Shown here: positions 1 to 64,000 of the stretch, piece by piece
How the letters are laid out: each line of letters begins with the position of its first letter
How positions within the stretch are numbered: the first letter of the stretch is position 1
DNA from: Streptococcus canis
Lineage (GTDB): Bacteria; Bacillota; Bacilli; Lactobacillales; Streptococcaceae
Assembly: GCF_900636575.1 (NCBI RefSeq)
Contig: NZ_LR134293.1
Coordinates: 1,737,501 to 1,801,500 of the forward strand
DNA length: 64,000 nucleotides
Direction: 5' to 3'
Position numbers and translations under genes: made by a program
The notes under the pieces: model-generated
Told to the model about the DNA's origin: nothing
Database searches by the model: none
The model's input: only the letters and a program-made list of their open reading frames with translations

Positions 1-99
1 TTGATAGCCAAGTTGCTTTGCTTGTTCAAAATAGTGACTTAAATCAATCAAACTATCCATGAATGAATAAACGGTTTTTGTGTCTAATTGAGCAAACAT
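1..99 (-). CDS. dnaE: DNA polymerase III alpha subunit DnaE, N-terminal fragment
   Basis: This is the first 33 codons of a minus-strand gene that runs off the left edge. The start MFAQLDTKTVYSFMDSLIDL is the N-terminus of streptococcal DnaE, where the PHP domain begins. A strong AAGGAGG ribosome binding site lies just upstream of the ATG at 99. DnaE is a replicative polymerase acting in lagging-strand synthesis. It is divergent from the GntR-ABC operon to the right. Only the N-terminus is visible, so the call rests on a short but characteristic stretch. Confidence 0.8.
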   Translation of the reverse strand, partial: MFAQLDTKTVYSFMDSLIDLSHYFEQAKQLGYQ

Positions 100-217
100 G
101 AGTTCCTCCTTCACGTGTCTTATTAACTATTATACTATGAAAAAGCTTTTACTGCCTCTATTTTCCTCTGTACCTATTGACTATGACATTATGAATAAGA
201 AGAAAACATCATAAAGC

Positions 218-246
218 TTGACATTTCAAATGTTTTTTTGTACCAT
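218..246 (+). promoter_or_regulatory. Promoter of the GntR-ABC operon
   Basis: A perfect -35 box TTGACA (218-223) is followed after 17 bases by a poor -10 box TACCAT (241-246). It is the only good candidate between dnaE and the GntR gene. The weak -10 is covered by the operator-like palindrome described separately. Confidence 0.55.
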
Positions 247-259
247 TTATTTAGTACAA
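238..259. promoter_or_regulatory. Probable operator for the YtrA-type regulator
   Basis: A perfect inverted repeat, TTGTAC (238-243), ten bases, GTACAA (254-259), overlaps the -10 box and ends 29 bases before the regulator's start codon. YtrA-subfamily repressors bind palindromes of this kind in their own promoters, so autorepression of the operon is the natural reading. Binding is inferred. Confidence 0.5.
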
Positions 260-288
260 CTACCTATATTATTTTGAAAGGAGACCAC

Positions 289-660
289 ATGTCTTGGAAA
301 TTTGATGAAAAATCTCCTATTTATGCGCAGATAGCACAGCATGTTATGATGCAAATTATCAGTCAAGAAATCAAGAGTGGAGACCAACTCCCAACTGTTC
401 GTGAATATGCTGAAATAGCTGGTGTTAATCCTAACACCATGCAAAGAGCGTTTACAGAGCTTGAACGTGAAGGAATGGTTTATTCGCAACGTACTGCTGG
501 TCGTTTTGTCACTGACGACCAAGAATTAATCGCTCGTAAAAGACGAGAACTAGCAATTAGTGAATTAGAATCATTTGTTAACAATATGACCAAAATAGGA
601 TTTGATCGTACTGAAATTATTCCTGTTTTAACAACCTTTTTAGAGGAGGCTTCAGAATAA
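289..660 (+). CDS. GntR-family transcriptional regulator, YtrA subfamily
   Basis: The 123-residue protein has one N-terminal winged helix-turn-helix domain (about residues 10-75, with EIAGVNPNTMQRAFTELERE as the recognition region). Its C-terminal tail is too short for the ligand domain of larger GntR proteins, which is the YtrA layout. YtrA repressors usually control the ABC transporter encoded with them, and here the ABC ATPase starts inside this gene's stop codon (TAATG). I chose the ATG at 289 because a GAAAGGAG site precedes it; an upstream in-frame ATG at 238 lies in the promoter. The inducer is unknown; members of this group often respond to cell-wall-active compounds. Confidence 0.85.
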   Translation: MSWKFDEKSPIYAQIAQHVMMQIISQEIKSGDQLPTVREYAEIAGVNPNTMQRAFTELEREGMVYSQRTAGRFVTDDQELIARKRRELAISELESFVNNMTKIGFDRTEIIPVLTTFLEEASE

Positions 661-1358
661 TGGCACAACTATTGCAACTGCACCATGTCTCAAAATCCTA
701 TCGAGGAAAAAAAGCCATTGACGACTTAACTGTCACTATTCCTAGTGGGAAAATCATTGGATTATTGGGACCAAATGGAAGCGGCAAGACAACACTTATT
801 AAGTTGGTAAATGGTCTTTTACAGCCAAATAAAGGAGACATTGTCATTGATGGCTACCGTCCATCTGTTGATACTAAGAAAATTATCTCCTATTTGCCAG
901 ATACCACTTACCTTAACGAAAACATGAAAATCAAGGATATGTTAGATTTCTTTAGTGATTTTTACAATGATTTTGATAAGACTAAGGCAACTAGTCTCTT
1001 AAGGGATTTAGAATTAAACCCAGAAAATCGCTTTAAAAACCTTTCAAAAGGAAACAAAGAAAAAGCCCAATTAATTCTTGTCATGAGTCGTAAGGCAAAA
1101 CTTTACATTCTTGATGAACCTATTGGAGGGGTTGACCCTGCTGCTCGAGATTACATTCTCAAAACCATTATCAATAACTACTCTGAAGACGCTTCTGTCA
1201 TCATTTCGACCCATTTGATTTCCGATATTGAACCTATCCTTGACGAAGTTATTTTCCTGAAAAAAGGAAAACTTTGCTTATCTGGTAACGCTGATGACTT
1301 AAGAGAAAAACACCAGCAATCCATCGACTCCCTCTTTAGGGAAACTTACAAGGTCTAG
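660..1358 (+). CDS. ABC transporter ATP-binding protein (YtrB-like)
   Basis: This is a 232-residue ABC ATPase with Walker A GPNGSGKT (residues 37-44), a variant signature LSKGNKEKAQ near residue 130 and Walker B KLYILDEP followed by a switch-histidine region (STHLIS). It is translationally coupled to the GntR gene by a TAATG overlap, and the membrane partner follows after 9 bases. Together they form a small transporter that energises export or relieves membrane stress. The substrate cannot be read from the sequence. The motifs are complete, so it is probably active. Confidence 0.85.
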   Translation: MAQLLQLHHVSKSYRGKKAIDDLTVTIPSGKIIGLLGPNGSGKTTLIKLVNGLLQPNKGDIVIDGYRPSVDTKKIISYLPDTTYLNENMKIKDMLDFFSDFYNDFDKTKATSLLRDLELNPENRFKNLSKGNKEKAQLILVMSRKAKLYILDEPIGGVDPAARDYILKTIINNYSEDASVIISTHLISDIEPILDEVIFLKKGKLCLSGNADDLREKHQQSIDSLFRETYKV

Positions 1359-1367
1359 GAGGTTAGT

Positions 1368-2156
1368 ATGTTTGGAAAATTATTAAAATATGAATTTAGA
1401 TCTATTGGTAAATGGTATTTTGCTCTAAACGCAGCTGTCATCGCTATCGCTGCTATTTTATCATTTACAATTAAATTGTTTACACAACATGCTGACAATG
1501 CTGGTATGTTTGGTACCGTCATCAACAAGATGCTCCCTTTAACCTTATCTTTGACATTCGGAGCTTTGATTGCCGGTTCACTCTTATCAACTTTGCTGAT
1601 TATCATCAACCGTTTTAATAAAAATATTTTTGGTCGCGAAGGCTATTTAACCTTAACCCTTCCTGTGACTTCTCATCAAATTATTCTTTCAAAATTAGTA
1701 GCTTCTTTCATTTGTAGCCTCTTCAACTTGATTGTTTTAATTTGTGGAATAGCTATTCTTGTGGTTCCAATGGTTAATTTTAAAGATGTCGTAGAGGGAC
1801 TATCACAGGTAATGAAGTCAGAATATCTCTTTGGGAATACTCTCTTACTGACTTATTTTCTCTTATCGTCTTTCACAAGTATTCTACTTATTTACCTAGC
1901 CATTTCAATTGGTCAACTCTTTTCCAATCGTCGTGGACTCATGGCATTTATCGCTTACTTTATGTTAGTCATTGTCATTAGTGTAACAATGACCTTCCTT
2001 AACTTAAAACTATTTGGTTTCGAATCATCAACAACTAGTTTTCCATATAGCGAACAAGCAACGCTTTACATATTTATCTTAGAAGAGCTTGTTAAAATGG
2101 TGATTTGTTACTTCGCAACTCATTTCATCATCAAAAATAAACTTAATATTCAATAA
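1368..2156 (+). CDS. ABC transporter permease (membrane subunit)
   Basis: The 262-residue protein has about six hydrophobic segments, spread from near residue 17 to the C-terminus. It follows the ATPase by 9 bases with a TAGGAGG ribosome binding site and is the last gene of the operon, ending at an intrinsic terminator. It resembles the ABC-2-like membrane subunits found beside YtrA regulators. Role in a GntR-controlled efflux or stress transporter is inferred from context; I do not recognise a named family member. Confidence 0.7.
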   Translation: MFGKLLKYEFRSIGKWYFALNAAVIAIAAILSFTIKLFTQHADNAGMFGTVINKMLPLTLSLTFGALIAGSLLSTLLIIINRFNKNIFGREGYLTLTLPVTSHQIILSKLVASFICSLFNLIVLICGIAILVVPMVNFKDVVEGLSQVMKSEYLFGNTLLLTYFLLSSFTSILLIYLAISIGQLFSNRRGLMAFIAYFMLVIVISVTMTFLNLKLFGFESSTTSFPYSEQATLYIFILEELVKMVICYFATHFIIKNKLNIQ

Positions 2157-2164
2157 TACAAAAG

Positions 2165-2207
2165 CGTCCTTTGAAATTGTAAAAGCAATACTAAAGGACG
2201 TTTTTTT
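2165..2207 (+). terminator. Intrinsic terminator of the GntR-ABC operon
   Basis: An 8-bp stem CGTCCTTT / AAAGGACG (2165-2172 with 2193-2200) is followed by seven T. It lies directly after the permease stop codon. Confidence 0.8.
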
Positions 2208-2233
2208 GTGAGTCAAGCTATCTTTAACCTTAT

Positions 2234-2265
2234 TAAAAGGCCACCCCTTATGATATAGGAGTGGC
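2234..2265 (-). terminator. Intrinsic terminator after the TVP38-family gene
   Basis: Read on the minus strand, GCCACTCC and GGGGTGGC form an 8-bp stem (one G-T pair) followed by CTTTT. It lies 18 bases past the stop of the membrane-protein gene. Confidence 0.55.
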
Positions 2266-2283
2266 AAGGTATCAAGACTATCA

Positions 2284-2898
2284 TTAATGCTGCAATAACC
2301 ATGACACCAAATCTTTTCCAAAAATAAACAAGTAACTGTAACCTATGATTGAAATCGGCTTGGTCAGCAAAATAATGGTTGTAAAACGCTTCAAAGACAT
2401 ATCAGTTAAGCCAGTTACCATGACCATGATATCAGCTGGTGAAATGGGCGAAGCCATACAGATAATAAATAACTTCTCATAACCAGAGGTTTCTAAACGT
2501 CTCTCGTACTTGTAAAAGGTCTTTTCATCAATAAAAAGTAAAATAAATTTACGACCGTAAACTTTCACCAATAAAAAGAGAATCACACTCCCAATAATAA
2601 TTCCCACATAGTTATAAATAAAACCGGCAAAGGGACCAAAAATGAGAAAGCCGGCAACGGTTGTAATGCCTCCAGGAATGACTGGAAACACAATCTGAAT
2701 AATCTGAACAACGATGAAAATAAGCGGCCCCCAAACTTTGTAACGTTGAACCAAGTCCTTGAGAGCATTACTATCGTTTAAAATACCTAATTTATAGAGC
2801 CAAAAGGCTAGTACAAATGAACCAACTAAGGCAATGAGTCCTAACAGTTTGATGATTTTCTGCCAAGTAGCATAGGCTTTTAGATTTCGATTTGTCAT
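2284..2898 (-). CDS. TVP38/TMEM64 (VTT domain) family membrane protein
   Basis: The 204-residue integral membrane protein has a first membrane span near residues 15-35 and a central VTT (DedA/SNARE-associated) region. That region includes the PVIPGGITTVAGFLIFGPFA stretch around residues 70-95 and a later GLTDMSLKRF motif, typical of YdjX/TVP38 proteins. The family is linked to membrane lipid or ion homeostasis; the substrate is unknown. It is transcribed alone, with its own terminator, and starts just upstream of the oppositely oriented ssrA promoter. Confidence 0.75.
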   Translation of the reverse strand: MTNRNLKAYATWQKIIKLLGLIALVGSFVLAFWLYKLGILNDSNALKDLVQRYKVWGPLIFIVVQIIQIVFPVIPGGITTVAGFLIFGPFAGFIYNYVGIIIGSVILFLLVKVYGRKFILLFIDEKTFYKYERRLETSGYEKLFIICMASPISPADIMVMVTGLTDMSLKRFTTIILLTKPISIIGYSYLFIFGKDLVSWLLQH

Positions 2899-2927
2899 AG
2901 CTTAATCATACCATAAGCCAAAATTTT

Positions 2928-2956
2928 TTGCTATTTCTAAAGAGTTTTGCTATAAT
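2928..2956 (+). promoter_or_regulatory. Promoter of ssrA
   Basis: A -35 box TTGCTA (2928-2933), a 17-base spacer and a consensus -10 TATAAT (2951-2956) lie about 35 bases upstream of the mature tmRNA 5' end. This leaves a short 5' leader to be removed by processing. Confidence 0.75.
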
Positions 2957-2990
2957 AATGAATGTAAGTTATTAAGTACCCTTATCTTAT

Positions 2991-3335
2991 GGGGTTGTTA
3001 CGGATTCGACAGGCATTATGAGGCATGTTTTGCGTCCCATCGGCAGATGTAAAATGCCAGTTAAATATAACTGCAAAAAATACAAACTCTTACGCTTTAG
3101 CTGCCTAAAAACCAGCTAGCGTGACTTCTACAAGATTGCTTGCGTCCTGTTAGAAGTCTCAAAACAGCAAGCTACATTTAAGGAATGGTCTAGTTCCTTA
3201 AAAAGAGATTACCAGACTCGCATCCTAACGGCTTGAGTTATGTGTCTTTAGGTTGTTAAATCAAGACATAACCTATGGGCGTAGATAAATGTGTTGGCAG
3301 ATGTTTGGACGTGGGTTCGACTCCCACCAGCTCCA
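2991..3335 (+). ncRNA. ssrA: tmRNA (transfer-messenger RNA)
   Basis: The 5' end GGGGTTGTTACGGATTCGAC and the 3' T-arm and acceptor end (GGGTTCGACTCCC then AGCTCCA) form the tRNA-like domain. The internal tag frame at 3073-3108 encodes AKNTNSYALAA and a TAA stop, the streptococcal proteolysis tag. tmRNA rescues stalled ribosomes together with SmpB. A long stretch of mobile-element debris follows directly, in keeping with the frequent use of ssrA 3' ends as integration sites. Confidence 0.97.
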
Positions 3336-3367
3336 TCAATACTTACCGTAAGTAACCATAACTTACC

Positions 3368-3395
3368 AAAACCTTGTCATATCAAGGTTTTTTGT
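3368..3395 (+). terminator. Terminator after ssrA
   Basis: A 9-bp stem AAAACCTTG / CAAGGTTTT (3368-3376 with 3383-3391) is followed by a T-rich run, 33 bases past the tmRNA 3' end. Confidence 0.7.
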
Positions 3396-3455
3396 TTTAG
3401 ACTTGTTCACGGGTTACCGTGAGTTTTGATTATGGCTTGAAGCCATAACGAAAAG

Positions 3456-3700
3456 ACAGTTGCTAACTATATTCGCGAGTAAGAAAAAGATAACATAGTA
3501 CTAGATAAGTTGAGCGTTAAAGAATATGAAGAGCCGTTTTCAGATGGTGGATTCAGGTCAAAATAAAGTCCGTTGTTACGGGCATCACTCAAGTAACGAA
3601 AGCATAACCTGAACGAAGGTCAGCGAGCGTCTTTAGACGCCGCTGGAGAGAAACGGCTTATAGCCGCCGGTGTACAAGTCACCCATTTTCACGGGTGGTT
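3456..3700 (+). mobile_element. IS200/IS605-family remnant: TnpA C-terminus and right end
   Basis: Frame 3456-3566 reads TVANYIRE, a stop, then EKDNIVLDKLSVKEYEEPFS. This is the last part of an IS200-type TnpA, including the tail after the catalytic tyrosine helix. It is followed by GC-rich hairpin sequence (CAGCGAGCGTCTTTAGACGC and a second hairpin to about 3700), typical of the right end that this family recognises as single-stranded DNA. The N-terminal two thirds are missing, so it cannot move by itself. It is a relative, in opposite orientation, of the better preserved copy near 5.4-5.9 kb. Confidence 0.65.
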
Positions 3701-3848
3701 ACAATTCTATTGACAACTAAGTTGAGAGTTAAGAAGATGACTGAAGGAAAAGAAATCAAGATAAATTTACCTAGGCCAAGAAGAAAGTCTCTATTTGAAC
3801 GAGTTTTCCATTTTTCTTAAAGTCCCTCAAATTTCCTCTGAAATATGT

Positions 3849-3854
3849 TATAAT
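3849..3854 (+). promoter_or_regulatory. Probable -10 box for the lipoprotein gene
   Basis: TATAAT lies 30 bases upstream of the start codon, in a TGTTATAATG context. No convincing -35 box is present, so it may be weak or activator-dependent. Confidence 0.4.
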
Positions 3855-3883
3855 GTGCAAAAGAAAAAAGTTAGGAAATACCG

Positions 3884-4504
3884 ATGACAAAACAAACTGC
3901 ATTTAGCCTGCTTGTGCTACCTCTTCTTGCCTTGTCCTTATCAGCTTGTTCACCAAAGAAGGAGAAAAAAGTCCAGCAGAGCAAAGACACAACAACCTTG
4001 ATTGAAACCAGAAAAGCAGATCACCAAGAGGTGCGTGCTCATTTTGAAAAAATTAAGCTAGCCACTGCTGCTTCCGAATTCAAGGGAGGAAGTAACCTTG
4101 AAGACCTAACAGCACTCTTTGGACAGCCCAGTCACCACGAGGAAAAACTAGCAGGTAGTGTCACCCTTGATGCCTACACTTGGAACTTTGATCGAGTTAC
4201 CCTCAATGTGAATCTCTATCAAAACAGCAGTATTGTTAAAACCATTTCAAATTTTGCCTTCATAAGGGATCTCAATTTATCCCAAAAAGACTATCAAAAA
4301 TTACAAAAAGGGATGTCTTATGATCAAGTTAAACAAATTCTGACCGAACCAGACAATTATAGCCAAGCTTCCTCTAGTGATAAACAGATCCTTCAAGCTA
4401 CTTGGATTAGTGGCTTAAAAACAGAAACTAATGGTGCTAATATTTCACTCGTTTTTGAAAATAATCAGTTAATAGAAATGTCTCAAGTAGGCCTTGGAGA
4501 ATAA
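3884..4504 (+). CDS. Lipoprotein of the DUF3862 / BLIP-like family
   Basis: This 206-residue exported protein has a signal peptide ending in the lipobox LSAC, with Cys22 as the lipidated residue. A charged linker (KKEKK) follows, then two BLIP/SmpA-like repeats: one around residues 68-125 (NLEDLTALFGQPSHHEE) and a second around 147-206 (LQKGMSYDQVKQILTEPD). DUF3862 proteins are common surface lipoproteins of streptococci with no firmly assigned function. It is the only apparently intact protein gene in a region of insertion-sequence debris. Function unknown; extracytoplasmic binding is likely. Confidence 0.8.
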   Translation: MTKQTAFSLLVLPLLALSLSACSPKKEKKVQQSKDTTTLIETRKADHQEVRAHFEKIKLATAASEFKGGSNLEDLTALFGQPSHHEEKLAGSVTLDAYTWNFDRVTLNVNLYQNSSIVKTISNFAFIRDLNLSQKDYQKLQKGMSYDQVKQILTEPDNYSQASSSDKQILQATWISGLKTETNGANISLVFENNQLIEMSQVGLGE

Positions 4505-4592
4505 AAAAACAAAAGCAATGTATACTGTTTATAGGTTCTTTGTCAATCACAAACAAGGACAAATGTAGGTAAGTGTCGTAAAAGATTGATAT

Positions 4593-5000
4593 GACAACTC
4601 TACTCTAGCCTATACCATCTCAAATTTCAACGATAACCAGCTAGTATTTAGAAGTATTGACCTAGTATTTAATGAAGATTGGGATACAACCAAACAATGC
4701 ATCCTACAGTCAGATCAAGGATTTCAATATACTAACAAAGTGTGCTTGAAGAAGTTAGATCAACTTGGAGTCCCTATTTCGCAGTCTGGTAAAGGAAGTT
4801 GTTATAACAATGCCTGTTGTGAAAACTTCTTTTCCCATCTCAAAAGTGAATCATTAAAGCTTCACATACCTGAAAACAAGGCAAATCTTATAACTCAAAT
4901 TGATAAATATAGTCGTTAGTACAACACAGATAGACCACAAGAAAAACAAAAAGATATGACTCCATTTGAATTTAGGAAATCATACCTTCTAAATAACTAG
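4593..5000 (+). pseudogene. IS3-family transposase remnant (OrfB C-terminus)
   Basis: One frame reads ILQSDQGFQYTNK, then GKGSCYNNACCENFFSHLKS, then a stop (4917-4919), then YNTDRPQEKQKDMTPFEF and a final stop at 4998-5000. These are the second Asp, the final Glu region (ACCENFF for the usual ACMESFF) and the C-terminus of an IS3-family DDE transposase. The N-terminal half and OrfA are absent. It is inactive. Confidence 0.8.
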
Positions 5001-5171
5001 CTTTTTATCAAGAAAAGAGTCAGTAATCAGCTAGTAACACCACACACTCTCAAACATACCTATGTCAACTATCTTAAACATAACAGTACTGATGTCCTAA
5101 TCATTTCAAAGTTGATTACTCACAAAGATATGTTAAAGACATTTAACACATATACCATCTTTTCTAAATAA
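5001..5171 (+). pseudogene. Phage-type tyrosine integrase, C-terminal fragment
   Basis: The frame immediately after the IS3 remnant reads VTPHTLKHTYVNYLKHNS, then TDVLIISKLITHKDMLKTFN, then TYTIFSK and a stop. It aligns in layout with the catalytic C-terminus of streptococcal phage/ICE integrases: the H-x-L-R-H-T box is here HTLKHT (Arg replaced by Lys), followed by the LGH box (here ITH) and the NTY tyrosine. Everything upstream has been lost, and the key Arg is substituted, so it is dead. It ends 56 bases from tRNA-Arg. Confidence 0.7.
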
Positions 5172-5227
5172 TTTTGGACATCTGACAAAAAATCCTATTA
5201 AAATAGGGATTTTTATAGGATTTCAAT

Positions 5228-5298
5228 CCACCTTGAGGGAATCGAACCCCCATCTCAAGAACCGGAATCTTACGTGATATCCATTACACTAAAGGTGG
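5228..5298 (-). tRNA. tRNA-Arg (anticodon CCG)
   Basis: On the minus strand the acceptor arms CCACCTT and AAGGTGG pair over 7 bp. The D stem is GTGT/ATCAC, the anticodon stem TAAGA/TCTTG encloses loop TTCCGGT (anticodon CCG), and the T arm is GGGGGTTCGATTCCCTC. The 3' CCA is not encoded. It sits next to an integrase fragment, so its 3' region may have served as an attachment site. Confidence 0.9.
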
Positions 5299-5364
5299 TC
5301 ATAACTTTATTAATACCTTTATAGTATATCATAAAATGGAATAATATGAAATAACTTTTATGAT

Positions 5365-5945
5365 TAGAAAACAGTCATAACCACCCGCGAAAACGCATCT
5401 TCATATTTTTTTGCACTCAACTTATCAAGCGCAATGCCATCTTTCTCTTGATCTCGTATATATTTCGCTACAGTTTGTTCATTTAATCCGACTGCACTGA
5501 CGTAGTATCCTCTTGCCTAAAAGATCAATTTTCGTATTGATACTTTAAATTGGCATGCTTATCAAATACCATCAGAGCACTTTTACTTTTTAAGTATCTC
5601 ATAAAATCAGAGATCGCAAGTTTGGGTGGAATAAGGACAAGCAAATCTATATGATCAGACATCAGGTGTCCTTCTATAATTTCCACACCTTTGTATTGAC
5701 ATAAATGATGGAAAATCTCAATTAAATCCTGTCTTATTTTGTAGTAAATGGATTTACGACGATACTTTGGTGTGAAGACAATGTGATAGAGCACATCCAT
5801 TTTGTATGTGATAAACTGTAACTGGTTTTGACCATTTATTTCTCCTCCTTTGTCTAACCTGAACGATTAGATTATACTAAGAAAAATAAATGGAAGCTAC
5901 AAGCCTTGTTAACCATCAGCTTAGCTGGTGGTTTTCTTGTTTTCC
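5365..5945 (-). mobile_element. IS200/IS605-family element, degraded
   Basis: The element contains a disrupted tnpA (5370-5800, minus) and a left-end hairpin downstream of it in the map (AACCATCAGC and GCTGGTGGTT arms, about 5915-5936). IS200-type elements carry no terminal inverted repeats but have such subterminal hairpins recognised by TnpA. No tnpB is present. Ends are approximate. Confidence 0.65.
5370..5800 (-). pseudogene. tnpA: IS200-type transposase TnpA, frameshifted
   Basis: Codons from 5800 to 5525 give 91 residues (MDVLYHIVFTPKYRRKSIYY to the frame end). After a frame change the C-terminus continues in 5370-5520 as YYVSAVGLNEQTVAKYIRDQ and then EKDGIALDKLSAKKYEDAFS. A full TnpA of about 150 residues is thus split by a frameshift. 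The HUH motif also looks damaged: SDHIDLLV has Asp where the second His of HxH is expected. The tyrosine helix is kept in the second frame. Inactive on both counts. Confidence 0.75.
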
Positions 5946-5978
5946 TCTTCGAGAAAAACTGCCTCGAAGCCATAATCT

Positions 5979-6162
5979 GAGAGGGAGTGGGACAAAAATC
6001 GGTATTGTGTAGCAATTGATTTTGTAGTCCCACCCCCGCACAGTTGATTAGGAGGAGCGTTGTCACTTGCGAGGCAAGGGACGAGAACCTCCAATCAACC
6101 ACTGCGTCAAAGTACTAAGTATTTAACAAGGAAAGAGGCAAGGACTTTTGTCCCAGCCTCTC
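5979..6162. repeat. Long inverted-repeat intergenic element (TGGGACAAAA type)
   Basis: Arms at 5979-6001 and 6143-6162 match almost perfectly as inverted repeats (GAGAGG, then TGGGACAAAA on the left; TTTTGTCCCA, then CCTCTC on the right). They enclose about 140 bases and a T-run follows the right arm. Elements with these arms are familiar intergenic repeats in pyogenic streptococci. A short frame inside the element (5872-6102, minus) shows no protein-like features. Confidence 0.55.
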
Positions 6163-6192
6163 TTTTTAATGTCATCAACAACTGATAGTATT

Positions 6193-7602
6193 TTATTTGA
6201 TTAATTCATAGATAGCTTCAGCATAGATAGCTGCTGAGCGGTAAATATTTTCTAAAGGCATGTATTCATTGGCTTGATGCATGGTATTTTCATCTCCTGG
6301 GAACATGGCACCAAAGGCTACACCACGTTCTAGCAAGCGACCAAAAGTACCACCACCGATAACTTGTTCGTAGCCTTTAAGACCAGTTTGTTTTTCGTAA
6401 ACAGCAAGCAAGGTAGCTACTAATTCATCATCCATTGGCACATAGTGAGGCGTATGCTCATGTTCGGAAAGGCTTACTTTAGTCACCCCTGGTAATTCTT
6501 CCAATCCTGCTTTTAAGGTTGCCGCATCAGTTCCTTTTGGATAACGGAAATTCAAGGCAATAGTGTTGTCAGCTGATTGCTCATCAAAGTTAAAGACACC
6601 TGCGTTCATGCTCAAGGCTCCCATACGGTCATCGGTATAAGCAAGGCCTAGTTTCTCTGCCGCAAAGTCTTCGTGAAGCACTTCACCTGCCACATGTAAA
6701 TAATCCTTAGCAGCCCCTTCAAAGGTAAATTGGTTCAGGAATTTAGCCAATAAGGTTGCACCATTGATACCCGCTTCTGGAGTAGAACCGTGAGCAGACT
6801 TACCGATAATGGTCACTTCAACTTTACCATCAGTAGCCTTCACAGACCCTCTGACGCCATGTTCTGCCAAAAATTGCTCTAAGGCTGCTTCTAGCGCATT
6901 AAGGTCATGCGGCGCCGTAATCACAGCTGTTGCAGATTCTGGTACCATATTTTCACGTAAACCACCTTGGAATCGATGAAGCACAAAAGCGCCTTTGTTA
7001 TCACCAGAGAACTGGAGGTATTCCGTGATGTTTCCTTTTTCACCGTTGATAATTGGGAATTCGGCATCTGGTGAGAAACCAAAATCTGGATTTTTCAAAC
7101 CGTTATGGGCAAAGTAATAATCCATATCACCCCAGCCAGATTCCTCATCGGTACCAACGATAAATCGCACTTTTTTAGACACAGGAAGACCCAACTCTTT
7201 AATAATTTTGAGGGCGTAATAACAAGCCATAGTCGGTCCTTTGTCATCAGAAGACCCACGCGCATAGATGCGGTTATCTTTAATCACCGGTTCATAAGGA
7301 TCCGTGTCCCAACCGCTACCTGCTGGCACCACATCAAGATGACCAAAAATGCCTAATACCTCATCACCTTGACCAAACTCAAAGTCACCCGCATAGTTAT
7401 CAATGTTACGTGTTTGATAGCCATCACGCTCAGCCATTGCGAGGAAATGCTCCAAAGCTTTAACTGGACCTGGTCCAAAGGGATGCTGATTATCGGCCAA
7501 TCTGTCATCGCGTTCTGAATTGATGCGTAACAAATCAACTAAATCTGCTAACATGGCTTCTTTACGTTTGTCAACTTCTGCTTTAAAATCAATGGTTATC
7601 AT
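6193..7602 (-). CDS. pepV: Dipeptidase PepV (M20 metallopeptidase)
   Basis: The 469-residue M20-family enzyme has the metal-site motifs FGHLDVVPAG (near residue 86), SSDDKGPT (near 117) and GTDEESG (near 150), and a central lid domain. PepV is a cytoplasmic zinc dipeptidase that releases amino acids from imported peptides, important for amino-acid-auxotrophic streptococci. The length is normal for PepV. It is transcribed alone on the minus strand; an ATG with a GGAG-type site lies at 7602. Substrate range is inferred from the family. Confidence 0.92.
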   Translation of the reverse strand: MITIDFKAEVDKRKEAMLADLVDLLRINSERDDRLADNQHPFGPGPVKALEHFLAMAERDGYQTRNIDNYAGDFEFGQGDEVLGIFGHLDVVPAGSGWDTDPYEPVIKDNRIYARGSSDDKGPTMACYYALKIIKELGLPVSKKVRFIVGTDEESGWGDMDYYFAHNGLKNPDFGFSPDAEFPIINGEKGNITEYLQFSGDNKGAFVLHRFQGGLRENMVPESATAVITAPHDLNALEAALEQFLAEHGVRGSVKATDGKVEVTIIGKSAHGSTPEAGINGATLLAKFLNQFTFEGAAKDYLHVAGEVLHEDFAAEKLGLAYTDDRMGALSMNAGVFNFDEQSADNTIALNFRYPKGTDAATLKAGLEELPGVTKVSLSEHEHTPHYVPMDDELVATLLAVYEKQTGLKGYEQVIGGGTFGRLLERGVAFGAMFPGDENTMHQANEYMPLENIYRSAAIYAEAIYELIK

Positions 7603-7660
7603 CTTCTACTCCTTTTTTAGTTTTTTCGCTATTGGAAAAGGTATCCTCTTCCAACAATTA

Positions 7661-7689
7661 CCTGATGTTTCCTAATTGGAAACATCAGG
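7661..7689. repeat. Perfect 12-bp hairpin between the nitroreductase gene and pepV
   Basis: CCTGATGTTTCC (7661-7672) pairs perfectly with GGAAACATCAGG (7678-7689) around a 5-base loop. No strong T-run follows on the minus strand, on which both neighbours are transcribed, so it may be a weak terminator or an mRNA-stabilising hairpin. Confidence 0.5.
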
Positions 7690-7807
7690 TTTAGTCCTTC
7701 GCTCCTTGCCCTTCTATATCTTTCTAAGACTGACAAGCCACAAAAAGTCAAGGCGAGACACACTCAACTACTGTGTTTAACGATTTCCGAACACTTGGAA
7801 ATGGGAA

Positions 7808-8410
7808 TTATCTTCGTTCAATCACTTCGTCAACTGGTAATCGGTAGCTAGGTTCTGGTTTCTCATCACTATAACCAACTGTAATCAGCAATTCTGGACG
7901 AAAACGCGGATCAATGTCCAAAATCTCATTGGTCGTTGACTTATCAAAACCAAGGATAATATTGGAAGCAATCTTTTGATCCGTCAAGGCCAAGACCAAG
8001 TTCATAGCAACAAGACCTGCATTAATAGCTAAGTACTCACCAGTTTGAACGTCATTAAAAGCCGCAAAACGCGGTGGTAAGGTCTCCATGTAATAACCAA
8101 TCAAGTCGTCTGGTAATGATTTAACACCAATACGAGCAATTTTACGAGAACGTAAAGCCAAGTCAGTATCTGAAAATAGCGCCACCACATATTGGGCTTG
8201 TTCTACCTGAACTTTATTTGCCAAGGGCAGTCCCTTTGCTAATTCAGCTTTCCTGTCTTGAACCACAACAAATTTCCATGGTTGAATGTTATTGGCACTG
8301 GGTGCTAAAGTTGCAATCTCAATAGCCGTTCGCAAATCCTTGTAGTCAACTGGCTTGTCATTAAAAGTCTTAATGGCATGGCGTTTTTTGTTCAATTCTA
8401 GAAATTTCAT
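7808..8410 (-). CDS. Nitroreductase-family flavoprotein
   Basis: This 200-residue protein carries the nitroreductase signature near the N-terminus (KKRHAIKTF, then LAPSANNIQPWKFVVV around residues 36-51), which forms the FMN-binding and dimer region. Family members reduce nitroaromatics, quinones or flavins with NAD(P)H in the cytosol. It is a single gene on the minus strand, divergent from pyruvate oxidase. The physiological substrate cannot be told from sequence. Confidence 0.85.
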   Translation of the reverse strand: MKFLELNKKRHAIKTFNDKPVDYKDLRTAIEIATLAPSANNIQPWKFVVVQDRKAELAKGLPLANKVQVEQAQYVVALFSDTDLALRSRKIARIGVKSLPDDLIGYYMETLPPRFAAFNDVQTGEYLAINAGLVAMNLVLALTDQKIASNIILGFDKSTTNEILDIDPRFRPELLITVGYSDEKPEPSYRLPVDEVIERR

Positions 8411-8536
8411 CTCAAAACTTCCTATCTAATTCTGATTTTTAATACCTCTTCATTTTACCATAAAAAGCTTTTAATACCTCTTAAAAATCACAATTTCACG
8501 ATATTTCCTCTTTTAATACTAATTAGTACAAAATTC

Positions 8537-8565
8537 TTGCTTTATTTCATTTAGAGCGTTATGAT
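8537..8565 (+). promoter_or_regulatory. Promoter of the pyruvate oxidase gene
   Basis: TTGCTT (8537-8542), a 17-base spacer and TATGAT (8560-8565) make a good sigma-70-type promoter. It leaves an untranslated leader of about 150 bases before the ATG at 8724. Confidence 0.6.
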
Positions 8566-8667
8566 AGCAATATCAAAACATTATCAAGACTGACTGACAA
8601 AGGAAGTCTGCTACAATTCACCTCAGTTAGGGGATAGTCCTACCACTTATCCAACTATCTGAATTGC

Positions 8668-8696
8668 AACACGACTTTCATTTACGGTCGTGTTTT
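8668..8696 (+). promoter_or_regulatory. Leader hairpin before pyruvate oxidase
   Basis: AACACGAC (8668-8675) pairs with GTCGTGTT (8687-8694), followed by TTGTCATT, within the long 5' leader. It resembles a weak intrinsic terminator placed before the gene. The rest of the 313-base gap between the nitroreductase and oxidase genes holds the promoter and no other recognised signal. Confidence 0.35.
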
Positions 8697-8723
8697 GTCA
8701 TTCGTTGAAGGAGGAAAATAGAT

Positions 8724-10463
8724 ATGAGTAAGATAAAAGCATCTGATGCCATGATAAAGGTTATTGAAGCTTGGGGGGTTAAAACCATTTATGGACTTCC
8801 TGGAGGATCCTTTGATTCCACCATGAATGCCTTACATAACCGTCAGAACAGTATGCAATACATTCAAGTCCGCCACGAAGAAGCTGGCGCTTTAGCAGCG
8901 GTTGGGGAGGCAAAAGTCACTGGTCGTATCGGTGTCACTTTTGGTTCTGCTGGGCCTGGAGCCGTTCATTTGCTTAACGGTTTGTATGATGCCAAACATG
9001 ATGGTGTTCCCCTACTTGCCCTCATTGGTCAAGTGCCGACCTTCAACATGAACAAATCTTATTTCCAAGAATTAAATGAAAATCCCATGTTTGAAGACGT
9101 TGCCATTTATAACCGCACTGTTATGACTGCCGAACAATTGCCTTATGTCGTAGATGAGGCGATTCGCCAAGCCTATGCCCACAAAGGGGTTGCTGTGGTG
9201 ACCATTCCAAAAGATTTAGGATGGCAAGATATTGAAGACACTTATGTTTCAACCGCGGTGCATTACCAAAAACCTTTGTTGCCTATGCCAAATCCTGAGC
9301 ATATTGATCAAGCACTAACCCTTTTACAAGCTGCCAAACGTCCTCTCATTTATATTGGGCTTGGTACTCGTGGGGCTAGAGAAAATATTATGGCCTTGGC
9401 AAAACAACTAAAAGCGCCAATTTTAAGTTCGGCGCCTGCTAAAGGTATTGTTCCTGATAATTTTGAACTCTATATGGGCTCTGCTGGTCGGGTAGCCAGT
9501 AAGCCAGGTGTTGAGATGCTACAACAAGCCGACACCATTATTACTTTTGGGACAGACATGCCTTTCCAAGGACACTTTATTCAAGATGACACGACATATA
9601 TCCAAGTGGATATTGACGGTACCAAATTTGGTCGCAGACACCACGTTAACTTAGCTATTCTTGCTGATGCCAAACAGACCATCAAAGCCTTGCTTGAAAA
9701 AGGCAGAGAATTACCTGAAACAGACTGGTATCGTGTGGCTCTGGCCAACAAGAAAAATTGGCAAGAGTGGATAGCTTCTTTTGAAGATGACAACCGTGAA
9801 CCATTACGTGTAGAACCTGTCTTTAAAGCTATTAACGATATGGCCACTAAAGATGCTATCTTTCAAATTGATGTGGGCAATGTCACTATTGATGCTATTC
9901 GTTTCCTCAAAATGAATGACCAACAAGCTTTGACAACTAGTGGCTGGTACGCTACTATGGGTTATGCTCTTCCAGCAGCCATCGGCGCTCAGGCAGCCTA
10001 CCCAGACCGACAAGTTTGGTCCATTTCAGGTGATGGTGGCTGGACCATGAACATGCAAGATATTGCAACAGCTGTCAAATATCAATTGCCAATTATCAAT
10101 GTGATTTTAACCAATCAAAGTCTGGGCTTTATTGAAGCCGAACAAGATGATATGCCACAACCCCATTCTGGCATTGACCTCATGGATATTGATTTTGGTA
10201 AAGCTGCTAGTGCTATGGGCGCTAAAGGCTTTACTGTTCATAGCTTAGCAGAACTCAAAACGGCTTTCCAAGAAGCTCAAGGTGCTACTGGTCCTGTGGT
10301 GATTGATGTTAAAATCGCTAATGATCGCCCTCTTCCCGTGGAACAGTTACGTTTGGATCCAGAAACATACGACGCTGACCTCGTGCATCAGTTCACAGAA
10401 ACTTACGACACCCAAGGGCTACTATCCTTTAATCAACTATTGAAAGAGGTTCAAAGTCAATAA
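8724..10463 (+). CDS. spxB: Pyruvate oxidase (TPP/FAD-dependent, Pox5/SpxB type)
   Basis: The 579-residue enzyme has the three-domain POX layout. The N-terminal TPP domain carries the catalytic Glu (VRHEEAGALAA near residue 50); a central FAD domain follows; the C-terminal TPP domain has the GDGG motif with NQS about 27 residues on (near residues 434-467). It should convert pyruvate, phosphate and oxygen to acetyl phosphate, CO2 and hydrogen peroxide. By eye it is closer to Lactobacillus Pox5 than to pneumococcal SpxB. An AAGGAGG site precedes the ATG. I do not recall it as a standard S. pyogenes gene, which supports a different pyogenic species. Confidence 0.85.
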   Translation: MSKIKASDAMIKVIEAWGVKTIYGLPGGSFDSTMNALHNRQNSMQYIQVRHEEAGALAAVGEAKVTGRIGVTFGSAGPGAVHLLNGLYDAKHDGVPLLALIGQVPTFNMNKSYFQELNENPMFEDVAIYNRTVMTAEQLPYVVDEAIRQAYAHKGVAVVTIPKDLGWQDIEDTYVSTAVHYQKPLLPMPNPEHIDQALTLLQAAKRPLIYIGLGTRGARENIMALAKQLKAPILSSAPAKGIVPDNFELYMGSAGRVASKPGVEMLQQADTIITFGTDMPFQGHFIQDDTTYIQVDIDGTKFGRRHHVNLAILADAKQTIKALLEKGRELPETDWYRVALANKKNWQEWIASFEDDNREPLRVEPVFKAINDMATKDAIFQIDVGNVTIDAIRFLKMNDQQALTTSGWYATMGYALPAAIGAQAAYPDRQVWSISGDGGWTMNMQDIATAVKYQLPIINVILTNQSLGFIEAEQDDMPQPHSGIDLMDIDFGKAASAMGAKGFTVHSLAELKTAFQEAQGATGPVVIDVKIANDRPLPVEQLRLDPETYDADLVHQFTETYDTQGLLSFNQLLKEVQSQ

Positions 10464-10473
10464 GATAAAAAGA

Positions 10474-10507
10474 AAAACGTCTGAAACAGAAATGTTTCAG
10501 CCGTTTT
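10474..10507. terminator. Terminator between pyruvate oxidase and uvrC
   Basis: A stem built on AAAAACG and CTGAAAC against GTTTCAG and CGTTTTTT lies between the two convergent genes. A-rich and T-rich flanks let it serve both strands. Confidence 0.7.
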
Positions 10508-10516
10508 TTGCTATGA

Positions 10517-12301
10517 TCAACTTTGCTGACTGTCCGTTACGTGCTGATGAATGGCTTGTGCTACCACTCTAGGAATCCCTAAAGTTTGAATTTCATCTGG
10601 ACTAGCTGCCGCAATGGCAGTCATGGTTTTAAAATGCTTAAGCAGTGCCTGCTTGCGCTTTGGACCGAGTCCTGGAATCTTATCCAATTTCGATGAGAAA
10701 GAATTCTTGCTACGTACCTGACGATGAAAGGTAATGGCAAAACGGTGCACCTCATCTTGAATCCGTTGCAAGAGGAAAAATTCTTCTGAATTGCGAGGCA
10801 AGGCAACCACCTCAAGAGGATTGCCAAAGAGCAATTCATGGGTTTGGTGCTTATCATTTTTTTGTAAACCTGCGATAGGAATACTGAGACCTAATTGGTT
10901 TGCAATCACTTCCCTTGCCACATTGACTTGTCCCTGACCGCCGTCAATAATAATCAAATTAGGGGCGATCAACCCTTCATTTTTGACGCGACTATACCTT
11001 CGAAAAAGCACTTCTCTCATGCTAGCATAATCATCTGGGCCCACCACTGTTTTAATCTTAAATTTACGGTAATCTTTCTTACTAGGTTTCCCGTCAACAA
11101 AAACAACCATAGCCGCTACGGGGCTTGTCCCTTGAATATTGGAATTATCAAAGGCTTCAATACGCAAAGGCTTGTCAATCCCTAACAAGTGGCCTATATT
11201 TTCAATAGCACCGCTAGTTTTCTTAATATCTTTTTCCAACAAATCAAATTTCTGCTGAAGGCTGACGCGGGCATTCTTAGTAGCCAAAGCCACCAGCTGT
11301 TTTTTCTCACCTCGTTTGGGTTTGATGATTTGGGTTGGCACAATAGCGGCTACTAATTCTTCATCAATAGCTTCTGGAATGAAGACTTCTTTAGGAATGA
11401 AATGCTGTTTATCTTGGTAAAACTGCCCCATATAGGTTAAAAAATCTTCTTCTGCCTCGTTATAGTAGGGAAAAAGGTTGACATCACGCTGAATCAATTT
11501 TCCTTGACGGACAAAGAAAACCTGCACGCACATCCAACCTTTGTCAACAAAGTAACCAAAAATATCCCTGTCTTGCAAGTCCTTGCTCATCACTCGCTGC
11601 TTGGTGCGCATGGTGGCAATACCTGAAATCAAATCTCGATACTCAGCTGCACGTTCAAATGCCATTTCCTCAGAAGCTGCTAACATTTTTGCACGCAGCC
11701 CGTCAATAATTTTATCATCCTTGCCATTCAAAAAGTGTTTGACTTCCTCTACCAGACCGTCCCAATAAGCTTTATCCGTATGGCAAATGGTATGAGCACA
11801 GCACTGCCCTAAATGGTAATAAAAACAGACCTTATTGACAGGGTTTTTACATTTCTTAAAGGGAAAAATGCGATCCAGCAATTTTTTCACTTCGTTAGCG
11901 GTGTAAGAATCTGGATAGGGCCCAAAATACAGGCCGTCATTTTTCTTAATTTGTCTCGTAATGAGCAGGCGAGGAAAGGTCTCATTGGTGATTTTGATAA
12001 AGGGATAAGACTTGTCGTCTTTGAGCTTGATATTATACTTGGGCATGTTTTCTTGAATCAAGTTGATTTCAAGTAAGAGTGCCTCAGTATTTGATTCGGT
12101 GACAATAAATTCAAAATCAGCAATCTCAGACACCAATAATGCTGTCTTGGTATCATGGCTACCACGAAAATAAGACCGTACTCGGTTCTTCAAATTCTTA
12201 GCCTTGCCTACATAGATAATGGTTCCCGCTTTATCCTTGTGCAAGTAGCAACCAGGGCTATCTGGCAAGAGTTCTAGCTTGTGTTTAATCAGTTCGTTCA
12301 T
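10517..12301 (-). CDS. uvrC: Excinuclease ABC subunit C (UvrC)
   Basis: This 594-residue protein has the full UvrC order: GIY-YIG nuclease at the N-terminus ([20 protein letters not shown] around residues 26-45), the UVR motif near residue 205 ([20 protein letters not shown]), the RNase H-like nuclease in the second half ([20 protein letters not shown]) and a C-terminal helix-hairpin-helix ([19 protein letters not shown]). It makes both incisions in nucleotide excision repair with UvrA and UvrB. Length is normal for the family. Starts at an ATG with no close partner gene. Confidence 0.95.
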
Positions 12302-12336
12302 GCTACTAGTTTATCAAAAATTTGGGGTTTTGACCT

Positions 12337-12357
12337 CAAAAAAGAGCCCTAAGGCTC
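12337..12357 (-). terminator. Small intrinsic terminator upstream of uvrC
   Basis: On the minus strand GAGCC, a 4-base loop, then GGCTC and a T-run (12337-12343) form a short terminator. It would end transcription entering from the broken HAD gene. Confidence 0.55.
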
Positions 12358-12374
12358 CTTCTTTAAAGTAATCC

Positions 12375-12664
12375 GTTTTCCATTATGCTAAAAACACCTG
12401 AATCATTATTTGACATGGTCAAAGTACCAGCACGTTTCCATTTTCAACGATGTAGGCACTATTTTCGCTGACAATCGTTATTTAGTCAGCCTAGTCTTTG
12501 AAAAATCCCTTGATTGGGTCGTATTGATTGCCACTGATGGCAACAAAGCATTTCTCTTGTGCCTGTAAGGATTCAAAAATATGACCAAATCGCTGACAAT
12601 CATAATCATTAACATCTGTCAAAAAAGTGCTATCCATATCGGTTGCAACAACGTGAATGGCCAT
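12375..12664 (-). pseudogene. Cof-type HAD phosphatase, truncated remnant
   Basis: From the ATG at 12664 the frame reads MAIHVVATDMDSTFLTD, with a nearly intact HAD motif I (DMDST for the usual DxDGT), and ends at 12491. In the bases just downstream another frame continues with TIVSENSAYIVENGNVLVL, matching the next conserved block of Cof-type HAD proteins, before stops. Such proteins are about 270 residues long, so most of the gene is gone and the rest is frameshifted. The longer frame from 12700 adds only unlikely upstream codons. Confidence 0.7.
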
Positions 12665-12722
12665 AATATCTCCAAAATAATCCCTAAAAGCAAGTACCAC
12701 GCCATGCTCTTAGGGTTAAAGA

Positions 12723-14099
12723 TTACGATTGATTTGGGGTGTAGATAAGGTGTTCATTCACAAAGGAAGTAAAGCCAAGTTCACTCAATTCACGGCCATA
12801 GCCTGAATTTTTAATCCCACCAAATGGAAGCTCTGGAAGACTAGTCCAGCCTGAATTGATAAAGGACATGCCAGTCTCAATCTTAGCAGCCACTGCTTCG
12901 GCATGTTCTTGATTGCTACTAAAGATAGTACCTCCAAGACCATAGTTAGAATCATTCGCCACTTCAATCGCTTCTTCTTCAGAAGATACTTTATAAATTT
13001 CACCGACTGGGCCAAAGATTTCTTGGTAGTAAACAGGGTTATCTTTTGTGAGGCCAGCAATAATGGTTGGCATGACGAAGTTACCTGGATGGTCAATCGC
13101 TTCACCACCGTAAACCAGTTCCGCACCATGATCCAAAGCCAACTTAATTTGGTCAAGAACATCTTCTTTAGCTTGAGCTGATGATAATGGTGCCAACGTT
13201 GTTTCTGGGTCCATTGGATCTCCCCATTTGGCTGTCTTGAAGACTTTCGTTAACAAGTCTTTAAAACGGTCATAGTCTTTGTCAAGCACGATAAAACGTT
13301 TAGATGAGGTACATACTTGTCCTGCATTGTAAAGACGAGAGAAGTAAAGCACCTTCTCTAATTGATCCCAATCCGCATCATCAAGAATAATAAAAGCATC
13401 ATCACCCCCCAATTCAAGGGTTGTCTTTTTCAAGTTTTTACCAGCTTCTTCTGCGATGCTAGCGCCTCCACGTTCAGAACCTGTCAAGCAGACACCGACA
13501 ACACGTTTATCAGCAATAACTTGTGACACTTGGTCATAAGAAATAAACAAATTGGTAAAACTACCTGCTTCGGCACCAGCTTCGAGAACTAATTCTTCAA
13601 AAGATTGGGCAGAGCGTGGGCAAATGGAAGCATGTTTCAAGACCATTGGGTTCCCAACAATAAAGTTTGGGGCAAAGACCCTCATGATTTGATAGTAAGG
13701 GAAATTCCAAGGTTCAACGGCTAGGATAACACCTGTTGATTGTTTCAAATAGTAAGCCTGACCAGAATCTGTTTCTAGTGGTGTAGACATCAAAAACTCA
13801 TCTGCCTTATCAGCGTAGTAATCAGCAATATCGGCACAAAGATCTACTTCACCTTGGGCTTCTGTGAACAGTTTTCCCATATCTTTAGTCATGATTTCAG
13901 CGTATTTATCTCGGTCACGACGAAGAATAGCAGCCACTTGATGAAGCTGGGCCTTACGGTCTTCTAAATGATCTTCCTGACGCCATTTTTTATAGAGAAG
14001 GTGAGCTCTTTCAAGAACATCTGCCACACCTTGGTCGGTCATGTTATCGAATGCATGAAGGACTTCGTTTGTATAAGGATAAATTGTTTGATAAGCCAT
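12723..14099 (-). CDS. gabD: NAD(P)-dependent aldehyde dehydrogenase (succinate-semialdehyde type)
   Basis: This 458-residue ALDH carries the catalytic Glu motif (LELGGDDAFI near residue 230) and catalytic Cys (GQVCTSSKRFIV near residue 265), with the PWNFPYYQ coenzyme motif near residue 130. It oxidises a small aldehyde to its acid; streptococcal orthologues are usually called succinate-semialdehyde dehydrogenase GabD. No GABA transaminase is nearby, so the true substrate is open. I take the ATG at 14099 (9 bases after AAGGAGG); a GTG one codon earlier is possible. Confidence 0.8.
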   Translation of the reverse strand: MAYQTIYPYTNEVLHAFDNMTDQGVADVLERAHLLYKKWRQEDHLEDRKAQLHQVAAILRRDRDKYAEIMTKDMGKLFTEAQGEVDLCADIADYYADKADEFLMSTPLETDSGQAYYLKQSTGVILAVEPWNFPYYQIMRVFAPNFIVGNPMVLKHASICPRSAQSFEELVLEAGAEAGSFTNLFISYDQVSQVIADKRVVGVCLTGSERGGASIAEEAGKNLKKTTLELGGDDAFIILDDADWDQLEKVLYFSRLYNAGQVCTSSKRFIVLDKDYDRFKDLLTKVFKTAKWGDPMDPETTLAPLSSAQAKEDVLDQIKLALDHGAELVYGGEAIDHPGNFVMPTIIAGLTKDNPVYYQEIFGPVGEIYKVSSEEEAIEVANDSNYGLGGTIFSSNQEHAEAVAAKIETGMSFINSGWTSLPELPFGGIKNSGYGRELSELGFTSFVNEHLIYTPNQS

Positions 14100-14176
14100 C
14101 ACATATAGCCTCCTTTTCTTAATACTTTTAGTCTATCAGAAATTGAAATCGATTTCAAAAAATGACTACGCTATTT

Positions 14177-14884
14177 TTAAAGGCTATTGTCTGTTGCTCC
14201 CCTAATACAGTTCAGCAGGGCTTGATAATCTGACGCTTCATAGGTAGGGTGACTAGGGCTGTTATTTAGGAGGTGCTTTGGGTTGTACCATAGGGTATCC
14301 ATGCCAGCATTAATTCCCCCTTGAACATCGGCCGATAAACTGTCTCCAATCATCAAAGCTCGGTCGGGTTGATAATGAGGAATCTGTTGAATCATCCAAT
14401 CATAGAAAGTCTTGTTAGGTTTTTGACTACCTGATTGCTCCGAAATAAAAACTGCTTTGAAGTAAGGCCCTAAACCAGACGCTTCCAATCGACCTTGTTG
14501 AATCCTTGCAATGCCATTAGTTGCCGCATAAAGGTTATAGCCTTGGACAGTTAACTCCGCTAACAGTTCTTTAGCGCCATCATAAACTTGCCCTTGATCT
14601 TTTAAATGCTGTTGATAAGCTTCTGCTAACTGCCTACCATCAACCGTCACTCCAAAATGGGCAAATAGCAGAGCAAAGCGAGAATAAACCAAATCAGCTT
14701 TACTAATATCCCCACGTTCCAACTGTTTCCATAAGTTCTGATTCATCGGCTTATAGTAGTCCTTATAAGCCTTAATATCAGTAACTTGGCACTCTTCTAA
14801 CAACTTGGTCAAAGCAAGCTCTTCTGCCGCATCAAAATCAAGTAAGGTATGGTCAAGGTCGAAAAAAAGAAATTTGTAATGCAC
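14177..14884 (-). CDS. HAD-superfamily hydrolase, YjjG-type (nucleotidase)
   Basis: The 235-residue protein begins FFDLDHTLLDFD (motif I with both Asp), has a helical cap, motif II near ATNGIARIQQGRL and motif IV GDSLSADVQGG. This is the layout of YjjG/YfnB-type HAD phosphatases, which can act as pyrimidine 5'-nucleotidases that clean up unusual nucleotides. It lies 15 bases downstream of the acetyltransferase gene, so they are probably cotranscribed. The precise substrate is inferred. Confidence 0.8.
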   Translation of the reverse strand: MHYKFLFFDLDHTLLDFDAAEELALTKLLEECQVTDIKAYKDYYKPMNQNLWKQLERGDISKADLVYSRFALLFAHFGVTVDGRQLAEAYQQHLKDQGQVYDGAKELLAELTVQGYNLYAATNGIARIQQGRLEASGLGPYFKAVFISEQSGSQKPNKTFYDWMIQQIPHYQPDRALMIGDSLSADVQGGINAGMDTLWYNPKHLLNNSPSHPTYEASDYQALLNCIRGATDNSL

Positions 14885-14899
14885 TTCTTGCCTCGCTTT

Positions 14900-15466
14900 C
14901 TACTCCTGCTCGATTTCCCTTACAACTTGACAAGGGACACCTGCTGCTAAAGAATTGGCTGGAATATCATGAGTGACAACTGATCCTGAAGCAATTACAC
15001 AGCCACTGCCAATGGTAACGCTAGGCATGACATTGACATTAGCACCAAACCAGACATTATCTCCTATGGTAATTGGTAAAGCTTTTTCAAGACCTTCATT
15101 ACGACGTTTATAATCTAGAGGGTGGTTTGCCGTGTAAAAACCTGTCGAAGGACCTACAAAGACATTATCTCCCAAGGTAATCTTCGCCCCATCCATGAAA
15201 TAGCAATTACTGTTAACAAAGCAATTCTTCCCAAAAGTAATGTTCTTACCATAGTCACAGATGAAAGGGCTGAGCAGGACCAAGCCATCAAAAGACTGTC
15301 CAAAAAGTTGGCTTAAAAGGGCTGAGCGTTCTTCTTCTCGACTAGGTTTTAATTGGTTTAAATCGAAACAGAGATCTTGTGCTACCATGCGTTTTTGAAT
15401 CAGTTCCGAATCAAAATTAGCATCATACCATTCGCCTCTAGTCATTTTGTCAAATTCTGTAGTCAT
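14900..15466 (-). CDS. maa: Maltose/galactoside O-acetyltransferase family protein
   Basis: The 188-residue protein has an N-terminal maltose-acetyltransferase (Mac) helical region (MTRGEWYDANFDSELIQKR) and then left-handed beta-helix hexapeptide repeats. These include FVGPSTGFYTANHPLD with the catalytic His near residue 115. It should transfer acetyl from acetyl-CoA to a sugar hydroxyl. The length and motif order match the family. Which sugar is used is unknown. It forms a likely two-gene unit with the HAD phosphatase. Confidence 0.82.
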   Translation of the reverse strand: MTTEFDKMTRGEWYDANFDSELIQKRMVAQDLCFDLNQLKPSREEERSALLSQLFGQSFDGLVLLSPFICDYGKNITFGKNCFVNSNCYFMDGAKITLGDNVFVGPSTGFYTANHPLDYKRRNEGLEKALPITIGDNVWFGANVNVMPSVTIGSGCVIASGSVVTHDIPANSLAAGVPCQVVREIEQE

Positions 15467-15641
15467 AAGGGCTCCTTTTGAGGGTGTTGTGTTTGAGTTG
15501 ACATGCCTTAATCCACTTATCGTTTAAAAGTTTTTAACAAAGATTAAGAATTGTCACCTCTTTAGGCAATTTAGAGAAAGAGATTTTTTGTCAAAAGTGA
15601 TAATAAATACACTTTCTACTACAAGAACATCTTTTTCTAAT

Positions 15642-16148
15642 CTAAGAACGGGCTAAACGTTTGCTTAACCGCTCGACAAACTCGTAGGCGGCTGGACAAA
15701 TCAAGGTGTTCTTGAGGGTGAGGTAATTAATCTGGTAGATTTTTTTGCGGTCTGTGTGAGGAAATTCTCGGCAGGCTTTTGGTCTGACATCATAAATGCT
15801 ACAAAGGTTATCGCCCCCTAAAAAAGGACAAGGGAGGGACTGGAAAACCTTATCACCATCCTCATCCACGCGTAAGTAAGTCTTTTCAAAAGTCGCTAAT
15901 GTCATTTGAAATAGTTTAGCAATTTTGACAATATCGGTCTCTGTCAAATCAGGTCCAAGGTCTTTGCAACAGTTAGCACAGGCAGTACAATCAATCCCTT
16001 GAAAAACCTCCTGATGAATGGCTTGGACAATTTTGTCTAGATGTTTAGGTGGTTTTTTCTTTAAAGCTGCTAAAAACTTTCGGTGTTCAGCCTGCCTTTG
16101 CAAAGCAAGCTGGTGATACTTTTCAATATCAATGGTTTTTGGTGGCAT
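15642..16148 (-). CDS. YkgJ-family cysteine cluster protein
   Basis: The 168-residue protein carries CTACANCCKDLGP near residue 56 and CPFLGGDNLCSIYDVRPKAC near residues 109-128, the eight-cysteine YkgJ arrangement that may bind zinc or an Fe-S cluster. Family role is not established. It stands alone on the minus strand. The 175 bases between it and the acetyltransferase gene are AT-rich with no recognised signal. Confidence 0.78.
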   Translation of the reverse strand: MPPKTIDIEKYHQLALQRQAEHRKFLAALKKKPPKHLDKIVQAIHQEVFQGIDCTACANCCKDLGPDLTETDIVKIAKLFQMTLATFEKTYLRVDEDGDKVFQSLPCPFLGGDNLCSIYDVRPKACREFPHTDRKKIYQINYLTLKNTLICPAAYEFVERLSKRLARS

Positions 16149-16242
16149 AATCTTTACTTTCTTAACTGAAGATGATTCTTATTATAACATAGAAAAAAGG
16201 TCTTAGGACCTTTTTCAAATTGACAACCTCATGCTTTTAGCC

Positions 16243-17289
16243 CTACTTAGCTTTTTCCAACCGTTGACGCAACTGGTTGTACGTGGCCACTATTTTTTTC
16301 TTGTGCTTAGTAACATAAGCATAATCTTCTTTCAAAGTGGCTATCGTTTCTAAGGCTTTCATGTCGTGACTGGTTTGGGCATCTTGACGAATGGGTCGGT
16401 TACTGGTTGATTGGCCAAAGGCATTTTGCACATCACGTGATAACATAAAATTAATAAAAAGCTTGGCCTCTGTCAGATTTGGCGCATCTTTGATAATAGC
16501 AACAGATGAAGGCACAAACACCGTTCCTTCTTTCGGATAAACAATGGAAACATTGGCACCACTTTTTTGCAGATTGATACAAGGATCTTCGTAGGTGAGT
16601 CCAACAATCATCTTGCCTTCAGCGACAGATTGATAGACTTCTGAAGAACTCGTGGCTCTAATAGAATTCATATTGACCAACAAGCGCTTCATATAAGCCC
16701 AAGCGTCAGCATTTGTATACCCTCCCTTAGCTAATAATATATTGGTCAGTTGTGAGAAAGCGCTTGATGAACTGTTGGGATCAGCAAAAGCAATCTTCCC
16801 TTTTAAGGCCAGCTGAAGCAAGTCCTCATAACTAGTAATGGTAAGGCCCTGTGCTAATTCATTATTAACAATCAGTACACTGCCATTAATGGTGTAAGGT
16901 GTGGCACGGTGGCTGGGTAATTGGTAGTCCGAAATAACGGTGGCCACTTGAGGGGAAACATAGGATTCAAACAAGTCTTTATGACTTTCAAACTGTGTGT
17001 AGTTTCCACCAAAGAAAATATCTGCCTTTAACTGCTTATTTTTTTGACGCAATTGGTCAATTAATTGACCTGTCCCTCCTTGAATCAACCTAACCTTAAT
17101 GCCATATTTTTCTTCAAAAGCTGGAATGGTGCTTGTTAAAATTGTCTGGCTGTTCGGGCTCAAAATCACTAGTTCCTTAGGCATCTGTTGCTTTGAAGAC
17201 AACGTCTTTAGCGCCAACGCTCCACCACTCAGAGCCAGTATAACAAGACACAATAGACTGATAAGATACTTCCCTTTAAGCTTTGTCAT
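16243..17289 (-). CDS. Extracytoplasmic solute-binding protein (sensor component, HptA-like)
   Basis: This 348-residue protein starts with a signal sequence (hydrophobic residues about 9-27) without a lipobox Cys. The mature part resembles class II periplasmic binding proteins for iron or phosphosugars (ILSPNSQTILTSTIPAFEEK; GNYTQFESHKDLF; ITSYEDLL). No permease or ATPase accompanies it. Instead its start codon overlaps the response regulator's stop by 4 bases and the histidine kinase precedes that. By analogy with staphylococcal HptA it may sense a ligand for the kinase rather than feed a transporter. It is often annotated as iron-binding; that assignment is unsupported here. Confidence 0.7.
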   Translation of the reverse strand: MTKLKGKYLISLLCLVILALSGGALALKTLSSKQQMPKELVILSPNSQTILTSTIPAFEEKYGIKVRLIQGGTGQLIDQLRQKNKQLKADIFFGGNYTQFESHKDLFESYVSPQVATVISDYQLPSHRATPYTINGSVLIVNNELAQGLTITSYEDLLQLALKGKIAFADPNSSSSAFSQLTNILLAKGGYTNADAWAYMKRLLVNMNSIRATSSSEVYQSVAEGKMIVGLTYEDPCINLQKSGANVSIVYPKEGTVFVPSSVAIIKDAPNLTEAKLFINFMLSRDVQNAFGQSTSNRPIRQDAQTSHDMKALETIATLKEDYAYVTKHKKKIVATYNQLRQRLEKAK

Positions 17290-18074
17290 GACATACTCCC
17301 ATCTGTATCTTTAGTCAAATGTTCCTCTTTAAAAGCTTTCACCGTCTGACCCAGATATTTTTTAAAGACCCTATCAAAATAGCGGTAGTCATAAATACCA
17401 ACGGCTTCTGCAATCTGATAAACCATTAAATCTGGTTCTTTTTGCATCAGTTGAATCGCTTGATTAATGCGGTACTGGTTAATGTAGTCGCTCAAGGTCA
17501 TCTGGAGGTGTTTCTTGATGTTTTGGTAGAGGTAACTCTCGCTATAGCCCAAATCGTGAGCCAGTTGGCTGGTCGTAATCTTCTCTTGAAAATGAGCATG
17601 TACCCAGTCCAACATGTCCTTCACAACGTCAGGAATCTGGTCATTGACTTTGGGAAGAGGAAGATAATGGGTAGTGGTATCGCCTTGCAAACGCGCCTCC
17701 TTTTGCTTTTCTATTTTGGCCATAACACTTTGGAGGCTTTTCCACAGAGCGGCTTTTTCGACAGGCTTTGCCAGAAATTCCAGAACCCCATAATGAATGG
17801 CTGACCTTGCATTTGGAAAATCGGCATAGCCAGATAGAATAATTTTGGCATAAAACTGCTCCTTGGTCGCTTCAAACATATCAAAAGCCGTCATAATCGG
17901 CATGTTAATATCCGTTAAGACAATATCAGGGTGACACTCTTTAATTAAAGCTGCTCCGGCTTGGCCATCTTTTGCCTCACCAACCACTAAAATATCCAGA
18001 GCCTTGTAATCAATGGCGTAGCGCAGCCATTTTCGAATAATATGTTCATCTTCAATAATCACTAATTTATACAT
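17286..18074 (-). CDS. Response regulator with AraC-type DNA-binding domain
   Basis: This 262-residue protein has a receiver domain at the N-terminus (IIEDEHIIRKWL, phospho-acceptor Asp in VLTDINMPIM near residue 56, conserved Lys in LAKPVEK). The C-terminus carries an AraC/XylS helix-turn-helix pair (ITTSQLAHDLGYSESYLYQ and VYQIAEAVGIYDYRYFDRVF). This YesN/HptR type pairs with LytS/YesM kinases. It starts 3 bases after the kinase stop and overlaps the binding-protein gene. Likely target: the adjacent mannose-family PTS operon (inference). Confidence 0.88.
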   Translation of the reverse strand: MYKLVIIEDEHIIRKWLRYAIDYKALDILVVGEAKDGQAGAALIKECHPDIVLTDINMPIMTAFDMFEATKEQFYAKIILSGYADFPNARSAIHYGVLEFLAKPVEKAALWKSLQSVMAKIEKQKEARLQGDTTTHYLPLPKVNDQIPDVVKDMLDWVHAHFQEKITTSQLAHDLGYSESYLYQNIKKHLQMTLSDYINQYRINQAIQLMQKEPDLMVYQIAEAVGIYDYRYFDRVFKKYLGQTVKAFKEEHLTKDTDGSMS

Positions 18075-18077
18075 GGA

Positions 18078-19727
18078 CTACTCCTTTACCTGATAACTAA
18101 CAGTAAACTGATTATCCCCTTGGGTAAACTCCAATAACACCGCTGAAAAATGATGTTTGAGCCGGCGATAAGAATTAATCAAACCGTGATGCGATTCTTC
18201 CTCTTCTAGTTTCTCTCGAATAGCTCCTTGGTTTTGAGGAGTAATTCCAGACCCATTATCACTCACCGAAAAGACAATTTGGTCAGCCTGTCGGTGACAA
18301 GAAATATGAATCGTGACATCGTGACGTTCTTTCAAGCCGTATTTGATAGCATTTTCAATCAAGGGCAGTAAAAATAATTTAGGTACTGATAAGGTTTCAA
18401 GATCTGGTTCAATCTGAATACTGTACTGCAATTCTTCAAACCGCACCTGATTAATCACCAAATAGGACTCAATGACATCTAAATCATCTTTGAGCAGGAC
18501 AGGTTTAGCGGAATCGGTTAGGCTATACCGTAATAATCTAGTCAGTTGAATCACGATTTTTTCTGTTAAAGTAGGGTCATAATGACTCGTGATTAAAATC
18601 GTTTCTAGCGTATTATAGAGAAAATGGGGATTAAACTGAGCCTCCAGCATGCGCTTTTCAAATACTAACTTTTGAGTTTCCAAGTCTAAAGTTTTGTCGT
18701 GCAGTTCCTGCAACCGCTCTACCATTTGGTTGATTTGATCGGACAAGTATTGGAATTCATCTTGACTGTCGAGGTCAATTCGGCTTTTTTCTTGACGGGA
18801 GATGGCAGTCATGTCTTTGACCATTTGGCTAATGGCTATCGAATTGTTAGCCGCAATGCGGTTGGCCAAGGCATTGGATTTGTGTTGTAAAATCACAAAA
18901 ATAATGACCGATGACATCAGGGAAAATAAAATAACCGAGGCGATGGGAATCAAGGGTCTATACATGTAAAGCCAAAGGCCACCCTGCAAAGAGACTTTTC
19001 TCACAATAAAGGCACGGTTGTCCTGAAAGACAAAATAATCTTGTAATAACTGACTAGTGACCTTGTCCAAGCTGGACCTTATAAAATCACGATTGGTAAA
19101 GGTAAACGTATTGTCTAACTGATCAGCAATCACCAAATCTGAAGTCAGGGTTTTCGTTGGATGAAGAAAATCTTTCCCATCCATGACCAAAAAAGCATAT
19201 CCCTTTAACTTAGCTTGACCTCTTAGTGGTTTAATCAACATCAGGTAGTGACCATCTTCATTATCCATCGCAATTTTAAAAAAAGCTTTTTTTCCCTTAG
19301 CTGTCGCTAAAACTTCTTGAATATAAACAGACTTACTAAAAAAATGGCCTAAATGGGGATTACTGGCAAATAAGAGGTCTTGTTTGGGAGAAAATATCAA
19401 GAGGTCTGATGAGGTTTGGCTATTGTGCCGAAGGTGGAAATAGTGTTTGCTCAAATCAGCAGTGCTAAGGCTGGCATTTAGAAAAGGCACAAGACTATTC
19501 TTCTCCAACTCCTCCAGTAAATCAGCTTGTTTGGTTATCAATTGATGGTAACGATTAGCACTAACAGTCACATCACGATAGAGACCTATTTGTTGAGGAG
19601 CTAATGAAAAGATGATAAAAAGACCAATCAAAATCACCGATAAGATGAGTGATTGGTAAGAAAAATGACGAGAAATGTCATTTTGTAATCGTTTTTTGAA
19701 GTTTTCTTCCACTTGATTACCTCTCAA
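18078..19727 (-). CDS. Sensor histidine kinase, YesM/LytS-like family
   Basis: The 549-residue protein has a membrane span near residues 25-45, a large extracytoplasmic sensing region (about 46-255), a second span near 258-280, a HAMP-like linker, the His_kinase motif FNPHFLYNTLETIL near residue 367 and an HATPase domain (ENAIKYGL; SDNGSGI). The start is TTG at 19727, supported by AAAGGAG six to seven bases upstream; a GTG five codons later is the alternative. It is the first gene of the kinase-regulator-binding-protein operon, and the PTS operon lies upstream of it on the same strand. Confidence 0.85.
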   Translation of the reverse strand: MRGNQVEENFKKRLQNDISRHFSYQSLILSVILIGLFIIFSLAPQQIGLYRDVTVSANRYHQLITKQADLLEELEKNSLVPFLNASLSTADLSKHYFHLRHNSQTSSDLLIFSPKQDLLFASNPHLGHFFSKSVYIQEVLATAKGKKAFFKIAMDNEDGHYLMLIKPLRGQAKLKGYAFLVMDGKDFLHPTKTLTSDLVIADQLDNTFTFTNRDFIRSSLDKVTSQLLQDYFVFQDNRAFIVRKVSLQGGLWLYMYRPLIPIASVILFSLMSSVIIFVILQHKSNALANRIAANNSIAISQMVKDMTAISRQEKSRIDLDSQDEFQYLSDQINQMVERLQELHDKTLDLETQKLVFEKRMLEAQFNPHFLYNTLETILITSHYDPTLTEKIVIQLTRLLRYSLTDSAKPVLLKDDLDVIESYLVINQVRFEELQYSIQIEPDLETLSVPKLFLLPLIENAIKYGLKERHDVTIHISCHRQADQIVFSVSDNGSGITPQNQGAIREKLEEEESHHGLINSYRRLKHHFSAVLLEFTQGDNQFTVSYQVKE

Positions 19728-19805
19728 TTTTGTCTCCTTTCATTATAACAAATTCCTATAAGCATCTCTTTTGTTTTTCAAAAGTTTACCTGTAACCCTC
19801 AAATG

Positions 19806-19842
19806 AAAAAAGATAAGCAAAACAAGAAGACTTGTCTTACTT
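19806..19842 (-). terminator. Terminator of the mannose-family PTS operon
   Basis: On the minus strand a 12-bp stem (AAGTAAGACAAG with CTTGTTTTGCTT, including G-T pairs) closes a 4-base loop and is followed by ATCTTTTTTC. It separates the PTS genes from the sensor kinase operon. Confidence 0.7.
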
Positions 19843-19863
19843 ACCTTTGTTGCTAGGAGATTA

Positions 19864-20691
19864 TTAGCAAATACCTAAAAGCCCAAGAATAATTCCAAGG
19901 AACATGATACCAAACATAATCCAGTTGATATTCACTTTCTTACGTAAAAGCCAGAAAGCCGCTAAAGTGACCATCAATGGCACAATACCAATAAATAATT
20001 GATCAAGGTAATCTTGAATGGAGGCTGCTTCCTTAGCGCCTTTAGCAGCAACGGTAAGAATGGTTTTGAACTTCACATTTGAGGCTGTCATTGACCCAAC
20101 CATCATCAACCCAAGCATGCTTGAGGTTTTAGTGACGATTTTAATGCCACCAGATTCGTAAAGTTTTTTGATAAAACCAGCACCCACAGAATAACCGCCG
20201 TAAAGGCTATAATAGTGAATCATAAAGGCAGGAATATTGTACAAGAGTAAGAAAACGACCGCCCCCATAGCTGAACCTGTACTTGCCAAAGAAATCCCAA
20301 TTCCTGCAGCAATAACACGAAGAATTCCCCAGAAGAAGGAATCTCCTACACCAGAAATTGGTCCCATTAAGGAAGCCTTTACCGCCGTGATGGCACTAGC
20401 ATCAAAGGTCGGATCTTCACTGTTTTTCTTTTCCATTGATGCCACAAGACCCATGATAAAGTTATTGATGTGCATGGTAGCATTGAACCATGTGGTATGT
20501 CTAACAAGTGCTTCTGCCTTGTCTTTATCTGTCTTGTAAAAATGATTGATAACAGGTAATAAGGTGTAAATCACACCAACAGCATGATACTGGGTAGCAC
20601 CTGTACGGCTGGCATTCATCGTCCATGAGCGCCAGAAGACTGAGCGCAACATTTTGCGTTCTTCTCTGGTCAAATTTTCTTGTGATGTCAT
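19864..20691 (-). CDS. PTS mannose/fructose/sorbose-family subunit IID
   Basis: The 275-residue membrane protein has the IID signature SVFWRSWTMNASRTGATQYH near the N-terminus, GPISGVGDSFFWG in the middle and a hydrophobic C-terminus. IID forms the sugar channel with IIC. It overlaps the IIC gene by 4 bases and is the last gene of the operon. The sequence family is mannose-type; the sugar is not decidable, with N-acetylgalactosamine and other hexosamines among the possibilities. Confidence 0.9.
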   Translation of the reverse strand: MTSQENLTREERKMLRSVFWRSWTMNASRTGATQYHAVGVIYTLLPVINHFYKTDKDKAEALVRHTTWFNATMHINNFIMGLVASMEKKNSEDPTFDASAITAVKASLMGPISGVGDSFFWGILRVIAAGIGISLASTGSAMGAVVFLLLYNIPAFMIHYYSLYGGYSVGAGFIKKLYESGGIKIVTKTSSMLGLMMVGSMTASNVKFKTILTVAAKGAKEAASIQDYLDQLFIGIVPLMVTLAAFWLLRKKVNINWIMFGIMFLGIILGLLGIC

Positions 20692-21497
20692 GCGAAGAAA
20701 TCCTCCTCTTCTGATTCTTTTGAGTCAAAGCTTGTTTGATTGCTAAATGCTCCTTTAGTAATGGTATCTAATTCCAAATCACGTTGGGAACTAATCACAC
20801 AAATAACAGCTCCAAGTGCAGCTACCGCTACAGCTGGCAATTTCAGATAAGCTGTCAACACAAAGCCCAGTAGGTAAAAGACAGCTAATTTGTTGGTCCA
20901 CAATAATTTCATCAGCATAGCAAAACCAACGGCTGGCAAGAGGCCACCTGCAGCGCTCAGTCCATTCATGAGGTTTTGTGGAATGTGATCCACAAAGGCA
21001 TTCACCGGACCGCTTCCAACCAAAATACCAATAAAGGAAATGGAGGCAATAATCAAGTAATAAATGATCCAAGTACCGTAGTGAAGCATCACTAGCTTCC
21101 CTTGATGATTAGCCGCAGCAGCTTTATCAACCATCGGAGCAAAAATATTCATAAAGACATTCTTCAAGAACATGACCACAAAGGCCGCTAACATTCCGAT
21201 TGGAACAGCTAGGGTCATGGCTGCCTTTTGGTCAATATGGGAAATAATGGTAAAAGTTGTCGCCATAGCGGTTGCTGTTACAGGCTCTGCTGCAATGACA
21301 CCACCGATATTAACATTTCCTAGGAAGAGAGCTTCTAGAGATGCTCCCATCAAAATCCCTACCTTTATGTCTCCCAATAGAAGACCAGTAACCAATCCAA
21401 CCACCAAAGGTCTTTCCATCATGCTTTGACCGGTTAAATAATTGCCCCCAAAACAAATCAATACAGCTAGTGCTGCCATTGTTGCTGGTACTAACAT
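20688..21497 (-). CDS. PTS mannose/fructose/sorbose-family subunit IIC
   Basis: The 269-residue integral membrane protein has the IIC signature MMERPLVVGLVTGLLLGDIK near residues 26-45 and GASLEALFLGNVNIGG after it, with about seven membrane segments. It takes the sugar through the membrane together with IID. It lies 15 bases after the IIB gene and overlaps IID by 4 bases. The charged C-terminal tail (EESEEEDFFA) ends within the IID start. Confidence 0.9.
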   Translation of the reverse strand: MLVPATMAALAVLICFGGNYLTGQSMMERPLVVGLVTGLLLGDIKVGILMGASLEALFLGNVNIGGVIAAEPVTATAMATTFTIISHIDQKAAMTLAVPIGMLAAFVVMFLKNVFMNIFAPMVDKAAAANHQGKLVMLHYGTWIIYYLIIASISFIGILVGSGPVNAFVDHIPQNLMNGLSAAGGLLPAVGFAMLMKLLWTNKLAVFYLLGFVLTAYLKLPAVAVAALGAVICVISSQRDLELDTITKGAFSNQTSFDSKESEEEDFFA

Positions 21498-21512
21498 ATT
21501 TTTTACCTCTCT

Positions 21513-22004
21513 TTATTTGACTAATTGGCTCAAATGAACCTTGGTATTAGATGGTAACACCTGATTAAACACATCAAGTTCAGGTAAACTGGCTAATTCT
21601 TTTGCGGCAGCCAATTCTTCTGGATTTAGCAAAAGACTTGGTGCCACCTTAACCTTGCTTGCCGGGTCTGATTTATCAAAGCGCCCCACATTAGCGACGT
21701 TAACAGCTTCTAAATCTGGCACTTCTTTAGCGATCGCACAGGCATCCTTGACAGAATTGACAATAACAAAAATCCGTTTGTCTTTGGCGCGTGGATCATT
21801 AAAGAGCTTAATAGATTCTTCAACTGAGCGAATCAATAACTTCATGCCGCTTGGTACTGCCATTTTTAAAGTCATTTGTGTGATTTCATTTTTAGCAGCC
21901 TCATCATTAGCCACCACCAAAAGAGGGGCATTCAACTCTTTGGTCCAGACAACGGCTACTTGACCATGAATCAAGCGATCATCAACACGAATTTGGGTAA
22001 TCAT
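21513..22004 (-). CDS. PTS mannose/fructose/sorbose-family subunit IIB
   Basis: This 163-residue cytoplasmic protein has the IIB active-site motif RVDDRLIHGQV with phospho-His near residue 14. It receives phosphate from IIA and passes it to the sugar during uptake. It sits between the IIA and IIC genes, 18 bases after IIA, with a TAGGAGGAAG-type ribosome binding site. Confidence 0.92.
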   Translation of the reverse strand: MITQIRVDDRLIHGQVAVVWTKELNAPLLVVANDEAAKNEITQMTLKMAVPSGMKLLIRSVEESIKLFNDPRAKDKRIFVIVNSVKDACAIAKEVPDLEAVNVANVGRFDKSDPASKVKVAPSLLLNPEELAAAKELASLPELDVFNQVLPSNTKVHLSQLVK

Positions 22005-22022
22005 TTTTCTTCCTCCTAGATA

Positions 22023-22448
22023 TTAATCAAAAAAGTCATCTTCTGAATCTGTGGCTGGACTGAGGTCAACCAACTGTACTTGCGACTCGTTGATAACGGT
22101 TACAATTTGGTCTTTAGTAAGTGCCTCATCAGGGTTTAAAAACACAAGTGATAACAAGGTTGCGAGATTACTATTTGTGATTAAAAAGATATTATCTTTA
22201 CCACTAGCCATTACAGCTGTTACCATTTTCTGATTCACACTGCCACCTAATAAGTCGGTAAAAATCAGTCCCTGTTCATCTGCTGCCACCCCAGCGACAA
22301 AGTCGTCAATCTGGCTAGTATAGTCACTATCATCAACATAAGCATCAATGATTTCAAGTGCCTGTCCCATACCTGCTAAAATGTCAATGGAACTCTGCAG
22401 ACCACTGGCTAGCTTGCCATGGCTACCAATGAGAAATTTCCGTTTCAT
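22023..22448 (-). CDS. PTS mannose-family subunit IIA
   Basis: The 141-residue protein begins FLIGSHGKLASGL, with the phospho-acceptor His near residue 10, and has the IIA(man) fold markers TDLLGGS near residue 65. It takes phosphate from HPr. IIA is separate from IIB here, unlike the fused ManX of the main glucose/mannose PTS, so this is a secondary sugar system. First gene of the IIA-IIB-IIC-IID operon. Confidence 0.9.
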   Translation of the reverse strand: MKRKFLIGSHGKLASGLQSSIDILAGMGQALEIIDAYVDDSDYTSQIDDFVAGVAADEQGLIFTDLLGGSVNQKMVTAVMASGKDNIFLITNSNLATLLSLVFLNPDEALTKDQIVTVINESQVQLVDLSPATDSEDDFFD

Positions 22449-22551
22449 TCCTATCCTCCTCCTTTAACAAAAATCACGGTTTAGGTGAAGATTGCTGATC
22501 TCAACCAATTAGTTTTATCGAATTGGTCTAACGATAGCTTTATTCTACCAA

Positions 22552-22567
22552 ATGAAAACGTTTTTAA
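22552..22567 (-). promoter_or_regulatory. CcpA-type cre site in the PTS promoter
   Basis: On the minus strand TTAAAAACGTTTTCAT matches the catabolite-responsive element pattern. It lies about 105 bases upstream of the IIA start, next to a possible -10 box TAGAAT (22542-22547), so CcpA binding would block the promoter. The operon is therefore probably glucose-repressed as well as controlled by the two-component system. Confidence 0.55.
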
Positions 22568-22621
22568 AATGCACTATTCTCTTTAAAATGTAGATAATTC
22601 TACACAAAATGGTAAAAATGA

Positions 22622-22652
22622 CAAAAAAGAAACCAGTCAAACTGATTTCTTT
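22622..22652 (-). terminator. Terminator after the YeiH-type transporter
   Basis: On the minus strand AAAGAAATCAG and CTGGTTTCTTT form an 11-bp stem followed by TTT, just past the stop codon. Confidence 0.75.
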
Positions 22653-22659
22653 TGATCAT

Positions 22660-23679
22660 TTACCACATGCCTAAACACAGCTGCATGCTAAGACTAATAA
22701 TGGTGATAGCCACCCAGCAAATAGCTCCTAAAAGGATAGCCTGACCACCCGTTTTGATTAATTTAACCACATCCGTATTTAAACCAATCGCTGCCATGGC
22801 CATGACAATAAAGAATTTGGATAATTCTTTGAGGTAATGGAAAATGTCAGCCGAAACCCCAAAACTGGTCAGCAGCGTTGTGATGAGAGAAGCTAATAAA
22901 AAGAAAAGGATAAAACTAGGGAAAGACTTTCTAAGGCTAAAGCCTTCTTCCGTGACGGCTTCGTGTTCTTGTTTAGCTCGGTAAAGAGATAACCCCAAAG
23001 TAATTGGAATAATAGCCAAAGTCCGTGTCAACTTGACAATGGTTGCCCCGTCTAGTGTATTGGAATGATGAATGGCATCCCAGGCTGTTGCTGTCGCGGT
23101 TACCGAAGAAGTATCATTGACCGCTGTACCAGCAAAAATAGCAAAACCTTCATTGGATAAGCCTAGTAATTGCCCTAAACTTGGAAATAGCAAGGCTGCT
23201 AAAATATTAAAGAGAAAAATAACAGAGATGGCTTTTGCAATCTCATCATCTTTGGCCTTGATAACAGGTGCTGTCGCTGCAATAGCAGACCCCCCACAAA
23301 TGGAAGAACCAACGCCAACCAAGGTAGCTGTATTGACATCTAAGCGCAGCCATTTCTGTAAACCGTAAGCCACCAAAAGAGCTGTCGCAATAGTTGACAT
23401 AATAATGGGTAAGGACTGCATGCCCACTGCCACGACCTGAGTTAGGTTTAAGCCAAAACCAAGCAAGACCACTGCCATCTGCAAAATGTACTTGGAGGTG
23501 AAAGTAATCCCCTCTTTAGTCTTGTCTCGGTTTCGATAAAACAAGGCCAGCAACATTCCTAAAAGAATAGCAAAAACAGGAGCTCCAATAATGGGAAATA
23601 AGTGTCCTAGGTACCAGGCCAAAAGGGCTAAAAGTAAGCAAAGTAAAAGGCCTGGAAGTTTTTTTAAATTGGTTGACAT
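22660..23679 (-). CDS. YeiH/UPF0324-family putative sulfate/anion exporter
   Basis: This 339-residue protein has about ten membrane segments and the family blocks [34 protein letters not shown] and [23 protein letters not shown]0324 proteins are membrane transporters suggested to export sulfate or related ions; direct evidence is sparse. I start at ATG 23679, which follows AAAAGGAGGTTAAT directly; an in-frame ATG six codons upstream lacks such a site. It is a single-gene unit. Confidence 0.8.
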
Positions 23680-23812
23680 ATTAACCTCCTTTTCCATTAT
23701 TTATTATAGACCTTTTAAAGACGCTTGTAAAACTGGATTTTAAAGATGGTTCCTCCAGTTCTCCCTTATTAGCAATGACTTCCCGACTATCTTCAGTCAT
23801 TTTAAAAACCTG

Positions 23813-24250
23813 TTAATTCTCATCAAACAATGTGAGCCATTGGGCATAGCCTTCTTTGTCCATCTGGTCATAAGGAATGAATTTAAGGGCTGCTGAATTG
23901 ATACAGTAACGTAGGCCTCCAGCTTCTTGAGGGCCGTCACTAAAGACATGCCCCAAATGCGATCCCGCTTCTCGACTTTTGACTTCAACCCGTCTCATCC
24001 CATAAGAAGAGTCATCGTGGTTTGTCACCATACGGTTGTCAATAGGTTTTGAAAAGGCAGGCCAACCACAGCCCGAATTAAATTTATCCAGTGATGAAAA
24101 CAAGACCTCGCCACTGACAATATCGACATAAATGCCTTTCTCAAAAAAGTCATCATATTTTCCTGTAAAAGGACGTTCTGTCGCCGCATGTTGGGTCACC
24201 TCATAAGAAAGGTCACCAATCCGTTTTTTCAAATCATCTTTTGTCTCCAT
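23813..24250 (-). CDS. msrB: Peptide-methionine (R)-S-oxide reductase MsrB
   Basis: The 145-residue enzyme carries [11 protein letters not shown], the [11 protein letters not shown] block and the catalytic Cys in [13 protein letters not shown]. It reduces methionine-R-sulfoxide using thioredoxin. The CxxC pairs that bind zinc in many MsrB proteins are replaced ([11 protein letters not shown]), so this is the zinc-free form seen in streptococcal MsrAB. Here it is a stand-alone gene. Its ATG at 24250 is preceded by AAAGGAG. Confidence 0.9.
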
Positions 24251-24384
24251 GACAAACTCCTTTCAGGTGTGTTAATGCTTTCATTCTACCAAAAAAACGA
24301 CAATCTTTTGAACCATTTGTTTAGAATGTGTCATACAATGCTCTGACTGACAACCTATCTTGCCTGGCACAGCCACAATTGACC

Positions 24385-24410
24385 AAAAAAGCCAGATAAA
24401 CCATCTGACT
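24385..24410 (-). terminator. Terminator after lepA
   Basis: On the minus strand AGTCAGAT and ATCTGGCT form an 8-bp stem followed by a T-run, 15 bases past the lepA stop. Confidence 0.75.
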
Positions 24411-24424
24411 TTTTCCAAAAATCA

Positions 24425-26257
24425 TTATTTTTTGGCATCGTCATCCATTGAGAGAACACTCAAGAAAGCTTCTTGAGGGACTTCTACCGAACCAATCGAT
24501 TTCATGCGTTTTTTACCAGCTTTTTGTTTTTCGAGCAATTTACGCTTACGAGACACGTCACCACCGTAGCACTTAGCCAAAACGTTTTTACGCAGGGCCT
24601 TAATATCTGAACGAGCAACAATTTTTTGACCGATAGCTGCTTGAATAGGCACTTCAAATTGCTGACGTGGAATAATTTTTTTCAATTTCTCAACAATAAT
24701 TTTCCCGCGTTCATAAGCGAATTCTTTATGGACAATAAAGCTGAGCGCATCAACTTTATCCCCATTCAGAAGAATATCCATTTTGACCAGTTGTGACTTG
24801 CGGTATTCTGAAATTTCATAATCAAAGCTAGCATAGCCCCGTGTAGATGATTTCAATTTATCAAAGAAATCAAACACAATTTCAGCCAGCGGAATTTGGT
24901 AAATCACATTGACACGGTTATCATCAATGTAATCCATCGTCACAAAATCACCACGCTTGCGCTGCGATAATTCCATAACAGCCCCAACGAACTCTTGTGG
25001 CACCATGATTTGCGCTTTAACATAAGGTTCTTCAATAGAAGCTACCCGCGTTGGATTAGGAAATTCTGAGGGATTAGACACTTCAATCATGTCCCCATCA
25101 GTTGTGTGAACGTGATACACCACGGACGGTGCCGTCATGATTAAATCAATGTTAAACTCACGCTCCAAACGTTCTTGAATCACGTCCATATGAAGCAAGC
25201 CCAAGAAACCACACCGGAAACCAAAGCCAAGTGCCTGTGACGTTTCTGGTTCAAACTGTAAACTGGCATCATTAAGCTGTAATTTTTCAAGCGCTTCACG
25301 CAAGTCATTGTATTTATTTGATTCGATCGGATAAATCCCTGCAAAGACCATTGGATTCATTTGTTTGTAGCCATGCAAGGCTTCCTTAGCGGGGTTATTA
25401 GCTAAAGTCACCGTATCACCCACACGAGTATCCGCTACCGTTTTAATGGAGGCCGCAACATAACCAACATCTCCCGTTGCAAGGAAATCTCGTCCAACTG
25501 CCTTAGGGGTGAAAATGCCAACCTCTGTGACATCAAAGGTTTTTCCATTAGACATCATTTGGATTTTATCACCAGGCTTAACAATACCATTCACAATCCG
25601 CACTTGTAGGATAACTCCTCGGTAAGCATCGTAAACAGAGTCAAAAATCAAGGCTTGCAAAGGCGCATCCACATCACCAGTAGGGGCAGGAACCTTTTCA
25701 ACAATTTGCTCAAGAATCTCTTCGATCCCAATACCAGCCTTGGCCGATGCCAGAACAGCCTCAGAAGCATCAAGCCCAATCACATCTTCCACTTCATGGC
25801 GAACCCGTTCAGGATCAGCAGCAGGCAAGTCAATTTTATTGATAACAGGTAAAATTTCCAAATCATTGTCGAGGGCTAGGTAAACATTGGCCAATGTCTG
25901 CGCTTCAATTCCCTGCGCCGCATCAACCACCAGAATCGCTCCCTCGCAAGCTGCCAACGAACGAGATACCTCATAAGTAAAGTCCACATGTCCAGGGGTG
26001 TCAATAAGATGGAAAATGTAAGTTTGCCCATCCTTAGCTGTATAGTTAAGCTCAATGGCGTTTAACTTGATGGTAATCCCACGCTCGCGCTCCAAATCCA
26101 TAGAGTCCAATAACTGGGCCTGCATTTCACGAGAGGAAACAGTTTCTGTCTTTTCCAAAATGCGATCAGCGAGAGTAGATTTGCCATGGTCAATATGTGC
26201 AATAATGGAGAAATTACGAATCTTCTCCTGACGTTTCTTTAAATCTTGACTGTTCAT
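24425..26257 (-). CDS. lepA: Elongation factor 4 (LepA)
   Basis: This 610-residue translational GTPase has G1 [10 protein letters not shown]3 DTPGHVDF, G4 NKIDLPAA near the N-terminus, EF-G-like domains in the middle and the LepA-specific C-terminal domain ([20 protein letters not shown]). It acts on stalled or misplaced ribosomes. Length and motifs are normal. It follows ndk on the same strand by about 70 bases. Confidence 0.97.
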
Positions 26258-26326
26258 TCTATTTTCCTATACATTTAGTCTTTCCCTCTATTATAGCAAA
26301 AAAGACAAGCCTTTGCCTATCTTTTC

Positions 26327-26785
26327 TTACTGATTATCTTGTGAAAGACTAGCAGAGCTCTCAAATTTATCTTGGTTAAACCAAAGGGCAATCTCACGCT
26401 TAGCAGAATCTAGAGAATCAGACCCATGAACCACGTTAAAAATGCCACCATCATCACCAGGAGCCTGAGCAAAATCACCTCGAATAGTGCCAGGAAGAGC
26501 ATCTTTGGGATTAGTTACCCCCATCATGGTTCGCCAAGACGAAACCACCCGATTCCCAGAAAGTACCCCAATTAAAACAGGGCCACTGGTCATGTAAGCT
26601 TCCAACTCAGGATAAAATGGCTTCGCAACCAAGGCCTCATAATGCTTAACCAAGAGTTCCGAGCTAGCTTGCCGCAACTCCAAGCGTTCAAATGTAAACC
26701 CTCGCCGCTCAATACGTCGCAAAATCTCCCCAACTAACCCTCGTTTCACCCCATCAGGCTTAATCATAAAAAATGTTTGTTCCAT
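26327..26785 (-). CDS. ndk: Nucleoside-diphosphate kinase
   Basis: The 152-residue enzyme has the N-terminal [10 protein letters not shown] block and the phospho-His motif NVVHGSDS. It transfers phosphate from ATP to nucleoside diphosphates. I start at ATG 26785 ([12 protein letters not shown]), where the family begins; the frame is open further upstream to 26830 but those codons are unlike NDKs. The C-terminus is a few residues longer than usual. Its start lies 88 bases from the leader-distal end of the CRISPR array. Confidence 0.92.
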
Positions 26786-26873
26786 CGCTCCACTCTCTTT
26801 CTCCTTTTGACTATTATAACATGAAAACATTTTAATAGAAAGAAGCGAAGATCAACAACAAGCGGTATTATCT

Positions 26874-27108
26874 GTTTTGGGACCATTCAAAACAACATAG
26901 CTCTAAAACTCTATCTGATGAGCGTAAACTTTGAGTGTGAGTTTTGGGACCATTCAAAACAACATAGCTCTAAAACGGATAGCCTTCAGGTCGGTGGCCC
27001 CGCTCGGTTTTGGGACCATTCAAAACAACATAGCTCTAAAACGAATGATCTTACCATTGAAAAAAATATTGAGTTTTGGGACCATTCAAAACAACATAGC
27101 TCTAAAAC
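26874..27108 (-). CRISPR. Type II-A CRISPR array, leader-distal half (4 repeats)
   Basis: Four identical 36-bp repeats lie at 26874-26909, 26941-26976, 27007-27042 and 27073-27108. Spacers are 31, 30 and 30 bases. In crRNA orientation (minus strand) the repeat starts GTTTTAGAGCTATGTTG and ends GAATGGTCCCAAAAC, the Cas9-associated repeat of the pyogenes group with a T in place of the usual C at position 15. The terminal repeat shows no decay, although leader-distal repeats often do. The right side is broken by an IS3-family element. Short frames reading WDHSKQHSSK are translations of the repeat and are not genes. Confidence 0.98.
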
Positions 27109-27176
27109 TTCGGAAGTACAAAGGTAAATTGTGAAAAGGCAACACTTTTCTGTACAGATTTTATAAAGTGCTTTTT

Positions 27177-28007
27177 CTAAACGACTAAACGTTTGGTCAT
27201 CGGTGTTTGGTAGTTGAGGCAGCTGTGAATGCGGTGGTGATTCCACCAGTGGACATAGTCCTTAGTTTTGAGGGCCAATTCTTCTAGCGTCTGGAAAGTT
27301 TCCTGGTGGACAAATTCCATTTTGAAAGCACGATAGGTACTTTCAGCAACGGCATTGTCGTAAGGACAACCTGCTTGACTAAGAGAGCGGGTGATTCCGA
27401 AGGCCTCCAACATGTCATCAATCAAAGTATTATCAAACTCCTTCCCACGATCTGACTGGAATATCTTGACTTTGGTCAGAGCGTAAGGGATGCTCTGAAT
27501 CGCTTGTTTGACCAATTCGGGGGTCTTGTGCCAACCAACTGACAGACCGATGATTTCACGATTGAAGAGGTCAATAATCAAGCAAACATAAGCCCAACCA
27601 TTACCGACACGAACGTAGGTTAAGTCTGACACTAAAGCTTTTAGAGGCTTTTCTTGATGAAATTGTCTGGCTAAGTGATTAGGAATAGCTGCCTCATTCT
27701 TCCCTTTTGAATATGGCTTGAAGGCTGCTTTCTGGTAAACGGATACTAAGTTGAGTCTGTGCATGATGCGACGAATCCGACGACGAGACAGCTGGATGCC
27801 TTCATTTTTCAAACATTTCTTGATTTTCCTAGCCCCGTATCTGGCCTTACTTTCGAGAAAAATAGCTTTGATTTTTTCTTCAAGCTCGGTATCAGATACG
27901 GATTCCACAGCTTTGTAGTAATAGCTAGAACGAGGAATACCCAACCACCGACACATGGCTGAAATACTATATTTGTCTTTGTTAGCAGTGATTACTTCTC
28001 TTTTCGT
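27177..28007 (-). CDS. IS3-family transposase OrfB (DDE integrase)
   Basis: The frame opens inside the end of orfA and is probably made by -1 frameshifting at an AAAAG slip site near 28000 (CGAAAAGAG). From there it reads TKREVITANKDKYSISAMCR, then an HTH_21-type region (ARYGARKIKKCLKNEGIQLS) and an rve integrase core with DDE residues in VSDLTYVRVG, FQSDRGKEFDN and NAVAESTYRAFK. The frame is uninterrupted and ends HSCLNYQTPMTK, so the element may be active. The first ATG in this frame is at 27956, but OrfAB fusion is the usual product. Confidence 0.85.
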   Translation of the reverse strand, partial: TKREVITANKDKYSISAMCRWLGIPRSSYYYKAVESVSDTELEEKIKAIFLESKARYGARKIKKCLKNEGIQLSRRRIRRIMHRLNLVSVYQKAAFKPYSKGKNEAAIPNHLARQFHQEKPLKALVSDLTYVRVGNGWAYVCLIIDLFNREIIGLSVGWHKTPELVKQAIQSIPYALTKVKIFQSDRGKEFDNTLIDDMLEAFGITRSLSQAGCPYDNAVAESTYRAFKMEFVHQETFQTLEELALKTKDYVHWWNHHRIHSCLNYQTPMTKRLVV

Positions 28008-28282
28008 GCCATAATCACCGCCGCTTGCTTTAGGATATCTAGCTGCATTTCGAGTTCTTTATTACGCTTTCGGAGTTCCATCAGCTCACGCTGCTCATCT
28101 GTAAGATTATCAATAGTTTTAAAGGAACCAGTTGTTTTTGCCTGACGTACCCACTTATCGAAGGTTGATGGGGTTAACTCATATTCTTTGATAAGCTCAC
28201 TTCGTTTCATCCCTGCATTGTGAAGGTCAACGATTTGTTGCTTAAAGTCGTCGGCGAAGTGGCGACGTATTTTTCTAGACAT
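27992..28282 (-). CDS. IS3-family OrfA (helix-turn-helix, transposase_8)
   Basis: The 96-residue protein has an N-terminal HTH (FADDFKQQIVDLHNAGMKRS and ELTPSTFDKWVRQAK) and a C-terminal leucine-zipper-like helix (ELRKRNKELEMQLDILKQAA). This is the standard DNA-binding and dimerising OrfA of IS150-group elements. It overlaps orfB in the -1 frame. Intact by inspection. Confidence 0.88.
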   Translation of the reverse strand: MSRKIRRHFADDFKQQIVDLHNAGMKRSELIKEYELTPSTFDKWVRQAKTTGSFKTIDNLTDEQRELMELRKRNKELEMQLDILKQAAVIMARKEK

Positions 28283-28360
28283 AATATTCTCCTATTTTCT
28301 TTAGTGTAGAACACTTTATAAGACTGTCTAGTTTAGTGTAACCTATTCATTGATTGTCAA

Positions 28361-28792
28361 GTTTTGGGACCATTCAAAACAACATAGCTCTAAAACTCTA
28401 GCCCTAGCGCTACAAAACCTGTAGTCGTTTTGGGACCATTCAAAACAACATAGCTCTAAAACATTCACTCATTGACATCTTTCTTTCTTCTAGTTTTGGG
28501 ACCATTCAAAACAACATAGCTCTAAAACTTATATATATCCATTAAAAAAGATGGATACGTTTTGGGACCATTCAAAACAACATAGCTCTAAAACGCTTGT
28601 CGATGATTACATCAAAATTTTTGAGTTTTGGGACCATTCAAAACAACATAGCTCTAAAACGCCAACAATGTTGTCAGCGGTACTGCTATCGTTTTGGGAC
28701 CATTCAAAACAACATAGCTCTAAAACGCTGTCCTTGCGTTTTTAAATTCACAGACCGTTTTGGGACCATTCAAAACAACATAGCTCTAAAAC
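28361..28792 (-). CRISPR. Type II-A CRISPR array, leader-proximal half (7 repeats)
   Basis: Seven identical repeats start at 28361, 28427, 28493, 28559, 28625, 28691 and 28757, with six spacers of exactly 30 bases. They match the repeats beyond the insertion, so all 11 belong to one array. Transcription is leftward: the right end meets the leader with CTACGAG directly before the first repeat (minus strand). The spacer at 28529-28558 holds its own inverted repeat (ATCCAT / ATGGAT). No cas9, cas1, cas2, csn2 or tracrRNA-like anti-repeat is visible in the window. Confidence 0.98.
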
Positions 28793-28930
28793 CTCGTAGA
28801 CTATTTTCGTCCACAATTTTTCGTAATCGCACTATTTGTCTTAGCTAGACTTTAGTCTTAAACAGTCCTTTTCATAGCTCCATTATACGCCAAAAAACCT
28901 ATAGAATCAACTTCCCTTCTTATCCCAGCA
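28793..28930 (-). promoter_or_regulatory. CRISPR leader with promoter and leader-anchoring sequence
   Basis: On the minus strand a -35 TTGATT (28905-28910), 17-base spacer and -10 TATAAT (28882-28887) lie about 90 bases upstream of the first repeat. The leader ends in CTACGAG at 28793-28799, the anchoring motif I recall from S. pyogenes and S. thermophilus CRISPR3 leaders. All parts needed for transcription and spacer integration in cis are therefore present. From about 28930 to 29078 I see only the edge of an IS30-type element, with no trace of csn2. Confidence 0.8.
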
Positions 28931-29078
28931 CGACAAACGCATGAAACCTTCTTTTCTCCTTTGTTCTGTCGCCTTACAATTTTTTATGTGCCCAATTTGT
29001 AAAATTAAATTAGACAGAAAAAGCCATCTATGTTAGGCTCAGATAAACACCACATTTGTCTGAAAGGAAGTAACATAA

Positions 29079-29775
29079 ATGACCCATGCCCATCTTACCA
29101 CAAATGAGCTCGTAATGATAGAGGCATCTGTTGAGAAAGATACTTCTGTCCTCGAAATTGCGCAATCACTTAAGCGAAGCCGTCAAACCATTCATAAGGT
29201 AGTGACTTTCCTCAAACAAGGGCATTCAGCCAACTGAGTGCTATCATTACTATAAGGCGAACAAGGCTCGCTGTGGACGTCGTCAGGCTGTGCTTTCTGA
29301 CGATGAAAAGACCTTCATCCAAGACTACTTGACGCAAGATTGGAACTTGGTTGTCATCAAAGGCACCTCTCCCGATTGCATCTCTTACTCTATGAAAACC
29401 TTATATCGTTTGGTGGAACGTGGTGTATTCAAACCAGAAGAAATGCCTTGGAAAGGCCATCGGAAACTAAATGGTTACTCAGAGAAACGAAGAAAACAAA
29501 CTTTTCGACGGGATTTACATGAGCAAGCTGAGTCTTATCCTGAGTTTAAGACTGAATTCGGTCATTTAAAAGGGGGAGACTATTGTCGGAAAGGGGCAGA
29601 AAACGGCTGTCATCACTTTGGTGGAACGCTTGTCCAAAACCATTATCACGCTTCAAACCAATGGACGTAAAGCCAGTGACAATGAGCACTCCATTCATCA
29701 GTAGCTGACTTGATTTCCAAAGCACCTCTTCAAGTCCATCACATTTGACTGTGGGAAAGAATTTTCAAATTTGCT
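29079..29775 (+). pseudogene. IS30-family (IS1239-like) transposase, frameshifted and truncated
   Basis: The start at 29079 reads MTHAHLTTNELVMIEASVEK and then RSRQTIHKVVTFLKQGHSA before a stop at 29235-29237. The next frame gives CGRRQAVLSDDEKTFIQDYL and on to TEFGHLKGGD (to about 29577). A third gives KTAVITLVERLSKTIITLQT, followed by the FDCGKEFSN catalytic block (about 29752). At least two frame changes and stops are present, and the C-terminal third is replaced by an IS982-type sequence. Inactive. Confidence 0.8.
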
Positions 29776-30566
29776 CTAAATTTTATCAAGACTATTGTCC
29801 TGATGCCTTCAAGCTTCGTCGTAATGTTAACATATTTAAAGTTTCAGATGAATCACTCTTAGTCTTGCTTCTCTTGCAAGCTGAACTAAGGATAAGGTCC
29901 CAACGGCATTTCTATCGTATCTGCCAACTGTTTCCTTGTGGAAGATTACTTGAACGAAGCCGTTTTAACCGACGAGCAAGACAGTTGATTTGGCTAGTTC
30001 AAGTCATCAGACAAGCTATGACTGCTCATATTTCTCCTGATGCCATTGTTATCATAGACAGTTTCCCCTTACCACTTTGTCAATCTGTCCGTAACTATAG
30101 AACACGTATTTTTAATGGCTTGGCAGACATTGGTTACAATGCTTCTAAACATCTTTGGTTCTACGGCTTCAAAGTACATATGCTGGTCACTTTATCAGGC
30201 TATATTCTGAATTATGTTGTGACACCAGCCTCTGTTCACGATATTAGAGCAGTTGATGACTTACTCGAAAATTGCCGACAACTTTATATTTTAGCTGATT
30301 TAGGCTATCTTAGTAGAGACCTTAAAGACTATTTGGGTCAAAAAGGCTATCATCTATGGATTCCTTTACGTCAAAACATGGCAGGAGCTAACCAACATAA
30401 TCATTGGCAACTGATGGCTATGAGACGAACCATTGAGACACGCTTCTCAGAGCTTTATGCTCTTTTTAATGTGGAACACACACTGACTAGAGGTTTAGCA
30501 GGACTGCAGTTACGACTTGAGCAAATTGTACTAGCCTATCATTTGAGATATTTTGAAATTATCTAG
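29776..30566 (+). pseudogene. IS982-family transposase, 5'-truncated
   Basis: The frame ending at 30566 matches IS982-family transposases: KVSDESLLVLLLLQAELRIR, then IVIIDSFPLPLCQSVRNY, GYNASKHLWFYGFKVHM, and ILADLGYLSRDLKD. It has no native N-terminus. The open frame reaches back to 29745, but its first residues (MTVGKNF) come from the adjoining IS30 remnant in another frame, so the full open frame of 273 codons is a chimera. IS982 proteins are normally about 290-300 residues. Probably not functional. Confidence 0.75.
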
Positions 30567-30629
30567 CACCACGGGTTAAAAATCAATTATTAGGAAATTT
30601 TCATATAATTTAATTTTTAATAGCCCACG

Positions 30630-31724
30630 TTGTAAAATAAAGTGCAACAAAAAAGACATGTTCGTCTGATATACTAGAATTCCCCAATTCAGTATGGAAA
30701 GCAGATAAACATGTCCAACATTAATTCTACAAGAAAATCCTCCTATTCTCATCTTTCAGCCACAGAACGGGGTGAAATTGCTGCTTATCTTAACATGGGA
30801 AAGAAACCTGTTGAGATTGCTCGACTCCTGGGTCGTCACCATTCTACAATCTGCCGAGAAATAAAACCTGGTTCAGTAGATCAGGTAAAAGATTAGCATG
30901 GAAAGCAAACCTTCTTCAAGGCCTATTTCACTGATAGTGGGTAGCCTGTCTATGAAACCAATCGTCAAAAGAGTTCTTATCTCAAGTTGAATGACTGCTC
31001 CGCTAGGTTCGTTGAACAATTAGAATCTGCCTTGACGGCTAACAGAAGTCGTCCCTCTACCAAAACGATTTATCGCTATATCAAAGAGGGGCTGTTAGCT
31101 AGTAAACCAATCGATTTGCCTAAGATGGTTCGTATCAGAAAACGTTCTAAGAAAGTCACAAAGACAAATAAGAAGACTTTAGGTAAAGTTATCGAAGAAT
31201 GTCCAGAATATAACAATGATCGTTCTGAATTTGGGCATTGGGAGATTGATTTGGTTCTTGGCAAGAAAACCAAAGGTGAAGCTGTTATATTGACTTTGGT
31301 AGAGCGCCAGACACGCTATGCACTAGGAGTTAAGCTAAAAGACAAGCGGTCCCAAACCATTAACCGTGCTGTCAGGCATCTCATCAGTCAGTACCCTATT
31401 GCCTCCATCACAGCAGATAATGGTTCTGGGTTTAGTTTACTCTCAAACGTAGAGGCTGTCGACGTTTACTTTGCACATCCCTATTCTTCGCATGAGAGAG
31501 GGACAAACGAGAACTTCAATGGCCTCCTCAGAGAATAGGTCCCTAAAGGAGTCTCACTTAATCCACTAACCTCTGAAGAACTTGACAATTATATTACTGC
31601 CATCAATGAGCGCCCAAAACGACTTCTTCAATACCAATCCTCAAAATTCCTGTTTGAGCTATCCCGAACAGCTTAACCTCTGGAACTCTAGTTATCTATG
31701 AACTGGTTGCACTTGACTTGACAA
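30630..31724 (+). mobile_element. IS30-family element, about 1.1 kb, degraded
   Basis: Terminal inverted repeats are recognisable: left TTGTAAAATAAAGTGCAAC (30630-30648) against right GTTGCACTTGACTTGACAA (31706-31724). They enclose one broken transposase gene. It lies directly after the IS982 remnant and completes the IS cluster next to the CRISPR leader. Confidence 0.7.
30711..31675 (+). pseudogene. IS30-family transposase, disrupted
   Basis: The N-terminal part (30711-30896) reads HLSATERGEIAAYLNMGKKP and LLGRHHSTICREI, an IS30 HTH_38 domain, then runs into a stop. The rest is spread over 30987-31538 (KTIYRYIKEGLL; FGHWEIDLVLGKKTKGEAVI; ITADNGSGF; HERGTNENFNGLLRE), which then hits a stop. 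The final part is VPKGVSLNPLTSEELDNYI to the stop at 31673. An internal deletion joins SRPS to TKTIYRYI. Catalytic residues survive but in separate frames. Confidence 0.8.
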
Positions 31725-31777
31725 CTTGCGCCTTTTTTAATAGCTCTGAAAATCTCTCTTTTTTCTTAACTGTCCAC

Positions 31778-31828
31778 TAAAAAAGAGCCTATCTAGCTAC
31801 TAAGTTAAGTGCTAGATGCGCTCTTTTT
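31778..31828 (-). terminator. Terminator overlapping the 3' end of the 246-residue protein gene
   Basis: On the minus strand AAAAAGAGCGCATCTAGC pairs with GCTAGATAGGCTCTTTTT, with one mismatch, and ends in a T-run. The left arm lies inside the last codons of the gene, whose stop is at 31805-31807. Confidence 0.65.
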
Positions 31829-32545
31829 GGTTACCTTTTTAAAAATAATTTTTTCATCACCTAATAACTCAAGTTTCTTGCCAAAGCGGGTGTAGTCAAA
31901 ATGCCCATTAGGCTTTGTTATCCCCTTAGAAAGATAGGTATGTCCTGTAGAGAGTTCTTCAATATCAATCGTATGTAAGATTCTGTTAACCCTTCCTTTA
32001 ATCACGACAGCCGATAAACTCCCTGTTTCATGATTGTAATCACCTCCAATATTAGAGGCCAATTTTTCAAAAGCCTGATCTAAAATCAATTCTAATTCAT
32101 GGTCGGCAGGCATGCTACTTTCAACAATCTGGCGTTCTTCTGGACTCAAATCACCAATCACTAAATGGTTTTCTTTTAATGTTCTTAGTAATTCATGCTG
32201 ATGGTAGGAGGCCAATCGCTTTGCAAAGGCATCTTTTTCGACCTGAACGCGAAAACTTAAGTGAATCTTATTATCTTTAACCTTTAAAATCATCTCAGAT
32301 GATGTTAACAAACTATCATCAATCAAGGGACTTTGATGCAGGCCTGTAAGTCGTTTTGCAAAATCATCTCCTAATTTTTGATCAATACTGGTTGTCTTCC
32401 AGGTGCCCTCAATAGAGCTATTGCGGTACCTGATTGCAAATAATACAACAAGTAAGATGAGAAAAAGGATAAATACAAAAAGGGCATTGCATTGGTCCCA
32501 TAACAATGACTTCCTTTTAGGCTGCCCTACGGCTACTTGTGTCAT
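31805..32545 (-). CDS. Membrane-anchored hypothetical protein
   Basis: The 246-residue protein has a short cytoplasmic N-terminus, one membrane span near residues 25-45 (NALFVFILFLILLVVLFAIR) and an extracytoplasmic domain of about 200 residues. That domain opens with SSIEGTWKTTSID, a lipocalin-like start. I do not recognise a named family; it looks like a streptococcal conserved protein. It stands alone between the insertion-sequence cluster and engB and has its own terminator. Function unknown. Confidence 0.65.
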   Translation of the reverse strand: MTQVAVGQPKRKSLLWDQCNALFVFILFLILLVVLFAIRYRNSSIEGTWKTTSIDQKLGDDFAKRLTGLHQSPLIDDSLLTSSEMILKVKDNKIHLSFRVQVEKDAFAKRLASYHQHELLRTLKENHLVIGDLSPEERQIVESSMPADHELELILDQAFEKLASNIGGDYNHETGSLSAVVIKGRVNRILHTIDIEELSTGHTYLSKGITKPNGHFDYTRFGKKLELLGDEKIIFKKVTKKSASST

Positions 32546-32607
32546 GACTTATCTCCTTAATGTAAAAATACTAGCATGTCCTCAAGAGGGCATCAAGTAA
32601 CTTTGGA

Positions 32608-32641
32608 AAATTTCTCAGCAAGTTCTCACTATTGCTGAGAA
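32608..32641 (-). terminator. Inverted repeat, probable terminator of clpX-engB
   Basis: TTCTCAGCAA (32612-32621) and TTGCTGAGAA (32632-32641) form a perfect 10-bp stem. Read on the minus strand it is followed by ATTTTCC, a modest T-run, about 55 bases past the engB stop. Confidence 0.5.
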
Positions 32642-32694
32642 GAAAAACACTCTCCGCTGAGAATGCTTTCATAGATAACAAGTCATCTACTCCT

Positions 32695-33294
32695 TTATAG
32701 GTGTGCTAAAATAGCATCCCATGAGTCATCAATACCAATCCGGTCAACCGCTGAAAAAATGATAAAGGTATCTTCTTTATCAAAATTCAAAGCCTTTTTA
32801 ACCATCGACTCATGCTTGTTCCATTTGCCACGAGGAATCTTATCTGCTTTGGTTGCAACAATAATAGCAGGAATGTCATAGTACTTCAAAAAGTCATACA
32901 TCTGAATATCTTCTTTTGAAGGGGCATGACGCAAATCAACCAAACTCACAACTGCACGCAGATTATCTCTGCAGGTTAAGTATTCTTCAATCATCTTTCC
33001 CCATTTGGCTCGTTCACTTTTGGAGACCTTGGCATAACCATAGCCAGGAACATCGACAAAGCGAAGCTTATCATCAATATTGAAGAAATTTAATAATTGT
33101 GTTTTTCCTGGTTTACTTGAGGTTCTCGCCAAATTTTTGCGACCCAGTATGGTATTAATAAAACTAGACTTGCCAACATTAGAACGTCCAGCTAAAGCAA
33201 TTTCTGGTAGGTCATCTTGGGGGTAGTGGGATTTATTGGTAGCACTCAGTAAAATCGAGGCATTATGTGTGTTTAGAACTTGTTCTTCAGCCAT
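32695..33294 (-). CDS. engB: Ribosome biogenesis GTPase EngB (YsxC/YihA)
   Basis: This 199-residue GTPase has G1 [12 protein letters not shown] near residue 36, G3 DVPGYG, G4 [11 protein letters not shown] and G5 FSAVD. It is needed for assembly of the large ribosomal subunit. It lies 9 bases after clpX on the same strand, a conserved pairing in streptococci and other Firmicutes. Length is normal. Confidence 0.95.
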
Positions 33295-33303
33295 GGTGTC
33301 TCC

Positions 33304-34533
33304 TTATGCTGTTTCTAAAACGGGTTTTGCCTTACCTTCAACTGCAGCCTTGGTGATACGAACTTTAGTCACATCTTCTTGACTTGGCACTTCAAACATA
33401 ATGTCCAACATGGTTTCTTCAATGATAGAACGGAGACCACGTGCTCCTGTTTTGCGTTCAATCGCTTTACTTGCAATGGCTTCAAGGGCACCCTTCTCAA
33501 ATTCTAATTCAACACCATCATAAGATAACAAGGCTTGGTATTGTTTAACAAGAGCATTTCTTGGCTCTGTTAATATTTGGATCAAGTCTGAGGTGTTAAG
33601 CTGTTCAAGGGCTGCCACAACTGGTAAACGGCCAATAAATTCAGGAATAAGACCAAATTTTTGGATATCTTCTGATATAATTTCTTGCATGTAAGAAGCA
33701 TTATCATCAATTTTACGGCTGTTTTGACCAAAACCAATGATTTTTTCCCCTAGACGCTGTTTAACAATCTCCTCAATGCCATCAAATGCCCCACCAACAA
33801 TGAATAAGATATTTTTTGTATCAATTTGAATCATTTCCTGATTAGGGTGCTTTCGCCCACCTTGAGGAGGAACACTCGCAACAGTACCTTCAATAATTTT
33901 TAACAGAGCCTGTTGTACTCCCTCGCCTGACACATCTCGTGTGATGGACACATTCTCACCTTTTTTAGCAATCTTATCAATTTCATCAACATAAATGATG
34001 CCACGCTCTGCTCGCTCCACATTATAATCCGCTGCTTGAATCAGTTTGAGAAGGATATTTTCAACGTCCTCTCCCACATATCCAGCTTCTGTTAAGGAGG
34101 TAGCATCTGCAATAGCAAAAGGCACATTTAAACTCTTAGCCAATGTCTGTGCCAAAAACGTCTTTCCAGAGCCTGTTGGGCCAATCATTAAAATATTTGA
34201 TTTTTGCAAATCAACATCTTCGTCATCACGGCTTTCAGCAAATGAAACACGCTTGTAATGATTATAGACTGCAACTGCTAAGGCCCGTTTGGCACGGTCT
34301 TGACCAACCACGTATTGGTTTAAAATATTAAGAAGTTCTTTTGGTTTTGGAACCTCTGTTAAATCAGCCAGTACTTCTTCTGCCAATTCTTCTTTGATAA
34401 TTTCTTGTGATAGGGCTACACATTCATTACAAATAAAAACGTTGTTCCCTGCAATGATTTTTTTGACTTCATCTTGGCTTTTGCCACAAAATGAACAATA
34501 TACCTTAATATCGTTAGTACGATTTCCTGCCAT
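33304..34533 (-). CDS. clpX: ATP-dependent Clp protease ATP-binding subunit ClpX
   Basis: The 409-residue AAA+ unfoldase has an N-terminal zinc domain ([13 protein letters not shown] and FICNEC), Walker A GPTGSGKT, Walker [14 protein letters not shown], and the IGF loop ([11 protein letters not shown]) that docks ClpP. It unfolds substrates including ssrA-tagged proteins, linking it to the tmRNA gene in this window. It lies upstream of engB and downstream of the dfr-small-protein pair. Complete by inspection. Confidence 0.97.
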
Positions 34534-34690
34534 TTCCTATAACTCTCTCTTACTTTCTCTTATCATTTCCGCGTTTTCTTACGAGCTAATGTGCTCACAT
34601 CGCTTTCAAAAAGGCCGATTTCTCCATGACAGCCTCATCAGTCACGACAAGTTCCCCAATTCAATCAATCACTACTCTTATTTCTTTTCT

Positions 34691-34861
34691 TTAAAACAAA
34701 GTGCCATAAAAAGCATGGATACTATTAACCAGATTAGTGAAAGCATTTAACAAGAAAAGGATTCCTAAGCCATAACGATTTTTCCTAAAGGCTGGAATAG
34801 CACATAGAACACAAATCGCGCACAAAAAGGCCGTAAATACTCCAAAAATACTACGCTGCAT
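34691..34861 (-). CDS. Small membrane protein of 56 residues
   Basis: This small gene begins MQRSIFGVFTAFLCAICVLC and has two hydrophobic segments (about residues 5-23 and 32-53) around a short basic loop (FRKNRYG). The ATG at 34861 is preceded by AGGGAGA. It lies 19 bases after dfr and about 160 bases before clpX on the same strand, so it is probably part of the thyA-dfr-clpX transcript. A small protein at this place is, as far as I recall, conserved among streptococci, but no function is known. The coding frame reaches a TAA stop at 34691. Confidence 0.65.
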   Translation of the reverse strand: MQRSIFGVFTAFLCAICVLCAIPAFRKNRYGLGILFLLNAFTNLVNSIHAFYGTLF

Positions 34862-34880
34862 TGCCTATCTTCTCCCTATA

Positions 34881-35378
34881 CTATTGATGTTTCAAGACAG
34901 TGACGGTAAAATCATAAGGATTTTTTTCATCCTTAGGATAAAAAGTTTGACTTTCTTCAACAAAGTGTCTTAAATCTAGGTTGGGTCGATAGGTATCCCC
35001 TTCAAACTGATGGTGAACAACTGTTTTAATCACACAATTATAGTAGCCATCAAAAGCTTCTAAAACCTTGCTTCCGCCAATAATATATAGTGTCTTTTCT
35101 TGGGAATGGTACCAATCCAATACTTTTTCGACACTGGTCATTGTCACAACCCCGTCCACTTGATAGGTCACGTCTCTTGTCATGACAAGGGTTTGACGAT
35201 TAGGAAGCAGCCTGCGGTTCATGCCGTCAAAGGTCACGCGCCCCATTAAAATAGCCTGATGCAGGGTGGTTTCTTTAAAATGCTGTAATTCTCTTGGTAA
35301 ATGCCATGGTAACTTACCATCAACTCCAATAAGACCTGCTTCATCTTCTGCCCAAATCGCAATTATTTCCTTTGTCAT
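34881..35378 (-). CDS. folA: Dihydrofolate reductase
   Basis: The 165-residue enzyme starts [20 protein letters not shown], then [12 protein letters not shown] with the substrate Asp replaced by the Glu seen in Firmicutes, and has [11 protein letters not shown] for NADPH binding. It regenerates tetrahydrofolate and is the trimethoprim target. It follows thyA by about 80 bases on the same strand, the usual pairing, since thymidylate synthase makes its substrate dihydrofolate. Confidence 0.93.
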
Positions 35379-35457
35379 TTGTTTTTACCTTTACCTTGAA
35401 CTTTACTTATTTTATCAAATTTCGTGATAAAATGCTCACAAAAAATCCAAATTATCC

Positions 35458-36297
35458 TTAGATGGCCAAGTCAAAACGCAACTGTGGCTTGACAGGTTCA
35501 TAATTTTGCAACTCAAAGTCTTCTGGCCTTATTTCAAAGAAATTAGTACCATCTGGAACATTTAGAACAAGCTTAGGCTGACAGTCTGTCGGTTGGCGCT
35601 CTAACAATTCCTGGGCTTGAGAAAACTGGTTGTCATAAATATGCAAATTATTGACAAAGTAAAAGAATTTGCCAACTTTCCAACCAAAATGTTTAGCAAT
35701 CATCATCTGTAAGGCAACGTACTGCATGGCATTGATATGATGGGCAACCAACATATCATTAGAGCGTTGGGTCAAGGTAGCATCTAAATAAAGGTCACCA
35801 TCGACACGTCTGACATCAAACATGGTTTGAAAAGCACATGGCAATAGCCCTTCAGTCTCTTTAAAAGCTTCATAATCCCAAAGGGAAATAACATTACGAC
35901 GGTTCCAAGGGTTTTCTGCCAACTGGTCTAATATTTTTGAAATAATATCATGCTTTTTAACCACAGCACCGTAACGCTGTCCGATTGTACGTGTTTGGCC
36001 AACCTCCCATTCGTTCCAATAATGAACATTGTATTTATTTTCCAAAACGTCCAGACTGTTGGACTGATCTTGATAAATCCACAATAATTCTTTAATCGCT
36101 GACTTGATGGGGATTGGACGTAAAGTTGTAATGGGAAATTCTCCCTTAGCTAAATCATACTCTGCAAAGACCCCTGTGATGTATTTAGAATTAGCCGTGC
36201 GGCCATCTTTGTACTTGGGACGTGCTTGCTCACTAAAGACACCTTCGTCCATAATTTTTTGAATATTAGCTTTAAAAATCTGGTCTGCTTTTGTCAT
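35458..36297 (-). CDS. thyA: Thymidylate synthase
   Basis: This 279-residue enzyme has the active-site Cys in [13 protein letters not shown], the [20 protein letters not shown] block and the C-terminal RFDLAI. It methylates dUMP with methylene-tetrahydrofolate. I start at ATG 36297 ([13 protein letters not shown]), preceded by AAAGGGAT; an ATG ten codons upstream lacks support. Upstream of dfr in the same operon. Confidence 0.95.
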
Positions 36298-36504
36298 CTC
36301 AAATCCCTTTCTGTAACCACACTTCACACTATTCTAACTAATTTTCTTAAAAAACACCAGAAGAAAAAATCAAAGCACCTACTATAGGCAAGATGAGTGG
36401 TTTTTGATTTGAAAGATAAAACTAATAACTTTATCAGACTAGTTTTGGTATAAAATGTGATAAAATGGATAAGATCACAAAAATGGATATAAAGAAGGAC
36501 AACT

Positions 36505-37680
36505 ATGAAAATCGGAATTGATAAGATTGGTTTTGCGACCAGTCAATATGTCTTAAAATTGGAAGACTTGGCTCTTGCTCGTCAAACAGATCCCGCAAAA
36601 TTTAGTCAGGGATTACTGATTGAAGCTTTCAGTGTAACGCCAATCACAGAAGATATTATCACCTTAGCTGCTTCTGCAGCTGACCAAATCTTAACTGATG
36701 AAGACAAGGCTAACATTGATATGGTTATTTTAGCAACAGAAACAAGTGTTGATCAATCCAAAGCTGCTGCTATTTATGTTCACCATTTGATGGGCATTCA
36801 GCCTTTTGCACGTTCTTTTGAGGTAAAAGAGGCTTGTTATAGCGCAACAGCTGCCCTAGATTATGCTAAATTGCATGTCGCTGCCAAACCAGAATCGCGT
36901 GTCCTTATTATTGCTAGTGATATTGCCAAATACGGGATTGATTCTGCTGGCGAAGCCACACAAGGTGCTGGAAGCATAGCCCTCCTAGTCACCGCCAATC
37001 CCCGTATTCTTAAATTAAATAATGACAACATGGCTCAAACCCGTGATATTATGGACTTTTGGCGGCCCAATTATAGTTCAACACCTTTTGTTAATGGAAT
37101 TTATTCTACCAAGCAATATTTAGATTCTTTGAAAACCACTTGGCAAGCTTACCAAGAAAAAGAAGCTGCTCAATTAACTGACTTTGCTGCCTTTTGTTTC
37201 CATCTTCCTTTCCCGAAATTGGCCTTAAAAGGACTCAATAAAATGATGGACGATTCCTTGCCTGTTGACCACAGAGAGCGTTTATTGGAAGCCTTCCAAG
37301 CGTCTATTGTGTACAGCAAGCAAATTGGCAATATCTACACAGGCTCTCTTTATTTAGGTCTCTTATCACTTCTTGAAAATAGCAACGCTTTACAAGCAGG
37401 TGATAAAATTGGTCTCTTTAGTTATGGCTCTGGAGCAGTTAGTGAAATTTTTTCAGGGCAATTAGTAGCGGGCTACGACAAGATGTTAATGACTAATCGT
37501 CAGGCAATTTTAGACCAACGCCAACGCATTTCAGTTGCCAAATACGAAGAACTTTTCTACGAAGAACCCCAACTAGATAAAGATGGCAATACTCATTTTA
37601 AAACTTACTTAACTGGCAAATTTGCCTTAACGGAAATCAAAGATAATCAACGACTCTATCAAATCAATGACAAAAACTAA
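36505..37680 (+). CDS. mvaS: Hydroxymethylglutaryl-CoA synthase
   Basis: The 391-residue thiolase-fold enzyme has the nucleophile Cys111 in EVKEACYSATAAL, the GEATQGAGSIALL block and a catalytic Glu early on (ATETSVDQSK). It condenses acetoacetyl-CoA with acetyl-CoA to HMG-CoA, the first committed step of the mevalonate pathway. It overlaps mvaA by 14 bases and is preceded by AAGGACAACT. Its promoter region faces thyA. Confidence 0.95.
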   Translation: MKIGIDKIGFATSQYVLKLEDLALARQTDPAKFSQGLLIEAFSVTPITEDIITLAASAADQILTDEDKANIDMVILATETSVDQSKAAAIYVHHLMGIQPFARSFEVKEACYSATAALDYAKLHVAAKPESRVLIIASDIAKYGIDSAGEATQGAGSIALLVTANPRILKLNNDNMAQTRDIMDFWRPNYSSTPFVNGIYSTKQYLDSLKTTWQAYQEKEAAQLTDFAAFCFHLPFPKLALKGLNKMMDDSLPVDHRERLLEAFQASIVYSKQIGNIYTGSLYLGLLSLLENSNALQAGDKIGLFSYGSGAVSEIFSGQLVAGYDKMLMTNRQAILDQRQRISVAKYEELFYEEPQLDKDGNTHFKTYLTGKFALTEIKDNQRLYQINDKN

Positions 37681-38941
37681 TCTTAACTGGGCAGGTTTTT
37701 CAAAGAAAACTTTTGAAGAACGACTGCAACTTATCGATCACTTTAAACTCCTCAGCCCTAAGCACCTCAAGCAATTGAAAGCAGACAAGCTCTTACCCAT
37801 TGAAACGGCCAATCACTTAACAGAAAATGTGTTAGGGCGATTTGCTTTACCCTTTAGCATTGCACCAGATTTTCTAATCAATGAGGTGACTTATCAAGTA
37901 CCATTTGTAACAGAAGAACCCTCGGTGGTGGCTGCTGCTTCCTTTGCTGCTAAACTCATTAAACGTTCAGGTGGCTTTAAGGCAGAAGTCCTCAATCGAC
38001 AAATGATTGGGCAAGTTGCCTTGTATGGTATCCATGATATGGATATGGCTAAGACAGCTATTCTCGCCAAGTCAGAAGACCTAATTGCCATGGCGAATGA
38101 GGCTTACCCGTCTATTGTTAAAAGAGGGGGTGGAGCTAGAGAAATTCGTCTGGAAGAAAAGGGAACTTTTCTTATTTTCTATCTAACAGTAGATACTCAA
38201 GAAGCTATGGGAGCCAATATGGTCAATACCATGATGGAAGCCCTAGTCCCCGACCTAGAGGCACTGTCCAAAGGTCACAGTTTGATGGCTATCCTGTCTA
38301 ATTACGCAACGGAGTCCCTAGTGACAGCTAGTTGTCAAGTTGATATTCGCTTTTTGAGCCGTGACAAGGCAGAAGCCCAGCAATTAGCCAAAAAAATGGC
38401 CTTAGCAAGTCAACTGGCTCAAGTGGACCCCTACCGCGCTACCACCCATAATAAAGGGATTTTTAACGGTATTGATGCGGTGGTGATGGCAACAGGAAAT
38501 GACTGGCGGGCTATTGAAGCAGGGGCCCATGCTTATGCCGCAAGGAATGGTTCTTATCAAGGACTTACTCAGTGGCAATTTGATCAAGATAAGCAAGTTC
38601 TTCTTGGTCACATGACTCTCCCTATGCCCATTGCCAGTAAAGGAGGATCCATCGGTCTTAATCCTACTGTGGCGCTTGCCCATGACCTTCTCAATCAACC
38701 AGATGCTAAAACCTTGGCACAGGTCATTGCTTGCGTTGGTTTGGCTCAAAATTTTGCGGCGTTGAAAGCCCTAACCTCCTCAGGAATACAAGCTGGCCAC
38801 ATGAAACTTCACGCCAAATCGCTGGCTCTTTTAGCAGGGGCCAAGGAAGAAGAAATGATGCCTTTGATCAAATCCTTGTTGACAGACAAACCTATGAATC
38901 TTGAAAAAGCTGACATGTACTTAAAAAAACTAAGGCAATGA
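37667..38941 (+). CDS. mvaA: Hydroxymethylglutaryl-CoA reductase (class II)
   Basis: The 424-residue protein has class II HMG-CoA reductase blocks: ENVLGRFALPFSIAPDFLIN, EEPSVVAAASFAAKL, MGANMVNTMMEAL, NKGIFNGIDAVVMATGNDWR and SKGGSIGLNPTVALAHDLL, with catalytic His in the C-terminal region (GIQAGHMKLH). It reduces HMG-CoA to mevalonate. The start lies inside the end of mvaS, so they are translationally coupled. Confidence 0.95.
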   Translation: MTKTNLNWAGFSKKTFEERLQLIDHFKLLSPKHLKQLKADKLLPIETANHLTENVLGRFALPFSIAPDFLINEVTYQVPFVTEEPSVVAAASFAAKLIKRSGGFKAEVLNRQMIGQVALYGIHDMDMAKTAILAKSEDLIAMANEAYPSIVKRGGGAREIRLEEKGTFLIFYLTVDTQEAMGANMVNTMMEALVPDLEALSKGHSLMAILSNYATESLVTASCQVDIRFLSRDKAEAQQLAKKMALASQLAQVDPYRATTHNKGIFNGIDAVVMATGNDWRAIEAGAHAYAARNGSYQGLTQWQFDQDKQVLLGHMTLPMPIASKGGSIGLNPTVALAHDLLNQPDAKTLAQVIACVGLAQNFAALKALTSSGIQAGHMKLHAKSLALLAGAKEEEMMPLIKSLLTDKPMNLEKADMYLKKLRQ

Positions 38942-39038
38942 TAAAACCTATCTGGTCAAAAATAAGTTACTTTTTCAAAGCAAAAGTCTCAGCCCTCCCA
39001 AACAAGCAGTGACCTGCTTCCTATCGTTAGACAAAAAT

Positions 39039-39726
39039 CTAACAATACCAGATTTCATGTTTACCCTTTATTTGAAAACACTGATTAATCAAGTTTGGTC
39101 GTGTCAATGAAGAAGGCCGACGGTTATAGTATTTATAGTATTCGACTTCCTTTAGCATAGAGACAAAGCTCATGAAGGAGTCTACCGATACGCTCTTATG
39201 ATTGACATGAATGCCACGTCTACAAAGTTCCTGAGTAATTCGTACACTTCCGTAACGCTCTCTATGCTTATTTAAAGCGTCGCCGATTTTCAAGACAGAT
39301 TGAGAACGAGACCTTGAAGGAAATGATTAAAGTCATTTTCTATGAACATAGAGGCCTGAGCGGGACGCTTGAAAAGTTTGATAAGCCTGATGAATGGTTA
39401 GGCTAGCGCTATTTTTCTTCAGACACCGAAACTTTATTTCCGATTTGGCTTCAAGAAGACCTGAAACTTTTTTAGAAGAACTAATTCCTCCTGTAGCATC
39501 TTGTTCTCTTTTTCAAGTTTTTTATCTCGAATTGAGCATGACGAAGCGCGCTCCCATGTTCTGGGAACACACTTTCTCCCTATTTTTCATATTCTTGAAC
39601 CCAACGATAAAGACTATTTAGATGAATGCTTAAAGTTGAGCTAACCAGTTTTACAGATCACCCTTCTTCAATAATGAGTTTCACAACAGATAATTTAAAT
39701 GTCTTATCAAAGCTTTTTCCTGGCAT
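39039..39726 (-). pseudogene. IS3-family element remnant between the two mevalonate operons
   Basis: From 39726 the minus strand reads MPGKSFDKTFKLSVVKLIIE, a stop, then SVKLVSSTLSIHLNSLYRWV, an IS3-type OrfA. This is followed by a helix (HAQFEIKNLEKENKMLQEEL) with frame changes. Frame 39293-39039 joins HRERYGSVRITQELCRRGIH (early OrfB) to a late OrfB tail (VEYYKYYNRRPSSLTRPN), so the catalytic core is deleted. It is inactive and fills most of the gap between mvaA and fni. Confidence 0.75.
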
Positions 39727-39850
39727 AATTATTTTCTTCGTGCCCACTTAACTTTATGTCTACATTAAGAAAGCTTTGAACTTTGGAAATTATCTCTTTC
39801 TCCTTATTTTTAAATACTTGTTTTTGGTTGTTATTAAGGCTTTTACAGCA

Positions 39851-41874
<2,024 letters not shown>

Positions 41875-41882
<8 letters not shown>

Positions 41883-42819
41883 CTGGTAAATCCTTTGTTT
41901 TTGAAACGATAATACGGTAATCCTTGCCAAGTCTTTCTGCCAGCTGAGCGAGGTTTTTTTCTAAACATAGGACTTTCACATTTGGGCCTGCATCCATGGT
42001 AAAATAGCAAGCAAAACCTTCTTGACGAAGCTTTTTAACAGCTTCCATCGCTTGATAAGATTCTTCTGTCAGATAAGAAAAAGCGGGATTAGCTGTTCTT
42101 GTCGTTGCATGCATGGCCAGAGCATTAGCCTCTGCTAACTGACCAACTTTTTCAAAATCATTGGCTTTGAGATAGGTTAACATGTTCTGGTAATCAAGGA
42201 CTGACGCTTCCACCCATTGGTCAAATGTGGTTGAGGTATCACGGCATAACTTCATGCCATCTCGACTAGAAATTGGCTTTTTAGCAGCATTTAAGACCAA
42301 CATGATCATGGCCATTTTCAAGTCAGTCTCAACTTTGTAAATAGCACCACTATCTTTGTCCCAAGCAGCAACTGGACCAAAAAAAGAACGGGAAGATGAC
42401 CCTGAGGCGAATTTAGCCTTTTGGGCTAAAGCTTTCTGATCTAGCTGGGTGTCAAATAATTGGTCACAGGCCTTAACCAAGGCTGATAAGCCACTGGAAC
42501 TTGATGACAAACCAGCGGCTGTTGGCATATTATTTTGCGTTTCGACCTTTACAAAAGGCTGGCCTGTTTGACGGAACTGGTCAATGATAGCAGAAATTTT
42601 GGTGTGTTCTTCCTCATCTTGCAAGACACCATTAATGTAAAACTGGTCACTGGTTGCCGTATCTGGTAAGAAAGAAACGCTGGTTGTAGTGAACATGTTT
42701 TCCAAAGTCAACGAAATACTTGAGGTCGAGGGAATCATTTTAGCTTGATTCTCTTTTCCCCAATATTTGATAATAGCAATATTAGCATAGGATGTTACGG
42801 TTATAACATTTGGATCCAC
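41875..42819 (-). CDS. mvaD: Diphosphomevalonate decarboxylase
   Basis: The 314-residue GHMP-superfamily enzyme has SYANIAIIKYWGKE near the N-terminus, PTAAGLSSSSSGLSALVKAC as the ATP loop and SGSSSRSFFGPVAAW, with the conserved Asp late (YFTMDAGPNVKVLC). It decarboxylates diphosphomevalonate to isopentenyl diphosphate. Overlaps mvaK1 by 19 bases. Confidence 0.95.
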
Positions 42820-43679
42820 GTGTTTACAGCTCCTTCTTCTTTTAATCTGTGGCTGATTTTTTCGGCCATGTCTTTGGTATCTGCTAGAGCAATCATGCAG
42901 CCACCCAAGCCACCGCCTGTCATTTTAGCACCTAAAGCACCTGCTCTTAGGGCAGCCTCCACAAGTTGGTCAGCCTTGCCGATGCTAACGCCAATAGCCT
43001 TTAAAGCAGAATGTGCTTGTGTCATGAGCTGACCGATGGCCACCTTATTTTTTTGGTTAATCGCTCTTTCAACGGCTTCTGTCAAAGCTCCTAGTTTAGC
43101 CAGGTAGGGTAAATTCGTTTCCTCAAACTGTGCTACCTTATTAACAGCCTCACGTGTATGGCCGTGAATCCCTGTATCTGCAATGACGAGGTAAGCATTT
43201 AAGGCGATTTCGATAGTTTCAAAGCCAATGTTTCGGATAAATTTAATGGCATGGTCACTAAGGCAAGTCTTGGCATCTAAACCGCTAGGATTGGTATGAG
43301 CAATGATCTCTGCCTTGTTGACTAAAATTTCCAACAAATCATCCGAGAGAGGCTCTTGGCAATAAGAAAAAACGGCTCTGATAGCTGCAATAGAAACAGC
43401 TGCCGAAGACCCCATGCCACGCTTTTGTGGCACTTGTGAACCAATCTCATAAGCGATGGGTTCTTGCAGTCGCTGCAAATAATCCAAGGCAGCATAAATG
43501 GCTGTTGATAAGGTATCATAAAAATCAAAAACCAGAGGCTTGTCAGCTGGCAAAATCTGACAAACCACTTCAATATCTGTTAAAGGCAAAGCAATAGCTG
43601 GGTAACCATACACAACAGCATGTTCCCCCATTAAAATAATTTTGCTATGCGCCTTGCCATATCCAATGTTTTCGTTCAT
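42801..43679 (-). CDS. mvaK1: Mevalonate kinase
   Basis: The 292-residue GHMP kinase has GKAHSKIILMGEHAVVYGYP at the N-terminus, KRGMGSSAAVSIAAIRA as the ATP loop, NPSGLDAKT and the C-terminal KMTGGGLGGCMIAL. It phosphorylates mevalonate and is the first gene of mvaK1-mvaD-mvaK2-fni. Feedback inhibition by diphosphomevalonate is known for streptococcal mevalonate kinase but cannot be judged here. Confidence 0.95.
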   Translation of the reverse strand: MNENIGYGKAHSKIILMGEHAVVYGYPAIALPLTDIEVVCQILPADKPLVFDFYDTLSTAIYAALDYLQRLQEPIAYEIGSQVPQKRGMGSSAAVSIAAIRAVFSYCQEPLSDDLLEILVNKAEIIAHTNPSGLDAKTCLSDHAIKFIRNIGFETIEIALNAYLVIADTGIHGHTREAVNKVAQFEETNLPYLAKLGALTEAVERAINQKNKVAIGQLMTQAHSALKAIGVSIGKADQLVEAALRAGALGAKMTGGGLGGCMIALADTKDMAEKISHRLKEEGAVNTWIQML

Positions 43680-44196
43680 TTTTTATCTTTTCATTACTAA
43701 TTCTTCTAAACTTTTACCTTACTATTTTACACTAAATCCTTAGAAAATGCGATGATATACCATTTTTAATCCTTTTCCTTAGGCACTTATGGACAGGAAT
43801 GGGCAGAGATTTTCAGCCATTACCACTGAGAATGATACGAATGCCAATATTGTCTTTGGTGACCTTTAAAGCCGATTCACTGATCAGAGGAAGTCCTTTG
43901 CGCTGGCATCTATCAGTTATTAATATTCGCATAAGGTAAAACCAGTGTCTCTTTTACACTTCAGATTTTCAGTAATAATGGTATCAGTAACTGTCTATAA
44001 CACTAAGGGTAAATAGGGGACAAATCCCTCCATAAATTGAGGGAGTCGGGTAAGATTCTAACCTTTTTTCAGAAACTGATTATAGCAAAATTTCCGTAGA
44101 AAAACGTCACCTTAAAGCAGGCAGAACTCAAAAAAGCATGCGTTAAGAGATGGTTTCCCTTTTAGCTAAATCGATAACATCATTGATTAAGCCACT
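43680..44196. other. Gap without recognised genes
   Basis: Between mvaK1 and the exporter terminator there is about 520 bases without a convincing gene. A minus-strand stretch (about 43828-43945) reads MRILITDRCQRKGLPLISES and on to a stop, without a family match. A small hairpin (CCCTC / GAGGG, near 44027-44044) is also present. It may be an eroded gene. Confidence 0.4.
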
Positions 44197-44226
44197 TAAA
44201 AAGCCGTCTGACACGAGGCAGACGAC
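44197..44226 (-). terminator. Terminator of the ABC exporter operon
   Basis: On the minus strand GTCGTCTG and CAGACGGC form an 8-bp stem (one T-G pair) followed by TTTTT, about 80 bases past the last exporter gene. Confidence 0.7.
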
Positions 44227-44303
44227 AACTTACCATAACCTGTGACTTATTCCTTTAGGAAATCGGTTTGAACAGAATTTTTAACACATGGTTTTCTGGA
44301 TAC

Positions 44304-46046
44304 TTAAACGGTTTCTTGTAATTTAGAAAGCTGCGCATAGATACCACCTTGTGCCAATAATTCTTGATGGCTACCACGCTCCACAATACGTCCCTTGTCT
44401 AAAACCAAGATGCTATTAGCAGACTGAATGGTTGACAAACGATGGGCAATGATAAAGGTGGTTCGCCCTTTTTTCAAAATGTCCATAGCCCGCTGAATAA
44501 CCTCTTCTGTTTCTGTATCAATATGGGAGGTGGCTTCATCAAGGATAAGGATTTTAGGATTGGTAATCAAAGTTCTCGCAAAGGCTATGAGTTGGCGTTC
44601 TCCACTCGAATAAGAAGCTCCCTTTTCATAGACTGGTTCATGAATCCCCTTTTCTAAGCGAGCAATCATCGGACCTGCTCCCACTTTCTCTAAGGCCTCT
44701 ATGACATCTTGGTCACTATAAGCTTGATTTCCCATGGTAACATTTGAAGTAATGGTTCCTGTAAAAAGATAAGGGTCTTGCAAGACAATCCCCATTTGTG
44801 ACCGCAAACTCTCCCTAGAATAATCTTGTATGTTCTGCCCGTCAACAGTAATGGTTCCCGACTGAGGCGTGTAAAAACGATAGAGAAGGTTCATAATAGA
44901 TGATTTTCCCGAACCCGTATGACCAACTAAGGCAATGGTTTCTCCTTGGTTAGCTTTTATCGTGATGTCCGTCAGAACATTTTTGCCTTCTTCGTAAGCA
45001 AAGGAGACTTGGTCAAAGTGGACATCTCCTTTGCTTACATGGATTTCCTTGGGGTTGTCCTCCTCAAGGTCTTGATCTAAGAGAGCCATTAAACGGCTAC
45101 CCGTTGCCTGAGAGCGTTGAATATTAGGTAATTGCCTTACCATCATCCCCAACAAATCAAATAAGCGGGTTAAATAGTTTAAATAAATAAAAAGTTTTCC
45201 TACTGTAATCCCTGGTTTTCCTTGTAAAAATTGATAGCCAATAAAAGCTAAGATGGCAGAAATTATGGTATATTTGACCAATTCTGTAAGAGTCCAAGAG
45301 GCCACCGAATCTGCAAAAATAATCTTATCATCTGCTCTTTTCATCCGATCAATCTGCTGATTAAATTCTGACAGTGTCCTATCTTCTTGATGAAAAAGCT
45401 GAATAATGGAGACCCCATTCATGGTTTCATTTACTTGAGTATTAACAGCACTCCTAGCCTTATAAAAAGCTTTCATAGGCTGATCCGTCAAGCGTTTATA
45501 CAAAACTTGTATGCCATAAAAAATGGGGATAACCAGCAATAACAAGAGACCTGATCTCAGATCTAAATAAATCATAACCCCATAAATAAAGATAATTTGT
45601 GCGAAGCTAATAATAATTTGCGACAAGAGATTGTCGTAGAACTGATTGCGTAAGGTTTCAGTATCATTCACAATCCTTGTGGCAATTTTCCCAGCAGGCT
45701 GATGGTCAAAATAGGAAATCGGCAAGCGCTGCATGATATCAAAAGCTCGGTTCCTTAAGTGAGTCACCACTTTATTAGAGGAATAAACCAAACTCCGATA
45801 AGACACATAGCGTAAGATTGCTGATCCAATGACCATAGCTAAGTAAAACCAGGCCAGTTGTTGAAAGCCAGTCACCACAATGGATTTTCCCTTTGCAAGC
45901 GGGGTTAAGTAATGGTCAATCATTTGTTTCAGAAACAAAGGGGCTATTTGGCCCATTGCCGTAGCTAGTAACAATAGCCCGATTCCCGTGGCAAAGGTCC
46001 CTTTAGCCACTTTGATTTCATTAAGTAAACGTTTCATTAAGGGCAT
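44304..46046 (-). CDS. ABC exporter half-transporter, second subunit (multidrug type)
   Basis: This 580-residue half-transporter has six membrane segments and then an ATPase: Walker A GHTGSGKSS, Q-loop QDPYLF, signature YSSGERQLIAFAR and Walker B ILILDEATS with His in IAHRLS. The signature is YSSGE instead of LSGGQ, and Walker B keeps the catalytic Glu. It starts at ATG 46046, which follows AGGAGG just at the end of the upstream gene. The pair is of the BmrCD/PatAB/LmrCD heterodimeric exporter type, likely for drugs or hydrophobic compounds. Confidence 0.85.
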   Translation of the reverse strand: MPLMKRLLNEIKVAKGTFATGIGLLLLATAMGQIAPLFLKQMIDHYLTPLAKGKSIVVTGFQQLAWFYLAMVIGSAILRYVSYRSLVYSSNKVVTHLRNRAFDIMQRLPISYFDHQPAGKIATRIVNDTETLRNQFYDNLLSQIIISFAQIIFIYGVMIYLDLRSGLLLLLVIPIFYGIQVLYKRLTDQPMKAFYKARSAVNTQVNETMNGVSIIQLFHQEDRTLSEFNQQIDRMKRADDKIIFADSVASWTLTELVKYTIISAILAFIGYQFLQGKPGITVGKLFIYLNYLTRLFDLLGMMVRQLPNIQRSQATGSRLMALLDQDLEEDNPKEIHVSKGDVHFDQVSFAYEEGKNVLTDITIKANQGETIALVGHTGSGKSSIMNLLYRFYTPQSGTITVDGQNIQDYSRESLRSQMGIVLQDPYLFTGTITSNVTMGNQAYSDQDVIEALEKVGAGPMIARLEKGIHEPVYEKGASYSSGERQLIAFARTLITNPKILILDEATSHIDTETEEVIQRAMDILKKGRTTFIIAHRLSTIQSANSILVLDKGRIVERGSHQELLAQGGIYAQLSKLQETV

Positions 46047-46047
46047 T

Positions 46048-47769
46048 TTAGTCCTCCTGTGCTTGTTGCCGTTGGTATTGTTCATAGTACCAACCTTTTT
46101 GGGCAAGAAGATCATCTGGTTTTCCTTCTTCAATAATACTGCCTTGGTCCATCACAATAACCCAATCAGCATGTTGGATAGCAGACAGACGATGGCTGAC
46201 GATAATCGTTGTTTTACCTTGTCTTTCTTCTTGAATATGGTTGATAATCTCAGTTTCCGTTTTAGCATCGACAGCTGATAAGGAATCATCTAAAATTAAC
46301 AAGTCTGGTTCTGACAAAAAGGCTCTAGCAATCGAAATTCGTTGCTTTTGACCACCTGAAATAGACAGGCCACGCTCGCCAATTTTGGTCTCTAGCCCCT
46401 TTGACAACCCTTTTAAATCCTCGGTAAAAGAAGCCGTTGCTATTGCTGAAAGAATTTCTTCTAAGCTCGCATCCTTTTTTCCCATAGCAATGTTCTCAAA
46501 AACCGTTTTTGAAAAGAGGACATGCTCCTGGGGCACATAACCAATATGTTCTTCTAAAGAACGACGCTGGTAATCTAAAACATGCTGACCATTAATCAGA
46601 AACTGTCCTTGACCGACTGGGTATTGACGCAAAAATTGACGCACCAAGGTTGTCTTACCAGACCCTGTCTTTCCAACAATCCCCAGTGTTTCTCCCTTGT
46701 TTAGAACTAGATTAATAGCTGATAAACTCGGCTTATTACTATTGGCATAGCTAAAAGAATAATCCTTTAAAGCAATCTGATGGTAAGAGGGCAATGCCAA
46801 TTGGCCGTCTTCTTCCATGTCATCACTGGTCTCAATCAATTCGTTGATTTTATTAAAAGAGGTGTGACCCGTCTGATAAACCAAGATAAAGTCAGACAGC
46901 ATGGCAAAGGGTTCTACCAAAGATACTAGATACAGTTGCAAGGCAATTACTTGTCCTAAGCTAACCTCTCCTTTGCTTATAAACTGCAGACCAACCACCA
47001 AAATCATAAGCGTACTAACCACAATCATCACACTGTAAACAGGAAAATACAAGCCTCTATAACTGGCAATACGATTCCAACGATCAGCCAATGCCTGTGT
47101 TTTTTGCCCAAATTGAGTGTCCATGTAGTCTTTTTTACTATAAGCACGCATGACGCGGATACCTTCGACAGTCTCTAGCACCTCGTCACTCAAATTGGAA
47201 ATAGCTTCACGCGCCTCTTCAACCAAAACTTCTTGTTTTTTGGTAATAAAATAGGTCATAACCATCATGATAACAATCGGAACCATCCCAATCAGGGTCA
47301 TTTGCCAAGAAATCAAAAACATGGTTGGAATGATAAAAGTAATCATACCACCGGCATAAAGAATAATCATCAGGCCATAGCCAATAAAATCCATCAAGGC
47401 CTCAACATCCGTTGAAAAACGGGTCATCATATCACCTGATCTAAATTTGTCATAAAAAGGTGTCCGCATAAAAACCAGTTTGCGAAAAGCACCTTGTTGA
47501 AGATCAAACTTAAAATGCACAGCCTCTTGGAAAAGTTTGAGATGCCACAAATAACCCGTAGCATAAGATAGCAGCGTAGCCCCTAATAAAATAAAAACAT
47601 GAGCAACCAAGGACGACTGTGTCAAATGTTGCTTAGACATAGCATCAATCAAGCTTTGGATAACTTTAGTTGGGATAATTAGGGAGGCATCATAGATAAA
47701 CAGCGTCAAGGCTATCATAATATAGACCCATTTTTTCTGTTTAATGTAACGACTCATTAAAGATAACAT
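46048..47769 (-). CDS. ABC exporter half-transporter, first subunit (multidrug type)
   Basis: The 573-residue half-transporter has six membrane spans (about residues 15-305) and an ATPase with Walker A GKTGSGKTT, Q-loop VPQEHVLF, signature LSISGGQKQR and Walker B LLILDDSLSAVDAKT. Walker B ends in Asp (LDDS) instead of the catalytic Glu, the mark of a degenerate site in heterodimeric exporters. The partner gene has the Glu. It is the first gene after a leader peptide and terminator. The ATG at 47769 follows AAGGAGGATAGG. Confidence 0.87.
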   Translation of the reverse strand: MLSLMSRYIKQKKWVYIMIALTLFIYDASLIIPTKVIQSLIDAMSKQHLTQSSLVAHVFILLGATLLSYATGYLWHLKLFQEAVHFKFDLQQGAFRKLVFMRTPFYDKFRSGDMMTRFSTDVEALMDFIGYGLMIILYAGGMITFIIPTMFLISWQMTLIGMVPIVIMMVMTYFITKKQEVLVEEAREAISNLSDEVLETVEGIRVMRAYSKKDYMDTQFGQKTQALADRWNRIASYRGLYFPVYSVMIVVSTLMILVVGLQFISKGEVSLGQVIALQLYLVSLVEPFAMLSDFILVYQTGHTSFNKINELIETSDDMEEDGQLALPSYHQIALKDYSFSYANSNKPSLSAINLVLNKGETLGIVGKTGSGKTTLVRQFLRQYPVGQGQFLINGQHVLDYQRRSLEEHIGYVPQEHVLFSKTVFENIAMGKKDASLEEILSAIATASFTEDLKGLSKGLETKIGERGLSISGGQKQRISIARAFLSEPDLLILDDSLSAVDAKTETEIINHIQEERQGKTTIIVSHRLSAIQHADWVIVMDQGSIIEEGKPDDLLAQKGWYYEQYQRQQAQED

Positions 47770-47840
47770 CCTATCCTCCTTTTTCTTTTCAGTTCACCAA
47801 TCTGACCAATCATTATGGTCAAATAGGAATTTTGGCACAC

Positions 47841-47878
47841 AAAAAGCCCGCAATAAGACATCCTTCCTACCGCGGGCT
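47841..47878 (-). terminator. Intrinsic terminator in the exporter leader (attenuator)
   Basis: On the minus strand AGCCCGC and GCGGGCT form a 7-bp GC-rich stem around a 20-base loop, followed by TTTTT. It lies between the leader peptide (ends 47909) and the exporter start (47769). The loop contains AGGAAGGA, which can pair with TCCTTTCT in the leader-peptide codons, offering an antiterminator. Confidence 0.7.
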
Positions 47879-47908
47879 CTGTTTTTCCATTAGTATCACT
47901 AAAAGAAA

Positions 47909-47974
47909 CTAACTTTTTGGGTTAGAAAGGAGGCTATTCTCAAAACAGTTCATGTATGTCAGTGAGTTGTTCAT
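47909..47974 (-). CDS. 21-residue leader peptide upstream of the ABC exporter
   Basis: A short frame starting ATG at 47974, with AAAGGAG 9-10 bases upstream, encodes MNNSLTYMNCFENSLLSNPK, then S and a stop at 47909. It lies within the leader RNA between a clear promoter and an intrinsic terminator, 140 bases before the first exporter gene. The last codons form a small stem (CTAAC / GTTAG). A regulatory uORF that controls terminator formation by ribosome position is the likely role, as in the bmrB-bmrCD system. Translation is inferred. Confidence 0.55.
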   Translation of the reverse strand: MNNSLTYMNCFENSLLSNPKS

Positions 47975-48007
47975 GATATTTGTCTCCTTTCTTTTAATCT
48001 GTCTATC

Positions 48008-48036
48008 ATCTTAGCATAGTTAATAAATTTTGTAAA
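48008..48036 (-). promoter_or_regulatory. Promoter of the leader peptide and ABC exporter
   Basis: On the minus strand -35 TTTACA (48031-48036), a 17-base spacer and -10 TAAGAT (48008-48013). The transcript would start near 48000, about 25 bases before the leader peptide ATG. Confidence 0.65.
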
Positions 48037-48092
48037 GCTATTTTTAAAATTTTTCACTTTTCTGTCAATTCAACCAAATATAATGTTTGTTT

Positions 48093-48108
48093 TTTAAACG
48101 TTTTCACT
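48093..48108 (+). promoter_or_regulatory. Possible cre site before the 5'-nucleotidase gene
   Basis: TTTAAACGTTTTCACT resembles the CcpA consensus (AAACGNTNNCA core) about 120 bases upstream of the start codon. The remaining sequence between the exporter promoter and this gene is very AT-rich with no other clear signal. Confidence 0.35.
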
Positions 48109-48226
48109 GAGATAAAATATCTTATTTTTTAAATTTTTTATCTTTTTGGCAACATTTTATTGAATTCTAGTCTAAATAATAGTAAACTTGACATGTAACA
48201 ATTACTTTAAGGTATTAGGAGATTTT

Positions 48227-50251
48227 ATGAAAAAGCATCTTGTTTTAAAAAGTAGTGTATTGAGTATCTTTGCTGGCTTTTCAATGCTGGTGATGGGTGT
48301 TCAAGCTGATCAAGTTGATGTGCAATTTCTTGGTGTCAATGACTTCCATGGTGCCCTTGATACAACCGGTTCAGCCTACATGCCAGAGGGAAAAGTGGCA
48401 AATGCTGGTACTGCTGCGCAATTGGATGCCTACATGGACGATGCCGAAACAGAATTCAAACAAGCAAGTCCAGAAGGCACAAGTATTCGTGTGCAGGCAG
48501 GAGATATGGTTGGAGCTAGTCCTGCTAATTCTGGTCTCTTGCAAGACGAGCCAACAGTCAAAATTTTCAACAAAATGGGCTTTGAATATGGTACGCTAGG
48601 AAACCACGAATTTGATGAAGGTTTAGCTGAATTTAACCGTATCATGACCGGTAAAGCACCTGCTGCTGACTCAAAAATTAATGACATCACTAAGCATTAT
48701 GAGCACGAAGCGTCCAACCAAACCATTGTCATTGCTAATGTGATTGATAAAAAAACCAATACTATTCCTTATGATTGGAAACCTTACGCTGTCAAAGATG
48801 TTCCTGTTAATGACAAATCTGTAAAAGTTGGCTTTATCGGTATTGTGACAACAGAAATTCCAAATCTTGTCTTAAAACAAAACTATGAACAATACAAATT
48901 CTTAGACGCTGCTGAAACCATCGTTAAATATGCCAAAGAATTGCAAGGACAACAAGTTAATGCTATTGTTGTTTTGGCTCATATTCCTGCTACAAGTAAG
49001 GATGGCGTTGTTGACGATGAAATGGCAACTGTCATGGAAAAAGTAAACCAACTCTATCCTGAACACAGTGTTGACATTGTCTTTGCTGGACACAATCACC
49101 AATACACTAATGGAACTATTGGTAAAACACGTGTCGTTCAAGCTGTCTCACAAGGGAAAGCTTATGCAGATGTTCGTGGAACATTAGATACTGACACCAA
49201 TGATTTTGTAACAACACCAGAAGCAAAAGTGATTGCGGTTGCTCCAGGTGTGAAAACCGGAAGTGCTGACATCAAAGCAATTGTTGACCAAGCTAATGAG
49301 ATTGTCAAAACAGTCACTGAACGTAAAATCGGTACTGCCTCAACATCATCAACGATCTCTAAAATGGAAAATGCCGACAAGGAATCTCCTGTTGGAAATT
49401 TGGTCACAACTGCACAACTTGCCATTGCTAAGAAAACCTTCCCTAATATTGATTTTGCCATGACCAATAACGGTGGTATCCGTGCCGACCTTCTTGTCAA
49501 AGACAATCAAACCATCACATGGGGAGCTGCTCAAGCTGTTCAACCATTTGGTAATATTCTTCAAGTGATTCAAATGACTGGACAACAGATCTATGATGTC
49601 TTGAATCAACAATACGATGAAGGTCAAAAATACTTTCTTCAAATGTCTGGCCTTAAATATACTTACACTGACAACGACACTAAAGATCCTGAAGTACCAT
49701 TCAAAGTGGTGAAAGTTTATAAGGATAATGGCGAAGAACTCAATTTGACAGCCAACTACACCCTTGTGGTTAATGACTTCCTTTACGGTGGTGGTGATGG
49801 TTTCTCAGTCTTCAAAAAAGCTAAACTAATTGGAGCAATCAATCCTGATACCGAAGTCTTTATTGAATATCTCACAGATTTAGAAGCTGATGGTAAACCT
49901 GTGACTGCTGCCATCAAAGGTGTGAAAACTTATGTGACATCAAGCCTTGAAGGAACAACTAAAACAGATAAGACTGGTAAACACGATATTATCAGCAAGA
50001 TTTTTAAAGACCGTGATGGTAAGATTATCTCTACTGAAGTTGTTTCAGATCTCTTCACACCAGCTGCAAAAGCTGATGCTAAGCCAATCACTAGTCCTAA
50101 ACAAGCTGCAGAACTTGCTGTTAAAAGCAAAACTGCTCACGCTAGCCTCCCAGTAGCTGGTAGCAATCAAACCTCCTCTACTGTTATGATGATTCTTGGT
50201 TTCCTTACCTTAGGTGGTGCTGGTCTCCTCAAGAAAAAAGACAGAAACTAA
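48227..50251 (+). CDS. s5nA: Cell-surface 5'-nucleotidase with sortase anchor (S5nA type)
   Basis: The 674-residue secreted protein has a signal peptide (cleavage likely after VQA, residue 27), a metallophosphatase domain (FLGVNDFHGALD; TLGNHEFDEGL; VFAGHNHQYTNG) and the 5'-nucleotidase C-terminal domain (TNNGGIRADLL; NDFLYGGGDGF). The C-terminus has a sorting signal: LPVAG near residue 641, a hydrophobic stretch and KKKDRN. It should hydrolyse extracellular AMP, ADP and ATP, making adenosine and deoxyadenosine that act on host cells. I start at ATG 48227 after TTAGGAG. The Thr of LPXTG is replaced by Ala. Confidence 0.9.
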   Translation: MKKHLVLKSSVLSIFAGFSMLVMGVQADQVDVQFLGVNDFHGALDTTGSAYMPEGKVANAGTAAQLDAYMDDAETEFKQASPEGTSIRVQAGDMVGASPANSGLLQDEPTVKIFNKMGFEYGTLGNHEFDEGLAEFNRIMTGKAPAADSKINDITKHYEHEASNQTIVIANVIDKKTNTIPYDWKPYAVKDVPVNDKSVKVGFIGIVTTEIPNLVLKQNYEQYKFLDAAETIVKYAKELQGQQVNAIVVLAHIPATSKDGVVDDEMATVMEKVNQLYPEHSVDIVFAGHNHQYTNGTIGKTRVVQAVSQGKAYADVRGTLDTDTNDFVTTPEAKVIAVAPGVKTGSADIKAIVDQANEIVKTVTERKIGTASTSSTISKMENADKESPVGNLVTTAQLAIAKKTFPNIDFAMTNNGGIRADLLVKDNQTITWGAAQAVQPFGNILQVIQMTGQQIYDVLNQQYDEGQKYFLQMSGLKYTYTDNDTKDPEVPFKVVKVYKDNGEELNLTANYTLVVNDFLYGGGDGFSVFKKAKLIGAINPDTEVFIEYLTDLEADGKPVTAAIKGVKTYVTSSLEGTTKTDKTGKHDIISKIFKDRDGKIISTEVVSDLFTPAAKADAKPITSPKQAAELAVKSKTAHASLPVAGSNQTSSTVMMILGFLTLGGAGLLKKKDRN

Positions 50252-50273
50252 GGCTTAGTCTCTAGCTAATCAC

Positions 50274-50312
50274 TCAACCCCATCCCTTGTTTCAAGGATG
50301 GGGTTATTTTGT
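50274..50312 (+). terminator. Terminator of the 5'-nucleotidase gene
   Basis: AACCCCATCCCTT and AAGGATGGGGTT form a long stem with a small loop, followed by ATTTTG, about 25 bases past the stop. Confidence 0.75.
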
Positions 50313-50333
50313 TCTCTACTGCTCTGAATGTAC

Positions 50334-50375
50334 AAAAAGACCGATAGGAGCTAAGTCTCCCATCGATCTTTTTTA
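50334..50375. terminator. Second hairpin terminator, bidirectional
   Basis: AAGACCGATAGGAG pairs with CTCCCATCGATCTT with few mismatches; A-runs and T-runs flank both sides. It serves the convergent deformylase-like gene as well as the plus strand. Confidence 0.7.
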
Positions 50376-50376
50376 G

Positions 50377-50787
50377 TTAAATTAAAATCCCATCTAAATG
50401 GTCTAATTCATGCTGACAAATTTGAGCAGCTAAGCTAGTTAGGGATAGCCGCTTCGGTCTCCAATTAAGGTCTAAATACTCAACTATTATACTCTGATAC
50501 CGTTGTGACTTACGACTGCCTGTCAAAGATAAGCATGATTCTTCTGTTTGATAGGCATCTTTTTTGGAAACCATCACGGGATTGAACATAACCAAATCAA
50601 CAAATCCCATGCTAATAATAATAACACGCTTTCGCTCACCAATCATATTAGCAGCCAGCCCAAGACACTTATCTCTGTGACAAGAGAGGGTATCTTGCAA
50701 ATCTTGACCAATCCATAAATCTTCTTTCCTAGCAGCTTGTGACTTTTGCTGCAAGAAAAAGGTATCTGTCACAATTTCCCTAATCAT
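50377..50787 (-). CDS. Peptide deformylase-like protein
   Basis: This 136-residue protein shows the three PDF motifs in altered form: GLAANMIG for GLAAPQIG, EESCLSL for EGCLS, and QHELDHLDG (intact HExxH-type metal site with Glu). It is shorter than the essential deformylase (about 204 residues in streptococci) and is a second, Def-like protein. Metal ligands Cys and both His are present, so activity is possible. I start at ATG 50787 (MIREIVTDTFF); a second ATG lies five codons upstream. Confidence 0.78.
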   Translation of the reverse strand: MIREIVTDTFFLQQKSQAARKEDLWIGQDLQDTLSCHRDKCLGLAANMIGERKRVIIISMGFVDLVMFNPVMVSKKDAYQTEESCLSLTGSRKSQRYQSIIVEYLDLNWRPKRLSLTSLAAQICQHELDHLDGILI

Positions 50788-50918
50788 TATCTTCTCCCTC
50801 ATCTCATTGCCTATTAAAAAAGCAAATAAAGATTTCTACTAAAATAGTGCTATTATAGCAGATTAGCAAAAGAGAAGCTCTTGGTGTCAACCTAACATTT
50901 GCTAAAGGAAGCCTCTGA

Positions 50919-52628
<1,710 letters not shown>

Positions 52629-54500
52629 TTATTCTTCTAAACTACTCAGGTAGTCAAACCGATCATAAATTTCCAGCAAATCACTATTGTGCTGATCGAG
52701 TTCTTTTTGCAATTGAGCTAACTTGCCATAGTCACTAGCGACAGTTAACATTTGATTTTCAACTTCTTCAATTTTACCCTCAATAGTAGCTATTTTATCT
52801 TCTATCTGAGCCCATTCTTGCTTTTCAAGGTAGGACATGCGTTTTTTCTCCACTTTCTGAGGAGGTGGAGTTTTTGAAATAGCTATTGGTTGAGCGAACT
52901 CCTCTCTTTCTTTATCAAAAGCTTTTTCATCAAGGTAATCACTGTAATTACCATAAAATGTATGTATATCGCCTTCTTCAAAAGCTAAAATCTTAGTGGC
53001 CACCTTGTCTAGGAAATAACGATCGTGGCTCACTGTAATAACTGGACCTGCGAAACCTGCTAAAAAGTGTTCCAGAACGGTCAAGGTTGCAATATCCAAA
53101 TCATTAGTCGGCTCATCAAGAAGAAGAACATTTGGCTTTTCAATGAGCAATTTTAATAAGTAGAGCCGCTTTTTCTCCCCACCTGATAACTTAGAAATCA
53201 GGGTGCCGTGAGTTGATCGTGGAAAAAGAAATTGCTCTAAAAGTTCACTGACACTGGTAGATCCTACACTGGTTTTAACTTCATCAGCTACTTCCTGAAG
53301 GTAGTTAATAACCCGCTTACTTTCATCCATATCCTTGAGTTGCTGTGAGAAATAACCGACACGAATAGTCTCTCCAATATCCAATTTACCAGAAGTCGGT
53401 TTGAGATCGCCGCTAATGATATTCAACAGGGTGGATTTTCCAACACCATTATCTCCCACAATACCAATCCGATCTTTATTTTGGATAATCAGATTAAACT
53501 CTTTAATCAGTTGACGCTTACCATAAGAAAAGGAAAGATTTTCAAAATGAATCACCTTTTTACCAATTCGGCTCGTCTCAAACCCCATCTCCAACTTATC
53601 TGATGACTTTTCTTGGTGAACCTCTTTTTTCAAGTCAGTAAAGCGATTGATTCTTGCTTGCTGCTTGGTGGCACGCGCCTGTGGCTGGGTTCTCATCCAA
53701 GCTAATTCTTGTTTATAGAGCTGCTTTTTCTTATGTAGCTTTGCAGCATCACGCTCGTCTTGTTCTGCTTTTAATCGAACATAGTCCTGATAATTCCCTT
53801 GATATTCCGTCAGTCCCGCCTTATCCAACTCAAAAATACGAGTGGCTACATGATCAAGAAAATAACGATCATGAGTAATAAAAAGAACAGTCTTCTTGGT
53901 ATTTTTCAAGTAAGCCGTTAGCCAAGCAATGGTATCAATATCAAGGTGGTTGGTCGGCTCATCCAATAAAAGTAAGTCGGCAGAGCCAAGCAAAACTTGA
54001 GCTAGCTGGACACGTCTTCGCATCCCGCCTGATAGATCACCTACATTTTGTTCCAAATCAGTGATTCCTAATTTTGATAGGACTGTTTTGACATCACTTT
54101 CAATGGACCAAGCATCTAAGCGATCCATTTCAGACATGAGTGACTCTAAGCTTTCTTGCTTATCCTCGGTGTAATTCGCCATCAATAATTCATACTGGCG
54201 AATCAGTTGAATAGCTTTAACATCAGCTGATAATACTGTATCTAAAACAGAGGCAGCATCGTTAAATTCAGGGTCTTGTGTTAAGTAAGCTATTTTATAA
54301 TCATTGGCTTTAGAAAATGGCGAGCTATCCCCATCAAAACCAAACCTTCCCGACAAGACATCTAGGAGGGTCGTTTTCCCCGTACCGTTAACCCCAATAA
54401 TTCCAATACGATCAAAATCATGAATAATAAAAGAAATGTCTTGGAAGACTGTTTTATCTCCCACCGTTTTCGTAAGTTTTTCCACCAAAAAATGGCTCAT
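52629..54500 (-). CDS. ABC-F family ATPase (Uup-like)
   Basis: This 623-residue soluble protein has two ABC domains (Walker [10 protein letters not shown] and GDNGVGKST; signatures LSGGMRRR and LSGGEKKR; Walker [12 protein letters not shown] and [11 protein letters not shown]) joined by a charged linker. A C-terminal coiled coil (about residues 545-623) is the Uup-type extension. Such proteins act on ribosomes or replication intermediates instead of transporting solutes. Its ATG overlaps the cca stop codon by 4 bases, so the two are cotranscribed. Confidence 0.88.
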
Positions 54501-55705
54501 TTAGCTAATTCCTCCCTAACAAATGTTCCAATTGTAGTGAAATCATTACCTAAACACCCCTCTACAATCGCTAATTCAATTTTCTCAAGCATAAGCCCTA
54601 ACTGGGGACCTGGTTTCATCCCAAAATCCTTAATCAGGTGGGAACCATTGAGGACAATATCGTGTTTATCGTGAATAGCTAAGGCTTGATCTAAAGTTTC
54701 AATGTGATCCATGTCAACAAATAAGCCTTGAGCTTTTCTGAGGTCTTCCACTAGACTGGCCATTTCCTTGCCGTATCGGTAAATATCCAATTTTTCAAAA
54801 GGTCTTTCCTGACGAATCCTATAAAGAGCAATCAACTTTGTAACATAACGCTGAAAATCATTTGAAGTCTTCCATGCTTTTAGGAAGCTTTTAGGATTCT
54901 CAATGGCTAAACTAATCATGACATAAGCCCAAGCTTGGTGGTGATCGCTAAAGGTAAAGTTATCCTTCAAAGAAACGATCAGGTGATTCAAGGCTGCTTC
55001 CTGCTGCTTCAAGCCTGGTAAATAGTCATAAGCCTGACAAGCAATCATGGCAGAAAGCCCTTTTCGCCAGTGCGGTGCCATCAATAATTTATCAAATTCA
55101 ATAAAGGAACGCTCTACTGAAATCTTTTCCAATAGAGGTGAATGGCTCTTCATAGCTTCAAAAGTTGCAGTTTCAATGTCAAAATCCAGACTCGCTGCAA
55201 ATCGGAAACCTCTCATAATGCGCAGCGCATCTTCTTCAAAACGTTCCCCTGCTTTGCCCACCGCTCGTAATCGTTTTTGCTCTAAGTCTTGTAAGCCTGT
55301 GAAATTATCAATGACTTGACCTCTTTCATCCAAAGCTAAAGCGTTCACGGTAAAGTCTCTTCGTTTTAAATCTTCTTCTAAAGAGCGCACAAAAGAAACC
55401 TGACTAGGACGGCGATAATCAACATAGACATCTTCTGTCCTAAAGGTTGTAATTTCATATTCACTACCATTTTCCAAAACCAAAACAGTGCCATGCTCAA
55501 TTCCCACGTCAACCGTTCTGGTAAAAATGGTTTTGGTCTCTTCAGGATAAGAGCTGGTTGCAATGTCGACATCGTGAATAGGACGCCCCAGTAAAACATC
55601 TCTGACGCTACCTCCTACAAAGTAGGCCTCATAACCAGCTTCTTTAATTTTAGTCAATATTGGTAAAGCCTTCTGAAATTCAGAAGGCATTGTCATTAAT
55701 TTCAT
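54497..55705 (-). CDS. cca: CCA tRNA nucleotidyltransferase
   Basis: The 402-residue class II enzyme has [20 protein letters not shown] at the N-terminus, the [11 protein letters not shown] motif and [20 protein letters not shown]. It adds CCA to tRNA 3' ends, needed here because the tRNA-Arg gene lacks an encoded CCA. The ATG at 55705 has only a weak ribosome binding site (AGAAAATAACGT); a second Met lies three codons on. The downstream ABC-F gene overlaps its stop. Confidence 0.95.
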
Positions 55706-55801
55706 ACGTTATTTTCTAACCTATTATCCAACGGGTTTAGTAAGCAAATGTCCTTGCTACTTCATTCAAATGACACTTTGGCACTGTTGTCAAAAAGAGA
55801 A

Positions 55802-56650
55802 TTAGATACGTGGTGTAACACCAAAGGCAACAGCCCCTTCTCCCAAATGGGTAGCAATAACTGCACCAAAGTGAACGTCTTCAATAGCAGATTGGTAACC
55901 ACTCTCTTGTAAAAGCTGTCTCAGATGATCGGCCTTGTCCTGAGCCTTGGAGTGAATAATGGAAACCTCATATTGGCCATCTGCTGTCAAGTCGTTTAGA
56001 ATCTCAACCAAACGTTTCATGGCTTTCTTTTCCGTTCTCACTTTTTCATAAACCACAATTTTACCTTCATCATCAAAGTGTAAAATAGGTTTAATGCTCA
56101 AAAGATTACCAAGAAGAGCTGAACTATTTGAAAGGCGTCCGCCTTTAACCAGATGATTAAGGTCATCAACCATAATAAAGGCTGTCGTCCCATTAATCTG
56201 TTCTTGCAGCTTGTCTAAAATGTTTTGGAAAGTCATGTCTTGACGTGACCAAGTCAACACATTTTTGACCATACTACCTAAAGGTGCCGACGTGATTTTA
56301 CTATCAGGAAAAGCAATCTCTAAATCAGAATGTTCTTCCACCAAAAACTGAATATTTTGCCAAAAACCTGAGATACCGCCTGCCAAGAACAGTCCAATCA
56401 CATGGGTATAGCCTTTAGAGGATAAAAGTTCCAAAAGGTCATCTAACTCTGATAGGCTAGGTTGACTTGTCTTAGGCAGATCTTGTGAAGCTGCCATTTT
56501 TTGATAGAAGTCATCAATGGTTAGATTACGGCCTTCAAAATAAGTTTCACCATCAATCATAACCGGAATGTTAAGGCTAAAAATCGCCTCTTCTTCTTTC
56601 AATTCAATGGGTAGTACTGCTGTACTGTCAGTAATTACTGCTAATTTCAT
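55802..56650 (-). CDS. DegV-family fatty-acid-binding protein
   Basis: This 282-residue protein has the DegV start (LAVITDSTAVLP), TSQPSLSELDDLL and LVKGGRLSNSSALLGNLLSI. FakB-type DegV proteins hold a fatty acid for phosphorylation by FakA. Its start codon shares bases with the stop of the DUF1149 gene (TAATG), showing coupling. Which lipid it binds cannot be judged. Confidence 0.88.
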   Translation of the reverse strand: MKLAVITDSTAVLPIELKEEEAIFSLNIPVMIDGETYFEGRNLTIDDFYQKMAASQDLPKTSQPSLSELDDLLELLSSKGYTHVIGLFLAGGISGFWQNIQFLVEEHSDLEIAFPDSKITSAPLGSMVKNVLTWSRQDMTFQNILDKLQEQINGTTAFIMVDDLNHLVKGGRLSNSSALLGNLLSIKPILHFDDEGKIVVYEKVRTEKKAMKRLVEILNDLTADGQYEVSIIHSKAQDKADHLRQLLQESGYQSAIEDVHFGAVIATHLGEGAVAFGVTPRI

Positions 56651-57030
56651 TAATTCTTAAACTCCAAATTAATGCCAGGACGATCCAAGGCAATTTCTGT
56701 GACTTCATAAGTCAAACGCTTAACCATATCTAATAACGGCGCTGCTAAAGATTCAACTTCTTCCTGGGTAAATTCACTTGGTTTATCCACCAAACGATCT
56801 AAAATACGAACCATCTGTGAAATGACACCACTAATAACAAATTCTTCCTTGACAATGACAAACTGCAAGACTGAAACAATAGCTGTTTCTTTTTGCGCTT
56901 CATCTTTATTGATCAATTGGAAGGTTACTTCAAAATTGGTTTCAGGGGTTCCATTTTCTTTTTCCCATTCGAGATTTCTAGCATCATAGTGGTATTGATT
57001 GACAAATTCTTTTTCACGTACTAATTGCAT
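56650..57030 (-). CDS. DUF1149 family protein
   Basis: The 126-residue protein, beginning MQLVREKEFVNQYHYDARNL, is a streptococcal/lactobacillal DUF1149 protein, similar in fold to SecB-like chaperones by family. I start at ATG 57030 because AAGGAG lies 9 bases upstream; an ATG 11 codons further up has no site. It is coupled to the DegV gene. Function unknown. Confidence 0.78.
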   Translation of the reverse strand: MQLVREKEFVNQYHYDARNLEWEKENGTPETNFEVTFQLINKDEAQKETAIVSVLQFVIVKEEFVISGVISQMVRILDRLVDKPSEFTQEEVESLAAPLLDMVKRLTYEVTEIALDRPGINLEFKN

Positions 57031-57101
57031 GTATTCATTCTCCTTGCTGTCGATATGACTCATTATAGCATAGATTTGAAGATTATTAAAGTAGGCTTAA
57101 A

Positions 57102-57623
57102 CTAGTATTTTTTCTGGGGGTGACGATTCACAATCTCAGTATTAGCCTCTAAAGCCTCTTCTCCCTTAGCTCCTAAACGATAACCCCTAACAGCAAACAA
57201 CTGACTTAATTCTTCTTCGCTAAAATGGCTTAAAACTGCTTGATCTAAATCAGCTCGTTTCATTTTTGATAATCCTTTGATGCCTTTTTGACCCAAAAAT
57301 TCTTTTAAGTGACTAGCTGGTAAATGGCACAGCGATTCTCTAGCAGAGTCTTTTTGAACATAACCTTGTGTGATGAGCCAGTCTAATTCCTTTTGGGCAT
57401 CAATACCATAACTTGTGTAAAAATATTTGTGGTGGCTACTAGCTGTCGTGTAGGTTCCAAAATGAATACGCCATAGCATAATGATGTGACCAGGTAATAA
57501 GCCTTCACGGGTTCGTTCCATGTTTCGCTTAGGAATAGGTTTTTGAAGCAATTCTTCTTGATAGGCGGGCGCAATAAAAGGCATCTCGGCATGGTTTTGG
57601 TAAACTTCTTTAATTGTTTTCAT
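57102..57623 (-). CDS. Conserved hypothetical protein with SAP-like motif
   Basis: The 173-residue basic protein carries HLKEFLGQKGIKGLSKMKRA, which resembles a SAP-type helix-extension-helix, near residues 105-125, and a second related stretch after it (EEELSQLFAVRGYRLGAKGE). There is no signal peptide or membrane span. A TATAAT box lies about 10 bases upstream of the start region. I do not recognise the family well enough to propose a role. Confidence 0.6.
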   Translation of the reverse strand: MKTIKEVYQNHAEMPFIAPAYQEELLQKPIPKRNMERTREGLLPGHIIMLWRIHFGTYTTASSHHKYFYTSYGIDAQKELDWLITQGYVQKDSARESLCHLPASHLKEFLGQKGIKGLSKMKRADLDQAVLSHFSEEELSQLFAVRGYRLGAKGEEALEANTEIVNRHPQKKY

Positions 57624-57635
57624 TATTTCATTATA

Positions 57636-57665
57636 CCAAAAAAATCACCCGTTAGGATGATTTTT
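57636..57665 (-). terminator. Terminator of the first glucosaminidase gene
   Basis: On the minus strand AAAATCATCC and GGGTGATTTT form a 10-bp stem followed by TTT. It lies just past the stop at 57676 and just before the next gene's promoter. Confidence 0.75.
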
Positions 57666-57675
57666 ATACTTATTC

Positions 57676-58383
57676 TTAATGGTTAAAGCGTTGAGCCCAT
57701 GCTTCATCAACAGCTAAGGTTTGTGCATCAGTATAATTTCTACGGTATTCATTCCAAACATAGCCTGAAGTGGTTAGGCCAATGTCCTGACCAGAAGCAT
57801 TAACCACATCATAAGCAGTCAAACCATAAGTTGCAATAATATTATTTAACTTCAAGTTGTAACTAGTATCTGTGGCATATAAACCTGTCAAAGCTGCTGT
57901 GGCATCTTGGTAAGATAACGTGTTCGATTTTCTAGCACCAGCATATATATCTGAACTTAACAAGTTAGCATAGTCATTAAGTGAATCAGCAACACTTGGG
58001 TAAGCTCTAAAGGCTTGATCGATAGTGTAGGTATTTCCTGCACCATCATCTTCCCAAGTTGACATCGTTACAGAAGAGCCATTGTAAGCTCCCTTAATTC
58101 CAAAGAAATTATAGTATGGAGCTTGGCTTAGAGCAGATTGGCCATTACTTGATTCTAAAATGGCTTGAGCAATCATAACAGAGGCATAAAGATCCCGTTC
58201 CTGCGCAATAGCACTTGCTGTCGGACCAATATCATTAATAAAGGCCTGTGTTGACGTACCAGTAACTGTTTCTGCTGATACTTTTGATGTATGATGAGGT
58301 TGTCTCGTTGCGCTATAAGCTCCTAGACAAGCCGCTAGAACAAAAAGACTAAGCACTAAAAGCTTACCTTTCTTTTTTGTCAT
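57676..58383 (-). CDS. Secreted glucosaminidase (GH73 family)
   Basis: This 235-residue protein has an N-terminal signal sequence ([20 protein letters not shown]) and a GH73 domain ([20 protein letters not shown] with the catalytic Glu; [30 protein letters not shown]). It should cut the glycan strand of peptidoglycan at GlcNAc, aiding wall turnover or separation. It is about 150 bases downstream of a very similar gene, pointing to duplication. The segment LSLFVLAAC has lipobox-like features (LAAC), so it might be lipid-anchored. Confidence 0.85.
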
Positions 58384-58534
58384 TCTTATGATTCCCTTTT
58401 CTATTCATTTTCTACTCCCTATTATAACACAGGACGGTTAGAAGGGACTTATCCACAGAGGATTTAATCAGATTGATAAGTTTTGTCTTGAAAACGAAAT
58501 ATTTCTTCCAATTTTAAGGGAAACCTGTTGATAA

Positions 58535-59134
58535 CTACTTCATTGGACTATCAAAATAGGTTAATTGATACAAGTCAATCAGTTCATTTAATTTGGTATG
58601 ATAAGTTGTATCAGTGGCGTAAGTTCCTGTTAAGGTAGCAGTAGCATCTTGGTAATGAGACCAAAACTTTTTGTGGGTTTTATCATAAAGGGGATTACTC
58701 AAAACCCTAGCATAATCCTCAAAACAAGCTGTCAGGCTCCCATAGGAACGAAAAGCATCATCAATTTGATAAAAATTCCCCTGTCCATCGTCTTCTAAAG
58801 TTGGAAAAATGACTGACCGTCCTTTATAGTTCCCCTTAATTCCGAAAAAATTATAATAAGGTTTTTGACTCAGTTGCGACTTGCCATTATTGGATTCTAA
58901 AATGGCCTGGGCCATCATCACCGAACTGTATAACTTGTTCTTTTGAGCGACTGCTTGTGCAGCATGACTAATCTGACCTACAAAAATCAGGGTCTCGTGC
59001 CCTGCATAAAGAGCTAATCGTTGGTTAGCCGACCTTAGTGTCCAAATACTAACAATCAGATTAAGTGATACTAAACCAAGAACGAGACGATTTACCGATG
59101 TTTTAGCCCTTCTTCTCCTTTTTTTCCTTTTCAA
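58535..59134 (-). CDS. Membrane-anchored or secreted glucosaminidase (GH73 family)
   Basis: This 199-residue protein starts with a very basic N-terminus (MKRKKRRRRAKTSVNR), then one hydrophobic segment (LVLGLVSLNLIVSIWTL), then a GH73 domain similar to its neighbour ([45 protein letters not shown]). The anchor has no clear cleavage site, so a membrane-tethered form is likely. It is separated from the fru operon by a terminator. The pair appears to be a tandem duplication with diverged anchors. Confidence 0.83.
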   Translation of the reverse strand: MKRKKRRRRAKTSVNRLVLGLVSLNLIVSIWTLRSANQRLALYAGHETLIFVGQISHAAQAVAQKNKLYSSVMMAQAILESNNGKSQLSQKPYYNFFGIKGNYKGRSVIFPTLEDDGQGNFYQIDDAFRSYGSLTACFEDYARVLSNPLYDKTHKKFWSHYQDATATLTGTYATDTTYHTKLNELIDLYQLTYFDSPMK

Positions 59135-59173
59135 TAACAGTCCTCATTTCTTAACCTTTACTTCTAGTATAAC

Positions 59174-59206
59174 AAAAAAACTAGAACCTTGACAGATTCT
59201 AGTTTT
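59174..59206 (-). terminator. Terminator of the fru operon
   Basis: AAAACTAGAA (59177-59186) and TTCTAGTTTT (59197-59206) form a 10-bp stem; on the minus strand it is followed by seven T including the stem end. It lies about 50 bases past the fruA stop. Confidence 0.75.
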
Positions 59207-59257
59207 AGAAGCAATGTTTAAAACAGACGCTGTAAAAATTAACGTCACGCTTCACAG

Positions 59258-61210
59258 CTAACTATTAAGCTTTTTACGAAGAGCGCCAAATAGAATACCT
59301 GATACAAGGGCACCAATAGCAACAAAGACAAGGTATAAAATAGGATTACTTGTTAAGGCAATAACGAAGATACCACCATGTGGCGCCATTAATTTAATAC
59401 CAGCTAAACCAACAAGAGCACCTGTCAAGGCAGAACCTGCGATAAAGCTAGGAATAGCACGCGCTGGATCAGCTGCACCAAATGGAATTGCCCCTTCGGT
59501 GATGAATGAAAGCCCCATAACAATATTGGTCAAACCTGATTCACGTTCTTCTTTAGTAAATTTATCTTTGAATAAAAGGGTTGCTACAAAAACAGCTAGA
59601 GGAGGTACCATACCACCTGCCATAACAGCTGCCATTACGACTGAACCACCATTTGCCACAGTAGCTGCCAAGGTTCCTGTACCAAAAACATAAGCTGCCT
59701 TATTAACTGGCCCACCCATGTCAACAGCCATCATTCCACCAACAAGAAGTCCCATGAGAATAGCAGAGCTTCCAGAAAGACCTTGTAAGAAATCATTAAG
59801 GGCTGTATTAATAGCTGCCATTGGGATATTGACAAAGAGCATCAAGAAGCCAGTGACAAGGACACCAAGTAATGGGTAAAGGAGAATGGATTTAACCCCT
59901 TCAAGAGAACGTGGTAGCCCTGCCAACAATTTACGAAGAGCAAGAATAACACTACCTGCAAGGAAACCACCCACAAGAGCTCCGAGGAAACCTGATGGTA
60001 CACCTGCTAAGGCCAAACTCGCTTCTCCTCCTGCTGCAAATGGCACTTTACCAAAAGCAAGACCACTTGAAGCAATGGCACCTGCCACAAAACCAGCAAC
60101 CAAACCTGGTTTTTCAGCAATAGAGTAAGCAATGTAACCCGCTAATACTGGTAACATAAAGGAGAAGGCTGCTCCCCCAATTTTCATGAAAATAGCTGCT
60201 ACTTCATGATATGATCCAAGATTCCCTAATTGATCTTTTGGCACACCAAGCATGTTATCCAACAAGAAAGCTAGGGCAATCATAATCCCACCACCAATAA
60301 CGAATGGCAACATTTGAGAGACGCCACCCATCAAGTGTTTGTAGAATGCACCACCTAGACTTGCTTTTTCAGTTGATACTGCTTTTTCAGCCTTACCATT
60401 TTTAGCATGATAAGTGCTTCCTTCATTATTTAAAATCAAAGCAATCAATTCTTGACTCTTCTTAATACCATCTGCAACAGGGCGAGCAATTAATTGTTTA
60501 CCATCAAAACGGTCCATTTCAACAGCTTTATCAGCTGCAACAATAACTCCCTTAGCTCTCTGAATATCTTCAGCTGTTAAACGGTTAGCAACACCTGATG
60601 CTCCATTGGTTTCAACTTTAATAGCAACTCCCATTTCTGCAGCCTGTTTTTTCAAAGCTTCTTCAGCCATATAAGTGTGAGCAATTCCCGTTGGACAAGC
60701 TGTGACAGCAACGATAAAGTCTTGACCACTTGTTGGAGCAACCACTTCTTCTTTAGCTATTGATGCTTTATCAAAAACAGCAATGACTTCTTCTGGTGTG
60801 TGTGCCGCACGAAGTTTATTGGCAAAACCATCTTTCAAAAGGTATTGTGATAATTCTGCTAGCGCAGCCAAGTGCGTATCGTTTGCCCCTTGAGGTGCAG
60901 CAATCATAAAGAAAAGATCCGTTGGTTGACCATCTAATGACTTGTAGTCCACCCCTTTATTTGATTTCGCAAACAAGACTGCTGGCTTATCCACCACAAT
61001 ATTTTTAGAATGAGGCATGGCAATACCGTCACCAAGTCCAGTTGATGTCTGCTCTTCACGTGTCATGATACTCTTTTTAAAGACATCGAAATCATGCACA
61101 ATGCCTTTTTCTACTAATCGTGTAATCATCTCGTCAATGGCAACTTCTTTGGAAATAGCCTGTAAATCGAGAATCATAAGGTCTTTTCTCAATAAATCCT
61201 GAATTTTCAT
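59258..61210 (-). CDS. fruA: PTS fructose-specific enzyme IIABC
   Basis: This 650-residue fusion has an IIA domain (about 1-145, phospho-His in GIAMPHSKN), an IIB domain (about 165-265, phospho-Cys in VTACPTGIAHTYMAEEAL) and a IIC membrane domain (about 290-640; MLPFVIGGGIMIALAFLLDN; AVDMGGPVNKAAYVFG). It imports fructose as fructose 1-phosphate. Its start overlaps the fruK stop by 4 bases. Order and length are normal for Firmicutes FruA. Confidence 0.95.
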   Translation of the reverse strand: MKIQDLLRKDLMILDLQAISKEVAIDEMITRLVEKGIVHDFDVFKKSIMTREEQTSTGLGDGIAMPHSKNIVVDKPAVLFAKSNKGVDYKSLDGQPTDLFFMIAAPQGANDTHLAALAELSQYLLKDGFANKLRAAHTPEEVIAVFDKASIAKEEVVAPTSGQDFIVAVTACPTGIAHTYMAEEALKKQAAEMGVAIKVETNGASGVANRLTAEDIQRAKGVIVAADKAVEMDRFDGKQLIARPVADGIKKSQELIALILNNEGSTYHAKNGKAEKAVSTEKASLGGAFYKHLMGGVSQMLPFVIGGGIMIALAFLLDNMLGVPKDQLGNLGSYHEVAAIFMKIGGAAFSFMLPVLAGYIAYSIAEKPGLVAGFVAGAIASSGLAFGKVPFAAGGEASLALAGVPSGFLGALVGGFLAGSVILALRKLLAGLPRSLEGVKSILLYPLLGVLVTGFLMLFVNIPMAAINTALNDFLQGLSGSSAILMGLLVGGMMAVDMGGPVNKAAYVFGTGTLAATVANGGSVVMAAVMAGGMVPPLAVFVATLLFKDKFTKEERESGLTNIVMGLSFITEGAIPFGAADPARAIPSFIAGSALTGALVGLAGIKLMAPHGGIFVIALTSNPILYLVFVAIGALVSGILFGALRKKLNS

Positions 61211-62118
61211 CGTTTTTCTACCTCAACTTTATGATATGTTTCTTTAATAAATGCAATTGTCGCCAAGTCATCTGAGAAGGCTGTCGCTGTACCACAAGCC
61301 ACCCCCCACTTCAAGGCCTCTATTGGATCCTTACTCTTCACAAATTCGCCTGTAAAGCCAGCAACCATAGAATCACCAGCACCGACCGAATTTTTGACCT
61401 CTCCCTTAATCGGTTTGGCAAAATAAGCCGCTTCTTTAGTGACCAATAAGGCACCGTCGCCAGCCATTGAAATGATGACATGTTGAGCCCCCATCTCTAA
61501 AAGACAGCGGGCATAGGTTTCAACATCATCAAGACTAGTTAGGGTCGTTCCAAAAATAGCTTCTAGTTCATGATTATTAGGTTTAACCAGTAGTGGCTTG
61601 AAAGCTAGGGCATCTAAGAGGGTTTGCCCTTCAAAATCACAAACTGCCTGAGCACCACTTTGTCTAACCCATGGCATTAATTCCTTATAAACAGCATTGC
61701 CAAGATTAGCTGGCGCTGATCCCGCAAAGACAACTGTATCTTCTGCTGTTAGCTGGGAAAGCTTAGTTTTCAAATCCTCCAGTTGTTCCTGACTAATGAC
61801 AGGACCTTGGCCATTTAATTCCGTCTCTTCTTGTGACTTGATTTTAACATTGATCCGAGTATCTTGATCAACTTCTACAAAATCAGTTTTAATGCCTTCT
61901 GCACGCAAACTTTCTTCGATAAAATGTCCTGTAAAACCTCCCAAGAACCCTGTCGCCGTGCTAGCAATGCCTAAACGTTGCAAGACGCGACTCACATTAA
62001 TACCTTTACCCCCGGCAAACTTATCATCACTCGCCATACGATTCACTGACCCAAGATTTATCTGATCAATTCTGACGATAAAGTCAATCGAAGGGTTTAA
62101 GGTCACGGTATAAATCAT
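61207..62118 (-). CDS. fruK: 1-phosphofructokinase
   Basis: The 303-residue PfkB-family kinase has GGKGINVSRVLQRLG near residue 37 and the catalytic VGAGDSMVAGF near residue 248. It converts fructose 1-phosphate to fructose 1,6-bisphosphate. It overlaps fruR and fruA by 4 bases each, so the three are translationally coupled. Confidence 0.95.
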   Translation of the reverse strand: MIYTVTLNPSIDFIVRIDQINLGSVNRMASDDKFAGGKGINVSRVLQRLGIASTATGFLGGFTGHFIEESLRAEGIKTDFVEVDQDTRINVKIKSQEETELNGQGPVISQEQLEDLKTKLSQLTAEDTVVFAGSAPANLGNAVYKELMPWVRQSGAQAVCDFEGQTLLDALAFKPLLVKPNNHELEAIFGTTLTSLDDVETYARCLLEMGAQHVIISMAGDGALLVTKEAAYFAKPIKGEVKNSVGAGDSMVAGFTGEFVKSKDPIEALKWGVACGTATAFSDDLATIAFIKETYHKVEVEKR

Positions 62119-62888
62119 AATTCAATCACCTTTGCCTTTTCCTTTATTTTTTTGAGAATACTTGTCTGAGATCCTTCGGTAATAATAGTCACATCATCAA
62201 TAGGAGCCACCTTAACAAAGGATACCTGACCGATTTTAGTGCTATCAACTAGAACGTAAGACAGTTTAGCATTTGCTATCACTGCTTTTTTGATAACAGC
62301 CTCTTCCATATCTGGTGTGGTCAAATAAGTGTCATCAACACCATTCATTCCAAGAAATGCTTTGTCAAAGTTCATCTGTCTGATTTGCTCCAAAGCCACA
62401 TTTCCAATACTTGCGTCGGTTGTTTGTTTAACATAACCACCGATGATGATTGTCTTGATTGATAGCTCAACTAAGCGAGTGGCATGATGGATAGAATTGG
62501 TAACAACTGTCAGATTTTTAGCCTGTAAAAAAGGCAATAAACATTCAGTCGTTGTCCCAGCATCAATAAAAATCACGTCGTTATCATAAATCAATTGCGC
62601 AGCTTTTTGGGCAATGGCTTCTTTGACTTGACTGTTTTTGACAGATTTTTCTTGATTGGACAATTCCTCTTGCAAGGAATGGAAAAGTTCAGCTCCGCCA
62701 TGAACACGGTGCAAACGTCCTTCTTGTTCCAATTCTCCCAAGTCCCTACGAACCGTTGACTCAGACGAATCCAGTAGCTGCATCAAATCTTCTAAAGCAA
62801 CGTAATTGTCTTCAATGATTTTTGCCATGATTAACTGTTTTCGTTTGGATTTTAAGATAGAATCACCTCTTCCTGAAATCGTTTGCAA
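62115..62888 (-). CDS. fruR: DeoR-family fructose operon regulator FruR
   Basis: The regulator has an N-terminal DeoR helix-turn-helix (LEDLMQLLDSSESTVRRDLG and RVHGGAE) and a DeoR C-terminal sugar-phosphate domain (DVIFIDAGTTTECLLPFL). It likely represses fruRKA until fructose 1-phosphate rises. The start is unclear: the frame's first possible start, TTG at 62888, lies at or before the expected transcription start. The best-spaced codon after the AGGAAGAGG site is ATC (62858), and the first ATG (62828) would shorten the DNA-binding domain. Coordinates give the outer limit. Confidence 0.85.
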   Translation of the reverse strand: MQTISGRGDSILKSKRKQLIMAKIIEDNYVALEDLMQLLDSSESTVRRDLGELEQEGRLHRVHGGAELFHSLQEELSNQEKSVKNSQVKEAIAQKAAQLIYDNDVIFIDAGTTTECLLPFLQAKNLTVVTNSIHHATRLVELSIKTIIIGGYVKQTTDASIGNVALEQIRQMNFDKAFLGMNGVDDTYLTTPDMEEAVIKKAVIANAKLSYVLVDSTKIGQVSFVKVAPIDDVTIITEGSQTSILKKIKEKAKVIEL

Positions 62889-62893
62889 ATATT

Positions 62894-62921
62894 ATTATAC
62901 TCTTTTTTCTTCCAAAGTCAA
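62894..62921 (-). promoter_or_regulatory. Promoter of the fru operon
   Basis: On the minus strand -35 TTGACT (62916-62921), a 16-base spacer and a consensus -10 TATAAT (62894-62899). The transcript should begin near 62887. AT-rich direct elements upstream (TTCCAAA, repeated near 62911 and 62930) could bind a regulator. Confidence 0.7.
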
Positions 62922-63029
62922 GCAAAATCTTCCAAAAACATTCAAAACTTGCTGTTTTCTAATAGCTTGACAAGCTAAAGGTGAACTTTTAAAAGGACCA
63001 GCAAGATTAGCCTTTTTTGTTTAGAAAGC

Positions 63030-63073
63030 AAAAAGCCTATTATATAAGAACTTAACCTTAATATAATAGACTT
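63030..63073. terminator. Terminator after the ketopantoate-reductase-like gene
   Basis: AGTCTATTATAT and ATATAATAGGCT (minus strand) form a long AT-rich stem followed by TTTTTG. It ends about 9 bases past the stop of the gene and precedes the fru promoter. Confidence 0.7.
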
Positions 63074-63081
63074 TTGACTGC

Positions 63082-64000
63082 TTATTTAATCTTTAAAACG
63101 GCTTCTTTAGCATGAACCAATTCCGTAATCATACGGCAATATGGAGTATTGATGCCTAGTTTTTCACCTTTAGTATTAACCGCACCATTGATAAAATCAA
63201 TTTCAGTCAATCGGTGATTTTGCACAAGGTCTTGGTGCATTGAAGGGTAATGGTGAGCTGCCTTAACAGAGGTATCCATCACATATTTTGTGATTTCCTC
63301 TTCATTTAAGTCAACACCTTCTGCTTGACCAACAATAACAAACTCATGAATGATTTCTGTAATCATTTTTAGACCATCTTCACTAGCAAATAGTTCACCA
63401 ATCGTACAATCTAAAAGAGCACAAGTTGAATTCATCGTGCCATTCACACATGCTTTGCGCCAAATGTTTGGCACAACATTTTCATCGTAAGTGGCATTTA
63501 AATCAGCTTTATTTAACAAGTCAGCCACTTGATGCCCTGCTTCCTGATGATTAGCATCCATACTTTGCAAGTTAAGGGCTCCAACACCTTGGAGATGAAC
63601 ACGACCAGGGCCTGACAGCCCAGCAGTCCAGACAGTGACACCCATTAAAATACTGTGTTCTGGAATGTATTGACGAATAAGGTCTTCGTGACCAAGACCA
63701 TTTAAAAGGCAAAGCACTTTAGTTTCTTTGCCAATAATGCCTTTAATGTCTTGAAGCATTTGTGGCAATTGCATAGCTTTTGTAAACAAGATAATCAAAT
63801 CTGCTTCTTGAGTAGCTTCAGTCGGTTTCATGATAGGAAGTTTAACCGTTTCTTCCACATCACCTGTCACAATTAAACCATTTTCTTTGATAGCATTGAT
63901 ATGATCTTCCCAGTTGTCTAACAAAATCACGTCGTTATTTGTTTTTGAAATTTGGTAACCAAAACGGCAACCCATGGCACCTGAGCCAGCAATATAAACT
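63082..64000 (-). CDS. Ketopantoate reductase family protein (ApbA/PanE), partial
   Basis: At least 305 residues are visible; the gene runs off the right edge only by its first few codons. The N-terminal dinucleotide fold YIAGSGAMGCRFGYQI is present, as are the catalytic-region features NIWRKACVNGTMNSTCALLD and HYPSMHQDL of PanE-like proteins. Family members reduce 2-dehydropantoate with NADPH or act on related 2-keto acids. No other pantothenate genes are near, so substrate is uncertain. The first ATG seen inside the window (63975) is internal to the Rossmann motif and is not the start. Confidence 0.85.
   Translation of the reverse strand, partial: VYIAGSGAMGCRFGYQISKTNNDVILLDNWEDHINAIKENGLIVTGDVEETVKLPIMKPTEATQEADLIILFTKAMQLPQMLQDIKGIIGKETKVLCLLNGLGHEDLIRQYIPEHSILMGVTVWTAGLSGPGRVHLQGVGALNLQSMDANHQEAGHQVADLLNKADLNATYDENVVPNIWRKACVNGTMNSTCALLDCTIGELFASEDGLKMITEIIHEFVIVGQAEGVDLNEEEITKYVMDTSVKAAHHYPSMHQDLVQNHRLTEIDFINGAVNTKGEKLGINTPYCRMITELVHAKEAVLKIK

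Follow-up and report, generated by a model that had tools for sequence, protein, structure and literature searches.

We conclude, with a probability of roughly 0.8, that the CRISPR array in the stretch of Streptococcus canis DNA analysed here (64,000 nucleotides, called the window) is the second array of one type II-A system, whose Cas9 operon, some 300 kb distant, was parted from it by an inversion. As judged from sequence, it is a real and probably usable second array of a complete type II-A system. The absence of cas genes beside an array does not in itself make it an orphan, and the gene order of relatives separates loss from relocation.

The array, its leader and its flanks

The window array (26874-28792, minus strand) and its surroundings are laid out below. 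Gene labels here and elsewhere (glmM, hemN, nagD, DUF1461, ndk, lepA, engB, clpX, rplJ, and clpL) were assigned by reading the sequences, with a Pfam check for the Clp-type ATPase, and "IS3-family" is our reading of Pfam domains.

26327..26785, minus strand: ndk, the gene after a cas-associated array in several related streptococci
26786..26873, minus strand: region upstream of ndk, 59 bp of which are matched at 95% identity in the relative G035, where CRISPR repeat remnants precede ndk
26874..27108, minus strand: distal block of the array, with 4 repeats (26874-26909, 26941-26976, 27007-27042, 27073-27108) and 3 spacers
27131..28349, minus strand: IS3-family element in spacer 7 (orfA 27992-28282, orfB 27177-27956; target duplication TTG, 3 bp)
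28361..28792, minus strand: leader-proximal block of the array, with 7 repeats and 6 spacers
28793..28911, minus strand: leader, with promoter-like TTGATT-17-TATAAT and terminal CTACGAG
28912..28972, strand not applicable: stretch of about 60 bp between the leader and a transposase remnant, with no match in the relatives compared
28973..31538, plus strand: remnants of transposases at the breakpoint on the engB side; relatives have a Clp-type ATPase gene in this place
31805..32545, minus strand: hyp246, a hypothetical gene with no Pfam match
32695..33294, minus strand: engB, which is near rplJ in relatives

All 11 repeats are identical over their 36 bp and pass the gathering score of Rfam CRISPR-DR22, and the nine uninterrupted spacers are all unique, measuring 30 nt in eight cases and 31 nt in the ninth. 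Regular repeats with unique spacers of about 30 bp are those of a type II-A array, which is how an earlier note on this DNA had described it. The leader that it had called complete does carry the promoter-like sequence, with CTACGAG abutting the first repeat. The leader-end anchoring motif has a role in type II-A arrays, and across 30 aligned leaders we noticed that its CGA is invariant, the variants being CTACGAG, CCACGAG, and CTGCGAG. The ndk side is the trailer end of the array, about 90 bp upstream of ndk. Because a full IS3-family element sits in the seventh spacer, the array is split into blocks of seven and four repeats, and transcription of the distal four could be halted by this element.

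Using the genome's own proteins as queries, tblastn (E<=0.01) detected no cas9, cas1, cas2, or csn2 in the 64-kb window, where no tracrRNA was found at the Rfam gathering score either, and no cas genes adjoin the array. Both absences had been remarked on in the earlier note, as had insertion-sequence remains upstream of the leader, which are the transposase remnants between the leader and engB. These comprise a repeated element from about 28973, a DDE transposase (29745-30566), and an HTH_38 and rve pair (30711-31538). The repeated element, presumably IS30-like (by reading alone), has similar copies in 67 of 279 genomes of the genus, and its open reading frame at 29290-29667 gave no Pfam match. 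Three things had been missed, namely the element within the array, the roughly 60 bp beside the leader, which are not part of insertion-sequence copies elsewhere, and a matching cas locus.

A cas-bearing locus on the same chromosome

The source genome is a single contig of 2,084,744 bp, and its cas-locus region (L010) reads, in order, DUF1461, tracrRNA, cas9, cas1, cas2, csn2, leader, three repeats, an IS3-family copy, and rplJ. The genome-wide search that the earlier note had proposed, for cas9, cas1, cas2, csn2, and a matching tracrRNA, finds all of them about 303 kb from the window array, on the opposite strand. The proteins pass the NCBIfam cut-offs for Cas9, type II Cas1, Cas2, and type II-A Csn2, and the tracrRNA scores 101.9 bits against Rfam RF02348. 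Cas9 has one match in the genome (PF16592, E 3.9e-179; 1375 aa). The open reading frames of the whole cas operon, together with the tracrRNA, are kept. We take 1375 aa to be the length of S. canis Cas9. Moreover, the protein has a 10-residue stretch at 367-376, the very positions at which a loop of S. canis Cas9 is placed in one paper (PMC11848528). The stretch and the length, both read from the sequence, suggest that this protein is S. canis Cas9. The CRISPR types listed for S. canis in another source are II-A and I-C (PMC8841824).

The cas-side array consists of three further repeats (1463181-1463348, plus strand), and all 14 copies in the genome (11 in the window and three here) are identical over 36/36 bp, such that the window array has the very repeat of the cas-bearing array of its own genome. 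The cas-side leader (1463062-1463180 on contig C1) is identical to the window leader over 119/119 bp; with the first repeat included, the two arrays share 155/155 bp in inverted relative orientation. Homology of the leaders reaches 119 bp before the repeat and ends one base before TTGATT. The IS3-family copy that cuts the cas-side array is 99.9% identical to the one within the window array. No spacer is common to the nine uninterrupted ones of the window and the three of the cas side (the totals being 10, one interrupted, versus three), and therefore at least one array has gained spacers since the parting, if both derive from one array. A search of the genome with a 25-base repeat pattern, allowing up to 3 mismatches, returned the 14 repeats, the tracrRNA, and nothing else, and on this result we rejected the idea that the remainder of the cas-side array lies elsewhere in the genome.

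Gene order in relatives and recurrent leaders

In a comparison set of one genome per species, the order cas9-cas1-cas2-csn2-leader-array-ndk is found in S. agalactiae (L051), G074 (L069, with csn2 interrupted), G038 (L101), and G044 (L102), and the relevant contigs of S. uberis and S. phocae start inside an array that precedes ndk. DUF1461 is followed by ndk in S. ictaluri, S. didelphis, S. catagoni, HF-1907, S. ferus, and G151, and in these six the gap between the two genes gave no repeat or cas match. Among the 13 named Streptococcus ndk loci, five (L042-L045 and L052) show neither DUF1461 nor lepA within the fetched stretch. As for the other flank, 15 of 22 genomes have engB and rplJ on the same strand and no more than 6.5 kb apart; the other seven comprise the source genome and G174, with the two genes apart on one contig, four genomes with them on different contigs (G014, G275, G078, and G012), and G016, for which no engB position was listed. 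A Clp-type ATPase gene comes after engB in all five regions read, with other genes, not rplJ, beyond it in G174. The G047 region gave no hyp246. Moreover, ndk and rplJ are on opposite strands and 213-416 kb apart in 11 of the 12 other genomes that have both on one contig, a count that leaves out 10 genomes (the source genome itself, and those lacking an ndk match or with the genes on different contigs). The sole exception, the S. pyogenes-like G174, has engB not beside rplJ, and rplJ and ndk not on opposite strands; because it breaks both patterns, the region also rearranges in other ways.

Two relatives show further changes at this locus. In G174, the leader and a truncated first repeat give way to phage-like genes (L066:9456-19001, L104), and about 38 kb further on there is a degenerate repeat, together with a match to ndk that is broken by five internal stops. 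In G035, the cas operon is gone, and what stands between DUF1461 and ndk is a tracr sequence with two repeat remnants; by eye (L081:8380-8800), the tracr sequence runs directly into a repeat, followed by one spacer, a degenerate terminal repeat, and then ndk. From its sequence, the loss in G035 appears to have come about by recombination between the tracrRNA anti-repeat and the CRISPR repeat.

These arrangements support a putative ancestral order of glmM-hemN-nagD-DUF1461-cas9-cas1-cas2-csn2-leader-array-ndk-lepA, with engB-(Clp-type ATPase gene)-rplJ at a distance of some 200-400 kb and with ndk and rplJ on opposite strands. In the source genome, the partners are exchanged, as cas-leader-array-IS-rplJ on the one hand and ndk-array-leader-IS remnants-hyp246-engB on the other, and we therefore read the roughly 300-kb segment between the two junctions as inverted. 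Each end of the inversion carries a leader and array, mutually inverted. In a sample of 20 stretches (19% of the chromosome) plus the window and L010, GC skew has two sign changes, one at 0.54-0.62 Mb and the other at 1.58-1.62 Mb. The second is flanked by the junctions, of which the one at 1.463 Mb is about 117-157 kb from it and the one at 1.764 Mb about 144-186 kb. Since longer open reading frames run toward this second change from both sides, we read it as the terminus, and the inversion probably spans it. At the breakpoints, neither the 60 bp or so by the window leader nor the first 120 bp to the right of the cas-side insertion sequence has a match in the relatives compared. The Clp-type ATPase gene of the engB flank is missing in the source genome, where the best match is of 50% identity. 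The two IS3-family copies were also considered as the agents of the inversion, and rejected, as they are in direct orientation.

Using a leader sequence model built from 34 sequences, we found leaders in at least 82 of 284 Streptococcus genomes, and more than one leader in at least seven of these 82. Both counts are lower bounds, with limited candidates scored per genome under strict filters, and they include partial leaders at contig ends or gaps that are possibly assembly effects. Given these seven genomes, leader duplication recurs. Besides the source genome, with its two leaders, G038 has a second leader and 19 repeats between ndk and lepA (L101), and G044 a second leader and a partial repeat in the same interval (L102). 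G047 has two extra leaders at unrelated places (L074:1-250 on contig C19 and L075:12417-12600 on C16), each with a single degenerate terminal repeat and trailer and no spacers; by our reading, one is presumably beside ribosomal genes and the other beside arginine-pathway genes. Outward-facing leaders flank the cas operon in G177 and, as deduced across contig ends, in G154. In G177 (L128), a 19-repeat array faces outward upstream of cas9, with one repeat after csn2, and in G154 (L127/L130), outward leaders stand at both ends of the cas contig, from which we infer a second array between the tracrRNA and cas9. Finally, G014 has two leader-repeat loci (L067, L129), with no cas match in the fetched stretches (all of contig C30 and the first 8 kb of C22).

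In the course of events that we favour, a copy of the leader and array would have arisen near rplJ, either before the inversion or together with it. The two inverted arrays would then have undergone homologous recombination, which flipped the segment and exchanged the array tails. The Clp-type ATPase gene would have been lost at the engB-side breakpoint, with insertion-sequence activity. Copying first is preferred because extra leaders occur elsewhere in other genomes. A single event, in which staggered breaks at the CRISPR locus copied the leader and array into both junctions, inverted, is a possibility that we regard as doubtful. It differs from the favoured course in the order of steps only, with no earlier ectopic array, asks for one event rather than two, and would fit leaders that are identical over all 119 bp. 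However, the extra leaders at other places in G038, G044, G047, G154, and G177 indicate that copying happens on its own, and the two arrays have no spacer in common, though an insertion sequence cuts the cas-side tail. The general interest lies in the repeated duplication of the leader and array. Rather tentatively, the leader and first repeat may form, in these streptococci, a unit that is copied recurrently to new sites and gathers spacers there via distant adaptation genes, with inverted copies acting as recombination ends that flip large chromosome segments, one Cas9 running several scattered arrays, and array copies shaping gene order. The recurring extra leaders make array multiplication a testable question.

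Spacer targets, service in trans and known systems

Six of the nine uninterrupted window spacers match streptococcal phages with no or one mismatch (S2, S3, S8, and S10 exactly; S5 and S9 with a single mismatch to the phage record that was read), and S1, S4, and S6 have no phage match among those listed. On the cas side, one of three spacers matches a phage with one mismatch, and the other two have no close match, the weak matches of one of these two (86.7-89.7%) being left uncounted. The phages matched by window spacers have S. canis, S. dysgalactiae, S. pyogenes, and S. equi as their recorded sources. Read from a single phage record for each spacer, the PAM flanks of the matched spacers of both arrays are CAG, CTG, TAG, ATG, CAG, AAG, and TAG, giving G at the third position in 7/7 (six window and one cas-side). 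The PAM of S. canis Cas9 is stated as NNG in PMC11848528, and all six matched window spacers thus have the PAM of the distant Cas9, provided that the latter is S. canis Cas9, as suggested above. We also observed that the flanks (L106-L112) read NNG, then T or C, then T in 7/7, which is narrower than NNG. For the 12 spacers other than the interrupted one, no self-target was found (best 21 nt, 90%, E 0.75), and the six leader-proximal spacers gave eight plasmid records, none at >=90% identity. As a separate observation, the prophage records Javan263 (MK448721.1:5027-5076), Javan169 (MK448690.1:3844-3879), and Javan454 (MK448945.1:4629-4664) each hold one stretch resembling a CRISPR repeat.

The duplex of the repeat with the anti-repeat of the distant tracrRNA has a predicted energy of -42.6 kcal/mol, whereas 200 shuffles averaged -11.7 and reached -23.5 at best. 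We propose that the window array would be transcribed from its own leader promoter, that its pre-crRNA would pair with the distant tracrRNA, and that the distant Cas proteins would use the array in trans for both interference and acquisition. Service in trans had been the second possibility raised in the earlier note, and as far as sequence goes it stands, with a matching locus, an identical leader, and a common PAM. It is improbable that the array is instead little or not transcribed and a neutral remnant. An insertion sequence does interrupt it, but its 11 identical repeats and intact leader promoter argue against decay, as do the matches to streptococcal phages with the expected PAM and the 10 spacers (one interrupted) as compared with three on the cas side.

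The other suggestion of the earlier note was a recent orphan, left unserved when insertion sequences removed a cas operon between the leader and engB, and this we consider highly improbable. Insertion-sequence remnants do begin about 60 bp past the window leader, and G035, with tracr and repeat remnants before ndk in place of its cas operon, is a precedent. However, the genome has a Cas9 operon at another place, with a leader of its own and full-length cas genes, such that a matching cas locus is left; the window has no cas piece; and glmM to DUF1461, the cas neighbours in relatives, adjoin the surviving operon and not engB. The deletion reading fails because, in several relatives, ndk follows a cas array or DUF1461 and engB is near rplJ. 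By this gene order, we reject a cas deletion from the ndk-engB interval, which is not ancestral but a junction made by the inversion. That the array once stood beside cas holds for the ndk-side flank, given the cas-bearing array upstream of ndk in relatives. A misjoining of the single-contig genome at the two arrays is scarcely credible, for although an inverted identical 155 bp and near-identical insertion-sequence copies exist, the former is short, and the latter could not yield a false inversion because their orientation is direct.

With a second array probably parted from its Cas9 operon by inversion, S. canis provides a natural example of two arrays that have identical leaders and may both be served by one Cas9, and in it the sufficiency of the leader sequence alone for distant adaptation is testable. 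Among the titles and abstract openings covered, with most subscription papers outside, we found none that deals with a split locus in S. canis or with copies of the leader at streptococcal inversion ends. CRISPR regions, not of type II-A, reportedly lie at inversion ends in Thermotoga. The title of a Thermotogales paper (DeBoy et al., 2006), an entry in the reference list of PMC5637354, pairs large-scale inversions with CRISPR diversification. According to two papers (PMC4894674, PMC4580645), CRISPR2 of Enterococcus faecalis is an orphan type II-A array that works with the Cas9 of CRISPR1, and its defence needs this distant Cas9. As in the window array, there is no adjacent cas, the repeat is that of the cas-bearing locus, and the predicted PAM is common to both. 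CRISPR2 is, however, ubiquitous in its species and often lacks its partner, whereas in S. canis the partner is present and was parted by the inversion. The type II-A loci of S. pyogenes and S. agalactiae share the cas order, repeat type, and a related leader with S. canis, and the S. agalactiae locus lies before ndk. In both, though, the array and cas genes are together (in G174 with a prophage between the leader and ndk), whereas S. canis has a second leader and array 303 kb from cas.
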